Shown here: positions 1 through 64,000 of the stretch, in pieces
How positions within the stretch are numbered: the first letter of the stretch is position 1
How the letters are laid out: every line of letters begins with the position of its first letter
Source of the DNA: Gammaproteobacteria bacterium
GTDB taxonomy: Bacteria; Pseudomonadota; Gammaproteobacteria; UBA6429; Thiohalophilaceae
Assembly (NCBI GenBank): GCA_026196045.1
Contig: JAPHRJ010000059.1
Coordinates: 1-64,000, forward strand
Length of the DNA: 64,000 nucleotides
Direction of reading: 5' to 3'
Translations under genes and position numbers: made by a program
The notes under the pieces: generated by a model
Database searches by the model: none
The model's input: only the letters and a program-made list of their open reading frames with translations
Told to the model about the DNA's origin: nothing

Positions 1-1
1 A

Positions 2-691
2 GCCCACATTAATGATTCAATCCTGACCCGTGAATCCTGGAAAATTTTCCAGATCATGGCTGAATTTGTAGAAGGCTTCGAACGTCTGGCCGGTATCAAA
101 CCCTCAGTCAGTATTTTTGGCTCAGCACGTACAGCGGTAGATGATCCCCTTTATCAATTAACCATAGATACCGCCCGCATACTATCTGATGCAGGCTTTT
201 CCATCGTCAGTGGAGGGGGGCCCGGTATTATGGAAGCGGCAAACAAAGGGGCTTTTGAAGGAAAATCACCCAGTGTTGGCCTGAATATTCAATTACCGCA
301 CGAACAGTCTGGTAATCCTTATCAGGATATTTCACTTTCCTTCCGCCACTTTTTCTCACGCAAAGTTATGTTTGTAAAGTATGCGGCTGCTTATGTCATC
401 ATGCCCGGTGGCTTTGGCACACTGGATGAACTGGTAGAAATCCTGACTCTGGTACAGACTAACAAGACACGCCACATTCCTATCATCCTGGTCGATAGTC
501 AATTCTGGAGTGGCCTAATTGACTGGTTCAAAAAAACACTGGTCGGTGCCGGCACCATTAGCCCTGAAGATCTGGATCTTTTTCAAATCATCGATGAGCC
601 GAAAGAAATTCTGGACGCTATCTTCCTGCATTACGAACACCGAGGCTTCGAGCCTTCCGCTGAAGAAGCTGCCATTCTTCTGGATCTTTAA
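2..691 (+). CDS. LOG-family Rossmann protein (TIGR00730-like), 5'-truncated by window edge
   Basis: The frame stays open upstream of the ATG at 56 to the window edge. The residues before that ATG (…SWKIFQIMAEFVEGF) read like the conserved lead-in of this family, so the gene starts outside the window and the ATG at 56 is internal. The family signature PGGFGTLDE is present, with a GGGPGIMEAAN motif nearer the N-terminus; together they form the nucleotide-binding fold of LOG / lysine-decarboxylase-like proteins. Characterised LOG enzymes are nucleoside 5'-monophosphate phosphoribohydrolases that release a free base. Which nucleotide this one uses cannot be read from the sequence. It is followed 31 bp later by the DUF2782 gene on the same strand. 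Confidence 0.9.
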   Translation, partial: AHINDSILTRESWKIFQIMAEFVEGFERLAGIKPSVSIFGSARTAVDDPLYQLTIDTARILSDAGFSIVSGGGPGIMEAANKGAFEGKSPSVGLNIQLPHEQSGNPYQDISLSFRHFFSRKVMFVKYAAAYVIMPGGFGTLDELVEILTLVQTNKTRHIPIILVDSQFWSGLIDWFKKTLVGAGTISPEDLDLFQIIDEPKEILDAIFLHYEHRGFEPSAEEAAILLDL

Positions 692-722
692 ATCTGGTTA
701 TCAAAATTTAAGAGTCAACATT

Positions 723-1064
723 ATGCATTTTAAAACGCTGACAACATCCATCCCTGTACTAGCCCTGTTATTTGGCTTACTCGTTGGCCCAGTGCGAGCG
801 GCTGATGTTCCTCCCCCCCCGCCTTTACCAGAAGAGCCACAACAGAGTACGGATATTCCTGAACCTGAAGTTCGCATTATTCACAAAGATGATCACACCA
901 TTGAGGAATACAGTGTTAATGGTCAGGTACGTTATATAAAAATCACCCCGTCTGTAGGTAAACCTTATTATATGGTTGATACTGATGGTGATGGACAGGT
1001 CGATAAATCATTCAAAGATCTGGATAACCCGCCTGTTAACCAGTGGATCCTCTGGCGGTGGTAA
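723..1064 (+). CDS. DUF2782 secreted/periplasmic protein
   Basis: A protein of 113 aa. The ATG at 723 is chosen because it begins a clean signal peptide (hydrophobic core roughly residues 8-20, cleavage near VRAA-D); an in-frame start at 519 would add 68 residues overlapping the LOG gene. After a proline-rich linker, the C-terminal two thirds resemble DUF2782: a short basic strand, GKPYYMVDTDGDGQ and the terminal NQWILWRW. In pseudomonads a gene of this family sits directly before the APH-type thrB, as here. No biochemical role is established. The DTDGDGQ stretch resembles a calcium-binding loop, but that is only a resemblance. Confidence 0.82.
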   Translation: MHFKTLTTSIPVLALLFGLLVGPVRAADVPPPPPLPEEPQQSTDIPEPEVRIIHKDDHTIEEYSVNGQVRYIKITPSVGKPYYMVDTDGDGQVDKSFKDLDNPPVNQWILWRW

Positions 1065-1126
1065 GACCATCGGCTAAAATTTTTCAGGCAGGCCAGATAT
1101 CTCCTCTTTTTTATCTGTATTAATAC

Positions 1127-2083
1127 ATGTCGGTTTACACGTCGATCAGCCCCGAACAGCTCGGTGCCTTTCTACAGCAATTTGATCTTGGTGAGCTTCA
1201 GGATTATGAAGGTATCACTGACGGTATAGAAAACAGTAATTACTTTGTGAATACCACGAGTGGTTCCTACGTCCTGACCCTGTTTGAAAAAATCAGCGCA
1301 GCACAGCTCAGGTACTTTTTTGACTTACAGCTCCACCTGTATAAACGTCATATTCCCTGTCCATGCCCCATCGCTGATAAGCAGGGGCAAATTCAGACTA
1401 CCCTGCTTAACCGACCAGCCGCTATTTTTCCTCGTTTACCAGGACACGGGCCAGGCCAGATCAACGCTCAACATTGTTTCGCCATTGGCCAGGTTCTGGG
1501 ACAGATTCATCACGCCAGCTCTGATTTTACGGCCCAACGCCATAACCCTCGTGATCTAGACTGGATGACCCAAACGGGTACACAAATCCTGGGACAACTC
1601 CTTCCAGATAAAGCCCAACTATTGCAACAGGAACTCGATTACCAAAACCAGAATCAACTCCCCGAACTCCCCAGCGGCACCATCCACGCCGATCTGTTTC
1701 GGGACAATGTGCTTTTTGAAGATTCTCAATCTCAGGCTGAACAACAGACTGAGCGATTGAGCGCCGTACTGGATTTATATGATGCCTGCAGCGACAGACT
1801 CCTTTATGATCTGGCCATTACGGTGAATGACTGGTGTACCGATGATGCCGGTGACCTGCATCCTGGTTTAACAACTGCAATGTTGAAGGGCTACCAACAG
1901 GAGCGGGCACTCACTCAAGCTGAACAAAAGGCCTGGTCTCAGATGTTACGTCTGGCCGCTTTGCGTTTCTGGGTGTCTCGACTGGAGAGTGCGCTGAATC
2001 CACCCAGTGGTGAGTTGACCCAGACCAAGCCGCCGGAGGTCTATCAGGCGATTTTGCAGCAGCACATTGACAGATCTGACTAA
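1127..2083 (+). CDS. thrB: Homoserine kinase, aminoglycoside-phosphotransferase type
   Basis: 318 aa, matching the usual length of the APH-fold homoserine kinase of Pseudomonas and relatives, which is unrelated to the GHMP-type ThrB of E. coli. It phosphorylates homoserine with ATP before threonine synthase. The catalytic loop is visible as IHADLFRDNVLF, with the likely catalytic Asp at 189 and Asn at 194, and the metal-binding Asp in VLDLYDA at about 216. The N-terminus (DYEGITDGIENSNYFV) matches the glycine-rich nucleotide-binding region of this family. It lies 62 bp after the DUF2782 gene. Confidence 0.93.
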   Translation: MSVYTSISPEQLGAFLQQFDLGELQDYEGITDGIENSNYFVNTTSGSYVLTLFEKISAAQLRYFFDLQLHLYKRHIPCPCPIADKQGQIQTTLLNRPAAIFPRLPGHGPGQINAQHCFAIGQVLGQIHHASSDFTAQRHNPRDLDWMTQTGTQILGQLLPDKAQLLQQELDYQNQNQLPELPSGTIHADLFRDNVLFEDSQSQAEQQTERLSAVLDLYDACSDRLLYDLAITVNDWCTDDAGDLHPGLTTAMLKGYQQERALTQAEQKAWSQMLRLAALRFWVSRLESALNPPSGELTQTKPPEVYQAILQQHIDRSD

Positions 2084-2332
2084 TGATCTTTATGACAACC
2101 TGTGGATAACTTTGTGGATTAAAATGGTGCATAGCATAGATAGTTAAGCAAACCTTAATATTCTAAATGCACCGCACCCAGCGCAGATCGCTTAATCATC
2201 AATAAATACAATAAGTTATACTATTTTTATAGCGTTTCAGAGCCATATGACGTTTTTACTACAGCTAAATTGTTGATTTACAAAAACCTGTGTATAACTC
2301 TGTCGATAATTAATAACTACTCAACCACAACT
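2084..2332. other. AT-rich spacer with two paired DnaA-box-like motifs
   Basis: No gene is seen between thrB and the TRAP small permease. TGTGGATAA at 2101-2109 is the reverse complement of the perfect DnaA box TTATCCACA, and TGTGGATTA at 2113-2121 is one base off. TGTGTATAA at 2289-2297 (reverse TTATACACA) also fits the consensus, and TGTCGATAA at 2301-2309 is one base off. Both pairs sit in the same context, ACCTGTGNATAACTNTGTNGAT, with 12-bp spacing, so they look like diverged copies of one element about 190 bp apart. The middle is AT-rich. Whether this is an origin part, a DnaA-titration site or a DnaA-regulated promoter is inference. Confidence 0.5.
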
Positions 2333-2854
2333 ATGCTGGAAATTAGCCAGAAACTGTCGCGACTTGCCGAGAAAACAGGCCAACTGATCGCCTGGGCCAC
2401 CCTGCTGATGGTTCTCATTACTTTTGCCATCGTCCTGTTACGCTATGGTTTTGACTCCGGCTGGATTGCCATGCAGGAATCCGTTACCTATTTGCATGCC
2501 CTGGTGTTCATGCTGGGTGCGGCCTACACCCTGAAAAACAACGGCCATGTCCGGGTGGATATTTTCTACCAGAAGTTTGGGCCTAGAGGTCGGGCCTGGG
2601 TGGATCTACTTGGTAGCCTGCTGCTGCTCATGCCGGTCTGCCTCTTTATTTTCTGGGCCAGCTGGAACTATGTCGCCGACGCCTGGGCTGTACAGGAAGG
2701 CTCACCCGAAGCCGGTGGTTTACCCGGCGTCTACCTGCTGAAATCTCTGCTGTTATTCATGCCCGCCTTGTTATTGTTGCAGGGCCTTGCTCAATTTCTT
2801 AGCGCACTGGAAATATTGCGGCAACCAATATTGTCTAATGAGGCCGGTGACTGA
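2333..2854 (+). CDS. TRAP transporter small permease (DctQ/TakQ type)
   Basis: 173 aa from the ATG at 2333; a TTG at 2270 would add an unlikely leader. Four hydrophobic segments are visible, beginning around residues 18-40 (IAWATLLMVLITFAIVLLRYG), with the typical GAAYTLKNNGHVRVDIFYQ loop of DctQ proteins after the second. It pairs with the large permease that starts 2 bp after its stop. The likely binding-protein partner is the TakP-like gene at 6835-7917, because both belong to the TRAP subgroup associated with 2-oxoacid uptake. The substrate is inferred, not shown. Confidence 0.9.
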   Translation: MLEISQKLSRLAEKTGQLIAWATLLMVLITFAIVLLRYGFDSGWIAMQESVTYLHALVFMLGAAYTLKNNGHVRVDIFYQKFGPRGRAWVDLLGSLLLLMPVCLFIFWASWNYVADAWAVQEGSPEAGGLPGVYLLKSLLLFMPALLLLQGLAQFLSALEILRQPILSNEAGD

Positions 2855-2856
2855 TC

Positions 2857-4239
2857 ATGGCTGAATATATTCCACTGATCATGTTCCTGGCCGTCTGCCT
2901 GGTTTTACTGGCTGGCTACCCAGTGGCCTTTAGTCTTGGCGGCACGGCTCTTGTATTTGCCCTGCTTGGCCAACTCAGCGGCAACTTTGATGGTGCTTTC
3001 CTGCAGGCCCTGCCCAATCGCCTGTTTGGCATCATGACCAATACCACTCTCATTGCCGTACCTCTGTTCGTGTTTATGGGCGTCATGCTGGAACGTTCCA
3101 AAGTCGCAGAAAAGTTACTCGATACCATGGCCATGTTGTTTGGTTCCTTACGCGGTGGCCTTGGAATTTCTGTCACCTTAGTCGGCATGTTACTCGCCGC
3201 CAGTACCGGTATTGTCGGTGCAACCGTCGTGACCATGGGACTGCTGTCCCTGCCCACCATGCTTAAACGCGGTTATTCACCAAGCCTGGCCTGCGGCACT
3301 ATCTGCGCTTCAGGAACCCTGGGCCAGATCATTCCACCGTCAATCATCCTGGTTTTACTGGGTGATGTTTTGTCATCGGCCTATCAACAGGCACAACTGG
3401 ACATGGGTATTTTCTCACCGGACAACATCTCCGTTGGCGATCTGTTTGCCGGTGCACTGATCCCCGGACTGTTGCTGGTTGGACTCTATGTTATTTACCT
3501 GACCATCGTCGCCTTTTTCAAACCGGACAGCTCACCAGCTATCCCTGAAGAAGAACGTCAGCTTGAAGCAGGACAGTTAATTAAAAATATTTTTCAGGCT
3601 TTGTTACCTCCACTTGCACTTATCATTGCCGTGCTGGGTTCGATCATGGCTGGTGCCGCCACCCCTACCGAAGCCGCCTCCGTCGGTGCCGTGGGCGCGA
3701 TGTTACTCGCCTTTCAACAAAAACAGTTAAACCTGAACATACTGCGCGAAGTCACGCGCACAACAACGGAAGTCACCAGCATGGTGTTCCTGATCTTTAT
3801 TGGTGCGTCTTTATTCTCGCTGGTGTTCCGTGGTTTTGGCGGTGACGATCTGGTGCGTGAACTACTCATCGATCTTCCCGGTGGTGCAGTCGGTGCCATG
3901 TTTATCGTAATGGTACTGATCTTCCTGCTGGGCTTTATACTCGACTTTATTGAAATTACTTTTGTGGTTGTACCTATCGTTGGACCTGTCCTGTTAAGCA
4001 TGGGAATCGATCCCGTCTGGCTGGGCATAATGATTGCGATTAACTTACAGACATCATTCTTAACCCCACCCTTTGGTTTCGCCCTTTTCTACTTGCGTGG
4101 TGTGGCTTCAGATATGGTCAAAACCACGGACATCTATCGTGGTGTGGCGCCTTTTATTGCTATTCAATTAATCACACTGGCGTTACTGGCCTACTGGCCT
4201 TCCATTGCCACCTGGCTGCCAGAACAAATCTACAAATAA
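2857..4239 (+). CDS. TRAP transporter large permease (DctM/TakM type)
   Basis: 460 aa, longer than the classical DctM of about 425 aa. The extra length is a hydrophilic insert around residues 165-245 (contains SSAYQQAQLDMGIFSPDN and a charged EEERQLEAGQL stretch), as seen in the subgroup paired with TakP-like binding proteins. It is hydrophobic throughout, with about 12 membrane segments, and carries the DctM hallmark ASGTLGQIIPPSI. It forms the Na+-driven translocation pore with the small subunit encoded 2 bp upstream. Confidence 0.93.
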   Translation: MAEYIPLIMFLAVCLVLLAGYPVAFSLGGTALVFALLGQLSGNFDGAFLQALPNRLFGIMTNTTLIAVPLFVFMGVMLERSKVAEKLLDTMAMLFGSLRGGLGISVTLVGMLLAASTGIVGATVVTMGLLSLPTMLKRGYSPSLACGTICASGTLGQIIPPSIILVLLGDVLSSAYQQAQLDMGIFSPDNISVGDLFAGALIPGLLLVGLYVIYLTIVAFFKPDSSPAIPEEERQLEAGQLIKNIFQALLPPLALIIAVLGSIMAGAATPTEAASVGAVGAMLLAFQQKQLNLNILREVTRTTTEVTSMVFLIFIGASLFSLVFRGFGGDDLVRELLIDLPGGAVGAMFIVMVLIFLLGFILDFIEITFVVVPIVGPVLLSMGIDPVWLGIMIAINLQTSFLTPPFGFALFYLRGVASDMVKTTDIYRGVAPFIAIQLITLALLAYWPSIATWLPEQIYK

Positions 4240-4315
4240 TCTATCCCTCATTCTCCGCGCTTAGCCACACTTTTTTTAGTGCCTTAAAGATCTAAAAATA
4301 AGTATAAACCCTTAT

Positions 4316-4341
4316 TAAAGATCCTCCCGTATGACCGATAA
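4316..4341 (+). promoter_or_regulatory. Putative FliA (sigma-28) promoter for the chemoreceptor gene
   Basis: TAAAGATC begins at 4316 and ACCGATAA ends at 4341, leaving 14 bp between TAAA and ACCGATAA. The flagellar sigma-28 consensus is TAAA-N15-GCCGATAA, so the -10 differs at one base and the spacing by one. It lies about 110 bp before the methyl-accepting chemotaxis gene at 4451, a gene class commonly under FliA control. Confidence 0.5.
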
Positions 4342-4372
4342 AACAAAAGGGCAGATAATTACGTTGGTAACA

Positions 4373-4390
4373 AGGTTATACCCATAACCT
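4373..4390. promoter_or_regulatory. Inverted repeat AGGTTAT-N4-ATAACCT in the chemoreceptor leader
   Basis: Perfect 7-bp arms separated by ACCC, lying 32 bp downstream of the putative FliA -10 and 60 bp before the ATG of the chemoreceptor. It could be an operator or a small 5'-UTR hairpin; no protein can be assigned to it. Confidence 0.3.
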
Positions 4391-4450
4391 GTGATTTTAT
4401 CGATAGAACCAGCCCTCTCGGACTAAAAATAAAGCTAACAGGGATACGAC

Positions 4451-6328
4451 ATGAACAAACTCAGCATTCAGCAAAAGCTCATTCTGGTAATGGCATTATT
4501 TATTACTGGCATGATCGGCTCATTAATAATGAATCGTTATATCGACTACCAGTTGTCAAATACCGAACAGGCTCGTTTGCTTAGCAGTGAAATCACATCC
4601 GGCATGCTGATGCTACGCCGAAATGAAAAGGACTTTCTTGCACGTAATGATCTTAAATATCAGGAAAAATTTAGTAACAACTATGAAATCCTGCAGGGAA
4701 AAATTAAGACTATACGTGAAGTAATGGGAAAAACGGGGCTTGATGATAGCAATGCGCAACAACTCGAATCCATTGTATCTGAATATCAGAAGAAATTTAC
4801 TCACATTATTGATGCACAAGCCAGAGTTGGGCTTGATCATAAATCAGGTTTGCAGGGAAGCTTGCGTAAAGCCGTACATAATGCTGAATCACGAATTAAG
4901 GAACTCGATAACGCCGTTTTATTAAAAGACATGCTCATGTTACGTCGCAGAGAAAAAGATTTTCTGCTCAGAATGGATATAAAATATCTTGCCAAATTTG
5001 ATGAAGACATTGCCGTCTTCATGCATGACCTTGACCAAAGTAACATATCCGCATCAGATAAAACCGCAGTACAGCAGGACATGAATAAATACCAACAAGA
5101 TTTTCATGCCATGGTGAATGGTTACAGGGAGAAAGGACTTAACAGCAAATCCGGCGTACTTGGCGATATGCGAAAAACCATTCATCAGTCGGAAGAAATT
5201 CTTAAACTTCTAACAGAAGATACAGCGGCACAAATTCAGATTCAACAACAGAAGTTAAATGTTATTAACTGGATAATATCACTGTCATTAATTACGCTGA
5301 TCGCCATTCTTACTCGCCAGATTTCCTCCAGTATATCCAGACCAGTGAAAACACTGTCTGGCTTAATGGAACAAACTAAAAATGAAAATGACCTCAGCTT
5401 GCGTATTCCAGTTAAGGGTAAAGATGAGGTATCTACTGCAGCGGTAACCTTCAACGGCATGATGGACGAGTTTAGTGACATCATGAAAAAAATACGAAAC
5501 TCATCAGAAACTCTACGTAGCGAATCAGAACAACTTAGTGTGATAACTCAATCAGCAAATGATGATGTGTCGCGCAGCAATAATGAAACTGATCAGGTTG
5601 CAACAGCGATAAACCAGATGGTCGCAACCATACAGGAAATTTCCAGCCATGCCACCGAAGCCGCCGAACTATCTCGTGCAGCCAGTGAAGAGGCATCTAA
5701 AGGTAAAGATATTGTTGCGCAAAATATGCTTGCAGCAACAACCATGTCTGAACAAATTCAAAATGCATCAAGTACCATTGATCAACTCAGCAAGGATAGT
5801 GAGAATATTGGCACCGTGTTAAATGTTATTCGTGACATTGCCGAGCAAACTAATTTGCTGGCACTCAATGCCGCCATTGAAGCCGCTCGTGCTGGTGAAC
5901 AGGGCCGAGGCTTTGCTGTTGTTGCCGATGAAGTTCGTTCTTTGGCGCATCGTTCACATCAATCAACAGAAGAAATTAAAGAAATTGTTAACCGTCTACA
6001 TACAAGCTCTGACAATACGGTTACAGTGATGGAAGGTATTCAGGGATATGCACAACAATGTGTAGATAGTGCTCAGCATGTAGATCAAACTCTGGATTCA
6101 ATCAATGTTTCCATTAGCACTATCAGCGACTTCAATCTACAAATTGCCAGCGCAATTGAAGAACAGTCCTCAGTGTCTGAAGAAATTAACCGTAACATAC
6201 AGAATATCAGTGAGATAACGCATAACAGTGAAGACACGGTTAAAACAACAGGACAAAGTAGCCATACCCTGTCCGAACTCTCTGAACAGTTATATCAAAA
6301 CATTGCCAAATTTAAACTGGGAAGTTAA
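4451..6328 (+). CDS. Methyl-accepting chemotaxis protein with HBM sensor domain
   Basis: 625 aa. TM1 lies near residues 10-30 and TM2 near 272-290, with a HAMP domain at about 290-345. The signalling hairpin tip is at about 462-495 ([20 protein letters not shown]). The periplasmic part has two copies of the pattern MLMLRR-x-EKDFL-x-R-x-D-x-KY, at about residues 52 and 161, the mark of the helical bimodular (HBM) fold found in Pseudomonas McpS. McpS-type receptors sense TCA-cycle intermediates and other organic acids. The gene sits between TRAP permease genes and a TRAP binding-protein gene, suggesting taxis toward a transported organic acid, but this is inference. It has its own FliA-like promoter and a strong 3' hairpin. 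Confidence 0.93.
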
Positions 6329-6341
6329 ATCTACGTAAAAC

Positions 6342-6376
6342 AATAATAATCCGTATATAAGATACGGATTATTATT
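6342..6376 (+). terminator. Strong hairpin after the HBM chemoreceptor gene
   Basis: A perfect 15-bp inverted repeat (6342-6356 and 6362-6376) with a 5-nt loop begins 13 bp after the chemoreceptor stop. The 3' arm ends in a T-rich ATTATTATTTC. The stem is AT-rich, but its length and position make it a probable factor-independent terminator separating the chemoreceptor from msrB. Confidence 0.65.
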
Positions 6377-6413
6377 TCACTGTTCATTAACTCTTTTCTG
6401 TTAGGATTAAGTC

Positions 6414-6815
6414 ATGACAGAAAAAATTAACAAACCTGAACAACAATGGCGCGATGAATTATCCGATGAACAGTTTCGGGTATTACGCCAGCACGGTACC
6501 GAACCCGCTTTTACCGGTAAGTATCATGACTGTAAAACTCACGGTACTTATGTCTGTTCCGGTTGCGGTGAACCACTATTCACCTCAGAGACCAAATTTG
6601 ATTCTGGCAGTGGCTGGCCCAGTTACTGGCAACCCATGAATGATAAAGCCATCGAAACCACCGAAGATAATAGCCACGGCATGCACCGAGTAGAAGTACA
6701 TTGCAAAAAATGTGGCGGTCACCTTGGCCATGTTTTCCCTGATGGCCCACAACCGACCGGATTACGTTACTGTATTAATTCGGCTTCACTTGAACTGAAA
6801 GAAACTAAACCGTAA
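6414..6815 (+). CDS. msrB: Peptide-methionine (R)-S-oxide reductase MsrB
   Basis: 133 aa, the standard length for a single-domain MsrB. It reduces methionine-R-sulfoxide in proteins using thioredoxin. The catalytic Cys is C120 in RYCINSASL. The four zinc-binding cysteines are C48/C51 (CSGC) and C97/C100 (CKKC). The conserved GSGWPSYW and [10 protein letters not shown] blocks are intact. There is no signal peptide, so it is cytoplasmic. It is separated from the upstream chemoreceptor by a hairpin and converges on the TRAP binding protein with only 19 bp between them. Confidence 0.97.
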
Positions 6816-6834
6816 CGGTTTACAATTACTATTT

Positions 6835-7917
6835 TTAGAGCTCCCTTGCTCTCATATAAGACTGCTCAGACACCTTGTGCCAGGCCATAGCCTGATCTCG
6901 GAAAGTCTTGAATGACTCGTATACTTTCTTAGCCTGCTTATCTTTGGCTGCAATTTCATTAACGACTTCATCGGATAACTGTTTTATTTTTATCAGGACA
7001 TCATCGGGGAACTGACGCAGGTCTACTTTATGTTTAGTGACTAAAGTATGCAGTGCTGCATTATTACGTGCCGTGTATTCTGCCAGCATATCCTGATTCA
7101 CCACTTTGCAGGCATTCATCACAATGCTTTGCAGATCCTTGGGCAAGCTGGCGAATGCCTTCTTATTGATCATGGATTCAAGTGTAGTGCCAGGCTCATG
7201 CCAGCCCGGGTAATAATAGTGTTTGGCCGCTTTATATAAACCAAAGGCCAGATCGTTATAAGGCCCAACAAACTCGGTGGCATCAATCGCACCAGACTGT
7301 AACGAAGTATAGATCTCACCACCCGGTAAACTCACTGGCGTTCCACCAGCACGTCTCAGTACTTCACCGCCCAGACCGGGGATTCGCATTTTCAGACCTT
7401 TCAGATCATCCACTGAATTGATCTGGCGATTAAACCAGCCCCCCATCTGCACACCGGTATTACCAGCAGCAGCAGGGATCAAATTAAAGTCAGCATAAAT
7501 ATCTTGCCACAGCTTCATCCCGCCACCGTAGTAGAGCCAGCCGTTCATTTCCTGTGCATTCAAACCAAACGGTACCGCGGCAAAGAACTGTGCCGCTTCT
7601 GATTTACCTTTCCAGTAATAAGCCGCGCCATGTCCCATCTCGGCCGTGCCGCGTGAGACGGCATCGAATACCTCAAAAGCGGGCACCAGTTCTTTAGCAC
7701 CATAAACCTTAACCTTAAGCCGACCACCACTCATCTCGGTAATTAGTTTGGCCAGGTTATTTGCACCCGTACCCAGACCCGGAAAATTCTTAGGCCAGGT
7801 GGTTACCATTTTCCATTTAAACCTGGGAGCCGCATGTACAACGGGTGCCGCCACGGCGAGTGACCCGGCGACCAAACCACCAGCACCGGCACTTTTAATA
7901 AAATCTCTTCTTTTCAT
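6835..7917 (-). CDS. TRAP transporter substrate-binding protein, TakP-like, Tat-exported
   Basis: 360 aa. The N-terminus MKRRDFIKSAG is a twin-arginine signal followed by a hydrophobic stretch and a cleavage region near VVHAA-P. The mature protein is DctP-type; the conserved carboxylate-binding arginine of TRAP receptors is R178 in LKGLKMRIPG. The overall pattern (TTWPKNFPGLG, FVGPYNDLAFGL, YYPGWHEPG) matches the 2-oxoacid-binding TakP subgroup, known from Rhodobacter sphaeroides. A good ribosome binding site (GGGAGAAAG) precedes the ATG. The likely partners are the permeases at 2333-4239, although it is on the opposite strand and separated by two genes. Confidence 0.9.
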   Translation of the reverse strand: MKRRDFIKSAGAGGLVAGSLAVAAPVVHAAPRFKWKMVTTWPKNFPGLGTGANNLAKLITEMSGGRLKVKVYGAKELVPAFEVFDAVSRGTAEMGHGAAYYWKGKSEAAQFFAAVPFGLNAQEMNGWLYYGGGMKLWQDIYADFNLIPAAAGNTGVQMGGWFNRQINSVDDLKGLKMRIPGLGGEVLRRAGGTPVSLPGGEIYTSLQSGAIDATEFVGPYNDLAFGLYKAAKHYYYPGWHEPGTTLESMINKKAFASLPKDLQSIVMNACKVVNQDMLAEYTARNNAALHTLVTKHKVDLRQFPDDVLIKIKQLSDEVVNEIAAKDKQAKKVYESFKTFRDQAMAWHKVSEQSYMRAREL

Positions 7918-8167
7918 TTCTGCTTTCTCCCAACCAAACTCAATTCTTTTTAGTTTAATAACGAATTTTAATAGCTACTTTCATATAGTTGCAACGTAAA
8001 CCTTGAGATCAAATTAACTAACATGGCTAACCTGCATCACAATTTTTAACTAGCTCAGCAGATCAGTTTCTGCCATTATTTGTTCGTGCGAAGCAGTTCC
8101 TCGTTTTGTTGAGAATGTAGGCTAAGCTCACTACCAAATAAAAAAAAACAACCATAACAAGGACACC

Positions 8168-11050
8168 ATGGAACAACAATTATCTCATCTTAAGAAACAG
8201 TTGATTTTAATTGCGACCATTAGTTTTGCTCTGACACCCATCATCGGTTATAGCATCGCCCTGTCGTTCGAGATGCTTAGTCCAGACGCATTATTGGCTT
8301 ATCCCGGTACGCTTATTTTATTCGGTTCCTGCCTGTTTTTGTTAGCGGCACAAACTGTACATTTTATGCGCTATCTGAGTCCCATAATGAACTGGATCTC
8401 CACCCACCCCGAGCAGCCAGCCTTACCCGAAGTCTTCCAGTCGCGCCTGAATAACTTTACCGACAACTACTGGGCCTTCTTTTTAATTTACGCCCTGTCT
8501 ATCCCAACCATCCAGCACTGGTATGGCCTGTTTCCAAACCATACCACGGCCTATAGCAGCTTACTGCAGTTTATTCTCCTGCAGCTTGTCATCACTATCA
8601 TGGTCGGTATGCCCGGTTACCTGTTGTCTCTCAACACATTGGGTAAGCTGGCCAATTACTTTGGCCACACAAAAGTCCACGCCAGTATTCGTACCCGCAT
8701 GTTATTAATTGGTGGCTACCTGCCCGTACTATGCACCACCATCATGCTGAAATATTACTGGTGGCAAACCGGTTTTCTATCAGCGGAAATAATATTGGCC
8801 TGGGCATTGATGGGTATTTCATCTTTCACTCTGGTTTACCTGACCATTCGCAGCCTGAAGCAGTCACTGGAACCCGTACATGATTTGATCGCCAACAGCG
8901 GTGCTTCCAATTATATGGACCTGGCCAAACGCCTGCGCCCCAAATCCATCGATGAAATCGGCAGTCTGGTACAGACCCTCGGGCGTCTATTCCATCGTTT
9001 AAGTGACCAGGAATCCCACATGCATGCCGTTGTCGATAATGCGGCCGAAGGCATTATTGTGGTGAGCGAAGACAGGCGTATCGAAACCTTTAACCCGGCG
9101 GCAGAAACCCTGTTCGGTTATCACTGCCACGAAGTCCGTGGTGAACCATTGTCCCTGTTGTTACCGGAAATCCTCGGCACCAGTTCAACCAACTTCCTGT
9201 TTAATATTGAACAGGAAACCATCGGCCGTGATAAATCTGGCCATGAACTGGCCATTTCTATTCGCATGAGCAAAATGCATATGAATGGTGAAGATTACTT
9301 CACCTGCATGGTTGCGGATATTTCTGATCGCAAGCTGGCTGAGAACAAGCTGGTGGAGGCTGAAGCCCGCTACCGTAATCTGGTCACCCTGGCTCACGAT
9401 CTGGTCTGGAGCATGGACACCGAAGGCCGCTGGACCTTCCTTAATAATGCCGTTACTCGTATCTACGGCTACCAGCCAGATGAAATGATCGGCCAGCCCT
9501 TTACCCATTTCCAGGCACCTGAATCTATCGAACGAGACGAAGAAGCTATCCAGAACCTGCAAAATGGCCAGGAACTGCTGAATTTTGAAACCGTCCATTT
9601 AGATAAAGAAGGTGAACGTCGCCATATTAGTTTTAACGCCAAACCCCACATGGACGATAACGGCAAGCTAATTAATATCATGGGTACTGCCCGCGACATC
9701 ACCGCACAAAAAGCCTTCGAACATGAACTGACCTATCAGGCCCAGCATGATGCACTCACCGGCCTGCATAATCGCAACTACTTCATGGGTGAAATGGAAC
9801 GTCTCCTTACCCGTGTCGCTCGCAGTGGTACCGAGTGCGCCATGCTCTACCTGGATCTGGATCAGTTTAAATATGTGAATGACACCCTCGGCCATGCCGC
9901 CGGTGACCGCCTCTTAATCGAATGCACCGGCATGTTACGCAATCACATCCGTGAAGGTGACCTGCTCGCTCGCTTCGGTGGTGATGAGTTTACCGTCCTG
10001 CTGTATAACGTCGATACTAATGCCGCTCAGCGTGTGGCCGAACATATCCGTGACCTGTTCGAACACTACCGTTATCTCGAAGATGGCAAGTCCTTCAATA
10101 TTACCTGTAGTATCGGTGTATCAATGATCACCAGTGACAGCATTACTGCCGAAGATGTGCTGCTGCATGCCGACCTGGCCTGTAACATCGCCAAGACTCA
10201 GGGCCGTAACTGTGTCCACCTCTCAACATCTGACGACAAAGAGAAAGACGGCATGGCCGAAGACATCGGCTGGGCCACGCGCGTACGTGATGCTTACGAA
10301 CAGGATCGTTTCGGTCTGGTCTATCAACCCATTATGTCCATCGCCGACAACACCGTACAGGACTACGAAGTCCTGTTACGCATGTCACTAAAAAATGGCG
10401 ATGTGATCATGCCCGGTGGTTTCATGCCTGCCGCTGAACGCTTTGGCCTGATTAACCAGGTGGATCGCTGGACGGTTGGTGCGGCCATGAAACAACTCGC
10501 CGAACTGCACGACAACAAACAGTTTGTTCGTTTCGCTATTAACCTTTCTGGTCGTGCCTTCGAAGACAAACAGTTACTGCCCATGATTCAATCGATCTTA
10601 AGAGACAGTAATATCGACCCTTCAGCCGTCACTTTTGAAATTACAGAGTCTGCTGCAATATCAAATCTGTCTGCAGCCACTGACTTTATTTTCAAATTAA
10701 AAGACATCGGCTGTCAGTTTGCCCTCGATGACTTCGGTACCGGCTTCTCTTCATTTGCCTACCTCAAACACCTGCCAGTCGACAAACTCAAGATCGATGG
10801 TTCCTTCGTACGTGGACTGGCAGAGTCCAGCGTTGATCAGGCCATGGTCAAATCCATGAACCAGATTGCCCATGCCTTAAACAAACAGACCATCGCCGAG
10901 TTTGTAGAAAACAAAGACACGCTGCATTTATTAAAAGAATTCGGAATTGATTACGCCCAGGGGCATTTCCTGGGTCGACCAGAGAGTCGTGATGCCGAAA
11001 ATGCATGGCCATCGGTAACTGATAGACACCCACTAACATTGGTACATTAA
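8168..11050 (+). CDS. Membrane-bound PAS-PAS-GGDEF-EAL c-di-GMP enzyme
   Basis: 960 aa. About six membrane segments occupy residues 12-225, followed by a HAMP-like linker (about 226-280), PAS 1 (about 283-395), PAS 2 (about 400-515), GGDEF (about 525-690) and EAL (about 705-950). The diguanylate cyclase site is intact: RFGGDEF with GGDEF at 604-608 and an inhibitory RxxD (REGD) five residues upstream. The EAL signature is EVL at 734-736, and DDFGTG near 854 and KIDGSFV are present, so phosphodiesterase activity is plausible. Which activity dominates is unknown. The N-terminal sensor is not recognised. An HD-GYP gene follows on the same strand 87 bp later. Confidence 0.93.
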   Translation: MEQQLSHLKKQLILIATISFALTPIIGYSIALSFEMLSPDALLAYPGTLILFGSCLFLLAAQTVHFMRYLSPIMNWISTHPEQPALPEVFQSRLNNFTDNYWAFFLIYALSIPTIQHWYGLFPNHTTAYSSLLQFILLQLVITIMVGMPGYLLSLNTLGKLANYFGHTKVHASIRTRMLLIGGYLPVLCTTIMLKYYWWQTGFLSAEIILAWALMGISSFTLVYLTIRSLKQSLEPVHDLIANSGASNYMDLAKRLRPKSIDEIGSLVQTLGRLFHRLSDQESHMHAVVDNAAEGIIVVSEDRRIETFNPAAETLFGYHCHEVRGEPLSLLLPEILGTSSTNFLFNIEQETIGRDKSGHELAISIRMSKMHMNGEDYFTCMVADISDRKLAENKLVEAEARYRNLVTLAHDLVWSMDTEGRWTFLNNAVTRIYGYQPDEMIGQPFTHFQAPESIERDEEAIQNLQNGQELLNFETVHLDKEGERRHISFNAKPHMDDNGKLINIMGTARDITAQKAFEHELTYQAQHDALTGLHNRNYFMGEMERLLTRVARSGTECAMLYLDLDQFKYVNDTLGHAAGDRLLIECTGMLRNHIREGDLLARFGGDEFTVLLYNVDTNAAQRVAEHIRDLFEHYRYLEDGKSFNITCSIGVSMITSDSITAEDVLLHADLACNIAKTQGRNCVHLSTSDDKEKDGMAEDIGWATRVRDAYEQDRFGLVYQPIMSIADNTVQDYEVLLRMSLKNGDVIMPGGFMPAAERFGLINQVDRWTVGAAMKQLAELHDNKQFVRFAINLSGRAFEDKQLLPMIQSILRDSNIDPSAVTFEITESAAISNLSAATDFIFKLKDIGCQFALDDFGTGFSSFAYLKHLPVDKLKIDGSFVRGLAESSVDQAMVKSMNQIAHALNKQTIAEFVENKDTLHLLKEFGIDYAQGHFLGRPESRDAENAWPSVTDRHPLTLVH

Positions 11051-11137
11051 TATTAAATGCACAACTATCTCCAGTGATCTATTCCGAAATACAGCTATAA
11101 TAATTCAATAACACAATAAACGATTGCCAGGTTAAGT

Positions 11138-12265
11138 ATGACGGAACATCATGATGTACTAGAAGCCCTGAACAGGCATGAACCCTTACATAATAAGATC
11201 ATTTCTGCACATAAATCTATAAGTGTCATTTTTCCATTTATAGAGCGTATAGCGATAACCATATATGACCCTGAAAGTAACATGCTTAAAACGTACATGC
11301 ATAGTAGTTCTGATGGCAACCCATTACCCCACTACCAGACACTACTCGATGATGCCCCTTCCTTAAAAGAAATTGCCAGAAAAGGCCTTCCCCGTGTCAT
11401 CAACAACATGCTGACTTTTGAACATGGCGAGCATGAACATACCAAAAGAATAGGTCGTAGCGGCTATGCTGCCAGCTATACATTGCCTATGTTTAATAAT
11501 GGTGCATTTTTTGGTTTTATATTTTTTAACTCTTATGAGAAAGATGTCTTCAGCGAAAAGGTATTACAACAAATCGATATTTATGGCCATCTTATTTCCT
11601 TAATGGTCATTAACGAACTAATTTCCATCCAAACCCTGACAGCGGCCGTTAAAACCACAGGACACATTACTCATGTTCGTGATCCTGAAACTGGTAGTCA
11701 CCTTGATCGTATGTCGCGCTACAGTCGACTCATCGCTGTAGCACTGGCAGAAAAACATAATTTAAGTGATAGTTTCATTGAACATATCTTCATGTTTTCT
11801 CCACTACATGATATTGGAAAAATTGCTATCCCTGATCATATACTTCTCAAGCCCGGTGAACTGGATGAAAAAGAAAAGATCATTATGAAAACCCATTCCC
11901 AAATGGGAAGTGAAATGATTAATGAGTTACTGGGTAATTTTGGTCTGGAAAATGTTGAGTACATCGACGTGTTACGTAACATTGCTAAATTTCATCATGA
12001 AGCCATGAATGGCAGTGGCTATCCCCAGGGTATGAAAGGTGATGACATTCCTTTTGAAGCTCGTATCGTTGCCGTTGCCGATGTTTTCGACGCACTCACC
12101 AGTACTCGACCCTATAAAGAGGCCTGGAGCAATGACCGAGCTATCAAGATGCTTAGAAAACTGGCGGGGGAAACCCTTGATCAGGATTGTGTTGATGCAC
12201 TTCTTGATAATATGGATCAAATTGAACAAATTCAGAAACAGTTTTGTGAAAATACCTATGGCTGA
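11138..12265 (+). CDS. HD-GYP phosphodiesterase with N-terminal GAF-like domain
   Basis: 375 aa with no membrane segments. The N-terminal 160 residues resemble a GAF sensor. The C-terminal half holds the HD pair H224-D225 (LHDIGKIAIPD) and the H286-H287-E288 stretch leading to NGSGYP at 291-296, the GYP signature; DVFDALTSTRPYK is also typical. HD-GYP proteins hydrolyse c-di-GMP. It is encoded 87 bp downstream of the membrane GGDEF-EAL gene in the same direction, so the two may act as a local c-di-GMP module. Confidence 0.92.
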   Translation: MTEHHDVLEALNRHEPLHNKIISAHKSISVIFPFIERIAITIYDPESNMLKTYMHSSSDGNPLPHYQTLLDDAPSLKEIARKGLPRVINNMLTFEHGEHEHTKRIGRSGYAASYTLPMFNNGAFFGFIFFNSYEKDVFSEKVLQQIDIYGHLISLMVINELISIQTLTAAVKTTGHITHVRDPETGSHLDRMSRYSRLIAVALAEKHNLSDSFIEHIFMFSPLHDIGKIAIPDHILLKPGELDEKEKIIMKTHSQMGSEMINELLGNFGLENVEYIDVLRNIAKFHHEAMNGSGYPQGMKGDDIPFEARIVAVADVFDALTSTRPYKEAWSNDRAIKMLRKLAGETLDQDCVDALLDNMDQIEQIQKQFCENTYG

Positions 12266-12290
12266 ATTTTACTAAGTAGTCCATACGTTT

Positions 12291-12908
12291 TTATTCTTCT
12301 TTTTTAGAAAGTTCGTTCGTTACACGAAACAATTCATTCTTGGCCTTTTCATAAACATCCGTACTCACTATTTTTTCCTTTACCAGTCTACGCAGCATTT
12401 TCATTTCTCCGGCTAACTGCGTTTCAACCGACATATTGTGGTGTTCATGTAACTGAGTAATTAATGACTCAAGCTGCTCTGTGAATTGTTTGAACTGTTC
12501 TTTATCCGGCAGGTTGTTAAGTAGTCGAACCAGAGGAATATCAGAATAATAAGCGGTATAGACCCGCTCAAAACTCGAACGAGTAAAGAAGAAAAACAAC
12601 AATGCAATGGTACTGATAGCACCAAGGGCGGCGAGAGCCTGTAACCCCTGCTGCAATGTCGTGTCCTCAAGCCAGCCCTGTAACACACCGAGGACAAATG
12701 CCAGCCCACCCACAATGCCAGCCGCAATCAACCAGGACCAGGCGAAGTGAATTTGACGTTTTCCCGTGGGGTCTAGTGCCAGCAAATCAATACAATACCT
12801 GCTGCTACGTCCACGAAAAGATCGGATTCTGATCTTTAGTAAACGCTGCTTGCTCAGCTTAAATTCGCGTTCACTATTAAATAGCCGTTTTTGAAACAGT
12901 TTTTCCAT
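12291..12908 (-). CDS. Unrecognised two-TM membrane protein
   Basis: 205 aa. I do not recognise the family. A basic N-terminus (about 45 residues) is followed by membrane segments near residues 53-77 and 85-108, and a charged, helical C-terminal half rich in E, K and Q, probably a cytoplasmic coiled coil. It converges with the HD-GYP gene and lies downstream of the ABC exporter genes on the same strand, 142 bp past the permease stop. Length, composition and a plausible membrane layout support it being real. A function cannot be given. Confidence 0.7.
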   Translation of the reverse strand: MEKLFQKRLFNSEREFKLSKQRLLKIRIRSFRGRSSRYCIDLLALDPTGKRQIHFAWSWLIAAGIVGGLAFVLGVLQGWLEDTTLQQGLQALAALGAISTIALLFFFFTRSSFERVYTAYYSDIPLVRLLNNLPDKEQFKQFTEQLESLITQLHEHHNMSVETQLAGEMKMLRRLVKEKIVSTDVYEKAKNELFRVTNELSKKEE

Positions 12909-13050
12909 GTGCCGCAGTCAGGAATAGAGGGTTGTTTTCGGGTACAGAGTATAAAAGATCGATGGATAAGGGGTATGCATTGGATGCGATTTCTGTCGAC
13001 CCGGTAACAGTTTTAGTGTGATGGGGTTTTGCTACAAGCACGAATCTATT

Positions 13051-14115
13051 TTATTCCCATTTAAAGAACCACGAGCCGATAAACAGGAAAATAACACTTT
13101 GCACCGCCATAACCAGCAGGTGGTAACCGATATCCACTAAACCCGCCCCGTCGATCATCACAGCCCTGGCGGCGGCGGTGACATGGGTCAGCGGGAGAAA
13201 CTCAGCAATAGTCAGCATCACCGGTGCCGCCCCTTCCAGTGAAAACCAGACCCCGGACAAAAACATCATCGGCCAGCTAAATAAATTCAGTAACCCACCA
13301 GCCGTTTCTTCACTGGTGACACGCGCCGCGATGATCAGGCTCAGACTGATCATGCTCAAAGTACCCAGCGCAAATACCAGAAACAGCAGCACATGCGAGC
13401 CATTCATTACAAAATCAACAAAGATATGCGTGCCGTAAAATACCACCGCCGTAATACACATGATCAGGATCATGCGTGACACCACCTGTGCCGATAAATA
13501 TTCAAAGGGCGTGATCGGAGTCGCCTTAAGTCGTCTCAGCATGCCGTTCTTTCGATAACGCACAATCACAAAGCCCACACCAAACAGCGCACTGAACATC
13601 ATGTTCATCGACAACACACCGGGCAACACCCAGTCGATGTATCTCACCTGCCGTCCGGTAACCGTCTGTCTTTTATAAAGCGATGATGGTTCGAGCGCAA
13701 GCGATAACTCAGAACCACCGGTTTCTGAACTCCGTTCTGAACCAAGCAGGATTTTCTCTACCAGATAACCATTAGGCGATTCGGTATTCACCCAGTAAGT
13801 TTGTTTTTCTGCATCCAGCAACAGGTCAACCTGATGGTGGCGAACTTTATCAACTGCTTGCTCAAGCGCTGACTCCTCACTCTCTACTGAATAAAAATCA
13901 ATGTAGTTGTAATCTAAAAACTGCTGGCTTTGAACTGTCGCCGCATCCTGGTTAATCACGCCGACTTTAAACTGCTCACCAATGTCGCCGGTAAAGGCCA
14001 CAGCAAAACCAGCGATAATCAACACCGGCATAAGAATGTTCCAGCCAAAAGCAGAACGGTCGCGCAAAAATTCGCGATTACGGGTATACAGCAATGCTTT
14101 GAAACGTTTAAACAA
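13051..14115 (-). CDS. ABC-2 type transporter permease
   Basis: 354 aa. Layout is that of ABC-2 permeases: one N-terminal membrane segment (about 27-43), a large extracytoplasmic domain (about 45-160), then five membrane segments ending with FLFIGSWFFKWE. The conserved MLRRLKATPITPFEYL cytoplasmic loop and the LSGVWFSLE segment are present. It is translated 23 bp after the ATPase gene, so the two form one exporter. The substrate is unknown; relatives export drugs, lipids or polysaccharide. Confidence 0.9.
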   Translation of the reverse strand: MFKRFKALLYTRNREFLRDRSAFGWNILMPVLIIAGFAVAFTGDIGEQFKVGVINQDAATVQSQQFLDYNYIDFYSVESEESALEQAVDKVRHHQVDLLLDAEKQTYWVNTESPNGYLVEKILLGSERSSETGGSELSLALEPSSLYKRQTVTGRQVRYIDWVLPGVLSMNMMFSALFGVGFVIVRYRKNGMLRRLKATPITPFEYLSAQVVSRMILIMCITAVVFYGTHIFVDFVMNGSHVLLFLVFALGTLSMISLSLIIAARVTSEETAGGLLNLFSWPMMFLSGVWFSLEGAAPVMLTIAEFLPLTHVTAAARAVMIDGAGLVDIGYHLLVMAVQSVIFLFIGSWFFKWE

Positions 14116-14138
14116 TCGACTCTTCCTGGTAGCGTAAT

Positions 14139-15023
14139 TTAAGCACGAAGTTCATTACCAGTTAAATCCAGAAACAGATCATCCAGTGTACGGGAACGGA
14201 TTTGCAAATTAGTCAGCGAAATATTGTTTTCAATCAAGGCCGCTACCACCTGATTCACATCAGCGGTCGTGATTTCAATCTGTGATTTTCTTTTGTAAGT
14301 ATTGAAACCAGACAGATCCATTCCCACCAGTTCATCCTCTGGCAATTGCAGAATCACATCATTGAAGTGCGTTTCCAGCAAAGTTTTCGGCGTGCCCTGC
14401 GCAATGATCTTACCGTGATCCATAATCGCAATCTCATCACACAGGTTATAAGCCTCATCCATATAATGCGTCGTCAGGATAACGGTCTTGCCTTCGGCCT
14501 TAATATCATCAATCAACTTCCAGAAATTCCGCCGCGCCTGTGGATCTAAACCAGTAGTTGGCTCATCCAGAAAAATAATATCCGGGTCATTCACCAGCGC
14601 AATTGCCAGCAACAAACGCTGGCGCTGGCCACCGGATAACTTGCGATTATCCTGATTCAGGTATTCACCAAGATTACACCGTTGAATTAACTTATCCAGA
14701 TCTGTGTTACGATGATAGAAATCAGCAAACATCTGCAAGGTTTCACGCACACTGATGAAATCCTGCAACGCCGTCGACTGAAACATGATACCCGCTTCCT
14801 TACGGAACTGATCTATCAGCGGCTCGCCTTTGTAAAAGATCTCACCCGAAGTCGCCTCAGTAATGCCCTCCAGAATTTCCACCGTTGTGGTTTTACCCGC
14901 CCCATTCGGCCCCAGCAAACCAAAACAAATTCCCTTGTTCAGGGTAATATCAATCCCATCCACCGCTTTTACAGAAGGGTAGTGTTTAGCCAGGTTACGT
15001 ATTTCCAACAAAGGCGAAGACAA
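14139..15023 (-). CDS. ABC transporter ATP-binding protein (DrrA/NatA type)
   Basis: 294 aa. Walker A GPNGAGKTT lies near residues 39-47, the signature LSGGQRQRL in the middle and Walker B IIFLDEPTTGLDP after it, with the switch His in LTTHYMDEA. The C-terminal 80 residues resemble the extension of exporter ATPases of this class (ends LDDLFLDLTGNELRA). It powers the permease encoded 23 bp downstream. It is transcribed away from fic across a 324-bp AT-rich spacer. Confidence 0.95.
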   Translation of the reverse strand: MSSPLLEIRNLAKHYPSVKAVDGIDITLNKGICFGLLGPNGAGKTTTVEILEGITEATSGEIFYKGEPLIDQFRKEAGIMFQSTALQDFISVRETLQMFADFYHRNTDLDKLIQRCNLGEYLNQDNRKLSGGQRQRLLLAIALVNDPDIIFLDEPTTGLDPQARRNFWKLIDDIKAEGKTVILTTHYMDEAYNLCDEIAIMDHGKIIAQGTPKTLLETHFNDVILQLPEDELVGMDLSGFNTYKRKSQIEITTADVNQVVAALIENNISLTNLQIRSRTLDDLFLDLTGNELRA

Positions 15024-15347
15024 AATGTTAATCCTTTCCTGTTCTTCTTTTGTTTAATCACACACTAAATATTAAAAGAGTCAGCAAGGTTTAGATTTTT
15101 ATAGAGAATTTCAGGCTATAGCACTGACTTTGTTTTGATACTTGAGAATAAATAAGTATACCGTAGATAAGCTACTTTCCTACAGTAATTTATAGCTAGA
15201 AACTATGAAACAAATATTCCAATATTTACTTACACTCAACTAATATTATTACAATTCCAAAACCTATCCAAAAACAATTAAAATAATGACACTCTACTTT
15301 TAATGATTTATATTCATATATAGCCACTATTTTATACTATGGAGTGA
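15024..15347. other. AT-rich divergent spacer between ABC exporter and fic
   Basis: About 324 bp with no gene on either strand. It is markedly AT-rich compared with the housekeeping genes around it and should hold the promoters for both divergent units. TATACT around 15333-15338, just before the fic start, is a candidate -10, but no convincing -35 is seen. No long repeat is visible in it. Confidence 0.5.
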
Positions 15348-16496
15348 GTGATTGTGGTACAAAAAATTACAATGGAAGAATTCATTGCTGGAGAATTAAA
15401 GCAGCAGTTTGAATACAAAAGTTTTCAACCAAATTTTGTTAATCTGCAATGGAGTTGGGATAGCCCAGAAATTAATACTCGATTAGAAAAATCTTCGAGA
15501 GCACTTGCTGAATTAAATGCCTTTTCTCTTATCGTACCAGATATTGATCTTTTTATTCGTATGCATGTGCAGAAAGAAGCAAGTCAATCTAGCAAAATAG
15601 AAGGTACACAAACTCATATTGATGATGTGATTTTAGATGTCTCACAGGTCGATCCGGAGAAACGTGATGACTGGCAGGAAGTTCAAAACTATGTTCAAGC
15701 CATGAGTGATGCTATTAATGATCTTGAAACACTTCCACTTTCTGTTCGGCTATTAAAGAAAACACATGAAATATTAATGCAAGGTGTTCGTGGGGAGCAT
15801 AAAGCTCCAGGAGATTTTCGTATTTCTCAAAATTGGATTGGCGGGACAAATTTAAATAATGCTGTATTTGTCCCACCACATTTTGAAGATGTACCTGAAC
15901 TCATGAGTGATCTTGAAAAATTGTGGCATAATGAATCCATTAATGTACCTGAGCTAATCCGAATAGCAATCAGTCACTATCAATTTGAAACAATTCATCC
16001 TTTTTTAGATGGCAACGGCCGTATTGGTAGGCTTCTCATTACGCTATATTTAATTAGCCGTGGAATACTAAACAAACCTTCCTTATATCTATCAGATTAT
16101 TTAGAAAAGAATCGTATTGCTTACTATGACGCTTTAACCCGGGTTAGGGTATCAAATGACTTAGTACATTGGATTATATTTTTCTTAGATGCTGTTATTG
16201 AAACGGCTGAAAGTAGTAAAAAAACCTTCCAAAAAATAATGAGTATGCGTAATGAACTTGAAGCACAAATGGTCACCTTAGGCCGACGCGCAGAAAATGC
16301 TAGAAAATTATTATTGCATTTATATACATCACCAGCAGTGACTGGTGGTGATGTTGCACGATTATTAGACGTAACACCACGTGCGGCTAATGGCCTAATC
16401 AACGAATTTGTAAAATTAGAAATACTTAAAGAAATTACGGGATATCAGCGGAATAGGCTATTTATATTCCGTAAATACATACAACTCTTTGGTTAA
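15348..16496 (+). CDS. Fic-domain protein (AMPylase-type) with N-terminal inhibitory motif
   Basis: 382 aa from the GTG at 15348. A GTG at 15354 is better spaced from the GGAG at 15341 and would give 380 aa. The Fic core HPFLDGNGRIGR is complete at 217-228, with catalytic H217. Such enzymes usually transfer AMP to protein hydroxyl groups. An autoinhibitory motif S-x3-E-G is present at 81-86 (SSKIEG), making this a class II Fic that needs no separate antitoxin. A winged-helix-like C-terminal part (about 310-375) suggests DNA binding. The gene is AT-rich relative to its neighbours and flanked by AT-rich spacers, consistent with horizontal gain. The target is unknown. Confidence 0.93.
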   Translation: MIVVQKITMEEFIAGELKQQFEYKSFQPNFVNLQWSWDSPEINTRLEKSSRALAELNAFSLIVPDIDLFIRMHVQKEASQSSKIEGTQTHIDDVILDVSQVDPEKRDDWQEVQNYVQAMSDAINDLETLPLSVRLLKKTHEILMQGVRGEHKAPGDFRISQNWIGGTNLNNAVFVPPHFEDVPELMSDLEKLWHNESINVPELIRIAISHYQFETIHPFLDGNGRIGRLLITLYLISRGILNKPSLYLSDYLEKNRIAYYDALTRVRVSNDLVHWIIFFLDAVIETAESSKKTFQKIMSMRNELEAQMVTLGRRAENARKLLLHLYTSPAVTGGDVARLLDVTPRAANGLINEFVKLEILKEITGYQRNRLFIFRKYIQLFG

Positions 16497-16530
16497 TTTA
16501 CTCTAACCACCTTAAGCTATAATAGCTAGC

Positions 16531-16569
16531 ATTATAATATACTTTAGCGGCCTAAAAGTATACTATAAT
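16531..16569. terminator. Long AT-rich inverted repeat downstream of fic
   Basis: Arms of 17 and 18 nt (16531-16547 and 16552-16569) pair with one mismatch and one bulged base around a 4-nt loop, starting 34 bp after the fic stop. A smaller palindrome AGCTAT-A-ATAGCT lies at 16515-16527. The position suits a transcription terminator of fic, although the tail is only moderately T-rich; it could also be the edge of an inserted segment. Confidence 0.4.
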
Positions 16570-16827
16570 ATTTTATGGTTTACTTTATTGAAGTAAAGGT
16601 AAATCATGCATACAAATACAAACCTTAATTAAACCAATAAGATATACGGTTTTTAAGGAATTAGGTTAAGAATAGGTTACCAACGCTGTACCTACTATAA
16701 TTTACTTCCCCCGTTAGGCGATGCCGAGTTGCGACTTTTGTAGCGGGATCAGTGAGACGTTGTTTGAGCGAATGGGGTTGATGAGCGAGTTTACGTCGAG
16801 CCCCGCTACAAACTAGCAGCGAGGGTA

Positions 16828-16907
16828 TCTGATTATGTGGATACATAATCAGACAAGCCTTCGGGAGCGTTTCTTTGGTTACTTTCTTATCGCCATAAGA
16901 AAGTAAC
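16828..16907. repeat. Two perfect palindromes in a gene-free spacer
   Basis: Perfect 11-bp arms TCTGATTATGT and ACATAATCAGA (16828-16838, 16843-16853, loop GGAT) are followed by perfect 13-bp arms GTTACTTTCTTAT and ATAAGAAAGTAAC (16878-16890, 16895-16907, loop CGCC). The second arm overlaps the start of the downstream tandem repeat. From memory, the GGTTACTTTCTT…AAGAAAGTAAC motif resembles an intergenic repeat common in gammaproteobacteria; I cannot confirm this here. Confidence 0.6.
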
Positions 16908-17125
16908 TCGCCCACAGCCATGTAATGGCGGGCGAAAGCTTTTAATAAAACAGGCTTGTGTGCCTATCGGCACGACCGTTGGGCACACAAAATCCGTACC
17001 CAACCTACATAGCTAAGAAAGTAGGTCGCCCTAAGCGTGTAAGCGCGGGGCGAAAGCCTTTAATAAAACGGGCTTGTGTGCTTTCAGCACAACTGTTGGG
17101 CACTAACCCCGTGCCCAACCTACAT
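16897..17125. repeat. Two-copy structured tandem repeat, period 118 bp
   Basis: Copy 1 runs 16897-17014 and copy 2 from 17015 to 17125. Both share AAGAAAGTA, CGCCC…GGGCGAAAGC, TTTAATAAAAC, GGCTTGTGTGC, GTTGGGCAC and CCCAACCTACAT. Each copy can fold into three hairpins. The middle hairpin is GTGCC-TATC-GGCAC in copy 1 and TGTGCT-TTC-AGCACA in copy 2; the last is GTTGGG…CCCAAC in both and extends to nine pairs in copy 2. The paired changes suggest selection on structure. Copy 2 ends 5 bp before the uvrD stop codon, so it may lie in the uvrD 3' transcript. I see no gene in it. Confidence 0.75.
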
Positions 17126-17129
17126 CTAA

Positions 17130-19313
17130 TTAACATAACATTAGATTGGCATATTCCATCACCAACCACTTACTCCCCACTCCCTCAAAATTAACCTGCA
17201 CCCTGGCATGTCGCCCCTGTCCTTCATAATTCATCACTATGCCTTCACCAAACTTCTGGTGCATTACACGTTGTCCTAAATTCAGGCCGGTTTCATTTTC
17301 TTCTTTGATATTGCTTTTATAGCCACTGCCCCTACTTGCACTCATGGCCGGGGCGACATAACCCTGCATGCGAACTTCTTCGATCAGTTCGGCGGGTAGC
17401 TCTTTGATAAAGCGCGAAGGTCGGGTGTATTTGTCATCGCCATATAAACGACGTTTCTCGGCATAACATAGTGTTAGTCGTTGCATGGCACGGGTCATGC
17501 CGACATAACAGAGGCGGCGTTCTTCTTCTAATCTAACCGGATCATCGGCAGACAGTCGATGAGGAAATAAATCTTCTTCGACGCCACAGAGGAACACCTG
17601 TTTGAACTCCAGCCCTTTGGCTGTATGCAGCGTCATAAGCTGTACACAGTCATCCCATTCATCGGCCTGGTTGTCTCCAGCTTCGAGTGAAGCGTGAGAC
17701 AGGAATGCGGAAAGCTCATCCATCTCGGGTAGTTCATCATCAAAGTCTTCGACCGAATAGGAACGACCGGCATTGACCAGCTCTTCCAGATTCTCTATAC
17801 GGGCGCGGCCTTTCTCGCCTTTTTCTTTTTCATAGTGACTACGCAGGCGACTATGATGAATGACGTGTTCGATGGTTTCGCCCAGTCCCAGTTCCTGCGT
17901 GGAGACTTTAAGTTCTTCAATGATATCAATGAAATTACTCAGCGCTCCCAGCGCACGTGCGGGCAAAGTCTTTTCTTCCTGCAGTCGCCACAGTGCCTGC
18001 CACATGGACATGCCACCACTACGTGACATTTCACGCACGGCTTCGACAGTACGATTACCAATGCCGCGAGTTGGTGTATTAATAATACGTTCCAGTGCGG
18101 CATCGTCCTGATCGTTATTCATCAAACGTAAATAAGCCAGAGCATCTTTAATTTCCTGACGTTCGAAGAAGCGCAGACCACCATAGACACGATAGGGAAT
18201 GCTGTTTTTGATTAAGGCTTCTTCCAGCACACGAGACTGAGCATTGGAACGGTATAACAGCGCACATTCACTACGCAGGCCAGCGTCTTCGATCCAGGAC
18301 AGGATCTGTTCGGCAATATAGTTAGCTTCATCCAGATCATTATAGGCACCATAGACACGGATCTTTTCGCCTTCGCCATCTTCGGTCCACAGGTTCTTGC
18401 CCATGCGTTCGGTGTTGTTTTCAATCAGGCTATTGGCGGCTTTAAGAATATTGCCGGTAGAACGGTAGTTTTGCTCCAGACGGAAAATAGAGGTATTGGC
18501 GTAGTCTTTGCTGAACTGGTGAATGTTTTCTACCCGCGCACCACGCCAGCCATAAATGGACTGATCATCATCGCCCACGGCAAACATACAACCTTTGTCA
18601 CCGGCGAGCATTCGCAACCAGGCGTATTGAATGGTGTTGGTGTCCTGAAACTCATCCACAAGAATATGATGAAAGCGCTGTTGATAGTGCTGCAACATCT
18701 GCGGGTAATTGAGCCATAACTCATGCGCACGTAATAACAGTTCGGCAAAGTCCACTACGCCATTACGCTGGCACATGGCTTCGTAGGCGCGATAGATTTC
18801 AATCTTCTGGCGCAGGTGCGGATCATTATTGCAGTCTATATGGTCTGGACGCTGGCCTTCATCTTTGCGGCCATTGATATACCACTGCGTTTCTTTGGGC
18901 GGGTAATGATTTTCATCCAGACCCATTTCACGGATCACACGACGCACGCTGCGCAGTTGATCTTCACTGTCTAAAATCTGAAAGCCCTGTGGTAGATTGG
19001 CTTCTTTCCAGTGGGCGCGTAATAAACGATGGGCAATACCATGAAAGGTGCCGACCCATAATCCACTGGCCGGGATACCCAGCAGCTCTTCAATTCGACT
19101 GCGCATTTCACCGGCGGCTTTATTGGTAAACGTTACCGCCAGAATGCCGTAGGGCGACACGCCTTCGGCCTGTAATAACCAGGCGATGCGATGCACCAGC
19201 ACACGGGTCTTGCCACTACCGGCACCGGCGAGCACCTGGATATGACCGGCGGGTGCGCAAACGGCCTGACGTTGGGCATCATTAAGGGGATCAAGAACTC
19301 GAGAAACATCCAT
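17130..19313 (-). CDS. uvrD: DNA helicase II UvrD
   Basis: 727 aa, the usual UvrD length. It is a superfamily 1A 3'-5' helicase acting in nucleotide excision repair and mismatch repair. Walker A AGAGSGKT has K35; motif II is LVDEFQDTN and motif III GDDDQSIYGWRGA; later motifs include the LMTLHTAKGLEF block. The C-terminal Tudor-like tail (KFGEGIVMNYEG…) is retained. The start ATG at 19313 has no obvious Shine-Dalgarno. The stop codon lies 5 bp from a structured repeat. It is followed upstream by oxyR on the same strand, 71 bp away. Confidence 0.97.
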   Translation of the reverse strand: MDVSRVLDPLNDAQRQAVCAPAGHIQVLAGAGSGKTRVLVHRIAWLLQAEGVSPYGILAVTFTNKAAGEMRSRIEELLGIPASGLWVGTFHGIAHRLLRAHWKEANLPQGFQILDSEDQLRSVRRVIREMGLDENHYPPKETQWYINGRKDEGQRPDHIDCNNDPHLRQKIEIYRAYEAMCQRNGVVDFAELLLRAHELWLNYPQMLQHYQQRFHHILVDEFQDTNTIQYAWLRMLAGDKGCMFAVGDDDQSIYGWRGARVENIHQFSKDYANTSIFRLEQNYRSTGNILKAANSLIENNTERMGKNLWTEDGEGEKIRVYGAYNDLDEANYIAEQILSWIEDAGLRSECALLYRSNAQSRVLEEALIKNSIPYRVYGGLRFFERQEIKDALAYLRLMNNDQDDAALERIINTPTRGIGNRTVEAVREMSRSGGMSMWQALWRLQEEKTLPARALGALSNFIDIIEELKVSTQELGLGETIEHVIHHSRLRSHYEKEKGEKGRARIENLEELVNAGRSYSVEDFDDELPEMDELSAFLSHASLEAGDNQADEWDDCVQLMTLHTAKGLEFKQVFLCGVEEDLFPHRLSADDPVRLEEERRLCYVGMTRAMQRLTLCYAEKRRLYGDDKYTRPSRFIKELPAELIEEVRMQGYVAPAMSASRGSGYKSNIKEENETGLNLGQRVMHQKFGEGIVMNYEGQGRHARVQVNFEGVGSKWLVMEYANLMLC

Positions 19314-19384
19314 GGGAGGATTTTAACAGATTCCACCGCGCATACGGGATCGGTGTAGGTCTCAGGACAAAAATTAATTCAGGC

Positions 19385-20314
19385 TTATTTGTTTAAATAC
19401 TCGATACATTCCAGTTTGCAGGCCAGCATCGCCTGACGCAGGGCTTCGATGGCCTGCGGCCGGGGAAAACTACTACGCCATGCAAGGGCAATACGTCGTG
19501 AAGGGATGGGGGCAACAAACTCTTGCACACCTAGTAAATCAGAAGTATAGGAACTGTGTGCAGCAGAACAGGGTAAAACGGTCATGCCAATACCAGATGC
19601 GACCATGTGGCGAATGGTTTCCAGTGAGCTGCCTTCCAGTGTTTTTTGCATACTGCCGGCCTTATCGCTCTTACCCACACACTCGGGGCAAACCTCCAGC
19701 ACCTGATCACGAAAACAGTGTCCGGCTCCCAGTAATAACACGGCCTCATCAGCCAGTTCACTGGTTTTAATTTTTCGCTCTTCATTGAGCCAGCGATGTT
19801 CTGCCGGCAGCAGGGCCACGAAAGGTTCGTCATAAATCGGAAGGGTGACTACACCCGGTTCTTCAAATGGCAGAGCAATGATGATGACATCCAGTTCGCC
19901 CTGCTTGAGCTTTTCCCGCAATACGGCGGTATAACTCTCGTCCACAATCAGGGGCATCTGCGGAACCCGCTCATGCAGGACGGGTATTAAGGCCGGAAAT
20001 AAATAGGGACCGATAGTGTAGATCGCCCCGACCCTTAATGGGGAATTTAAAGGATCTCGACCCTGACTGGCGAGGTTACGCAGACCTTCGACTTCTTCCA
20101 GTATCCGTTGGGCCTGACCTACAATCTGTTGTCCAGTTGGAGTGAGACTGACATCGTTCTTGGCTCGTTCGAATAATAACAGGCCCAGTTCATCTTCAAG
20201 TTTTTTTACCGCTACACTCAGGGTCGGCTGGCTCACATGGCAGGCCGATGCAGCGCGACCAAAGTGGCGTTCCTGAGCCAGTGCAACGATATAACGTAAT
20301 TCAATTAAGGTCAT
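19385..20314 (-). CDS. oxyR: Hydrogen-peroxide-responsive LysR regulator OxyR
   Basis: 309 aa. The N-terminal helix-turn-helix is at about residues 18-37 (RAASACHVSQPTLSVAVKKL). The redox pair of OxyR is present: C200 in GHCFRDQ and C209 in LEVC, with the same spacing as C199/C208 of E. coli OxyR, which form a disulfide when oxidised by peroxide. This separates it from generic LysR proteins. It is divergent from ygiQ across a 142-bp spacer, and a perfect palindrome abuts its start codon. Confidence 0.95.
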   Translation of the reverse strand: MTLIELRYIVALAQERHFGRAASACHVSQPTLSVAVKKLEDELGLLLFERAKNDVSLTPTGQQIVGQAQRILEEVEGLRNLASQGRDPLNSPLRVGAIYTIGPYLFPALIPVLHERVPQMPLIVDESYTAVLREKLKQGELDVIIIALPFEEPGVVTLPIYDEPFVALLPAEHRWLNEERKIKTSELADEAVLLLGAGHCFRDQVLEVCPECVGKSDKAGSMQKTLEGSSLETIRHMVASGIGMTVLPCSAAHSSYTSDLLGVQEFVAPIPSRRIALAWRSSFPRPQAIEALRQAMLACKLECIEYLNK

Positions 20315-20327
20315 ACTATTAATAGTA
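20314..20327. promoter_or_regulatory. Perfect palindrome TACTATTAATAGTA at the oxyR start
   Basis: A 14-bp perfect palindrome begins at the first base of the oxyR initiation codon. OxyR sites consist of ATAG/CTAT half-elements, and CTAT and ATAG occur here, but not at the canonical seven-base spacing. A binding site for autoregulation is possible but unproven. Confidence 0.3.
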
Positions 20328-20456
20328 ACAGGACTCCAGGAACAAACCAGCCCCAGCCTGTGCTATAACTTGAACACGGTTTAGGCTAAGATAGTCATTC
20401 ATATCTAACACATTGTTCCAGTCATCAACGACCACCTGACGTACTCCTTAAAAGAC

Positions 20457-22622
20457 ATGCAAGCGCAAGACGCCAAAAACATTTTCAGCTATCGTCCTTA
20501 CTGGGCTAGCCGCTTTGGTGTTGCGCCAGAGTTGCCCATGTCGCGTGAGGAAATGGATCAGCTGGGCTGGGACAGTTGCGACATTATTATTGTGTGCGGT
20601 GATGCCTATGTGGATCACCCCAGCTTTGGTATGGCTTTGGTAGGTCGATTACTGGAAGCTCAGGGGTTTCGCGTTGGCATCATCGCGCAACCTGAATGGC
20701 AGGACAAAGATGCCTTTATGGCATTGGGTAAACCCAATCTGTTCTTTGGTATCAGTGCCGGCAATATGGATTCCATGGTCAATCGCTATACCAGTGATCG
20801 CCGCATTCGCAGTAATGATGCTTACACGCCTGATGGTGAAGGTGGTAAACGTCCGGATCGTTCGGTGATTGTTTATGCTCAACGTGCACGTGAAGCTTAT
20901 AAGGGTGTGCCGGTAATTATCGGTGGCATTGAAGCCAGCCTGCGCCGTATTGCCCATTATGATTACTGGTCAGATAAGGTTCGTCGTTCTGTGCTGCCTG
21001 ACTCCAAAGCGGACTTACTAATTTACGGAAATGCAGAACGAGCACTGGTTGAAGTGGCTCATCGACTGGCAAAAGGTGAAGCCATTAGAGATATTACTGA
21101 TGTTCGTGGCACGGCCTTTATGACCCAGACGATACCAGATAATTTTAGCGTGATTGATTCGACCCATCTTGATCAACCCGGCCGCATTGAACCTCATCCT
21201 GATCCCTATGCGCATGAACCGGACTGTGATCAAAATAAAACCGCCGCGCCGGAAAACTCAAATGTTATCCAGGTACAGTTTGAGAAAAAAGCCAGGCGAC
21301 TTGATCGCGCTACTACGGTTATTCGTTTACCCACCTATGATCAGGTAGTAAATGACAAAGTCATCTATGCCCATACTTCACGCGTGTTTCATCTGGAAAC
21401 CAATCCCGGTAATGCCCGAGCATTAATACAACAACATGGTAAGCGCTATGTCTGGTTAAACCCACCACCGGTTCCGCTCACAACCGCTGAACTGGATCGG
21501 ATATATGAAATGCCCTATACGCGCCTGCCTCATAGCGCCTATGGCAAAGCGAAGTTACCCGCCTGGGAAATGATTCGTTTCTCGATCAATATTATGCGCG
21601 GTTGTTTTGGTGGTTGCTCATTCTGCTCTATTACCGAACATGAAGGTCGTATTATTCAGAACCGTTCGGAAGATTCCATTATTCGAGAAATGGAAACGAT
21701 TCGAGATGTCATTCCTGGCTTTACTGGAAATATTTCTGATCTGGGTGGCCCGACGGCCAATATGTATCGGCTCAAGTGTAAGACCGAAAAAATTGAATCG
21801 GCCTGTCGACGGTTGTCCTGTGTCTATCCAGACATATGCACAAATATGAGTACTGACCACTCGGCATTGATACACCTGTATAAACGGGCACGTAAGGTTA
21901 AAGGCATAAAACGCGTCTTTATTGCATCCGGCCTTCGATATGACCTTGCAATTCAATCACCGGAATATGTAAAAGAACTGGTGACCCATCATGTTGGTGG
22001 TTATCTAAAGATTGCTCCCGAACATACCGAGTCCGGTCCGCTAAGTAAAATGATGAAGCCAGGCATTGGGACGTATGATGCCTTTAAGAAAATGTTTGAT
22101 AAATACTCTAAGGAAGCGGGCAAGGAACAATATCTGATCCCCTACTTCATCTCCGCACACCCCGGAACCAGTGATGAAGACATGATGCATCTGGCTTTAT
22201 GGCTCAAGCAAAACCGTTTTCGCCCAGATCAGGTGCAGGCCTTCCTGCCAACACCCCTGGCGATTGCATCAGCCATGTATCACAGCGAAAGGAATCCACT
22301 GAAAAAAGTGGGTAACAAATCGGAACAGGTTAAAACTGCTCGTGGTGATCGCCAACGCCGTTTGCATAAAGCGTTTTTACGCTATCACGATCCCGATAAC
22401 TGGCCTTTGTTACGTGAAGCACTGAAAAAAATGGGTCGAACAGATTTGATCGGTAATGGTAAACGTCATCTTGTACCGGCCTGGCAACCAAAAAAGAAAG
22501 GGGAAGAATCATCCATTAAAACTTCAACAAAACCAGCCAGAAAAAAAACAGCGCAGAGCTCGGCAGGGAAAAAACTATCTGGTCAAAAAGCAAAACAAAA
22601 ACAACGTAAGCAAAAACGTTAA
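20457..22622 (+). CDS. ygiQ: YgiQ-family radical SAM protein
   Basis: 721 aa. The radical SAM cluster ligands are C383, C387 and C390 (CFGGCSFC), a C-x3-C-x2-C pattern. The N-terminal third ([40 protein letters not shown]) is typical of the YgiQ/UPF0313 family and resembles a cobalamin-type fold. The last 60 residues are a lysine-rich tail ([11 protein letters not shown]…KQKR). The physiological reaction is not established. It converges with the small gene at 22629, leaving only 6 bp. Confidence 0.93.
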
Positions 22623-22628
22623 ATAACT

Positions 22629-22877
22629 TTACTCGTCCCGCAAATCAATATTAGGTTCCAGATTCAACCTTCCATCTTCTTCCAGGATGCCAATGGAGTT
22701 TCCTTCAGGATTAATCACCACGGCCACTTTTTCCAGGAACAATGGTCGGCGAATAAATTTTAATTCCCAGCCAAAACCTTCAATTTTATGAAGCTCCCCG
22801 AGTTGCGCTTCATTCAAATAGTCTTTGACATGATCAGGGATGGGGGTTTCACCTTTGCGCTTTTCTTCTGTCATCAT
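22629..22877 (-). CDS. Small conserved-looking protein of unknown function
   Basis: 82 aa from the ATG at 22877 (MMTEEKRKGE); the upstream in-frame ATG at 22910 adds 11 atypical residues. There are no membrane segments. It has an amphipathic first half and a strand-rich second half (WELKFIRRPLFLEKVAVVI then GNSIGILEEDGRL), ending in acidic residues. I do not recognise a named family. It lies 51 bp after tsaC on the same strand and may be cotranscribed with tsaC and topA. Confidence 0.7.
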   Translation of the reverse strand: MMTEEKRKGETPIPDHVKDYLNEAQLGELHKIEGFGWELKFIRRPLFLEKVAVVINPEGNSIGILEEDGRLNLEPNIDLRDE

Positions 22878-22928
22878 TTTAGCCCTGTTTATATAAGACA
22901 GGCATTGCACTAAAGCAAAATTACCATT

Positions 22929-23501
22929 TCATTTGTTTCCATTCGATCCTGGACGCACCACTTTATTTGTCGTCAGCTCACGGATTTCTGTTGCGATACC
23001 AGCACTTCCTGCCTCTCCTTCTAAAATATAGTCCAACTTCTGTGCGAATGCCTCATTCACCTGTTCCATAGTTTGTGCGGCAGGCTGATCACTGATATTG
23101 GCACTGGTTGAGATAATAGGCTTACCGAAAGTTTTACATAATTTTTGAACGACAGGATGGGCACTCACACGCACGGCAAGTGTATCGTGTATACCGCGAA
23201 CAAGCGTTGAGACTTCATCTTTTGCTGGCCATAACCAGGTATAGGGACCCGGCCAGGTAGATAATGCCTGTTGGGTTAACTCAGGGGAGACAGTTTGTAG
23301 ATACGGTTTAAGCTGTTCAAAGCTACTGGCAACTAATATCAAACCTTTTGCAGGATCACGTTGTTTAATACTTAGTAACTTATTTACAGCGGCTTCATTA
23401 TCCGGATCACAGCCCAGACCAAAAACAGATTCGGTTGGATACGCAATCACCCCGCCTTTCTTTAAACTATTTACCGCTTCAAGGACAGGGTCGGCATTCA
23501 T
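22929..23501 (-). CDS. tsaC: L-threonylcarbamoyladenylate synthase TsaC (YrdC)
   Basis: 190 aa, the length of the short TsaC form without the Sua5 C-terminal domain. It makes threonylcarbamoyl-AMP from threonine, bicarbonate and ATP for t6A37 tRNA modification. Family features seen are GGVIAYPTESVFGLGCD, KQRDPAKGLILVA, LAVRVSAHP and ISTSANISDQPAA. It starts 27 bp after the topA stop. Linkage of yrdC to dprA and topA is common in proteobacteria. Confidence 0.95.
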   Translation of the reverse strand: MNADPVLEAVNSLKKGGVIAYPTESVFGLGCDPDNEAAVNKLLSIKQRDPAKGLILVASSFEQLKPYLQTVSPELTQQALSTWPGPYTWLWPAKDEVSTLVRGIHDTLAVRVSAHPVVQKLCKTFGKPIISTSANISDQPAAQTMEQVNEAFAQKLDYILEGEAGSAGIATEIRELTTNKVVRPGSNGNK

Positions 23502-23528
23502 GTGAAGTAAACAAAATTAAGTGTACGT

Positions 23529-25832
23529 TTATTTGTCGCTACTGTCTTCGTCTTCGGTTTCGACCTGCTCACTGAAACCACATTCTTTTTGCGGACAGAC
23601 TTTTTCAGTACCTCGACGTTTGGTGGTTTTTAATGTCAACATGGGCCAACCACAATCGGGACAGGCTTCATTCACTGGTTCATTCCAGACGGCATACTTA
23701 CAGTCTGGATAGCGACCACAGGAGTAGAAAATCTTACCGTTGCGTGATTTACGCTTGAACATATTACCCTGCTTACACTCAGGACACTCAACATCCATGT
23801 CCTGTGGTTTTTCCAGCGGTTCAATATGTTTACAGTCAGGGTAACTACTGCAGCCAATAAACTTGCCGTAGCGTCCATGACGAATGATCAGATCTGAACC
23901 ACAATCAGGACACTTACGATCTTCAATGACTTCAGGTTCAGAGTCGGCGTCTTCATTCACATTACGGGTGTAATCACATTCTGGATAGGCGTCACAACCA
24001 ATAAAGCGTCCACGCCGACCTAGTCGAATAGACAAAGGTCCACCACACTTGGGGCATTTTTCATCAATCGCTTCATGGGTAACATCCTTGCGATCAACAT
24101 TTTTCTCTTTATCGTCTACCAGTTTCTTGAATGGTTTCCAGAACTTCTCCATCAATGGAACCCACTTCATTTCACCACGGGAAATCGCATCCAGATCATC
24201 TTCCAGATGAGCAGTGAAATCATAATCAACGTACTGGGTGAAATGTTCGGTCAGGAACTTGTTAACGATACGACCTACGTCTGTAGGGATAAATCGTTTC
24301 TTGTCCATATCCACATATTCACGGGACTGCAAGGTGGAAATAATCGACGCATAAGTCGATGGTCGACCAATACCGTGTTCTTCCAGTGCTTTAACCAGAC
24401 TCGCTTCAGAATAACGTGGAGGTGGTTCAGTAAAATGTTGTTCTGGCAAAATCTTTAACAGCGCCAGTTCATCGCCTTCTTTCATTGGAGGCAATAAACG
24501 ATCTTTGTCATCAGCCCCCGCTTTGGCATCATCCACGCCTTCCTGATAAACCGCCATAAAGCCCGGATGAACCACGATAGAGCCATTAGCACGGAAGGTA
24601 TTGTTTTCACCAGCGCCCAGGTCTACTGCAACAGTATCCATGGTGGCATGGATCATCTGACAGGCAACCGTACGTTTCCAGATCAAATCATAAAGACGAA
24701 ACTGATCTTTAGTTAAATGTTTTTTGATCGCCGCTGGTTCATAGTTGACTGAGGTAGGTCGAACGGCTTCATGGGCTTCCTGCGCATTCTTTGCCTTGGT
24801 CTTAAATGTCCGCACTTCATCGGGTAAGTTATCCTTACCAAATTTATTTTCTATATAACTGCGTATTTCGCCTAGCGCTTCATCAGCCAGATGAACGGAA
24901 TCCGTACGCATATAGGTAATCAAACCAACCGTTTCACCATCAAGATCCTGACCTTCATAGAGCTGTTGTGCAATACTCATGGTCTTCTTGGTGGTAAACC
25001 CTAGCTTACGTGCCGATTCCTGTTGTAAGGTTGACGTGGTAAATGGTGCCGATGGATTACGCTTACGTTTTTTCTTCTCAACCTTAACAACTTTTAGTTT
25101 GCCATTGGCCGCTTTTGCTAAAGTCTGTTCGGCTTTTTTCGCTTTGTCTTCACTGTTAACGGTGAATTGCGAAACTTTTTTGCCTTCAAGCTGGGTTAGC
25201 TTGGCGGTAAACTCCTGCTTTGCCGCCTCTACTTCAGCATCAATGGTCCAGTATTCTTTTGGTTCGAATTTTTCAATTTCCAGTTCACGCTCAACAATCA
25301 TGCGCAAAGCGGGACTCTGTACACGTCCCGCTGACAAGCCTCGACGGATTTTTTTCCAGAGTAACGGGGACAGATTAAAGCCAACCAGATAGTCCAGTGC
25401 ACGACGGGCAAGTTGTGCATCAACCAGTTCCTGGGATAATTCTCGTGGATTTGATACAGCTTCGTTCACAGCACGTTTGGTAATTTCATTAAACGCAACA
25501 CGACCTACCTGCTTGTCTTTTAAAAGACCCTGATCATTCAGAATCTCATACAGGTGCCATGAAATGGCTTCACCTTCGCGATCCGGATCAGTCGCGAGAT
25601 ACAGGTTTTCGGCTTTTTTTAAGGCCTTGGTGATGGCATCGACATGCTTCTGATTTTTTTCAATCAGCTGGTACTTCATGGCGAAATCTTCATCTGGATT
25701 GACCGCCCCTTCCTTTGGCAATAGATCACGCACATGCCCATAAGAAGCGAGGACTTCAAATCCTCGACCCAGATACTTTTTGATTGTTTTGGCTTTTGCC
25801 GGTGACTCTACAATGACTAGACTTTTGGCCAT
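23529..25832 (-). CDS. topA: DNA topoisomerase I
   Basis: 767 aa from the ATG at 25832 (MAKSLVIVESPAKAKTIKKYLG); an in-frame start 54 bp further upstream would read through a terminator. The type IA enzyme relaxes negative supercoils. The N-terminal Toprim domain is followed by the catalytic Tyr at 307 in GLITYMRTDS. The C-terminus carries four tetracysteine zinc-ribbon modules beginning CPKC, CPDC, CPEC and CPDC. The tail is acidic (EDEDSSDK). It follows a terminator hairpin, so it probably has its own promoter near that hairpin or receives readthrough from smg. Confidence 0.97.
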   Translation of the reverse strand: MAKSLVIVESPAKAKTIKKYLGRGFEVLASYGHVRDLLPKEGAVNPDEDFAMKYQLIEKNQKHVDAITKALKKAENLYLATDPDREGEAISWHLYEILNDQGLLKDKQVGRVAFNEITKRAVNEAVSNPRELSQELVDAQLARRALDYLVGFNLSPLLWKKIRRGLSAGRVQSPALRMIVERELEIEKFEPKEYWTIDAEVEAAKQEFTAKLTQLEGKKVSQFTVNSEDKAKKAEQTLAKAANGKLKVVKVEKKKRKRNPSAPFTTSTLQQESARKLGFTTKKTMSIAQQLYEGQDLDGETVGLITYMRTDSVHLADEALGEIRSYIENKFGKDNLPDEVRTFKTKAKNAQEAHEAVRPTSVNYEPAAIKKHLTKDQFRLYDLIWKRTVACQMIHATMDTVAVDLGAGENNTFRANGSIVVHPGFMAVYQEGVDDAKAGADDKDRLLPPMKEGDELALLKILPEQHFTEPPPRYSEASLVKALEEHGIGRPSTYASIISTLQSREYVDMDKKRFIPTDVGRIVNKFLTEHFTQYVDYDFTAHLEDDLDAISRGEMKWVPLMEKFWKPFKKLVDDKEKNVDRKDVTHEAIDEKCPKCGGPLSIRLGRRGRFIGCDAYPECDYTRNVNEDADSEPEVIEDRKCPDCGSDLIIRHGRYGKFIGCSSYPDCKHIEPLEKPQDMDVECPECKQGNMFKRKSRNGKIFYSCGRYPDCKYAVWNEPVNEACPDCGWPMLTLKTTKRRGTEKVCPQKECGFSEQVETEDEDSSDK

Positions 25833-25849
25833 TTGATTCTCTTGCAATA

Positions 25850-25880
25850 TAAAAAGCAAATGCCCGCAAGGTGCGGGCAT
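25850..25880 (-). terminator. Rho-independent terminator after smg
   Basis: On the minus strand, the 9-bp arms ATGCCCGCA and TGCGGGCAT (25872-25880 and 25860-25868) enclose a 3-nt loop and are followed by TTGCTTTTT. It lies 25 bp after the smg stop and 18 bp before the topA start, so it separates dprA-smg from topA. Confidence 0.85.
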
Positions 25881-25904
25881 AAACAAAACTACCGTTTATT
25901 AAAC

Positions 25905-26384
25905 CTAGTGAACAACGCTGGGGGCTTCCTCGAATACCAGGTCTTCCATCCATGCGAAGGCCGCTTCCCGCCCAGGCTGGTTAAACAGTACCATCAGTAT
26001 GACCCACTTAAGTTGTTCAATATCAATTTCATCTTCTTCCAGCGCCATGATTCTGTCAATAACCATTTCTCGGGTATTGTGATCCAGCACGCCAGTTTGT
26101 TCCAGGAACATGATAAAACCGCGACTATCCAGATCCAGCTTTTCACATTCCAGCTCTGTGTAAATACGAATTGAAGCCGTATTTATTAATAATTCCTTAT
26201 CCGGCACGTCCTGCATATTGGCCAGCCCTTCGAGCCAGTTAAATGCCTTGGTAATTTCTACTGGCTGGAACCCAGCTTCCTGCAATTCTACTCGCAGTGA
26301 TTCCTCGTCCGTATCAAACTCCACTTCGTCACTCATGTAATTTTCAAACAAGTACATCAATACATCGAGTACGTTTTCTTTCAT
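25905..26384 (-). CDS. smg: Smg protein (DUF494)
   Basis: 159 aa from the ATG at 26384 (MKENVLDVLMYLFENYM), the canonical start of this family; a longer reading would overlap dprA. It is acidic and helical, without membrane segments. Smg is conserved next to dprA and topA in gammaproteobacteria, as here, but its molecular function is not established. It starts 10 bp after the dprA stop and ends before a strong terminator. Confidence 0.93.
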   Translation of the reverse strand: MKENVLDVLMYLFENYMSDEVEFDTDEESLRVELQEAGFQPVEITKAFNWLEGLANMQDVPDKELLINTASIRIYTELECEKLDLDSRGFIMFLEQTGVLDHNTREMVIDRIMALEEDEIDIEQLKWVILMVLFNQPGREAAFAWMEDLVFEEAPSVVH

Positions 26385-26394
26385 CTTCTTCCCC

Positions 26395-27507
26395 TCAATG
26401 TGCCAGACAATATTGTCCACCTGCTGTCAGTGATATATAGCCTTGCAATTCTAATACCAAGAGCATGGAGCAAACGGCGTCGACAGTCAATCCACTTCTT
26501 TCTACGACCGTGTCCACCGTCGTAGGTTCATATCCTACATTTTCCAGAACTTTCTGGTAATCCAAATCCAGGGCAAAATGGTCTGAATCACTGTTTTCAA
26601 CCACAGATTCTGTTCTTGCTCTATCCACAGAAAAATCTGGGATTTCCTCAAGAATGTCCTCCGCGGTCTCCACCAGCTTGGCTCCCTGTCGAATCAAGGC
26701 ATTACAGCCTTTTGCCAGCGGGTTGTGAATAGAGCCTGGAACAGCAAATACTTCACGGTTCTGTTCCAGTGCCTGACGAGCCGTAATCAGGGAGCCACTG
26801 CGCAATGCTGCTTCCACCACTAAAACACCTCGTCCCATACCGCTAATTATTCTGTTACGACGAGGAAAATTCCCTGCTGCCGGCGGAACACCGATGGGAA
26901 ATTCAGAGATCAACGCGCCATTTTCCACTATCTGGTGGGCCAGATCTCGATGTCGGGCCGGATACACCCGGTCTGGTCCGGTGCCCACAACGGCAATGGT
27001 CATCCCCCCGGCAGATAGCGCCCCCTGATGCGCCGCCGCATCAATACCCAGCGCTAATCCACTGGTCACCACCAGTCCCAGCGAAGCTAAATGCCTGGCA
27101 AACTCATAGGCGGTCTCTTTCCCCATTGGCGTTGGATTTCGACTACCCACAATGGCAATTTGTTGAAGTTCAAGGATTTTAGGGTTGCCACGAATAAACA
27201 GAACCGTAGGTGGATCGGGGATTTGCTTGAGTAATGCGGGGTAGTTTTCATCACCCAGAAGACAAATATGGGATTGTTCCTCACCAAGCCAGGCAAGGTC
27301 TTTTTCTACACCATCCCAGTCAGGTGTTTGCAGACTTTCAACCTGCTGTTTCTTTAAACCAAGGGAAGAGAGTTCAGAGGCTGAAGCCGCAAAGACCTCT
27401 TCTGGAGAGGAAAAGTGTTCCATCAGGAGCCGATGGGTTATCGGCCCAACCTGGCTAGCCCGATTTAATGCTAACCAATAAGACATTACATCGTCAGTTA
27501 CTGGCAT
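26395..27507 (-). CDS. dprA: DNA-processing protein DprA
   Basis: 370 aa; the ATG at 27486 (MSYWLALNRA) is an alternative start. DprA loads RecA on incoming single-stranded DNA during natural transformation. The Rossmann-like core is complete: IAIVGSRNPTPMG, SGLALGIDAAAH, VVGTGPDRVYPARH, FPRRNRIISGM and SGSLITARQALEQ. An N-terminal helical region (1-75) and a C-terminal winged-helix region (about 310-370) flank it. DprA is widespread even in non-competent species, so it alone does not prove competence. Confidence 0.95.
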   Translation of the reverse strand: MPVTDDVMSYWLALNRASQVGPITHRLLMEHFSSPEEVFAASASELSSLGLKKQQVESLQTPDWDGVEKDLAWLGEEQSHICLLGDENYPALLKQIPDPPTVLFIRGNPKILELQQIAIVGSRNPTPMGKETAYEFARHLASLGLVVTSGLALGIDAAAHQGALSAGGMTIAVVGTGPDRVYPARHRDLAHQIVENGALISEFPIGVPPAAGNFPRRNRIISGMGRGVLVVEAALRSGSLITARQALEQNREVFAVPGSIHNPLAKGCNALIRQGAKLVETAEDILEEIPDFSVDRARTESVVENSDSDHFALDLDYQKVLENVGYEPTTVDTVVERSGLTVDAVCSMLLVLELQGYISLTAGGQYCLAH

Positions 27508-27544
27508 ACTGGCTCCATCATTTCCCTATGATACTGCAGCTGCA

Positions 27545-27575
27545 CCAGTAAAATAACTTAACATTATCTTACTGG
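27545..27575. terminator. Imperfect hairpin between lysM gene and dprA
   Basis: Twelve-base arms (27545-27556 and 27564-27575) pair with one mismatch around a 7-nt loop, next to a TGCAGCTGCA palindrome at about 27534-27543. It lies 38 bp before the dprA start on the minus strand. No T-tract follows on that strand, so it may be an attenuator or processing site rather than a terminator. Confidence 0.35.
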
Positions 27576-27655
27576 CCGTTTACATTTTATTTATTCGCTC
27601 GTCCTGAGCGAATCATCCAACCATCTTTTTTAAAAAATAATCTAATAATCCAGAG

Positions 27656-28819
27656 TTATGGATTAGTCACCCGATCATTCACATGCAGTGCTCGTTGGGC
27701 TTCCATCACCAGACCATAACTCAGTTTTTCGTAGGTTTTGAACACCATTAGCACCCCGGCACGCTCATCAGGCAAATCAATCTTACTCCAGCTAAAAATA
27801 GCATCGGGGTCACGAACGCGTTCACCTTTCTGATAAATCGCCAGTACATGCCCAGGTTCAATACCTTCACGCTCACCAACGTTTAGTACTACTATATTAA
27901 ACTGGCCAATCTGGGCTACACCATTAAAGACATCGATGATCTGTCCTGTAACGTCCTCAATGGGCGGGTGCGGGAAGAAATTGAAATTAAAACGGTATTC
28001 TTCCTTGGCCATTAACAGGTCTTTATTAAAGACTTCCTGGAATGCTTTCGTAATGCTTAAGGTCGAAACTGGTTTACCAAAGCGAACAACCCGCGCATCT
28101 GCCAGACGTGTCACTTCATAACCCAGCAGCTCTTGAGTCTTGGGATCACGATATTCACCTTTGGGGCGAATAATGTCGTAGGCACCAATGGTCTCATCGA
28201 CAATGTTTTTGGCATAAATGGTGTTACCGGTACCACTGATCAGGTGCTGCTCAAAGCTGGAAACAATATAAGGCAACTTTTCCAGCTCTTGTTCTGAAAT
28301 AATTCGTGGCGCACCAAGGAATGGGGCAATCACTGAACGTGGAATAGTATTGATAGCCTTATCCAGCGTTTTATAACGCACGGATGGAGAAACTTTTACC
28401 GTTTTACCTGCTTTTGAGGGTGGCACGTAACCACCAGTCCCTTCCAGGGTAATATAAGGTTTACCATTTTCGTCGAAATACAAAGCCAGTACATCACCAG
28501 GATAAATCAGGTGTGGATTGCGAATTTCGGGGTTGATGTGCCAGACACTGGGCCATAACCAGGGGTCTTTAAGGAAAGTTTTTGCGATATCCCAAAGGGT
28601 ATCTCCTTTTTTGACCACGTAGCGCTCTGGGTAGTCACGCTGTACTTTTACGGGCTCAGCCGGTTCACGAACCACAATTTCGGGTTCTGGCTCTGCCATT
28701 ACAGGTATAACGTCTTGTTTTTCCTGAGGTTGCGCACATGCAAGCAAACTTGCCGCAAGTAACGCAGGGAGAAAACGTGTAAAATTGGTGTCGAACAGTT
28801 TATTATTTGCCATATGCAT
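27656..28819 (-). CDS. LysM-domain envelope protein encoded upstream of dprA
   Basis: 387 aa. The N-terminal signal ends in LLAASLLAC, a lipobox-like sequence with the Cys near residue 28, so it may be a lipoprotein. A LysM module is clear at about residues 66-112 (YVVKKGDTLWDIAKTFL…NPHLIYPGDVLAL). The rest, about 250 residues, is strand-rich without a known catalytic motif. Genes of this type precede dprA in pseudomonads. LysM suggests peptidoglycan binding; a cell-wall or surface role is inferred. Confidence 0.9.
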   Translation of the reverse strand: MHMANNKLFDTNFTRFLPALLAASLLACAQPQEKQDVIPVMAEPEPEIVVREPAEPVKVQRDYPERYVVKKGDTLWDIAKTFLKDPWLWPSVWHINPEIRNPHLIYPGDVLALYFDENGKPYITLEGTGGYVPPSKAGKTVKVSPSVRYKTLDKAINTIPRSVIAPFLGAPRIISEQELEKLPYIVSSFEQHLISGTGNTIYAKNIVDETIGAYDIIRPKGEYRDPKTQELLGYEVTRLADARVVRFGKPVSTLSITKAFQEVFNKDLLMAKEEYRFNFNFFPHPPIEDVTGQIIDVFNGVAQIGQFNIVVLNVGEREGIEPGHVLAIYQKGERVRDPDAIFSWSKIDLPDERAGVLMVFKTYEKLSYGLVMEAQRALHVNDRVTNP

Positions 28820-28988
28820 CCCTGATTACCGGAAGCGAAAAATGTAAGTCTTGGGTTCGTTATCGGGTCCAAAACAGAAAACTTAACGTGTATTATCATC
28901 TGTTTCGGAGTCTGTTATCCAGTAGTATCATAATGTTAGCAGCTTTTTTTACACTTGTTACTTAAATCTACAATTATCCTGTCAAAAC

Positions 28989-29492
28989 ATGTCCATTCTC
29001 ACAATTTTACATTTTCCCGATGAACGCCTTCGCACCCAGGCCAGTCCTGTCGAGCAGGTGGACACATCTATTCAAAAGCTCGTCAACGATATGTTCGAAA
29101 CCATGTATGACGCCCCCGGAATTGGACTGGCGGCGACCCAGGTCAATGTCCATAAACAGGTGCTGGTGCTCGATATTTCTGACAACAAAGATCAGCCCCT
29201 GTGTCTCATTAACCCGGAAATTATCGAGCATGATGGCCACCAGAAGTTCGATGAAGGCTGCCTGTCGGTGCCCGGCATCTATGAAACCGTGGAGCGTGCC
29301 GAACATATTCGAGTTAAGGCACTGGATAAAGAAGGCAACCCGTTTCAAATGGATGCCGAAGGTCTGCTTGCTGTGTGTATCCAGCATGAGATGGACCATC
29401 TCAAGGGCAAATTATTTGTGGATTACCTGTCTAGTCTGAAGCGCCAGCGGATCCAGAAAAAACTGCTAAAACAACAAAAAATGGCCATGTAG
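28989..29492 (+). CDS. def: Peptide deformylase
   Basis: 167 aa. It removes the formyl group from the initiating methionine. The three metal-site motifs are present: [15 protein letters not shown] (Cys metal ligand) and QHEMDHLKG (two His ligands and catalytic Glu). It begins the def-fmt-rsmB cluster, with fmt 15 bp downstream, and is divergent from the LysM gene across a 169-bp spacer. Confidence 0.98.
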
Positions 29493-29507
29493 GCCATCCT
29501 TCTTCTT

Positions 29508-30467
29508 ATGACTAAACCTCTACGTATTATTTATGCTGGCACCCCGGAATTTGCCGCCACCGCCTTAGAAGCACTACTCACAACAAAACACCACGTTGTG
29601 GCTGTTTATACTCAACCCGACCGACCTGCCGGACGTGGTCGAAAACTACAGGCCAGCCCGGTAAAACAACTGGCAGAACGCCATCAGTTACCAGTCTATC
29701 AGCCAGAAAATTTCAAAGACCAGGCTGATATTGAAACCTTAAAAACTCTCGATGCCGATTTAATGATTGTGGCGGCCTACGGGCTGTTGCTTCCTAAAGC
29801 CATACTCGACGCCCCTCGTCTTGGCTGTATCAACATTCACGCCTCCCTGCTGCCGCGTTGGCGAGGAGCCGCCCCAATTCAGCGCGCCATCCTGGCGGGA
29901 GATCCGGAGTCCGGTATCACGATCATGCAAATGGATGAAGGGCTGGATACGGGAGATATGCTATTCAAAATGTCCTGCCCCATAAAAGAACAGGACACCG
30001 GAGGCAGTCTACACGACCGCCTTGCCAAACTGGGTGCTCAGGCTCTACTACAAGCTCTTGAAAAGCTACAAACCCAATCCCTCATAGCTGAAGCGCAGGA
30101 GAATGGTCTATCCACCTATGCCCGCAAGCTGGACAAGCAGGAAGCACAGATTAACTGGGAGGAAGATGCCGAGCAGATTGCGCGTCAGATTCGTGCCTTC
30201 AATCCCTGGCCAGGAAGCCAGACTCAGGTTAATGAAAAAACACTGCGTATCTGGGCAGCTGAACCTGTAGATGAAGCCTGTGATGCCGATGCTGGAACCG
30301 TCCTGAACTGTAACAAAAACGGTATCGATATTTGCTGTGGCCATGGCATTCTGCGATTACAGCAACTACAGCCACCGGGTAAAAAAGCCATGGATGTGGC
30401 GGCATTTTTAAACGGCTATGCTGATCTGCTGGCTCCCGGTTCAGTATTGGGATCAAATCAGGAATAA
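29508..30467 (+). CDS. fmt: Methionyl-tRNA formyltransferase
   Basis: 319 aa, near the usual 310-320. It formylates Met-tRNA(fMet) using 10-formyl-tetrahydrofolate. The N-terminal Rossmann domain has the catalytic block INIHASLLPRWRGAAPIQRAI, including N, H and the SLLP loop, and the DEGLDTGDML motif. The C-terminal OB-like domain follows from about residue 210. It lies 15 bp after def. Confidence 0.98.
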   Translation: MTKPLRIIYAGTPEFAATALEALLTTKHHVVAVYTQPDRPAGRGRKLQASPVKQLAERHQLPVYQPENFKDQADIETLKTLDADLMIVAAYGLLLPKAILDAPRLGCINIHASLLPRWRGAAPIQRAILAGDPESGITIMQMDEGLDTGDMLFKMSCPIKEQDTGGSLHDRLAKLGAQALLQALEKLQTQSLIAEAQENGLSTYARKLDKQEAQINWEEDAEQIARQIRAFNPWPGSQTQVNEKTLRIWAAEPVDEACDADAGTVLNCNKNGIDICCGHGILRLQQLQPPGKKAMDVAAFLNGYADLLAPGSVLGSNQE

Positions 30468-30542
30468 ACGTACTAAAAATAAACCGGCTAAACAGGCTCA
30501 GGCACTAAATACCAGGCGCTACTTACTGTATCCTTCATTACC

Positions 30543-31844
30543 ATGAATCCTCGTCTTGCCTCCGTCCACGCGCTTCAACAAATCCTGCAACAGGGCCGCA
30601 ACCTGCCAGATGCACTTGCCAGTGTTCAGAAGAAACAGGAAAACCCCAAAGATCGAGCTCTGACCCAGGCCATTTGCTATGGTGTCTGTCGTTATTACTT
30701 CACGCTAGATTTCATCCTGCAGGCATTGCTGCAAAAACCGCTGAAAGAAAAAGATACGGATGTACATTGCCTGTTACTCTGTGGTCTGTATCAGATCATT
30801 TATATGCGTGTTCCCGATCATGCGGCCGTATCGGAAACGGTTAAGCTGGTTATGAAACTGAAAAAGAACTGGGCACGAGGGATGGTCAATGCGGTATTAC
30901 GCAATTACCTTCGCCAGGCCGAATCGCTACAGACACAGATAACTGAGAATAAAGATATCCAGTCAGCCCATCCGGTCTGGCTGCTTGTATTACTAAAACA
31001 GTACTGGCCTGATCAATGGCCCGCAATAACCGAAGCCAATAACCAGCCAGCGCCCATGACCCTGCGAGTCAACCTTCAACGTAGTTCACGAGATGACTAT
31101 CTACAATCACTCGCCAAAGCCGACATTCCCGCCATCAGTGCTCAATATGCTGAAAGCGCCATACGCCTCACCCAGGCTGTCGACGTGGAAAGACTACCTG
31201 GCTTTTATCAGGGACAGGTTTCGGTTCAGGATGAAGCAGCTCAACTTGCGGCAAACCTGCTCAATCCACAGGCTGATGAAACTATCCTTGATGCCTGCGC
31301 CGCTCCCGGTGGCAAAACAGCTCATATACTGGAATATCAGCCTCAACTGGGCCGAGTAGATGCACTGGAGATTGATGGAAAACGTCTTGAGCGTGTGCAG
31401 GAAAACCTGCAACGACTTGGACTCACAGCCCAGCTTGTGCAGGGTGATGCGGCCGAACCCACACAATGGCACACGGATAAACTACTCTATGACCGTATTC
31501 TTCTTGACGCGCCCTGTAGTGCCACGGGTGTTATTCGGCGTCATCCCGATATAAAACTGCTGCGACGAGCGGATGACATCCCGGAGCTGGTGAAAACCCA
31601 GCAACAAATACTCAATGCCCTCTGGCCGTTACTGCGTTCCGGCGGTATGCTTTTATATGCAACCTGTTCGATACTAGCCGCAGAAAACAATGAACAGGTT
31701 CAGGCTTTTATAACGACACATGAGGATGCCCGGCTTCAACCACTCGAAGTCGACTGGGGCCATGACACTGGCGCGGGACATCAAATCCTGCCCGGAGAAG
31801 GGGAAATGGATGGTTTTTTCTATGCCTGCATCATTAAGGCATAA
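30543..31844 (+). CDS. rsmB: 16S rRNA m5C967 methyltransferase RsmB
   Basis: 433 aa. The N-terminal NusB-like domain (about 1-140) precedes the SAM-dependent methyltransferase fold, as in E. coli RsmB (Fmu/Sun). SAM-binding is by DACAAPGGKTAHI. The two cysteines of m5C enzymes are in DAPCSATGV and ATCSI. It is 75 bp after fmt, and the next gene begins inside its last codons. Confidence 0.97.
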   Translation: MNPRLASVHALQQILQQGRNLPDALASVQKKQENPKDRALTQAICYGVCRYYFTLDFILQALLQKPLKEKDTDVHCLLLCGLYQIIYMRVPDHAAVSETVKLVMKLKKNWARGMVNAVLRNYLRQAESLQTQITENKDIQSAHPVWLLVLLKQYWPDQWPAITEANNQPAPMTLRVNLQRSSRDDYLQSLAKADIPAISAQYAESAIRLTQAVDVERLPGFYQGQVSVQDEAAQLAANLLNPQADETILDACAAPGGKTAHILEYQPQLGRVDALEIDGKRLERVQENLQRLGLTAQLVQGDAAEPTQWHTDKLLYDRILLDAPCSATGVIRRHPDIKLLRRADDIPELVKTQQQILNALWPLLRSGGMLLYATCSILAAENNEQVQAFITTHEDARLQPLEVDWGHDTGAGHQILPGEGEMDGFFYACIIKA

Positions 31845-32421
31845 GTTTAGTAATTCAATCACAGGGGCTTACCTGCGATCTCTTTTCGCCTGCCTGTTAT
31901 TTATTCTAATACCACTCACTTCACTACAGGCCAGTGAAGCCTTTGTGATCAAATCTATCGAAACCCATCTTGAAGAGGGTGTTTATCTATTCGATGCACG
32001 GATTGAATATAAATTTTCTGATGAAGCTTTGTCGGCCCTGAAAAATGGCGTCCCGCTGATCATTTTAATGAATATGGAAGTCAAAGAGAAACGCTGGTAC
32101 TGGAACAAAACTATTGCCAGCCTCGAACAGGGTTATTTGCTGATTTATCATGCCCTGTCGAAAAAATTCATTATCCATAACCTCAACAGTGGAACCCAGA
32201 CCGATTACTCCAGTTTAACCCACGCCCTGTATGCCCTTGGTCATTTGCAAAACCTGCCTTTAATTGATGCCAAGTTCCTGGAAGCTGATGCCCGTTATTT
32301 ACTGCGAATACGTACCCAGCTGGATATTGAATCCCTGCCTGCCCCCATGCGACCACTGGCCTATATCTCTTCAGACTGGCGATTGCAAAGCGACTGGTAT
32401 ATATGGCCATTAACACCCTGA
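31810..32421 (+). CDS. DUF4390 exported protein between rsmB and ntrY
   Basis: 203 aa from the ATG at 31810, which has a purine-rich Shine-Dalgarno (GGAGAAGGGG) just upstream; the in-frame ATG at 31822 is an alternative. The reading frame overlaps the end of rsmB by 35 bp. A hydrophobic signal segment lies near residues 23-40 (LFACLLFILIPLTSLQASEA). The mature part fits DUF4390 (DARIEYKFSDEALSALKNGVPL, then EKRWYWNKT). It overlaps ntrY by 19 bp, so translation of rsmB, this gene and ntrY may be coupled. Genes of this family regularly sit before ntrYX-like pairs; their function is unknown. Confidence 0.88.
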   Translation: MVFSMPASLRHKFSNSITGAYLRSLFACLLFILIPLTSLQASEAFVIKSIETHLEEGVYLFDARIEYKFSDEALSALKNGVPLIILMNMEVKEKRWYWNKTIASLEQGYLLIYHALSKKFIIHNLNSGTQTDYSSLTHALYALGHLQNLPLIDAKFLEADARYLLRIRTQLDIESLPAPMRPLAYISSDWRLQSDWYIWPLTP

Positions 32422-34661
32422 TCAGACGTTTTTTCTCCGGCACAACACCGGTGATTCTGGTGTTTGTGTTGCTGCTGAATTCACTCTATGTGATGAGTAG
32501 CGCCACCTATAATTCTGATGTTTTTGGACGCCTGTATTCTGTCCTGCTAGGTATTAACATCATTGCTATTTTTCTTTTTCTGGTGCTGATTGGAAAAAGT
32601 CTGTGGTTATTGATCCAGCAATATCGCAAGCAAACTACCGGCTCACGTCTGGCCGCCAAACTGGTTGTTACTTTCGTTATCCTGTCCATTACGCCTGTCA
32701 GTGTTGTGTTCTATTTTTCTCAGGATTTTATTAAACGCGGTATCGACAGCTGGTTTGATGTCCGCGTTGAGAATGCATTAAATGATGCCCTCGAACTCAG
32801 TCAGGCTGCACTTGATGAGCGTATGCGGGAACTGTCACAACGCGCCCGCACCGCATCCCGACAACTGGAGAGTACGGATAATGCGGTCGTGGCACTAGAG
32901 CTGAATGAACTACGTAGCACTCTGGGTGCACAGGAACTGACCCTGTTTTCACAAAACGGTAAGATCATTGCTTCCAGTAGTGCCGAAACCACCCGCCTGC
33001 TTCCGATGCATCTTGATGAGACCAGTCTACATTTGCTGCGTCAGCGTGATTTTAAAGTTGGCCTGATTCCCGTCAAAGATGCTGGCCTGCATATTCGAGT
33101 CGCCGTGTCCGTACCCAACCTGGGTGCGGTTGGTGAAGATCGCATTCTTCAGGCCCTGTTTCCGGTTGCCAAACATATCGGTGAACTGGCGGAGAGTGTG
33201 CAATCGGCTTTTGGGCAGTATCGTGAAATCGCTTACCTGCGTACACCACTTAAATATAGTTTTATTCTGACTCTCTCGCTGGTATTACTCCTGAGTATTC
33301 TGATGGCCATCTGGGCCGCTTTTTATGCAGCACGCCGCATGACAGCACCTATCTATGATCTGGTTGAAGCGACACGAGCCGTCGCCGCGGGTAATTATGA
33401 CAAACGCCTGCCCCTGCCCAGCAAAGATGAACTGGGCTTCCTGGTCAGTTCATTTAATTCCATGACGTTTAAAATCGATCAGGCCCGTCAGGAAGCGCGA
33501 GATAGCCAGCAACAACTCCAGGCCCAGCATACTTACCTTGAAGCGGTACTCGCGAACCTGTCTTCTGGGGTCATGACCTTAAATCATGATCTGACATTAC
33601 GTACCTGTAACCGAACAGCCAGCCATATACTTGGACTGGATATGGAGGCCTATCTCGATTCACCTTTGCAATCACTTGGCCAGCATACTCCCGCACTGCA
33701 ACCGTTTCTTGAAGCCATTCTTGCCAAGCATGGTGCCGATGAAACCAACTGGCAGGAAGAAGTCACCCTGTTTGGTCAGGGTGGCCGCAAGGTGTTAATC
33801 TGTCGTGGCTCAACCCTGCACGACAACCACGACACACCCGGTGGACATATCATTGTCTTTGATGATATTACCGCCCTGATTCAGGCCCAGCGCAATGCCG
33901 CCTGGGGGGAAGTCGCACGAAGGCTGGCCCATGAGATTAAAAATCCGCTCACACCGATCCAGCTTTCAGCCGAGCGCCTGCGTCATAAATATCTCAACAA
34001 AATGGATCCTAAGGACAGCGATGTACTCGATCGGGCAACACACACGATTGTGCAACAGGTTGAAACCATGAAAGAACTGGTCAAGGCCTTTTCCGAATAT
34101 GCACGTATGCCATCATTACAACTCCAGCCTGTCAACCTTAATCAAATCATTGATGAGGTGCTTGAACTATACCGAGGCAAAGGTAGCCGGGCTCGATTCA
34201 AGCTGCATCTTGATCCCAGCAACCCCAATATCGAAGCCGATATTGGTCGGTTACGCCAACTCCTGCATAATCTAATCAAAAATGCACTGGAAGCGATGCC
34301 TCAGGGAGAAAAAACGACCATTGAAATTCATACGCGTAATATCGAGGAAGATGCCAATCATTTTGTCGAACTACGCCTGAGTGATTCCGGCCCCGGTATC
34401 CCTGACGATCTATTTGAAAACCTGTTTGAACCCTATGTCACTAGCAAACCCAAAGGTAGTGGCCTGGGTCTGGCGATAGTGAAAAAGATTGTTGAAGAAC
34501 ATGGTGGCGTCCTGTGGGCTGAAAATAATCGTGAAGCGGGTGCCAGCATAGTGATTCGAATACCAATTACCAGTAATATGTCTGTACATCCTGTGAGTGA
34601 ACAACATAACAATCATAACAATCATGACAACCCCAACAAAAACAATTCCAGCGCCGCTTGA
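32403..34661 (+). CDS. NtrY-like membrane sensor histidine kinase
   Basis: 752 aa. N-terminal membrane segments are near residues 16-37, 47-68 and 83-105, followed by an extracytoplasmic part, another membrane segment near 286-310, HAMP (about 311-365), PAS (about 380-495) and the kinase core. The phosphorylated His is H510 in ARRLAHEIKNPLTP. ATP-binding boxes are LLHNLIKNALEAM, SDSGPGI and GSGLGLAIV. The C-terminal tail is Asn/His-rich low complexity. It pairs with the NtrX-like regulator immediately downstream. NtrYX systems respond to nitrogen or redox conditions; the signal here is unknown. Confidence 0.93.
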   Translation: MAINTLIRRFFSGTTPVILVFVLLLNSLYVMSSATYNSDVFGRLYSVLLGINIIAIFLFLVLIGKSLWLLIQQYRKQTTGSRLAAKLVVTFVILSITPVSVVFYFSQDFIKRGIDSWFDVRVENALNDALELSQAALDERMRELSQRARTASRQLESTDNAVVALELNELRSTLGAQELTLFSQNGKIIASSSAETTRLLPMHLDETSLHLLRQRDFKVGLIPVKDAGLHIRVAVSVPNLGAVGEDRILQALFPVAKHIGELAESVQSAFGQYREIAYLRTPLKYSFILTLSLVLLLSILMAIWAAFYAARRMTAPIYDLVEATRAVAAGNYDKRLPLPSKDELGFLVSSFNSMTFKIDQARQEARDSQQQLQAQHTYLEAVLANLSSGVMTLNHDLTLRTCNRTASHILGLDMEAYLDSPLQSLGQHTPALQPFLEAILAKHGADETNWQEEVTLFGQGGRKVLICRGSTLHDNHDTPGGHIIVFDDITALIQAQRNAAWGEVARRLAHEIKNPLTPIQLSAERLRHKYLNKMDPKDSDVLDRATHTIVQQVETMKELVKAFSEYARMPSLQLQPVNLNQIIDEVLELYRGKGSRARFKLHLDPSNPNIEADIGRLRQLLHNLIKNALEAMPQGEKTTIEIHTRNIEEDANHFVELRLSDSGPGIPDDLFENLFEPYVTSKPKGSGLGLAIVKKIVEEHGGVLWAENNREAGASIVIRIPITSNMSVHPVSEQHNNHNNHDNPNKNNSSAA

Positions 34662-34665
34662 AAGT

Positions 34666-36060
34666 ATGGATGACAATCATCCACCGTTAAGCCGAGCAGC
34701 CCCCTATATTCTGGTGGTTGATGACGAACCGGATATCCGCCATCTGGTACAGGAAATTCTCGAAGATGAGGGCTATGAGGTTGCTGTTGCTGAGAACGGT
34801 GAAGCCGCCCGACGTGCCCACCGCGAACGACGCCCGGATCTAATCCTGCTGGATATCTGGATGCCTGATCTTGACGGTATTACCTTACTTAAAGAGTGGT
34901 CCGAAGAAGGCCTCACCTTACCGGTGATCATGATGTCCGGTCATGGCACCGTCGAAACTGCAGTCGAAGCCACCCGCCTCGGTGCCTATGATTTTATTGA
35001 AAAACCTCTGTCACTGGCCAAGCTGCTCCTGACCATTGAACATGCACTGGAAACTGACAAACTCCAACGAGAAAATCTGGGCCTGCGCCGCCAGACCGCG
35101 ATCATTGATGAGCCCTTGGGCCGTAGTGATGTCATGAACAATCTACGTGAGCAAATACGGCGTGTCGCACAGCATGATAGCTGGGTCCTGTTTAATGGTG
35201 AACCCGGTTGCGGTACCAACGTAGCCGCACGTTATCTGCACACTCTGAGCCCTCGTGCCGAACGCCCTCTGATTGAAGTCAATGTGGCCAGCCTGTCACA
35301 GGAAAACTCAGCACGTGAACTCTTTGGCTATGAATCCGAAGGCAAGGTTCACTATGGCCTGCTGGAACAGGCCAATGGTGGCAGCCTGTTATTATACGAT
35401 ATTGCCGAAATGGATCCGGATACTCAGCTGCGCCTGCACTCGGCCCTGGCGGCAAAATCTTTTTTACGAGTCGGTGGCGAGCAACCCGTACAGCTGCATG
35501 TACGCATTATCGCAACGAACCATGGCAACCTGGAAGAGCGTGTTACTCAGGGCCAGTTTCGTAAAGATCTATTCTTTCAGTTGAATGTCGTCCCTATCGA
35601 AGTTCCTCCTTTACGTGCACACCGGGAAGATGTTCCTGAACTGCTAACTTATTTTAGTAATTATTATATTGACCAACAAAGCCTGCCTTACCACCACTTC
35701 AGTCTGTCAGCACAAAATCGTCTACGTAATTATGGCTGGCCCGGCAATACCCGAGAACTTATTAACCTGGTACAACGCTTGTTGATTATTAGTGCTGCAG
35801 AGGAAATTACCGTTAAAGATGTAGATCGAGCACTGGGTAACCTCCAGAGCCTTGCCCCAGCCACCACAACCAGCAATATGCCAATCAATACTGAATTGCC
35901 CTTGCGTGATGCCCGCGAGCAGTTCGAAAAACAGTATCTCGAGCAACTCCTGCGCAGCCATGAAGGTAACGTCAGCAAGGTCGCCCAACTTGCCGGTCTT
36001 GAAAGAACCCATCTATATCGTAAACTACGCACACTGGGTATCGATCCTAAAAACATATGA
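34666..36060 (+). CDS. NtrX-like response regulator with degenerate AAA+ domain
   Basis: 464 aa from the ATG at 34666, 4 bp after the ntrY stop; in-frame upstream ATGs would overlap ntrY. The receiver domain has the phosphoacceptor Asp at about 63 (LILLDIWMPDLDG). A Fis-type helix-turn-helix is at the C-terminus (EGNVSKVAQLAGLERTHLYRK). The central domain is recognisably sigma-54-activator-like, but Walker A reads GEPGCGTN at 178-185 (Thr for Lys), the GAFTGA loop is missing after LFGYESEGK, and Walker B reads LLLYDI with Y244-D245 for Asp-Glu. ATP hydrolysis and sigma-54 activation are therefore unlikely; it probably works as a DNA-binding regulator of ordinary promoters. Confidence 0.92.
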   Translation: MDDNHPPLSRAAPYILVVDDEPDIRHLVQEILEDEGYEVAVAENGEAARRAHRERRPDLILLDIWMPDLDGITLLKEWSEEGLTLPVIMMSGHGTVETAVEATRLGAYDFIEKPLSLAKLLLTIEHALETDKLQRENLGLRRQTAIIDEPLGRSDVMNNLREQIRRVAQHDSWVLFNGEPGCGTNVAARYLHTLSPRAERPLIEVNVASLSQENSARELFGYESEGKVHYGLLEQANGGSLLLYDIAEMDPDTQLRLHSALAAKSFLRVGGEQPVQLHVRIIATNHGNLEERVTQGQFRKDLFFQLNVVPIEVPPLRAHREDVPELLTYFSNYYIDQQSLPYHHFSLSAQNRLRNYGWPGNTRELINLVQRLLIISAAEEITVKDVDRALGNLQSLAPATTTSNMPINTELPLRDAREQFEKQYLEQLLRSHEGNVSKVAQLAGLERTHLYRKLRTLGIDPKNI

Positions 36061-36182
36061 AACTACACTTTCATTTAGCTGTAATATCCTATAAACCAGT
36101 TATAATTCTTTTTCAGGTAACATGTTGACAGGCTTCGACCACAACTATGTTTTTGATCACCACTGAACAATAACAAAACATC

Positions 36183-37556
36183 ATGAAAATTATTATTCTC
36201 GGTGCAGGGCAGGTAGGGAGTTCGCTTTCACAGAACCTCGCCCATGAAGCCAACGATATTACCGTTGTCGATACCAATGAAGCCGCTTTACAGTCCCTGC
36301 AGGATCGCTTTGATCTACGCACAGTGACTGGTAATGCCTCTCATCCTGATGTTCTCAAGCGTGCCGGCGCTGAAGATGCCGATATGCTGATTGCCGTAAC
36401 CGACAGCGATGAAACCAATATGATTGCATGCCAGGTTACGTATACTATTTTCCATACACCCACCAAGATCGCCCGGGTACGCTCAGTCGAATACCTCAAA
36501 CACCCTCAGCTATTTTCTCAGGAAGCGCTGCCCATTGATGTACTCATTAGCCCTGAGCAGATCATTACCGATTATATTCAACGCCTGATCAAATACCCAG
36601 GTGCTTTACAGGTACTGGATTTTGCCAATGGCCTGGTTCAGCTTGTTGGGATGAAGGCCTATTACGGTGGTCCCATGGTGGGGCATGAATTACGTGAAAT
36701 TGGCGCACATATGCCCGGTATAGAAACCCGTGTCGCCGCTATTTATCGACAGGATCGTGCCATTATTCCTGAAGGCCATACGGTGATCGAAGCTGGCGAT
36801 GAAGTTTTCTTTATCGCTGCCACGGATCATATTCGTACCGTTATGAGTGAGCTACGGCGCCTGGACACACCTTACCAACGCATCATGATTGTTGGTGGTG
36901 GCAATATTGGTAAGCGTGTGGCTAAAGCGCTGGAAGGGGATTATCAGGTTAAGCTTATTGACCATAACGCCGAACGCACCCTGGCCCTTGCAAACGAACT
37001 TAACAATACCATGGTGCTATATGGTGATGGCGCTGATGAAGAACTGTTACTTGAAGAAAACATCGAGCACACCGATGTTTTCTGTGCCCTGACCAATGAT
37101 GATGAAGCCAATATTCTTTCATCAATGCTGGCTAAACGCCTGGGCGCACGCAAGGTAATGACCCTCATCAATCGAGCCGCTTATGTTGATCTGGTACAGG
37201 GCGGCGATATTGATATCGCCATTTCTCCGCAACAGTCCACTATTGGCAGCCTGCTGGCTCATGTTCGTCGAGGGGATGTAGTCAAAGTACATTCACTACG
37301 CCGTGGTGCTGCCGAGGCCATTGAAGCCATTGCTCATGGCGACAAAGCTTCATCCAAAGTGGTTGGACGCCATATTGGAGAACTCAGCTTACCAGAAGGA
37401 ACCACCATTGGTGCCATTGTTCGAGGTGCCCAGGTTATTATCGCGCATCATGATACGATCATCGAACCGGAAGACCATGTCATTTTATTTCTGACCAACA
37501 AGAACCGTATTTTCGAAGTCGAAAAACTGTTCCAGGTTGGCATTACTTTCATTTAA
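36183..37556 (+). CDS. trkA: Trk potassium uptake regulatory protein TrkA
   Basis: 457 aa, the standard two-RCK form. Each half has an NAD-binding fold: GAGQVGSS near residue 7 and GGGNIGKR near 238, each with a following TrkA-C region. It binds the cytoplasmic face of TrkH and gates K+ uptake. It follows the ntrX-like gene by 122 bp and precedes trkH by 155 bp; that spacer carries an inverted repeat of the ACGAG family. Confidence 0.97.
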
Positions 37557-37566
37557 ATCCAGGTAG

Positions 37567-37703
37567 CCAGGGACGAGTAACAAGTGACGAAAAATAGATA
37601 TCAAAATATTGTGAAAACTTTAATAACCTCATTGCATCAACAAATCATATTTAGGGTCTCGACTTATCAAGCCCTGGCCTTCGCCCCTCGTCCCTCGTCC
37701 CTT
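37567..37703. repeat. ACGAG-type inverted repeat, copy A (trkA/trkH)
   Basis: The left arm, CAGGGACGAGTAACAAGTGACG (starting 37568), faces a right arm ending at 37703 whose reverse complement reads AAGGGACGAGGGACGAGG. The arms are imperfect and about 80 bp apart, with AT-rich sequence between. The same units occur at 47304-47387 and 51391-51462. Confidence 0.6.
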
Positions 37704-37711
37704 ATATAGAT

Positions 37712-39166
37712 ATGCAGCTACTCGTCATACAACGCATTATCGGTTTATTGCTTATGATTTTTAGCTCCACCATGCTTCCACCCATGGTGGTATCGATCAT
37801 TTATCTTGATGGTAATTTCGAACCTTTTTTTGATACCTTCGCGATCACCTTAATTACTGGCATTGTTTTATGGCTACCCGTAAAAAATCGGCGTCAGGAA
37901 TTACGCCTGCGTGACGGTTTTCTTGTCGTTGTCATGTTCTGGGCCGTACTGGGTTTATTTGGTGCTATTCCCTTTATTATTTCTGAACAACTCGACATCT
38001 CGGCCACCGATGCCGTATTTGAATCACTTTCCGGTCTAACGACAACAGGAGCTACCGTACTGGTTGGTCTTGATAATCTACCTCACTCGATTCTGTATTA
38101 CCGTCAGCAACTACAATGGCTGGGAGGCATGGGGATCATCGTATTGGCCGTGGCCATTATGCCCATGCTTGGTATCGGTGGCATGCAGTTATACCGAGCC
38201 GAAACACCTGGCCCAGTCAAAGACAGTAAACTCACCCCTCGAATTACTGAAACAGCCAAAGCACTCTGGTATATCTACTTAACGCTTACTATCGCCTGTG
38301 CCTCCGCATACTACATGGCCGGGATGGAAGCGTTTGATGCTATCACCCATAGCTTTTCTACCGTTGCGATTGGCGGCTTTTCTACACATGATGCCAGCAT
38401 GGGGCATTTTATTGATATGCCCATGGTAGAAGTGGTTGCGATCATTTTTATGTTTATTGCCGGGATCAATTTTGCTCTGCATTTCACAGCCTGGCGTTCA
38501 CGCAGTTTGAAATATTATTTCTTTGACTCAGAATTCAAAACCTATTTTAGCCTGATGCTGATCATCATGTTGATCACAATAGTTTATCTGTTATATCAAG
38601 GGACATTTGCAACAACAGAAGAAACCCTTATTCATGGCATCTTTCAGGTTGTTTCTATCGGTACCACGACAGGCTTTACGACAGAACAGTATCATCTCTG
38701 GCCTGGCTTCCTGCCCGTACTTTTATTGTTTACCAGCTTTATTGGAGGCTGCGCGGGTTCAACCGGTGGTGGTATGAAAGTAATTCGTTTTCTATTGCTA
38801 CTACGTCAGGGAATGCGTGAAATTCTTCGTGTTATTCATCCCAATGCAGTGATCACCATTAAGATTGGTGGCAAAGCCACACCACCGCGAGTGATCGAAT
38901 CGGTGTGGGGATTTTTCTCAGCCTATGTCGCCGCCTTCAGTATCATTATGCTAATCATGATGCTAACTGGACTCGATCAGGTCACGGCCTTTTCTGCCGT
39001 TGCAGCCACCATGAATAATCTTGGTCCCGGTCTTGGTGAAGTGGCTCTAAACTACGCCGGGCTTGAGCCTGTTGCCAAGTGGGTACTTTGTTTTGCTATG
39101 CTGTTGGGACGCCTTGAAATTTTCACACTACTGGTCTTGCTGACACCCTCCTTCTGGAAAAAATAG
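37712..39166 (+). CDS. trkH: Trk potassium uptake channel protein TrkH
   Basis: 484 aa, close to E. coli TrkH. It is hydrophobic throughout with four pore-loop repeats; filter glycines are seen in SGLTTTGAT, FSTVAIGGFS, GTTTGFTTE and NNLGPGLG. It moves K+ through the inner membrane together with TrkA, encoded upstream. A short divergent spacer with a repeat separates the two genes. Confidence 0.97.
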   Translation: MQLLVIQRIIGLLLMIFSSTMLPPMVVSIIYLDGNFEPFFDTFAITLITGIVLWLPVKNRRQELRLRDGFLVVVMFWAVLGLFGAIPFIISEQLDISATDAVFESLSGLTTTGATVLVGLDNLPHSILYYRQQLQWLGGMGIIVLAVAIMPMLGIGGMQLYRAETPGPVKDSKLTPRITETAKALWYIYLTLTIACASAYYMAGMEAFDAITHSFSTVAIGGFSTHDASMGHFIDMPMVEVVAIIFMFIAGINFALHFTAWRSRSLKYYFFDSEFKTYFSLMLIIMLITIVYLLYQGTFATTEETLIHGIFQVVSIGTTTGFTTEQYHLWPGFLPVLLLFTSFIGGCAGSTGGGMKVIRFLLLLRQGMREILRVIHPNAVITIKIGGKATPPRVIESVWGFFSAYVAAFSIIMLIMMLTGLDQVTAFSAVAATMNNLGPGLGEVALNYAGLEPVAKWVLCFAMLLGRLEIFTLLVLLTPSFWKK

Positions 39167-39298
39167 ATTTTAGTTCTATTTCACTTCAACTGATCATTAT
39201 CCCTCTTAATTTTATATACCTATATTGATTGCCAATTAAAAATCACCATGTCGCTCATGACATGACATAGCTACAAAGACACACAAATAAAAGCAGTA

Positions 39299-39323
39299 TA
39301 AAGAATAACCAGGCTGCCGATAG
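39299..39323 (+). promoter_or_regulatory. Weak FliA-like promoter candidate before the Cache chemoreceptor
   Basis: TAAAG at 39299 and GCCGATAG ending at 39323 match both sigma-28 elements with one mismatch in the -10, but only 13 bp separate TAAA from GCCGATAG, two short of the usual 15. It lies about 100 bp before the chemoreceptor ATG. Spacing makes this uncertain. Confidence 0.3.
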
Positions 39324-39425
39324 ATCTTTCACAGGATTATTGATAGAAATGCTGTGTACCTAACACCACAATATTTTATCAAACACCTGCCTCGCATCAT
39401 CTGTAATTTTTAGAAGGGCCAAATT

Positions 39426-41336
39426 ATGTTTCGCAATTTAACTATCGGCAAACGTCTTAGTGCGGGATTTATTCTTATCCTGCTCGCAATTATTGCCGCA
39501 ATTATTCCTGTTGTTATTTCCCAGACCAGCAAGATCGTTCATCAGGCTGAATTAAGAGAACTGGAAAAGGTATTTAATAATGCCCAGGCAGAAATACAGT
39601 CAAAAGGACAGCTGGCACAGGCTTTAAGCCTGACAATTGCTCAGACACCTGAAGTTCAACAAGATTTTGCTAATGGTGATAGGCAATCATTAGCAGAGCG
39701 AACGGTTCCATTATTCAAACTGTTAAAACAAGAATATGCAGTGCGGCAATTCCAGTTTCATACTCCACCTGCAATATCATTTTTACGTGCACATAAACCA
39801 GAAAAATTTGGTGATGACCTGTCATCATTCCGCAAGACAGTTGTAAAAACTAATGAGACCCGTAAACCCATATCTGGGCTGGAAGAAGGTGTAGCTGGAC
39901 TTGGTATACGAGGCATGGTCCCTGTATTTAATGATGGAAATCATATTGGCTCAATCGAGCTTGGCATGTCCTTTGGCCAACCTTTTTTTGAACAATTTAA
40001 AAAACAGTATAGCGTTGACATATCCCTGTATATAAAAAGAGATGGAAATTTTAAAGTCTTTGGCTCAACACTTAATGATCAGAAATTGCTCTCAACTGAG
40101 GAATTAAACTATGCACTAGCCAGTAATATCGTCAATGTGCAACTGGTTAATAATGACAAACCCTATGCCATTTATGCACGCAGCATAAATGACTTTTCAG
40201 GAAATCCAGTTGGAGTTCTTGAAATTGCAATGGATCGTAGTGACTATGTTGCTTCAATTTCCGAAACTCGTAATATCACGGCAATCATCTGTGCTATTGC
40301 ATTAATTATCGGTATCCTTTTTGTTCTATTATTTAGCGTAGGTATCACCCGCCCAATTAATCGCGCTGTTGCAGCCATGAATGATATTGCCGAAGGTGAA
40401 GGTGATCTAACCAAGCGGCTTGATGAAAGCGGTAACGATGAAATTACGATGCTTTCATGTGCATTTAATCGTTTTGCTGAAAAAGTCAGGAATATTATTG
40501 GGCAGGTTGCAGACTCGACTCTGCAATTATCCAATGCAACTGAAAAAATGGATCACATATCTCAAACAACCATGCATGGTGTTAGACAACAACAGCAAGA
40601 AACAGAACAGGTCGCTACAGCTATGAATGAAATGACCGCTACGGTACAGGAAGTCGCACGACATGCCTCTGATGCCGCCAGTTCAGCCTCATGTGCAAAC
40701 GATGAAACTGAAAGTGGAAAACAGATTGTAGAGAAAACGGCCCATGAGATTAATGCGCTTGCAGAAGATATCGAGAAATCCGCACACGTTATTAATGAAC
40801 TTGAATCAGAGAGTGAAAATATCGGTGGTGTTCTTGACGTCATCAAAGGTATTGCTGAACAAACAAATCTTTTGGCACTGAATGCGGCTATTGAGGCTGC
40901 ACGCGCAGGTGAACAGGGTCGAGGATTTGCAGTCGTTGCTGATGAAGTACGGACATTAGCTAGCCGGACTCAGGCGTCTACTCGTGAGATTCAGGAAATG
41001 ATTGAACGACTACAGGCCAATTCACAACATGCCGTAGAAGTTATGCAACGTAGCAAGGATGGAGCCATGACCTGTGTAAATAAAGCAACTGATGCCGGAA
41101 ACTCATTAAATACCATTACTCAGTCGGTTAACCGTATTTCTGACATGAATATGCAGATTGCCAGTGCCGCTGAAGAGCAAAGTGGTGTTGCTGAAGAAAT
41201 CAACCGCAACATCAGTAATATCAATGAAGTCGTACATCAGACAGCTGAAAGTACAAGTGAGGTATCTCATGCCAGCAAAGAGTTAGCCGCTCTTTCCAGT
41301 ACCCTGGAGGCACTGGTAGCTCAGTTTAAGACTTGA
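39426..41336 (+). CDS. Methyl-accepting chemotaxis protein with Cache-type sensor
   Basis: 636 aa. TM1 is near residues 12-32 and TM2 near 283-305. The periplasmic region between them resembles the double-Cache (dCache_3-like) fold, with [16 protein letters not shown] and [10 protein letters not shown] blocks. HAMP follows at about 305-360 and the signalling hairpin tip at about 476-510 ([20 protein letters not shown]). The ligand cannot be read. A small gene follows 22 bp later, and beyond it a TRAP operon lies in the opposite direction. Confidence 0.93.
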
Positions 41337-41358
41337 ACAAGCCATTGCAACAATCAGT

Positions 41359-41604
41359 ATGCCTTTGCTAGCTATTGATGCACAATCAAAAGCGGGTGAG
41401 GCTGTTGCAAACATTCTATTTGACTATGATGATGTCGAAGAGTTTACCAGTTGTGTGATTGATGACAGTGGTTTTGTCGACATTACTTTTTCCAGTAATA
41501 CCCCGGATGAGCTATATATCACTATTGTAAAACGAATGAATGGTCATCCTGATATTGATGGTGTATTAAGTGGAAAAAGCGGCCCAGTGTGTCCGCTATT
41601 CTAA
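41359..41604 (+). CDS. Small acidic protein of unknown function
   Basis: 81 aa, 22 bp downstream of the Cache chemoreceptor and on the same strand. There is no signal peptide or membrane segment. It is acidic (FDYDDVEEF, DDSGFVD) with alternating hydrophobic strands and ends in SGPVCPLF. I do not recognise a family. The close spacing suggests cotranscription with the receptor. The chance that it is a random frame is moderate, although its codon use looks normal. Confidence 0.55.
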   Translation: MPLLAIDAQSKAGEAVANILFDYDDVEEFTSCVIDDSGFVDITFSSNTPDELYITIVKRMNGHPDIDGVLSGKSGPVCPLF

Positions 41605-41617
41605 TTATGCGAATTAA

Positions 41618-42877
41618 CTAATCCTTCCACCATAAACTCAGAATAGGTATATAGGAAATTAATAGTAACCAGATCAACATTAACAGCAAAAATGGTATCG
41701 CGGCTCTAAACAGAGTCAGAATCGATTTACCAAACCGTTGACTTGCAATAAATAAATTAATCCCTACCGGCGGCGTTAAATACCCTATCTCCAAATTCGC
41801 TAGAAAAATAATTCCCAGATGTACCGGATCAATCTGGTAACGATTTGCTAACGGTAGAATAAGCGGCACCACCACCACAATGGCCGAGAAAATATCCATC
41901 ATCGCGCCCACTATTAATAAGAAGATATTCAACAATAATAAAAACTGAAGCTGGCTATCAATATTCTTCTCAAGTACCTCAAGAAGCTGCATGGGCAACT
42001 GTGAATCTACAATCAGGTTAGTCAGCCCCATGGCGACACCGAGAATAATCAGGATCGCCCCCACCAGCATTGCCGTCTCTGCCAGTACCTTCGGCATATC
42101 TCTTTGTAATTTAATCTTTTTCGCGATCGCTGTTTCAACAAATAGAACATAAACTACCGTAAATGCAGCCGCTTCGGTCAGGGTAACAAATCCCCCAAAA
42201 ATCCCGACGATAATGGCAACAGGCAAAAGTAAATCCCAGATACCCACGCGCATAGCCTTGATTACTTTAGTAACAGAAAATTCATGAATCGGTGTATCTG
42301 AGCTTGCGGCCGTGTAATAACTATAAATAGATAATATCAAAAGTAGCACCATCCCCGGCACAATCCCGGCCAGAAAAAGATCGTCAATATTCACTCCTGC
42401 AACAATACCATAGAGCAATATTGCCAGGCTCGGTGGAAATAGTAAGCCCAGTGATCCTGATGATGTTAAGAGTCCGAGACTGAAACGCTCATTGTATTGT
42501 GCCTGTTTTAACAGCGGGTATAACACTCCTCCAAGGGCAATAATAGTAACCCCTGACGCCCCAGAAAACGCTGTAAAAAATGCACAGGCCATAATGGTGA
42601 CAATGGCCTGACCACCATGCAACCAACCAAATAAAGCATTAAATAACTTGATCAGACGTTCGGGTGCCGCACCGGCTGCCATAATCATTCCGGCAAGTGT
42701 AAACAGCGGAATGGCTATCAGATTTGGGTGGCTGGCAATCCGATACATTTCAATGATGAGTACAACAGGGTTTAACTCGGCCGAGACACTGGCAACAAGT
42801 CCTCCAGCACCAAGAACCACAAATAACGGCACGCCGAGAATAGCCAATACCACCAGTATGATAACTATCAGCGTCAT
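41618..42877 (-). CDS. TRAP large permease, TPAT type (TatM)
   Basis: 419 aa, near the classical DctM length. It is hydrophobic throughout with about 12 membrane segments; the conserved SGSLGLLFPPSLAILLYG and IGYLTPPVGINLFIA blocks are present. Its start overlaps the small permease gene by 4 bp (ATGA), showing translational coupling. It is the last gene of the TatT-TatP-TatQ-TatM operon. Confidence 0.93.
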   Translation of the reverse strand: MTLIVIILVVLAILGVPLFVVLGAGGLVASVSAELNPVVLIIEMYRIASHPNLIAIPLFTLAGMIMAAGAAPERLIKLFNALFGWLHGGQAIVTIMACAFFTAFSGASGVTIIALGGVLYPLLKQAQYNERFSLGLLTSSGSLGLLFPPSLAILLYGIVAGVNIDDLFLAGIVPGMVLLLILSIYSYYTAASSDTPIHEFSVTKVIKAMRVGIWDLLLPVAIIVGIFGGFVTLTEAAAFTVVYVLFVETAIAKKIKLQRDMPKVLAETAMLVGAILIILGVAMGLTNLIVDSQLPMQLLEVLEKNIDSQLQFLLLLNIFLLIVGAMMDIFSAIVVVVPLILPLANRYQIDPVHLGIIFLANLEIGYLTPPVGINLFIASQRFGKSILTLFRAAIPFLLLMLIWLLLISYIPILSLWWKD

Positions 42878-43347
42878 AAGTGGATGTAGTTCTTACGTGC
42901 AAGCAGGGTCAACAAAATAAAATGTAGTCCCAATAGAAAAAAACCACCCGGTAATATCAAAGCCAGGTAGACTGACCATTGTTCATTGATGGGAGCATAC
43001 TTCCATTCGTCTAGCCAGAATAATCCTGCGTACCAGCCGAGAATAAAACAGACTAAAGCGCTCACGCCTAAAAACGGCCGATAACATTTTTTCTGAGTTT
43101 TCTCAGAAATGATATTGGCCAGTACATCTATCTTGATATGCTTGTTATATTCTGTCGCCAGGGCTGCGCCCATAAACGTAACAAACAGAACCAAATGCCG
43201 TGAAATAACATCCAGGACTGGAAAGCCTGTTTCAAAAACATTGCGAGCAATTATCTGAATAACTGCGAATAATAATAGAAAAGATAAACTAACCGCAGCA
43301 ATAAAGGTTTCAAGACGTACCAGGAACTGTTTAAAACTTGCTAGCAT
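42874..43347 (-). CDS. TRAP small permease, TPAT type (TatQ)
   Basis: 157 aa with four membrane segments (first about 16-34). The ALATEYNKHIKIDVLANII stretch matches the usual DctQ loop. It starts 2 bp after TatP and overlaps the large permease by 4 bp. It forms the membrane complex with TatM. Confidence 0.9.
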   Translation of the reverse strand: MLASFKQFLVRLETFIAAVSLSFLLLFAVIQIIARNVFETGFPVLDVISRHLVLFVTFMGAALATEYNKHIKIDVLANIISEKTQKKCYRPFLGVSALVCFILGWYAGLFWLDEWKYAPINEQWSVYLALILPGGFFLLGLHFILLTLLARKNYIHL

Positions 43348-43349
43348 TT

Positions 43350-44375
43350 TTATTTTTTAGATATTGATCTACTTCGATATCCTTCAAGCAGCTTTCGAAC
43401 CTGCTCAAAGTTATCATGAGAAATATAGCCCGATGATGCCATTATTTTTGCCGCCATATCCCTTAGCTTAAGCATTTCCTTGAACTCTTCATCACTCCAG
43501 TCCCACATAAACTCAATACCACTTTTCTCCAGTAGTTTGATACTTTTCTCATTATCACGCCGAGCAATGTCATTAATTGTGCTGCCCGTTATTTTTCCTG
43601 TTTTCTTTAATAATGCCTGAATATCTTTAGGGAGTTTTTTAAAAAAACGCTGACTAACAACCAGGCTTCCTATCGCATTCGTCATGGGTACTTTCGATGC
43701 GTATTTCAGTTTGCTGTGCCACTGTAATGCCATCGCCCCAAAAGGTGAGTTATATACTGTATCGATGCTGCCATGCTTGGCAGACAATTGTGAATACACA
43801 TCTATAATCGACAAAGGAATAGGCGCAATATTCGCCGCCTCGGCAAAGGCTTCGCCTAACAGATCACCTTGCCATAACCAGAGTCGGCGAGTTTTGAGCT
43901 CATCAAGAGAATGGATCGGGTGTTTAGAAAAAAAATGTATAAACCCCACTTCCGGCCAGCCCAGTAATTCAAACCCTTTTTCTCTGAATCCCTGTTCTAT
44001 CTGCGGCATCATACGTTCACGCACATAGTCTGACTCATCGGTATTTTTATATAAAAATGGCATTTCAAGTACTCGAGCCTGAGAATAGATGCGACCAATG
44101 CCATAGCCTGTAAAAAATGCTCCCTGTAACTGGTTGCTTCTAATTTTACGCAGGACATCAGGTTCATCACCCATCACACCACCAGGGTAAATTTTAAATT
44201 TCAATCTCCCCTTTGATTCTTTTTCAACTTCGCTTGCCCATTTGTCAATTTCTTTCATCCAGGCTGTATCGGGAGGAATAAGGGAGGCGAATTTCAGGGT
44301 ATATACCTGTTTAGCTTGAACGGAAAAAGAAATGACTAAACATGTAAGTGCTATCAAATACTTAATTAAAACCAT
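43350..44375 (-). CDS. TRAP substrate-binding protein, TPAT type (TatP)
   Basis: 341 aa with a Sec signal peptide (residues 1-21, ending VQA-K). Overall DctP fold: YTLKFASLIPPDTAWM, YPGGVMGDEPDVLRKI, FFSKHPIHSLDELKT. At the position of the conserved TRAP Arg (LKGLKMR in the TakP-like protein of this window) it has LKTRRLW, i.e. W166 by my alignment. This suggests a ligand other than a simple carboxylate. It overlaps the TatT gene by 10 bp. In Treponema pallidum the homologous TatP binds TatT. Confidence 0.9.
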   Translation of the reverse strand: MVLIKYLIALTCLVISFSVQAKQVYTLKFASLIPPDTAWMKEIDKWASEVEKESKGRLKFKIYPGGVMGDEPDVLRKIRSNQLQGAFFTGYGIGRIYSQARVLEMPFLYKNTDESDYVRERMMPQIEQGFREKGFELLGWPEVGFIHFFSKHPIHSLDELKTRRLWLWQGDLLGEAFAEAANIAPIPLSIIDVYSQLSAKHGSIDTVYNSPFGAMALQWHSKLKYASKVPMTNAIGSLVVSQRFFKKLPKDIQALLKKTGKITGSTINDIARRDNEKSIKLLEKSGIEFMWDWSDEEFKEMLKLRDMAAKIMASSGYISHDNFEQVRKLLEGYRSRSISKK

Positions 44376-45235
44376 GCTTTTCCCTCCTCCAGTAACAAGC
44401 TCGCTTTATGCTTTGCGATGGCATTAATTAATGCCTGGTCTGGATAAAGATCATCTGCAGCACTTATTACTTTAGTTAGCCTTTTATTAAAGGCTTTTTC
44501 ATCAAAACGTTGCCGTTCCAGATACTGCGCCTGTAATAAGTCAGCCATAAGAATACGATTATTCATATGCTGACGAGCATAGTTAAAATGTTGCTCTGAT
44601 AGTTTGAAATCACCACCTAACATCGGAGCTCGACTACCATAATAAGCACCAAAGTACAGATGTGGGCCTGCCATGAAATAATTTTCATCCAGTTCCAGTA
44701 CTCGCTCCATCAACATTACTGCCCGGGGTAAATATGAAAGACTCTCGACACTATCGCGATTCATATCGACCCATTTGGTTAAGTTTGACGCGGTCCAGAA
44801 TAAAGCAGCCGTCGCATCTTCATCTAACTGGTTTACCGCTAGTTGCAAGTTATCCAGCGTGTTATCCATGTGTTCTCGACTGAGACCATACCGCTCCAGT
44901 GCCTTAATCCCATGTAAGTAGCCTCGAAAATAGAGTTTACTCGCACGTACCTTATTTTCATCTTCAACGAAGCCAAAAGCAAAACCATAATATCCCTGTG
45001 CGGCATATTCTCTTAATGTCTCATTAGATGGGTCATTAACCATCATTCCTTCGAGCATTTCTATATTAGCCGGAAAAGCCGCTTTGGCTAATTCAAGATC
45101 GGTTTCCCGATTCATGGCCGTAATTCCGCCTTCGATCATCGGTAATGATGCTCTCACCAACATGGTATTCATGGAACAGGCACTGCTAAGCAGAACCATA
45201 GAAAACAGCAAAATAAGACGGATAATCTGAGTCAT
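44366..45235 (-). CDS. TPR-type lipoprotein TatT, TRAP-associated
   Basis: 289 aa from the ATG at 45235, chosen because a good ribosome binding site (GGGAGA) precedes it and it opens a lipoprotein signal ending LLSSAC-S (Cys about residue 20). An upstream ATG at 45298 would bury this signal. The mature protein is helical (LELAKAAFPANIEMLEGMM, VMLMERVLELDENY) and belongs to the TRAP-associated TatT family known from T. pallidum Tp0956, which forms a helical trimer with a hydrophobic pore and binds TatP. It starts the four-gene operon. Confidence 0.88.
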   Translation of the reverse strand: MTQIIRLILLFSMVLLSSACSMNTMLVRASLPMIEGGITAMNRETDLELAKAAFPANIEMLEGMMVNDPSNETLREYAAQGYYGFAFGFVEDENKVRASKLYFRGYLHGIKALERYGLSREHMDNTLDNLQLAVNQLDEDATAALFWTASNLTKWVDMNRDSVESLSYLPRAVMLMERVLELDENYFMAGPHLYFGAYYGSRAPMLGGDFKLSEQHFNYARQHMNNRILMADLLQAQYLERQRFDEKAFNKRLTKVISAADDLYPDQALINAIAKHKASLLLEEGKAWF

Positions 45236-45461
45236 TAATGTTTCTCCCTTTTTATAATTATATAGGGTCAGAAAATACTCTGCATACCTTTGCCACATTA
45301 GAAAATCTTAAATAGATTTAATTTAAGATAAAAGCTGAGGTACTGGAATAAAAACAGTATAGCCTACTGTTAAAGCTATGAAACGACTGATTAATAATCG
45401 TTGGAGGGTTAATCACCAGTATAGATAAAATACCGGTGTATAGTGCTCATAGTTGACTGTG

Positions 45462-47294
45462 TTACTCAACCGTAACCGATTTCGCCAAATTACGCGGCTG
45501 ATCGACATCAGTACCTTTGATCACGGCGACATGATACGCCAGTAACTGCAATGGAATCGTGAAAATGACAGGCGAGATCGCTTTATCTGTTGGCGCAATA
45601 TTCAATACCGTCATACCTTCTACCGGTTCAATACCAGATTCGATATCAGCAAAGACAAATAACTCACCACCACGTGCTCTTACTTCCTGTAAATTAGCTT
45701 TGAGTTTATCCAGCATTTCATCATTGGGTGCCACCGCAACAATGGGTACGGTTGAATCAACCAGTGCCAGTGGACCATGTTTTAATTCACCGGCAGGATA
45801 ACCTTCGGCATGAATATAGGAAATTTCTTTCAACTTCAGTGCGCCTTCCAGTGCAACAGGATACTGTTCGCCACGACCCAGGAATAATGCATTATGTTTA
45901 TCACCAAAGCGTGTTGCCAGTTTCTGGATTTCCCCATCTAACTGCAAAGCCGTTTCAATATAGCCAGGTAGCTGTCGTAACTGTTCAACAATCTTGGATT
46001 CGACTTCTTCTTCCAGTTTATGCCGACGACCTAGTACTACGATCAATAATAACAATGCAACCAGTTGAGTGGTAAAAGCCTTGGTGGAAGCCACACCAAT
46101 CTCTGGACCTGCACGTGTCATTAATACCAGATCAGATTCTCGCACTAATGAACTCTCTGGCACATTACAGATACTCAGTGTATTTACAAAGCCCATTTTT
46201 TTCGCGGCTCTTAATGCAGCCAGGGTATCCGCTGTTTCTCCGGACTGTGAAACCGTAACAAACAAAGTATTGGGTAAAACGGCCGCTTTGCGATATCGAA
46301 ATTCACTGGCGACCTCGATATTGCACGGTATTCCAGCCAGCGACTCAAAGCCGTATCGCGCAACCATACCTGCATGATAGGACGTGCCACAGGCGATAAT
46401 TTGTACATGCTCAATAGTGTCAAAGATCTGTGCTGCTGCAGGACCAAAAGCCCCTTCCAGCACTTTGTTATCACTAAGTCGCCCTTCAAGGGTCTCAGCA
46501 ATGGCACGAGGTTGCTCGTAGATCTCCTTTAACATGTAGTGAGCATAATCACCACGCTCAACCGCATCCGCACTTAACTGACTTTCATGGACGTTACGCT
46601 CGATGCTCTGTCCACCAGCATCAAAAATTTCAACACTCTCAGGCTTCAGTACTGCGATATCTCCTTCTTCAAGGAAAATAAAGGAATGTGTTTCTGAAAT
46701 TAAGGCGGCCACATCAGAAGCAATATAGTTTGCCTCTTCTCCCAGACCAATTACCAATGGGCTACCACGACGTGCTGCTACTAATATATCCGGTGTTTCA
46801 CTACAGATCACACCCAGCGCATAAGCCCCTTCAAGATCTTTTACTGTCTCAACAACGGCCTGATAGAGATCCTTGCCCTGCTGTTTGTATTTATGTAACT
46901 GATGAACAATTACTTCCGTATCTGTATCCGAGGTAAAACGATAATTGTCCTGTAGTTGTGCGTGTTTAAGTTTTTCATAATTCTCGATAATACCATTATG
47001 AACAACGGCCATACTCTTTTCGCACATATGCGGGTGTGCATTAGATTCGCTGGGTTCACCATGTGTTGCCCAGCGTGTGTGTGCAATCCCCACCACACCG
47101 TGCGCTGGTGTTTTCTCAAGCGCCAGTTCAAGCTGGTTAATTTTGCCCGGAGTACGTACCCGTTTCAGGCATGCCTTCTCATCAAGTAAGGCGACACCCG
47201 CCGAATCATAGCCCCGATATTCCAGGCGCTTTAATCCTTCAACCAGTACTGGTAAAACATCTTTCTTTGCTATTGCACCAACAATTCCACACAT
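45462..47294 (-). CDS. glmS: Glutamine-fructose-6-phosphate aminotransferase
   Basis: 610 aa, the usual length. It makes glucosamine-6-phosphate from fructose-6-phosphate and glutamine. The N-terminal glutaminase domain starts MCGIVGA with nucleophile Cys2 after Met removal. Two SIS sugar-isomerase domains follow (ACGTSYHAGMVA and FLGRGEQYPVALEGALKLKE). The C-terminus ends with KSVTVE. It lies 86 bp after glmU; the spacer carries an ACGAG-type inverted repeat. Confidence 0.98.
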   Translation of the reverse strand: MCGIVGAIAKKDVLPVLVEGLKRLEYRGYDSAGVALLDEKACLKRVRTPGKINQLELALEKTPAHGVVGIAHTRWATHGEPSESNAHPHMCEKSMAVVHNGIIENYEKLKHAQLQDNYRFTSDTDTEVIVHQLHKYKQQGKDLYQAVVETVKDLEGAYALGVICSETPDILVAARRGSPLVIGLGEEANYIASDVAALISETHSFIFLEEGDIAVLKPESVEIFDAGGQSIERNVHESQLSADAVERGDYAHYMLKEIYEQPRAIAETLEGRLSDNKVLEGAFGPAAAQIFDTIEHVQIIACGTSYHAGMVARYGFESLAGIPCNIEVASEFRYRKAAVLPNTLFVTVSQSGETADTLAALRAAKKMGFVNTLSICNVPESSLVRESDLVLMTRAGPEIGVASTKAFTTQLVALLLLIVVLGRRHKLEEEVESKIVEQLRQLPGYIETALQLDGEIQKLATRFGDKHNALFLGRGEQYPVALEGALKLKEISYIHAEGYPAGELKHGPLALVDSTVPIVAVAPNDEMLDKLKANLQEVRARGGELFVFADIESGIEPVEGMTVLNIAPTDKAISPVIFTIPLQLLAYHVAVIKGTDVDQPRNLAKSVTVE

Positions 47295-47303
47295 ATAAAA
47301 ATT

Positions 47304-47387
47304 CCAGTTACGAGGGACAAGGTACGAGTAACAAAGGCCAGGTTAATAAATAAACCTCGTTCCTTGTTACTCGTCCCTCGTCACTTG
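47304..47387. repeat. ACGAG-type inverted repeat, copy B (glmS/glmU)
   Basis: The left arm starts at 47304 and includes TTACGAGGGAC and TACGAGTAACAA. The right arm (47353-47387) has as reverse complement CAAGTGACGAGGGACGAG, TAACAAGGAACGAGGTT. The arms pair well with small gaps around an AT-rich loop, giving a long potential hairpin. The last codons and stop of glmU lie inside the right arm. Confidence 0.7.
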
Positions 47388-48751
47388 TTTTTAGTGGGCC
47401 GCTTCCAGCCCGATATTGTTTTTTGTTTCACTCGACTAATGGCTAATTCATCTGATGGCACGTCAGCAGTAACAGTCGTACCGGCACCGATCGTGGCTCC
47501 TGCTCCAACTTTAACGGGAGCAACGAGCTGCGTATCAGATCCGATAAACGCATCATCCCCAATAATAGTGCGATGCTTGTATGCGCCATCGTAATTACAG
47601 GTAATGGTACCTGCACCAATATTCACTCGCTGACCAATCGTACTGTCACCTACATAACTCAAATGATTGATCTTTGAACCTGCGCCTACTTCGCTGTTTT
47701 TAATTTCAACAAAATTACCGACATGGGTCGAGGCGGCTAAATTCGCACCGGGACGTAAGCGTGCAAAAGGACCGATAAGCGAATCTTCACCAACACGGGC
47801 CTGTTCAATTACACTCATAGGCTGGATCTGAACGCCATCGGCAATCACACTATCTTTGATCACGCAGCCGGGTCCAATATAGACCCCTTCACCGATCTCT
47901 ACCTTACCAACCAGTACAACATTAATATCTAAAATAACATCGCGACTGATATTAACTTCTCCGCGAATATCCAGGCGAGCAGGATCAATCACGGTTACGC
48001 CTTCAGCCATTAAGGCTTCGGCCTGTTGCTGCTGGTAATAGCGTTCAAGGAATGCCAGCTGACTACGGCTGTTAATTCCTAACACTTCTTCTTCATTTTC
48101 TGGGTGGGAAGTTTTGACATCAACACCGTCGGCAACGGCCATCGCAATAATATCGGTCAGGTAATATTCACCCTGTGCGTTATTGTTATTCAACTGACTT
48201 AACCAACCACGCAGCTTTCCTGCATTAACCGCCAGAATCCCGGTATTGACCTCGTTGATCTGACGCGTTGCTTCATCTGCATCCTTTTCTTCCACAATGC
48301 GAGTCACACAGGCATGACTGTCTCTAACAATACGGCCATAACCTTTTGGCTCTTCCAGATGCACGGTCAGTAAACCCAGGGCATCGTTACCATCCCGACA
48401 TAAATCGGCCAGGGTCTTTTCCTGAGTTAAAGGAACATCGCCATATAGCACCAGCACGGTACTTTCATCATCCAGTTCGGGTATCGCCTGTGCGACTGCA
48501 TGACCAGTTCCATTTTGCTCTTCCTGTTTGACCCAGGTTAGATCATCACTGTCCAGAGCCTGAGGTACCTGCTCTCCACCGTGGCCATACACCACCACGA
48601 TACGTTGAGGGTTTAAACTGCGAGCCGTATTAATAACATGGCTAACTAAAGGACGCCCACCCAGAGGATGCAGCACCTTAGGTAGCTGTGATTTCATTCG
48701 AGAACCCTGGCCGGCAGCCAGAATAACAACATTAAGTGGTGAAGATGACAT
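47381..48751 (-). CDS. glmU: Bifunctional GlmU (UDP-GlcNAc synthesis)
   Basis: 456 aa from the ATG at 48751 ([14 protein letters not shown]), matching E. coli GlmU in length; six upstream residues are not used. The N-terminal uridyltransferase has [23 protein letters not shown]. The C-terminal left-handed beta helix acetyltransferase shows the hexapeptide repeats. The last residues KRPTKNK and the stop codon are encoded within the edge of an ACGAG-type repeat. glmS follows 86 bp later. Confidence 0.98.
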
Positions 48752-48935
48752 AAAGTATTGTTGTAACAATTCCTGTTATCTAATCTAATTCACTGAAAAT
48801 AAATAGATTTTATTTGGTTTAAACTTTATCCAGGTGCACTATTCTATGCAAAAATCTCTGTTCCGAGTATATGGCTTTGTTCTTATTTTTCGGCCAAATT
48901 TAGCCGGCCATTAGCTCCAATGACTTCTTTGAATA

Positions 48936-49436
48936 TTAGTGCATCGAACTTAAATCAGGCCCATCTACAGTGACCACTTTACCTGTGCGGATTTCCTCTT
49001 CAGCCGCATCGCGTATGACCTTAATATAGACCTTGAAGGTCATGGTCTTGCCCGCAAAAGGGTGGTTACCATCCAGTTTGATTTCACCATTATCCATGCT
49101 CACCACGGTCATGTTCATGGTTTCACCATTTTCGTTACGAAACTCTGCCTCAGCCCCAATTTGTCTAAATTCGGGGGGCACATTATCAACCTTGTCGATA
49201 TAGGTGATTTCCGGGTTATATTCACCAAAACCTTCTGCTGGTGTCAGTACAACTTCTACTTCATCTCCTTCTGCTTTTCCTTCCATAGCCTGCATCACGG
49301 CCGGGAAAATTCGGTCATCTCCGCCATGCAGATAACTCATAGGAATGTCGGACTGTTCCTGGATTGCTCCACTTTCATCCTTGATGTGATAAGTAAAAGT
49401 AACGACTTTGTTTTTTGCTACGCGCTGTTCAGACAT
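48936..49436 (-). CDS. SlyD-like FKBP peptidyl-prolyl isomerase
   Basis: 166 aa from the ATG at 49436 (MSEQRVAKNKVV). An in-frame ATG at 49463 would place the start in the tail of a terminator. It has an FKBP domain with an inserted chaperone flap (ITYIDKVDNVPPEFRQIG) and the NHPFAGKTMTFKV block. The His-rich metal-binding tail of E. coli SlyD is absent, so a nickel-delivery role is less likely. It lies downstream of the atp operon terminator. Confidence 0.9.
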   Translation of the reverse strand: MSEQRVAKNKVVTFTYHIKDESGAIQEQSDIPMSYLHGGDDRIFPAVMQAMEGKAEGDEVEVVLTPAEGFGEYNPEITYIDKVDNVPPEFRQIGAEAEFRNENGETMNMTVVSMDNGEIKLDGNHPFAGKTMTFKVYIKVIRDAAEEEIRTGKVVTVDGPDLSSMH

Positions 49437-49467
49437 ATGAGTACCATCTGTTTTGTGGGCCATAAAT

Positions 49468-49499
49468 AAAAAGGGGCAGTATACCAACTGCCCCTTTTT
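49468..49499. terminator. Strong terminator of the atp operon
   Basis: Perfect 13-bp arms AAAAAGGGGCAGT (49468-49480) and ACTGCCCCTTTTT (49487-49499) with a 6-nt loop. It is symmetric, with an A-run on one side and a T-run on the other, so it can work on either strand. It lies 28 bp after the atpC stop on the minus strand. Confidence 0.92.
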
Positions 49500-49526
49500 C
49501 TGCCTAATTATCACTTATTGTGGATA

Positions 49527-49952
49527 TCAGCTTCCCAGATTTTTACGCACCTTTTTAATCATACGAAGCTGCGCAACGGCCTGTGCCAGTTCCGCTTCAG
49601 CCTTGGCATAATCCATTTCACTGTCACGATCCTTCATTGCCTGTTCCGCATCTTTCTTGGCTTCCATCGCCGCGGCTTCATCCAGATCCGTCGCACGAAC
49701 GGCGGTATCTGAAAGAACCGTAACAACATGAGGCTGCACCTCCATGATGCCACCGGAAACATAGAAAAATTCCTGTTCCCCGCCTTCTTTGGTCACCCGT
49801 ACTTCACCCGGTTTTAATGGGGTCAGCATCTGTGTATGACGCGGCATAATACCGACTTCGCCCATCGCAGCTGGGGCCAGCACCATTTCAGCCGTGCCGG
49901 AAAAAATTTCCTGCTCCGCACTGACGATATCCACATGCATGGTCATTGCCAT
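49527..49952 (-). CDS. atpC: ATP synthase F1 epsilon subunit
   Basis: 141 aa. The N-terminal beta-sandwich ([15 protein letters not shown]) and C-terminal two-helix region are both present. It links the rotor to F1 and can inhibit ATP hydrolysis. The ATG at 49952 has a strong GAGGAG ribosome binding site. It is the last gene of the atp operon, 41 bp after atpD. Confidence 0.97.
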
Positions 49953-49993
49953 GATAGTTCTCCTCTAAATCTCTAAATTACAGAGACCTGTAC

Positions 49994-51376
<1,383 letters not shown>

Positions 51377-51390
51377 TCACCCTTCAATTT

Positions 51391-51462
51391 TAGTAACGAG
51401 TAACGAGTGACGAGTTACGAGTACCATTTTTTATGGCCCTCATTCCTCGGCCCTCGTCACTA
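51391..51462. repeat. ACGAG-type inverted repeat, copy C (atpG/atpD)
   Basis: Left arm TAGTAACGAGTAACGAGTGA (51391 onward) continues with CGAGTTACGAGTACC; the right arm (51432-51462) has reverse complement TAGTGACGAGGGCCGAGG. The arms are imperfectly complementary around an AT-rich centre. The insertion lies inside the transcribed atp operon. Confidence 0.65.
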
Positions 51463-51471
51463 TTTAAATCT

Positions 51472-52335
51472 TTAAACCGCTGCAGCACCTGCCACAATTT
51501 CCGATAGTTCTTGAGTAATCGCAGCCTGACGGGCTTTGTTATAAGCCAGCTCAAGGTCACCAATCAAATCGCCTGCATTATCAGAAGCACTCTTCATTGC
51601 CACCATACGTGCAGCCATTTCACAGGCTATGTTTTCGACCACGCCCTGGTAAACCAGTGATTCAATATAGCGAACCATTAACCCATCCAGTACGACCTTG
51701 GCATCCGGCTCGTAGATATAGTCCCAGTGATAGGCCAGTTCTTTTTCTTCTTTAGCTGGTACGACTGGCATGAGCTGTTCGACAATTGGTTTTTGTGTCA
51801 TGGTGTTAACAAATTCGTTATACACTATAAACAGGCGATCAATTTCGCCGTTGTCATAAGCATCCAGCATCACTTTAACGGTACCAATCAAATCAGCGAT
51901 TCCAGGTGCATCACCCAGATGTGTAGCCTGTGCTTTCATTGAACCAAAGCGTTTAAAAAACTGTGATGACTTTTGGCCAATTGTACATAGATCAATTTCA
52001 CAGCCCTGATCGCGCCACTGACGCATATCCGCCAGTGTCTCTTTGAACAGATTATTGTTCAGACCACCACACAATCCTCGATCAGAAGAAATAATGATGT
52101 AGCCAATACGCTGAGGATTCTCCCGCTGTAACAAATAAGGATGCTGGTATTCAGGATGAGCATAAGCCAGGTGATGAATCACATTATGCATCTTGTTTGC
52201 ATAGGGGCGAGAAGCCTGCATGCGATCCTGTGCCTTACGCATTTTACTCGCGGCCACCATTTCCATCGCACGCGTGATCTTCTGAGTATTCTTAATACTC
52301 TTGATCTGCGTGCGTATCTCTTTACCACTTGCCAT
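51472..52335 (-). CDS. atpG: ATP synthase F1 gamma subunit
   Basis: 287 aa, matching E. coli. It is the rotor shaft; N- and C-terminal helices ([23 protein letters not shown] and the [15 protein letters not shown] end) are the conserved coiled-coil pieces. It starts 15 bp after atpA. Confidence 0.98.
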
Positions 52336-52350
52336 GGTTGTGTCTCCTGC

Positions 52351-53892
52351 TTACCAGGTGCTGTTCGCTTTGAACTTCTCGAGAGCAGCTTTCATTGCTG
52401 ATTCAATTTCATCATTGAAGTCACCATTTTCATTGATCTTGGCGAGCAAGTCCGCTTCGTTAGACTTCACATAAGCCTGCATAGCGGCTTCGAAATCAAC
52501 AATTTTGTTAACGTCGACATCATCAAGATAGCCCGCATTCGCGGCTAATAATGAGAACGCCTGTTCAGCAACACTCATGGTAGAGAACTGTGCCTGTTTC
52601 ATCAGTTCTGTAACACGCTGACCACGTTCAATCTGCTTACGAGTAGACTCATCCAGATCTGAAGCAAACTGTGCGAAGGCTGCCAGCTCACGATACTGAG
52701 CAAGGTCAAGACGAACACCACCACCCAGTTTCTTAATGATCTTGGTTTGTGCTGCACCACCTACACGAGATACGGACAGACCCGCATTAATCGCAGGACG
52801 AATACCGGCGTTGAATAAATCTGTTTCCAGGAAGATCTGACCATCCGTAATCGAAATTACGTTAGTTGGTACGAAGGCCGATACGTCACCAGCCTGTGTT
52901 TCAATAATGGGCAATGCCGTCAATGAACCCGTCTTACCTTTCACTTCACCATTGGTGAGCTTCTCAACTTCGACTGGATTAATACGTGCGGCACGTTCAA
53001 GCAGGCGTGAGTGTAAATAGAACACATCACCAGGATAAGCTTCACGACCGGGTGGACGACGTAATAGCAGAGATACCTGACGATACGCCCAGGCCTGCTT
53101 GGTCAGATCATCATAAATGATCAGCGCATCTTCACCACGGTCACGGAAATATTCACCCATGGAACAGCCAGAATAAGGAGCAATAAACTGCATTGCAGCT
53201 GAATCAGAAGCGGTAGCGGCAACCACAATGGTATGTTCCATTGCACCATGTTCTTCAAGCTTACGTACTACACCCGCAATACTGGAAGCCTTCTGGCCGA
53301 TAGCGACATAGATACATTTAACACCGGTACCTTTCTGATTAACGATCGCATCAATCGCGACCGCTGTTTTACCTGTCTGACGGTCACCAATGATCAACTC
53401 ACGCTGACCTCGACCGATAGGCACCATGGCATCAATCGCTTTCAAACCAGTCTGTACCGGCTGGTCAACAGACTGACGCGCGATAACACCTGGTGCAATT
53501 TTTTCAATTGGAGAAGAAAGTGAAGTATCGACCGGACCTTTGCCGTCAATTGGAGTACCTAGCGCATCGACTACACGCCCCAACAGGGCTTCACCAACGG
53601 GTACTTCCAGAATACGGCCAGTACATTTGACCTTATCACCTTCAGTAATATGTTCGTACTCACCCAGAACTACCGCACCAACGGAGTCACGTTCAAGGTT
53701 AAGTGCCAGACCATATGTATTGCCAGGGAACTCAATCATTTCGCCCTGCATTACATCATTCATACCATGGACACGCACAATACCATCAGTCAGACTGACT
53801 ACCGTACCTTCGTTGCGCGCCTCAGTAACAGCTTCAAAGCCTTCTACCTGCTTTTTAATCAGTTCACTGATTTCTGCTGGATTCAATTGCAT
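52351..53892 (-). CDS. atpA: ATP synthase F1 alpha subunit
   Basis: 513 aa when started at the ATG at 53892 ([13 protein letters not shown]), the same length as in E. coli; an ATG at 53895 directly upstream is equally well spaced from AGAGG. The noncatalytic nucleotide site Walker A is GDRQTGKT. It forms the alpha3beta3 core with atpD. atpH ends 24 bp upstream. Confidence 0.98.
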
Positions 53893-53916
53893 CATCAATA
53901 TCCTCTTAATAACCGA

Positions 53917-54453
53917 CTAGCGCACTAGCGCCTGAGCCAGTTTTTCTAAATGACCTGTTACGGAACCATCAATCACCATGTCACCTGCACGGACGATTGC
54001 ACCACCAATCAGCGATTCATCTGTTTGTACAGCCAGATTAACTTCGCGTCCCAGTTTATTTTTTAACGCAGACTCGAGATTTGTTTTCTGCGCATCACTC
54101 AATGGGAAGGCCGAAATCACTTCTGCGTCTACAGTACTTTCTGCTTCAGCACGATGAGCTTCAAATAAAGTAGAAATTTCAGGTACAACATTGAGGCGTT
54201 TATTATCCGCCAGAACATGAACAAAGTTCTGTCCTTCTTTGTTGAGCCTGTCACCACAAACATTGAAAACTAAATCGACCAGTGCATCCTTACCGACCAG
54301 TGGGTTACCAATCAGGTTTTTCATTTGCTCATCACGGGCAATGGCTGCCAGCATAGAAAGCATGTCTGACCAGACTTTCAGTTCACCCTTTTGCTGAGCC
54401 AGATCAAAAGCGGCCTGAGCATAAGGGCGAGCAATAGTGCTATTTTCTGCCAT
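53917..54453 (-). CDS. atpH: ATP synthase F1 delta subunit
   Basis: 178 aa. It connects F1 to the b-subunit stator. The N-terminus (STIARPYAQAAFDLAQ) and C-terminus (IVRAGDMVIDGSVTGHLEKL) are the family-defining ends. It follows atpF by 12 bp. Confidence 0.97.
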   Translation of the reverse strand: MAENSTIARPYAQAAFDLAQQKGELKVWSDMLSMLAAIARDEQMKNLIGNPLVGKDALVDLVFNVCGDRLNKEGQNFVHVLADNKRLNVVPEISTLFEAHRAEAESTVDAEVISAFPLSDAQKTNLESALKNKLGREVNLAVQTDESLIGGAIVRAGDMVIDGSVTGHLEKLAQALVR

Positions 54454-54465
54454 GATCGACGTCCT

Positions 54466-54936
54466 TTACAGTTGAGCGACCAGATCCTTTAACAGATCTT
54501 CGTTGGCAGCAGCATCGACTTCACGCTTAAGCACTTTGCTTGCACCTGCGATAGCCAGTGAGGCAACCTGTCCACGTAATTCTTCACGTGCGCGATTTGC
54601 TTCCTGTTCAATTTCCGCATTCGCCGCGATGATTATGCGTTTACCTTCTTCACGAGCAGTACCTTTGGATTCTTCTATAATTTCACTGGCACGTTTCTGC
54701 GCCTGTGCAAGAATATCCTGAGCCTGCTGTTTAGCTTTATGCAGCACTTCTGCCGCACGCTTTTCAGCCAGCTCCTGCTCATGTGCGCCACGTTCAGCCG
54801 CAGCAAGACCATCCGCAATTTTTTTCTTACGTTCTTCCAACGCATTCATGATGGGTGGCCACACAAACTTCATGCAGAACCACACAAATACGATGAACGT
54901 AATCGTTTGGCCTAGGAGAGTTAAATTAATATTCAT
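54466..54936 (-). CDS. atpF: ATP synthase F0 b subunit
   Basis: 156 aa, as in E. coli. One N-terminal membrane helix (about 5-25) is followed by a long charged helix rich in A, E, K and R that forms the peripheral stalk. It follows atpE by 49 bp. Confidence 0.97.
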
Positions 54937-54985
54937 GCCGGAACCTTAAATAGATTTGTTTCCAACGAGTCTTTATGTGTTCTGC

Positions 54986-55228
<243 letters not shown>

Positions 55229-55278
55229 CTACTTAGATATTTAAAATATAAAAAGTTAAAAAAATTAAAGGTTAAAAA

Positions 55279-56184
<906 letters not shown>

Positions 56185-56227
56185 CTAAAATTTAAAATCT
56201 TGTTTTGGTCAGTTAAGGGCTTCTCCC

Positions 56228-56638
56228 TTACTGACGACCCCAGCGTCCAATGCGAGGTCCAAAAAAATAACTTGCCTGTGTCAGACAGAACCCTATAACG
56301 ACGGCTAAAGGGTCCAACTTTAGTGCGCCCATTCCAATCGCTAATAAGGCAATCACCAGTACAAAACGAAATACTGTACCTTTATAAAGCTCAGTCATGC
56401 CAAGCAACCCGCTACTGGGGTTGGTCATGAGCAAAAATCGCCAGCCGCTCACTAGCGTGCCCAGAGTAACAATGAAGCCACCGTAGAATAACGCTATGCT
56501 GAAGATGGCATCCTTATATAGGAGTGCCACGACTACCGAGAGGGAAATCAGTGCCAGCTGAATCAATACCAGCTGGATAAGCATGCGGCGGTAGGCCTTA
56601 ACTGCAAATCCCATATTCCCCATTTCAGGTGCCTTCAA
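56228..56638 (-). CDS. atpI: ATP synthase subunit I
   Basis: 136 aa with four membrane segments, typical of AtpI. AtpI assists assembly of the c ring and is not in the final complex. It is the first gene of the operon, 60 bp downstream of a strong promoter. Confidence 0.9.
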   Translation of the reverse strand: MKAPEMGNMGFAVKAYRRMLIQLVLIQLALISLSVVVALLYKDAIFSIALFYGGFIVTLGTLVSGWRFLLMTNPSSGLLGMTELYKGTVFRFVLVIALLAIGMGALKLDPLAVVIGFCLTQASYFFGPRIGRWGRQ

Positions 56639-56697
56639 ATTTCCAATTTAAAGTGATGGACTTACAAAGCGACATGCACAACCCTACTTGGGCGCGA

Positions 56698-56726
56698 AGT
56701 ATACTGACTTGCCCCAAGAGGGTCAA
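56698..56726 (-). promoter_or_regulatory. Strong sigma-70 promoter of the atp operon
   Basis: On the minus strand, TTGACC (56726-56721) and TATACT (56703-56698) are separated by exactly 17 bp. Both differ from consensus by one base. It lies about 60 bp before atpI and points into the operon; parB ends further upstream. Confidence 0.85.
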
Positions 56727-56803
56727 TGATAGGCACATAAAAGAAATTTGTTTGCTTTTTTGCTGAACTTAAAAATAAAGCTTGCAATATCAATATATTA
56801 GAA

Positions 56804-57700
56804 TCATTTAATATGATTAAGTATACCGTCTAACTCATCAATACTATTGAAATGGATGAGCATTTTTCCCTTGCCCTGACTGTTATATTGAAACTGAACT
56901 TTTGCCCCTAATTTTTCCGACAACTGCTCCTGCAGGCGCTGGGTATCTGGATCCATTTTGCTGTTTTTTTCATCTTTAACTTTGCCAGGCTGCAGTAACT
57001 TACGCACTAGCCGCTCCGTTTCACGCACAGACAACCCTTTGTGCTCAACCTGCCTTGCCGCCTGTAATTGCTGAGCTCCATCCTGTAAAGACAATAATGC
57101 CCGTGCATGCCCCATTTCCAGTTTCTTCTGCTCAAGCATTTTCTTGACCGCACCGTCCAGACTCAACAGACGCAACAGGTTTGATACGGCGGCCCGCGAA
57201 CGCCCCACCGCCTCGGCGGTTTCCTGATGAGTCAGACCAAACTCTTCAATTAAGCGCTGCAAGGCCGTCGCTTCTTCAACTGGATTCAGCTCTTCACGCT
57301 GGATGTTTTCGATCAGCCCCATCGCCATAGCGGTCTGATCCGGTACATCACGCACTACGGCCGGGATATCATGCAGGCCAGCTAACTGGGTTGCACGCCA
57401 ACGACGCTCACCGGCAATAAGTTCATATTTAACCTGACCACCAGAGTCAACCGGCCGCACTACGATAGGCTGAACGACGCCCTGTGCCTGAATGGAATCA
57501 GCCAGCTCCTGCATCGCTTCCTGATCAAATTCCTGGCGAGGCTGAAAACGCCCACGCTGAATGATATCGACAGGTAAAATTTGTAACTGGTCGGATGAAG
57601 ATCCCGTGGCATCGTCGGGTTGCTGGATGACCGAATCATTCAGTGCACTCCCCAACAAGGCATCCAGTCCACGCCCCAGCCCTCGTTTTTTACCTGCCAT
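56804..57700 (-). CDS. parB: Chromosome partition protein ParB
   Basis: 298 aa. The N-terminal region has GLGRGLDALLG, the CTP-binding ParB/Srx fold has ELIAGERRWRA and VQPIVVRP, and the central helix-turn-helix is GLTHQETAEAVGRSRAAVSNLLRL-like (about residues 150-180). It binds parS and drives origin segregation. No parS site was seen near the gene. It lies 73 bp after parA. Confidence 0.97.
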   Translation of the reverse strand: MAGKKRGLGRGLDALLGSALNDSVIQQPDDATGSSSDQLQILPVDIIQRGRFQPRQEFDQEAMQELADSIQAQGVVQPIVVRPVDSGGQVKYELIAGERRWRATQLAGLHDIPAVVRDVPDQTAMAMGLIENIQREELNPVEEATALQRLIEEFGLTHQETAEAVGRSRAAVSNLLRLLSLDGAVKKMLEQKKLEMGHARALLSLQDGAQQLQAARQVEHKGLSVRETERLVRKLLQPGKVKDEKNSKMDPDTQRLQEQLSEKLGAKVQFQYNSQGKGKMLIHFNSIDELDGILNHIK

Positions 57701-57773
57701 GTTCTTTAACCTGTGATCTAATTGTTATTGTTTAAAAAATAAAAAGTCTTGAATCGAATCCAGATTTTCCGGC

Positions 57774-58568
57774 TTATCCGGCCTGGGCTTCAACCAGCGC
57801 AAGATCATCTTCACGTCGAAGGATTTCTCCGGCCAGAGCCAGATAGGCCAGGGCACCACGGGATGACTTGTCATAATGAATAACCGGCAAACCATGACTG
57901 GGCGCTTCCGCAAGCCGCACATTACGCGGAATCACAGTACGATAAACCTGTTTGGGAAAATGAACGAGCAACTGGCCGGAGACATCATTGGCCAGGTTGT
58001 TACGTGGATCAAACATGGTACGCAGCAGGCCTTCGATTTTGAGGGTTGGATTCACCGTTTTACGAATACTTTCAATGGTCTCAACCAGCGCACTCAATCC
58101 TTCCAGAGCATAATATTCACACTGCATTGGGATCATAACGGAGTCTGCTGCAACCAGTGAATTCAGCGTCAACATGTTCAGGGAAGGGGGACAGTCAATC
58201 AGAATATAGTCGTAACGATCACGGACATCACTCAATGCAGCACGCAGACGTCGTTCCTTGCCCATCTTTTGCATCAGTGCCACTTCGGCAGCCGTCAGAT
58301 CGCTATTGGTTGGCAGGATGTCATAATTAACGCCTTCGCCACGCTGCAGCACCTGTTCAACTTCGGCCTCGCCCAGCAACAAATCACAGGTCGTCAGGGA
58401 AACAGCATTTTTGTTAATGCCACTCCCCATCGTCGCATTACCCTGTGGATCCATATCCACCAGTAATACCTTACGATTTGTCGCCGCCAGTGATGCGGCT
58501 AGATTAATACAGGTCGTTGTTTTACCCACGCCACCTTTCTGGTTGGCAATGGCAATAATTTTGCCCAT
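57774..58568 (-). CDS. parA: Chromosome partition ATPase ParA (Soj)
   Basis: 264 aa. The deviant Walker A is KGGVGKTT at residues 11-18, with DMDPQGNAT following and DCPPSLNML as the switch II region. It works with ParB in origin movement. It starts 13 bp after rsmG. Confidence 0.97.
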   Translation of the reverse strand: MGKIIAIANQKGGVGKTTTCINLAASLAATNRKVLLVDMDPQGNATMGSGINKNAVSLTTCDLLLGEAEVEQVLQRGEGVNYDILPTNSDLTAAEVALMQKMGKERRLRAALSDVRDRYDYILIDCPPSLNMLTLNSLVAADSVMIPMQCEYYALEGLSALVETIESIRKTVNPTLKIEGLLRTMFDPRNNLANDVSGQLLVHFPKQVYRTVIPRNVRLAEAPSHGLPVIHYDKSSRGALAYLALAGEILRREDDLALVEAQAG

Positions 58569-58581
58569 GTCATCCTCTCAA

Positions 58582-59229
58582 TCAGGACTGTGCTTTTATA
58601 ATAATTAAATGACGCTCGGCATCCAGTCCGGGGACATCCAGCTTGTGAGTCTGCTCGACAACAAATTCTTCACCCAGCTCGTCCAGCTCTGTCACAGGAT
58701 AAACGCCTTTCATCACCAGGAACAGTCCGTCACGGGTGAGTAAATGCCTGGATTGGGCAATAAAATCACCAATTGTTGCAAAGGCCCGGGCGATAACCGT
58801 ATCAAACTGGCCTTGAGGCTGAAAACTCTCGACTCGTGACTGTACCACATCCACGTTCGTTAGCCCCAACTCTGCCACCGCCTGGGTCACAAACCGGGTT
58901 TTTTTGCTATTACTGTCCAGCAGGGTAAAGTGTCGTTCTGGACACACAATCGCCAGTGGAATCCCCGGTAAACCCGCCCCCGTGCCCACATCCAGCACCT
59001 GTTCACCCTGTAAATAAGGCTCAATCACCAGGCTATCCAGCAGGTGACGCGTAACCATTTGCTCCGGTTTACGCACGGCAGTCAGGTTATAGCTACGGTT
59101 CCACTTGGCCAGCAGCTCAATAAAATCCAGCAGACGCTGTTCTGCACTAGCTTCAATTTCCAGCCCGATCTGGCTCAATCCCTGTGTCAGTATTCCCTTT
59201 AGATCTGAAGGCATTAAATAATCATCCAT
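58582..59229 (-). CDS. rsmG: 16S rRNA m7G527 methyltransferase RsmG
   Basis: 215 aa from the ATG at 59229; ATG at 59214 (MPSDLKGIL) is an alternative. The SAM-binding motif DVGTGAGLPGIPLA and VIARAFATIGDFI are present. Its start overlaps the DUF302 stop as TAATG, so translation may be coupled. The usual mnmG-rsmG adjacency is interrupted here by the DUF302 gene. Confidence 0.97.
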   Translation of the reverse strand: MDDYLMPSDLKGILTQGLSQIGLEIEASAEQRLLDFIELLAKWNRSYNLTAVRKPEQMVTRHLLDSLVIEPYLQGEQVLDVGTGAGLPGIPLAIVCPERHFTLLDSNSKKTRFVTQAVAELGLTNVDVVQSRVESFQPQGQFDTVIARAFATIGDFIAQSRHLLTRDGLFLVMKGVYPVTELDELGEEFVVEQTHKLDVPGLDAERHLIIIKAQS

Positions 59230-59696
59230 TATTTGGCGGCAATTGCGGCATTGGTTAATTTATCCAGCGCGTTCGTCATTTTGCTCACGATTTCAGCGCG
59301 ATCCTGAATCTGATGGCGCTTAGCAATAAAAGCGGGATCGTTATAGCTTAACCAGACCTGTCCTTCGGCATCTTCCCAGGCCAGTGCTTTCATTGGCAGA
59401 TCAATACCGGCTAGCTGATTGCTGGTAAAGAAATGGCTACCTAATTTTGGATTACCAAAAATCAGTAACTCAGTGGCACGCAGTGGAATCCCGGCCTTTT
59501 TGGCACCGTCATGATGCTTCCAGCGGGTCACAATTGTAATGCCTTTTTTATTTAACAGGGCCTCCAGTCGATCCAGAGTCTGGCCCACACTATGCGGGCT
59601 TTTTTTATTAATCAGGCCATTATCCTGAGCACCGGTACTCGCACTGGCACCGTGACTGGAAAATAATAATGCTACAACCAAGAGTAAATATTTCAT
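59229..59696 (-). CDS. Exported DUF302-family protein
   Basis: 155 aa with a Sec signal peptide (residues 1-19, cleavage about ASA-S). The mature part follows the DUF302 pattern (SVGQTLDRLEALLNKKGITIVTR, then LLIFGNPKLGSHFF, then PMKALAWEDAEGQVWLSYNDP). DUF302 proteins are small; their molecular role is not well established. It is unusual between mnmG and rsmG. Its stop codon overlaps the rsmG start. Confidence 0.9.
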   Translation of the reverse strand: MKYLLLVVALLFSSHGASASTGAQDNGLINKKSPHSVGQTLDRLEALLNKKGITIVTRWKHHDGAKKAGIPLRATELLIFGNPKLGSHFFTSNQLAGIDLPMKALAWEDAEGQVWLSYNDPAFIAKRHQIQDRAEIVSKMTNALDKLTNAAIAAK

Positions 59697-59772
59697 CGGC
59701 TTCCTCCTCCCATTCCCTGTTTATAGTTGCCTGACGATTTGGCATGGCCTGCAGGCCAGTTACTCTCCACCA

Positions 59773-61674
59773 TCAGGCGCGTTTTTGTTCTGCTTTATTA
59801 CCGCGACTGCGTTTTTTCAGATGCACTAATAATAGTGAAATCGCCGCGGGTGTCACCCCGGGAATACGCCCAGCCTGACCAATAGTTTCAGGCTGATTAC
59901 GTTTGAGTTTTTCCTGGACTTCAAGCGACAGGCCGCTCACTCCCGAGTAATCAAAATCAGCGGGTAAGCGGGTATCTTCATGCCGTAGGGCGCGTGCAAT
60001 TTCATCCCGCTGGCGATCAATATATCCCGAATATTTGGCCTGAATTTCGACCTGCTCAGCCACCTTGGGATCTTCAACCGCCTCACCAGCACCGGGTAAA
60101 CTCAACAGTGAGTCATAGCTAACTTCAGGTCGGCGCAATAAATCCCAGAGCCGGGCTTCCTTACTCATGGCCTGGCCAAGCACCCGGGTGGTGTCCACTT
60201 CCGGCAAGCTATCTGGACGTATCCAGGCCGCCTGCAAACGAGCCTGCTCCTGTTCAATGGCTTCCTGTTTTTTACAGAATGCCTGCCAGCGATCTTCTTC
60301 CACCAATCCCAGCTTGTGACCCTGTTCGGTCAAACGCAAGTCAGCATTATCTTCACGCAACATCAGTCGATATTCTGCCCGACTGGTAAACATGCGATAA
60401 GGTTCCTGCGTACCCCGAGTGATCAGATCATCAATCATGACGCCCATATACGCCTCATCTCGACGCGGGCTCCAGGCTTCCTGATCGCTCGCATAACGTG
60501 ACGCATTCATTCCGGCAATCAGACCCTGCGCGGCGGCTTCTTCATAGCCTGTCGTGCCATTGATTTGTCCGGCAAAGAACAAACCATTCATGTATTTAGT
60601 TTCTAACGAGGCTTTCAGATCACGTGGATCGAAAAAGTCATATTCAATTGCATAACCGGGACGGGTAATCACTGCATTCTCAAATCCCTTGATGCTGCGA
60701 ATAAAATCCATTTGCACATCAAAAGGCAGGCTGGTGGAAATACCGTTTGGATACACTTCGTTGGTGGTCAGCCCTTCCGGCTCAACAAAAATCTGGTGAG
60801 AATTACGCTCAGAAAACCGAACAATCTTATCTTCAATGGAAGGACAATAGCGTGGCCCGATCCCTTCAATCACCCCACTGTACATGGGTGAGCGATCCAG
60901 ACCACCACGAATAATGTCGTGAGTCTGCTCAGAGGTATAAGTGATATGGCAACTGATCTGTGGTGGATGATCTTCGGCCTTGCCCATGAAAGAAAAAACG
61001 GGAGCCGGATCATCCCCGGCCTGAGCTTCAAGCTCACTATAATCAATCGTCTTGCCATCAATACGTGGCGGTGTTCCGGTTTTAAGCCGATCCACATTAA
61101 AAGGCAATGCCCGCAAGCGTTGTGAAAGTGCATTGGAGGGAGGATCACCCGCACGGCCGCCTTCATAATTAGACAGGCCAATGTGAATACGACCACCGAG
61201 GAAAGTACCAACCGTCAGCACCACGGCTTTGGCTTTGAACTTCAAGCCCATCTGGGTAACAACGCCAACTACCTGATCGTTTTCTACGATCAGATCATCG
61301 ACCGCCTGCTGGAACAATGTCAGGTTAGGCGTATTTTCCAGAGTATGGCGAACCGCCTGTTTATACAGTACTCGATCCGCCTGGGCGCGGGTTGCTCTGA
61401 CGGCCGGGCCTTTGCTCGCATTCAAAATACGAAACTGGATCCCGCCCTGATCTATCGCGCGCGCCATCAGGCCGCCCAGCGCATCAACTTCCTTAACCAG
61501 GTGTCCCTTACCGATCCCGCCAATGGCTGGATTACAGCTCATTTGTCCCAGGGTTTCGATGTTATGCGTCAGCAATACAGTACGCGCACCGGCTCGCGCC
61601 GATGCCAGTGCGGCTTCGGTTCCAGCATGGCCGCCACCGACCACGATCACATCAAAACTGTCCTGATAAAACAT
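59773..61674 (-). CDS. mnmG: tRNA uridine carboxymethylaminomethyl enzyme MnmG (GidA)
   Basis: 633 aa, the usual length. With MnmE it modifies U34 in tRNAs. The FAD-binding motif [10 protein letters not shown] lies near residues 13-22, and the conserved [22 protein letters not shown] (split across about 50-71) and [11 protein letters not shown] motifs are present. It is separated from DUF302 by 76 bp and from xerC by 160 bp. Confidence 0.98.
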
Positions 61675-61834
61675 AAATTCCTGGTTCGCTTTTCTGGGTT
61701 CGCTTTTTAAAAAGGGACGCCATTGTACGTTGTGGGTACAAATTAGCCAATTTAATTGGTGAAAAGTTCAGTGCAAACTGACTCTAGCACATTCGAAAAA
61801 TCACACAGCAACAAATAGATATAGTGAAACCGGC

Positions 61835-62737
61835 TTATTTTTTCTTCTTCGCCCGCGGATGGCTCTGGTCATAAACCCTGGCCAGGTGTTGAAAATCAAG
61901 GTGAGTATAAATCTGGGTGGTAGAAATATTGGCATGACCCAACAGTTCCTGTACCGCACGCAAATCACCACTGGACTCCAGCATATGGCTGGCAAAGGAA
62001 TGACGCAGCATGTGTGGATGCACCTGGCTGTCCAGCCCCTGTTTTAACGACCAGTGTTTGATGCGTTGCTGAATAGAACGGGTGCTTAAGCGCTTTCCTC
62101 GGCTAGACACAAATACGGCCGACTCATCCTCGATCGCAATATCACTTCGTAATGGCAACCAGCGTTTAATGGCATCAATCGCTTTGCTGCCAACAGGAAT
62201 GCGTCGAGTCTTGTTGCCTTTACCTGTGACAGTGATCATGGCATCAGCAAAATCCAGCTCAGGTAAATTAATGCTGGCCAACTCCGATACTCGTAAACCT
62301 GATGAATAAAACAATTCCATCATCGCTTTATCGCGAATGGCCAGAGGGCTGTCATCATGAATGTCGAGCAAACGAGCCGTTTGATCGACATCCAGTGTTT
62401 TAGGTAACTTGCGCGCTGATTTTGGCGCTTTTACATCGTGAGCAGGATTATGATCTAGTACACCTTCCTGACAGAGATAATTAAAAAAGCTACGACAGGC
62501 TGATAATTCACGTTGCAGGCTTTTACCCCCCATGCCCTGACGATGACGACTGGCGATATAGTGACGAATGAATCCCTGATCGAGTTCACTCCAAAGCTGG
62601 ATGTCCTGTGCCTGACAATAGGTACTCAGGTTGCGTAAATCGCGCTGGTAGTTTTTTATGGTTTGAGGTGAGTAGCCACGCTCATGCTGAAGTTTGTTGA
62701 AGAAGGCGGTTAACAATGCTTGCGAGTTCGAATGCAT
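61835..62737 (-). CDS. xerC: Tyrosine recombinase XerC
   Basis: 300 aa. It acts with XerD at dif to resolve chromosome dimers. The catalytic set is complete: R149 (SGLRVSE), K173, H242, R245 (HMLRHS), H268 (LGH) and nucleophile Y277. The N-terminal SAM-like core-binding domain is intact. The tail is lysine-rich (KKKK). It follows DUF484 by 15 bp, as in many gammaproteobacteria. Confidence 0.97.
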   Translation of the reverse strand: MHSNSQALLTAFFNKLQHERGYSPQTIKNYQRDLRNLSTYCQAQDIQLWSELDQGFIRHYIASRHRQGMGGKSLQRELSACRSFFNYLCQEGVLDHNPAHDVKAPKSARKLPKTLDVDQTARLLDIHDDSPLAIRDKAMMELFYSSGLRVSELASINLPELDFADAMITVTGKGNKTRRIPVGSKAIDAIKRWLPLRSDIAIEDESAVFVSSRGKRLSTRSIQQRIKHWSLKQGLDSQVHPHMLRHSFASHMLESSGDLRAVQELLGHANISTTQIYTHLDFQHLARVYDQSHPRAKKKK

Positions 62738-62752
62738 GTTAATTCAAGCGCC

Positions 62753-63463
62753 CTATTCACCCAGATGTGTTTTTAAAACTCGGGATAACACTTTACCAAG
62801 ATGAGATAAAAATAAAGTGCCCATATCTGCACGGAAACGTTGAGCATCTTCACTTCCGATAGCGAGCAAACCATAACATTTTTTACTGTGCTCACTTTTC
62901 ACTAGTGGAATGAGTGCTGCAGAATGAATATTACTGGCATTCTCCGCAAACAACGCATCCAGTTGCTGAGGTTTAAGTCCACCACAAACAGGGCGTCGAC
63001 CTTCGATCACTTTTTCAAATGCTCCCAGTACGGGTTCACTCCAGTCCATAATTTCTGGGTGCTGTTGTAGTTGCGGGTGGTTAGAGTTAAACAGACGTAA
63101 GCTAATCGCATCGGCCTCAAAATCAGATCGAAGGCGCTCACTGATAATATTCAGCACTTTCTCCAGATCAGCGGCATCGAGTAAGGCCAGAATCAGACTG
63201 TTAAAGTCATGACTCAGTTTTTCATTTTTCTCCGCCATATTGATCAGGGTCTGGAGCTTTTTACGATACTGATCTTTTTGATCACGCAGTACAGATACCT
63301 GACGCTCTACCAGCGACACCGTACCACCATGTTCATGGGGTAATATCATATCCGCGAGTAAATCCAGGTGCTGTTCAAAGAAGGCAGGATGGTCTCGTAA
63401 ATAGCGAACTATCTCTCGTTCAAAATCTTTATCGCTCACACTAATATCCTGCTGTGTACTCAT
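62753..63463 (-). CDS. DUF484 protein (dapF-xerC operon)
   Basis: 236 aa. N-terminal helical segment, central coiled coil (about 70-95) and a GAF-like domain (about 100-225) make a DUF484 protein. Its ATGA start overlaps the dapF stop. The dapF-DUF484-xerC order is conserved in pseudomonads and enterics; a function has not been established. Confidence 0.9.
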
Positions 63464-64000
63464 ATTGTTATTGTACCTTCAAACACGCTAACGGCGGGAC
63501 CGGTCATCATCACAGGTTCATCGTCACCGTGCCATTCAATGGTTAACTCACCGCCAGGCAACATAACCTTTACCTTATCACCTAAATACCCCTGTTGGCG
63601 ACCCACGACCATCGCTGCACAGGCACCGGTACCACAGGCCAGAGTTTCACCTGCACCACGTTCGTATACTCGCAGACGAATATGTTCACGATCGATGACC
63701 TGCATAAAACCTGCATTAACACGTTGCGGAAAACGAACGTGAGACTCAATCAGTGGCCCAAGTATTTCAACCGGTGCCTGGTCTATATTATCTACCAGTA
63801 AAACCGCATGCGGGTTACCCATGGAAACAGTACCAATCTCAACCGACTCATTCTCAAGTTCTAATGAATAACGTTGCGCAGGAGCCTCTGCGCTAAAGGG
63901 TATTTGCGCAGGCTCAAAAACGGGGATGCCCATATTCACTCTAACCTGGCCATCATGCTCTATATGTAAAGTAATCATACCGGATGACGTGCTTACTGGA
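63460..64000 (-). CDS. dapF: Diaminopimelate epimerase DapF, C-terminal part (5' end outside window)
   Basis: About 180 residues are visible; the family is normally near 275, so about 95 N-terminal residues lie beyond the right edge. The frame is open past the ATG at 63978, which is internal. The second catalytic Cys is in [14 protein letters not shown], with [10 protein letters not shown] and ERGAGET in place. It converts LL- to meso-diaminopimelate for lysine and peptidoglycan. The stop overlaps DUF484 by 4 bp (ATGA). Confidence 0.95.

What the first reader, a model, noticed from the sequence alone, without database searches (positions are those of the whole stretch)
16897..17125. Structured 118-bp tandem repeat with compensatory changes, abutting uvrD
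Two copies share sequence blocks and the same three-hairpin layout. The middle hairpin changes from GTGCC/GGCAC to TGTGCT/AGCACA while staying paired, and the last hairpin lengthens from six to nine pairs. Such paired changes suggest selection on RNA or DNA structure. The position, ending 5 bp from the uvrD stop on the antisense side, suggests a 3'-end or small-RNA role, but a mobile palindromic repeat is the simpler explanation.
Basis: partly seen in the sequence, partly recalled or inferred. Interest (0 to 1): 0.6.

Follow-up and report, generated by a model that had tools for sequence, protein, structure and literature searches.

The report
Widespread folding repeat between bacterial genes
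The small tandem repeat beside uvrD is the duplicated tail of a larger hairpin-rich DNA element that is scattered between genes in many beta- and gammaproteobacteria, keeps its fold while its paired letters change, and for which I found no named family.

Summary
The repeat is real, but it is only the tail of something larger. Directly upstream (about 16710-16939) lies a full copy of a dispersed, hairpin-rich element. Its stems change sequence freely while staying complementary; a short core, TGTTTGAGC-loop-GCGAGTT, and a linker, TTTCTTTGGTTACTTTC, stay fixed. The two 118-bp units duplicate its 3' end (half of one hairpin, the next hairpin, a short hairpin), each ending in a GTAG-type REP palindrome. 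The window's genome (2.7 Mb) holds at least seven related places; exact core matches occur in 40 of 299 genomes of the phylum, up to 36 per genome, against almost none for the reversed control. Own arms pair far better than arms swapped between copies (10.7 versus 6.0, sd 1.4), and six copies from this genome show 9 pairs changed on both sides (0 of 500 shuffles). Rfam has no match. Y1/RAYT transposases do not track the element: one genome has 36 copies and none. Copies favour gene 3' ends. One copy shows an arm rewritten as the exact complement of the other, so part of the pairing arises by template switching. Best reading: a non-autonomous, structure-defined interspersed element of the REP/ERIC/MITE kind, apparently undescribed, mover unknown.

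The parts
16710..16729 (+). 5' end of the full-length element, CCCGTTAGGCGATGCCGAG; CCCG 16710-16713 can pair with CGGG 16862-16865 to close the element (inferred)
   Evidence: same motif starts the copies at C103, C151, C18, C133 of this genome; a closed outer stem is clear in G354, G291, G198 copies
16737..16812 (+). stem A: TTTGTAGCGGG 16737-16747 with CCCGCTACAAA 16802-16812; sequence differs wholly between copies but stays complementary
16756..16797 (+). stem B: GACGT 16756-16760 with ACGTC 16793-16797, flanking the core
16761..16791 (+). conserved core TGTTTGAGC 16761-16769 and GCGAGTT 16785-16791 around a variable terminal hairpin; probable tandem G.A pairs (TGAG/CGAG)
   Evidence: invariant in 21 diverse copies; pattern search with reversed control; the non-canonical pairing is inferred
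16820..16863 (+). hairpin 2: CGAGGG with CCTTCG outside, TCTGATTATGT 16828-16838 with ACATAATCAGA 16843-16853 inside
   Evidence: 5 of 11 inner pairs changed on both sides among six copies of this genome
16866..16883 (+). conserved linker (AGCGTTTCTTTGGTTACT), running into hairpin 3
16878..16907 (+). hairpin 3: perfect 13-bp palindrome GTTACTTTCTTAT/ATAAGAAAGTAAC, 4-nt loop
   Evidence: pairs kept with changed letters in 101 distinct versions
16908..16939 (+). hairpin 4: TCGCCC..GCCAT/ATGGC..GGGCGA; end of the part shared by all copies
16940..17010 (+). tail of unit 1: TTTTAATAAAACAGGC linker, GTGCC/GGCAC hairpin 16960-16973, then a GTAG-type REP on the minus strand (17008 back to 16978, one C.A mismatch)
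   Evidence: REP heads and palindromes as tabulated in PMC2817692
17014..17125 (+). unit 2: duplicated, 5'-truncated tail: half of hairpin 3 (AAGAAAGTAGG), hairpin 4 variant 17026-17053, TGTGCT/AGCACA hairpin 17077-17091, GTAG-type REP on the minus strand 17123-17095
   Evidence: REP pattern at 17097-17123 minus and six more in the genome
17130..19313 (-). uvrD (UvrD/PcrA helicase), its 3' end facing the tail of the element
15348..16496 (+). Fic-family protein gene; with uvrD it makes the element's site a convergent intergenic region

Best explanation
The finding is the duplicated 3' tail of one full-length copy of a dispersed, non-autonomous, structure-defined intergenic DNA element, joined to GTAG-type REP palindromes. 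Shown: the element recurs within this genome and across many beta- and gammaproteobacteria; its helices keep pairing while their letters change; a short core and a linker are fixed; many copies elsewhere sit as head-to-head (5'-to-5') inverted pairs with mirror-image ends; copies are poor in divergent (promoter) regions and lean to gene 3' ends. Inferred: copies spread rarely, through a single-stranded folded DNA form recognised by its core and junctions rather than by stem sequence, by an enzyme acting in trans that is not a Y1/RAYT transposase of the same genome; after insertion they persist between genes where they do little harm; their stems are kept complementary partly by selection on the fold and partly by template-switch replication that rewrites one arm as the complement of the other. 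The second 118-bp unit arose by tail duplication. Any effect on uvrD (3' end of its mRNA) would be secondary.
For: Dispersed copies in the own genome, E down to 2.6e-59. Arms: own-arm complementarity 10.7 versus 6.0 (sd 1.36) for swapped arms, 22 of 37 non-redundant copies beat every swap. Six own-genome copies: 97.4% of cells paired, 9 pairs with changes on both sides (shuffles 3.6), 0 of 500 shuffles reach it, slid controls 0-2. Core present in 40 of 299 genomes, up to 36 copies, reversed control near zero. Inverted 5'-5' pairs in G291, G198, G085, G210 and as a repeated ~440-460 bp unit in Stenotrophomonas. G059 retains only a fused single palindrome where a relative has the whole pair, and G163 lacks it altogether. 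C38 copy: 21-bp perfect palindrome GAGGCTTGTCTGATTATGTGG/CCACATAATCAGACAAGCCTC made by overwriting the 5' arm. Context, 37 non-redundant loci: convergent 13, tandem 21, divergent 3, against 99:301:87 at random points; tail side faces a gene 3' end in 22 of 31 single copies. No match in curated phages and hardly any in plasmids, no Rfam match.
Against: No enzyme was found and no target-site duplication or clean insertion junction could be read; orthologous sites in Stenotrophomonas mostly keep the element, so movement is rare or old. The 3'-end bias after removing redundant loci is moderate and rests on a simple codon-position gene caller. A function as RNA cannot be excluded. Sheared G.A pairing in the core is a reading of the sequence, not a test.
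Confidence: 0.6

Rival explanations
1. It is an ordinary RAYT-driven REP/BIME assemblage: hairpins copied by a Y1 (IS200/IS605-type) REP-associated transposase.
For: The last hairpin of each 118-bp unit has a GTAG head and palindrome like published REPs (Coxiella GTAGGTTGGGC..GCCCAAC, Haemophilus GTAGGGTGGGC..GCCCACC; PMC2817692), seven exact-pattern copies in this genome. Inverted pairs resemble BIME/REPIN layout.
Against: No Y1_Tnp in this genome (93% complete). Y1_Tnp in 12 of 20 element-bearing genomes versus 10 of 20 without; G354 has 36 copies and none, G279 and G198 have 9 and 8 and none. Of the Y1_Tnp loci read, only one had cores nearby and that gene is flanked by its own unrelated REPs. 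The element lacks a GTAG/GTGG head at its own 5' end and is 6-10 times longer than a REP.
Confidence: 0.15
2. It is a structured RNA element: a 3'-UTR or bidirectional terminator/stability element, or a small RNA, maintained by selection on RNA.
For: Strong covariation, convergent and 3'-end location, stable folds on both strands.
Against: No terminator or convincing promoter called; no Rfam relative; copies lie in both orientations beside unrelated genes; perfect palindromes are symmetrical, so both strands fold; template-switch rewriting accounts for part of the pairing without RNA selection.
Confidence: 0.2
3. It is a folded single-strand DNA site used in trans by host machinery (attC-like recombination site or priming/primosome-like site) rather than a selfish element.
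For: Conserved unpaired features with freely varying stems is how attC sites behave (own knowledge); the core GNA mini-hairpin with TGAG/CGAG resembles unusually stable DNA mini-hairpins (recalled, not tested); the 5' end reads CGTTAGGC, which fits a GTTRRRY core site.
Against: No integron integrase was looked for or seen next to copies; no gene cassettes or arrays; the GTTRRRY fit is short and not tested for excess; no assay.
Confidence: 0.1
4. A local tandem duplication of ordinary intergenic sequence with chance hairpins.
For: Short two-copy tandem repeats are common.
Against: Copies elsewhere in the genome and in many other genomes, with covariation.
Confidence: 0.03

Closest known systems
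REP / BIME with RAYT (Nunvar et al. 2010, PMC2817692)
   Same: Dispersed intergenic palindromes, inverted pairs, complementary changes that preserve the palindrome; the last hairpin of each 118-bp unit is itself a GTAG-type REP.
   Different: The main element is about 230 nt with four or more helices, has a fixed non-palindromic core, no GT(A/G)G head, occurs across families with the same core, and does not track RAYT genes.
ERIC/IRU and other enterobacterial repeat units RU-1, RU-2, RU-3 (127, 168, 103 bp; Delihas 2007, PMC2759123)
   Same: Size class, intergenic, MITE-like, no own enzyme, spurious reading frames running through it.
   Different: Stem sequences are not conserved here, only the fold, core and linker; host range is much wider than enterobacteria; no direct sequence comparison was made.
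MITEs with terminal inverted repeats
   Same: Inverted pairs have mirror-image ends (hairpin 4 - hairpin 3 ... hairpin 3 - hairpin 4) and are dispersed as a ~450-bp unit in Stenotrophomonas.
   Different: Single copies are common and have no terminal inverted repeat; no target-site duplication seen; no parent transposon identified.
Integron attC sites
   Same: Works-like resemblance: variable stems, conserved unpaired positions.
   Different: No cassettes, no integrase seen, different core; membership not claimed.

Membership tests
REP (RAYT-associated) | 5' GT(A/G)G head followed by an imperfect palindrome of about 20-35 nt | tested here: met
   Met only by the last hairpin of each 118-bp unit (17123-17095 minus; unit 1 at 17008-16978 minus); seven pattern matches in the genome (heads listed in PMC2817692)
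REP (RAYT-associated) | cognate Y1 RAYT gene flanked by the repeat | tested here: not met
   No Y1_Tnp in own genome; no association across 40 genomes; RAYT loci read carry no element except one coincidence
REP (RAYT-associated) | main element (16710-16939) has the GTAG head and short single palindrome | tested here: not met
   Starts CCCGTTAGGCG, four helices over about 230 nt
BIME/REPIN | repeats in inverted pairs as a dispersed unit | tested here: met
   5'-5' pairs in several genomes, repeated ~450-bp unit in Stenotrophomonas; not in the window copy, which is single; the repeats that are paired are not REPs
MITE | terminal inverted repeats | tested here: inconclusive
   Present in paired units, absent in single copies such as the window's
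MITE | target-site duplication and parent transposase | tested here: inconclusive
   Empty site G163 too diverged to read a junction; no parent found
ERIC/IRU and enterobacterial RU elements | conserved 127-bp (or 168/103-bp) sequence | not tested
   Consensus not compared directly
Any Rfam 15 family | covariance-model match above gathering score | tested here: not met
Integron attC | R''/R' core sites, cassette context, IntI | not tested
   Only a GTTRRRY-like string noticed near 16713-16719

The most novel reading that the evidence does not exclude
A single ancient family of structure-defined DNA elements, recognised as folded single strands through a conserved TGAGC-loop-GCGAG (tandem G.A) core by an unidentified and widespread protein, has spread across Proteobacteria (and possibly other phyla, judging by virus-collection contigs) without any conserved stem sequence, so that sequence-based repeat finders never joined its members.
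Probability: 0.25. Interest if true: 0.8.

Novelty: new variant of a known kind. Interest (0 to 1): 0.55.

Why it matters
A repeat whose exact core pattern is found in about one in eight sampled genomes of the phylum, with no Rfam family and no text match in 5.4 million open papers, is a gap in annotation: it produces spurious reading frames and unexplained intergenic hairpins. It also offers a clean natural test of how palindromes keep pairing (selection versus template switching) and points to an unknown agent that spreads it.

Tried and rejected
Rfam scans of the window and of eight relatives' loci, gathering and permissive: nothing. Literature by sequence strings of the linker and of the core, and by topic: no description found; subscription journals are not covered. 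RAYT as mover: in G246 a Y1_Tnp gene lies between two inverted cores, which looked like an autonomous unit, but reading the region showed that gene has its own GTAGGTCGGATTA REPs, and the parallel spot in G210 holds an ordinary acyltransferase gene (52, 53, 58); rejected. Longest-ORF gene calling for context gave nonsense in GC-rich genomes and was replaced by a codon-position caller, then de-duplicated, which reduced an apparent 59% convergent share to 35% (64). Precise insertion junctions were sought at two Stenotrophomonas loci without a readable target-site duplication. A covariance model was not built because stem B shifts register by one or two bases between copies and an ungapped alignment would have misplaced its pairs; a pattern search was used instead. 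The element in plasmid and phage records: one weak Variovorax match only (46-48).

Full report
The observation. The two units are there: 16908-17010 and 17026-17125 are 81% identical, with blocks spaced 118, 117 and 115 bases apart. Both units fold better than shuffles on both strands. The second unit stops four bases short of the uvrD stop codon (uvrD confirmed by Pfam). On the other side is a Fic-family gene on the plus strand, so the site is convergent.

What it belongs to. A search of the own genome with the finding returned pieces that cover only the junction of unit 1 with its upstream neighbour. With the upstream sequence as query, other places matched over up to 242 bases. Reading them side by side gives one architecture: CCCGTTAGGCGnnGCCGAG; a long stem (A) with an inner stem (B) around the core TTGTTTGAGC-loop-GCGAGTTTA; hairpin 2; the linker GGAGCGTTTCTTTGG; the palindrome GTTACTTTCTT..AAGAAAGTAAC (hairpin 3); hairpin 4; then a variable tail. 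In the window this spans about 16710-16939. The finding is therefore the 3' part: unit 1 is hairpin 4 plus tail; unit 2 is a truncated repeat of half of hairpin 3, hairpin 4 and tail. Each tail ends in a palindrome that, on the minus strand, starts GTAG (GTAGGTTGGGCAC..GTGCCCAAC), the form of REPs tabulated by Nunvar et al. (PMC2817692), with seven pattern matches in this genome.

Covariation. Between copies of this genome stem A is TTTGTAGCGGG/CCCGCTACAAA, GTGCTCAACGG/CCGTTGAGCAC or GTGTGTCGTTTAAAG/CTTTAAACGACACAC. On six copies (in one of which a long insertion in hairpin 2 was cut out by hand), hairpins 2-4 give 97.4% paired cells, nine pairs with changes on both sides and a covariation score of 0.212, none reached in 500 shuffles, with slid controls at 40-48% and 0-2 (six related sequences, so the shuffle count is not a probability). 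Across genomes I took 37 copies with non-redundant arms: own arms scored 10.7 for complementarity against 6.0 (sd 1.36) for arms swapped between copies; 22 beat every swap. The members that do not are mainly bare cores from virus-collection contigs and may be something else. In 21 arm-diverse copies only the core is invariant. Hairpin 3 keeps pairing through 101 distinct versions.

Distribution. The linker-plus-hairpin pattern in named genomes hits Stenotrophomonas, Rudaea (about 30 stretches), Pseudoxanthomonas, Denitromonas, Rhodocyclales, Burkholderiaceae and others, and folds of these show the same plan; a few hits in distant phyla fold at hairpin 3 but were not shown to carry the core. 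The core pattern is in 40 of 299 genomes of the phylum, 36, 33 and 26 copies in the richest, with the reversed control almost empty. Several single hits there may be ordinary coding sequence matched by chance, so 40 is not a count of true carriers, while an exact pattern also misses diverged ones. Contigs of a virus collection also carry core, arms and a downstream palindrome; one matches Haemophilus phage HP1 locally; others look like Bacteroidota to me, which I did not test.

How it may work. Many copies form 5'-to-5' inverted pairs whose ends mirror each other, and in Stenotrophomonas the ~450-bp pair is itself dispersed. At one such locus, a relative (G163) lacks the unit and another strain (G059) keeps only a single perfect palindrome, the two hairpin-3 copies fused. 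At the locus of L105 some strains lack stem A/B by a deletion between short repeats and others have its inner part exchanged for another hairpin. In the own genome, the C38 copy of hairpin 2 has its 5' arm rewritten as the exact complement of the 3' arm. These are expected of palindromes replicated as single strands with template switching. So pairing is maintained at least partly by a mutational route; selection on the fold is likely but not proved. Copies are short of divergent regions (3 of 37 versus 18% at random points) and lean to convergent ones (35% versus 20%), the tail facing a gene 3' end in 22 of 31 single copies. That fits elements tolerated at gene ends; it does not require a function there.

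Who moves it. RAYT was the obvious candidate and fails: none in the own genome, no association in 40 genomes and none in the genome with most copies, no element beside RAYT genes except one coincidence. I found no alternative enzyme. This is the main gap.

Verdict. The finding is a fragment of a real, structured, interspersed element of the broad REP/ERIC/MITE kind, which by these searches has no name in Rfam and no text match in the open literature. The kind is known; the wide host range, fixed core with free stems and independence from RAYT set it apart.

Noticed in passing
window 16661-16921 (-): An 86-aa reading frame (MAVGELLSYGDKKVTKETLPKA...) is just a translation of the element; similar spurious frames run through copies in Stenotrophomonas (..SGAKRRRCLSAASSAP.., ..VSERSEFR..).
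   Followed up: partly
window 16531-16575: AT-rich near-palindrome ATTATAATATACTTTAGCGGCCTAAAAGTATACTATAATAT just after the Fic gene; possibly its terminator or another repeat.
   Followed up: no
G000 C15:40751-40916: Two identical GTAG REPs in inverted orientation 140 bp apart in the own genome although no RAYT gene was found in it.
   Followed up: no
L294-L306 (Stenotrophomonas locus), core region: In some strains the TTTGAGC..GCGAGTT core is replaced by another hairpin (ATCCTGTAGAGCCGACTGCTGGTCGGCTGGCTCT) while the outer stem stays; cassette-like exchange.
   Followed up: partly
L427 (G246 C1:1243000-1246000): A Y1 transposase gene flanked by GTAGGTCGGATTA REPs lies by coincidence between two inverted copies of the element.
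   Followed up: yes
L325, L339, L351, L353, L358, L367: Virus-collection contigs share CGCAAACGAAGTGCGCCAGTGTTTGAGCGAAGCGAGTT with no complementary long arms; a different conserved sequence that contains the same core.
   Followed up: no
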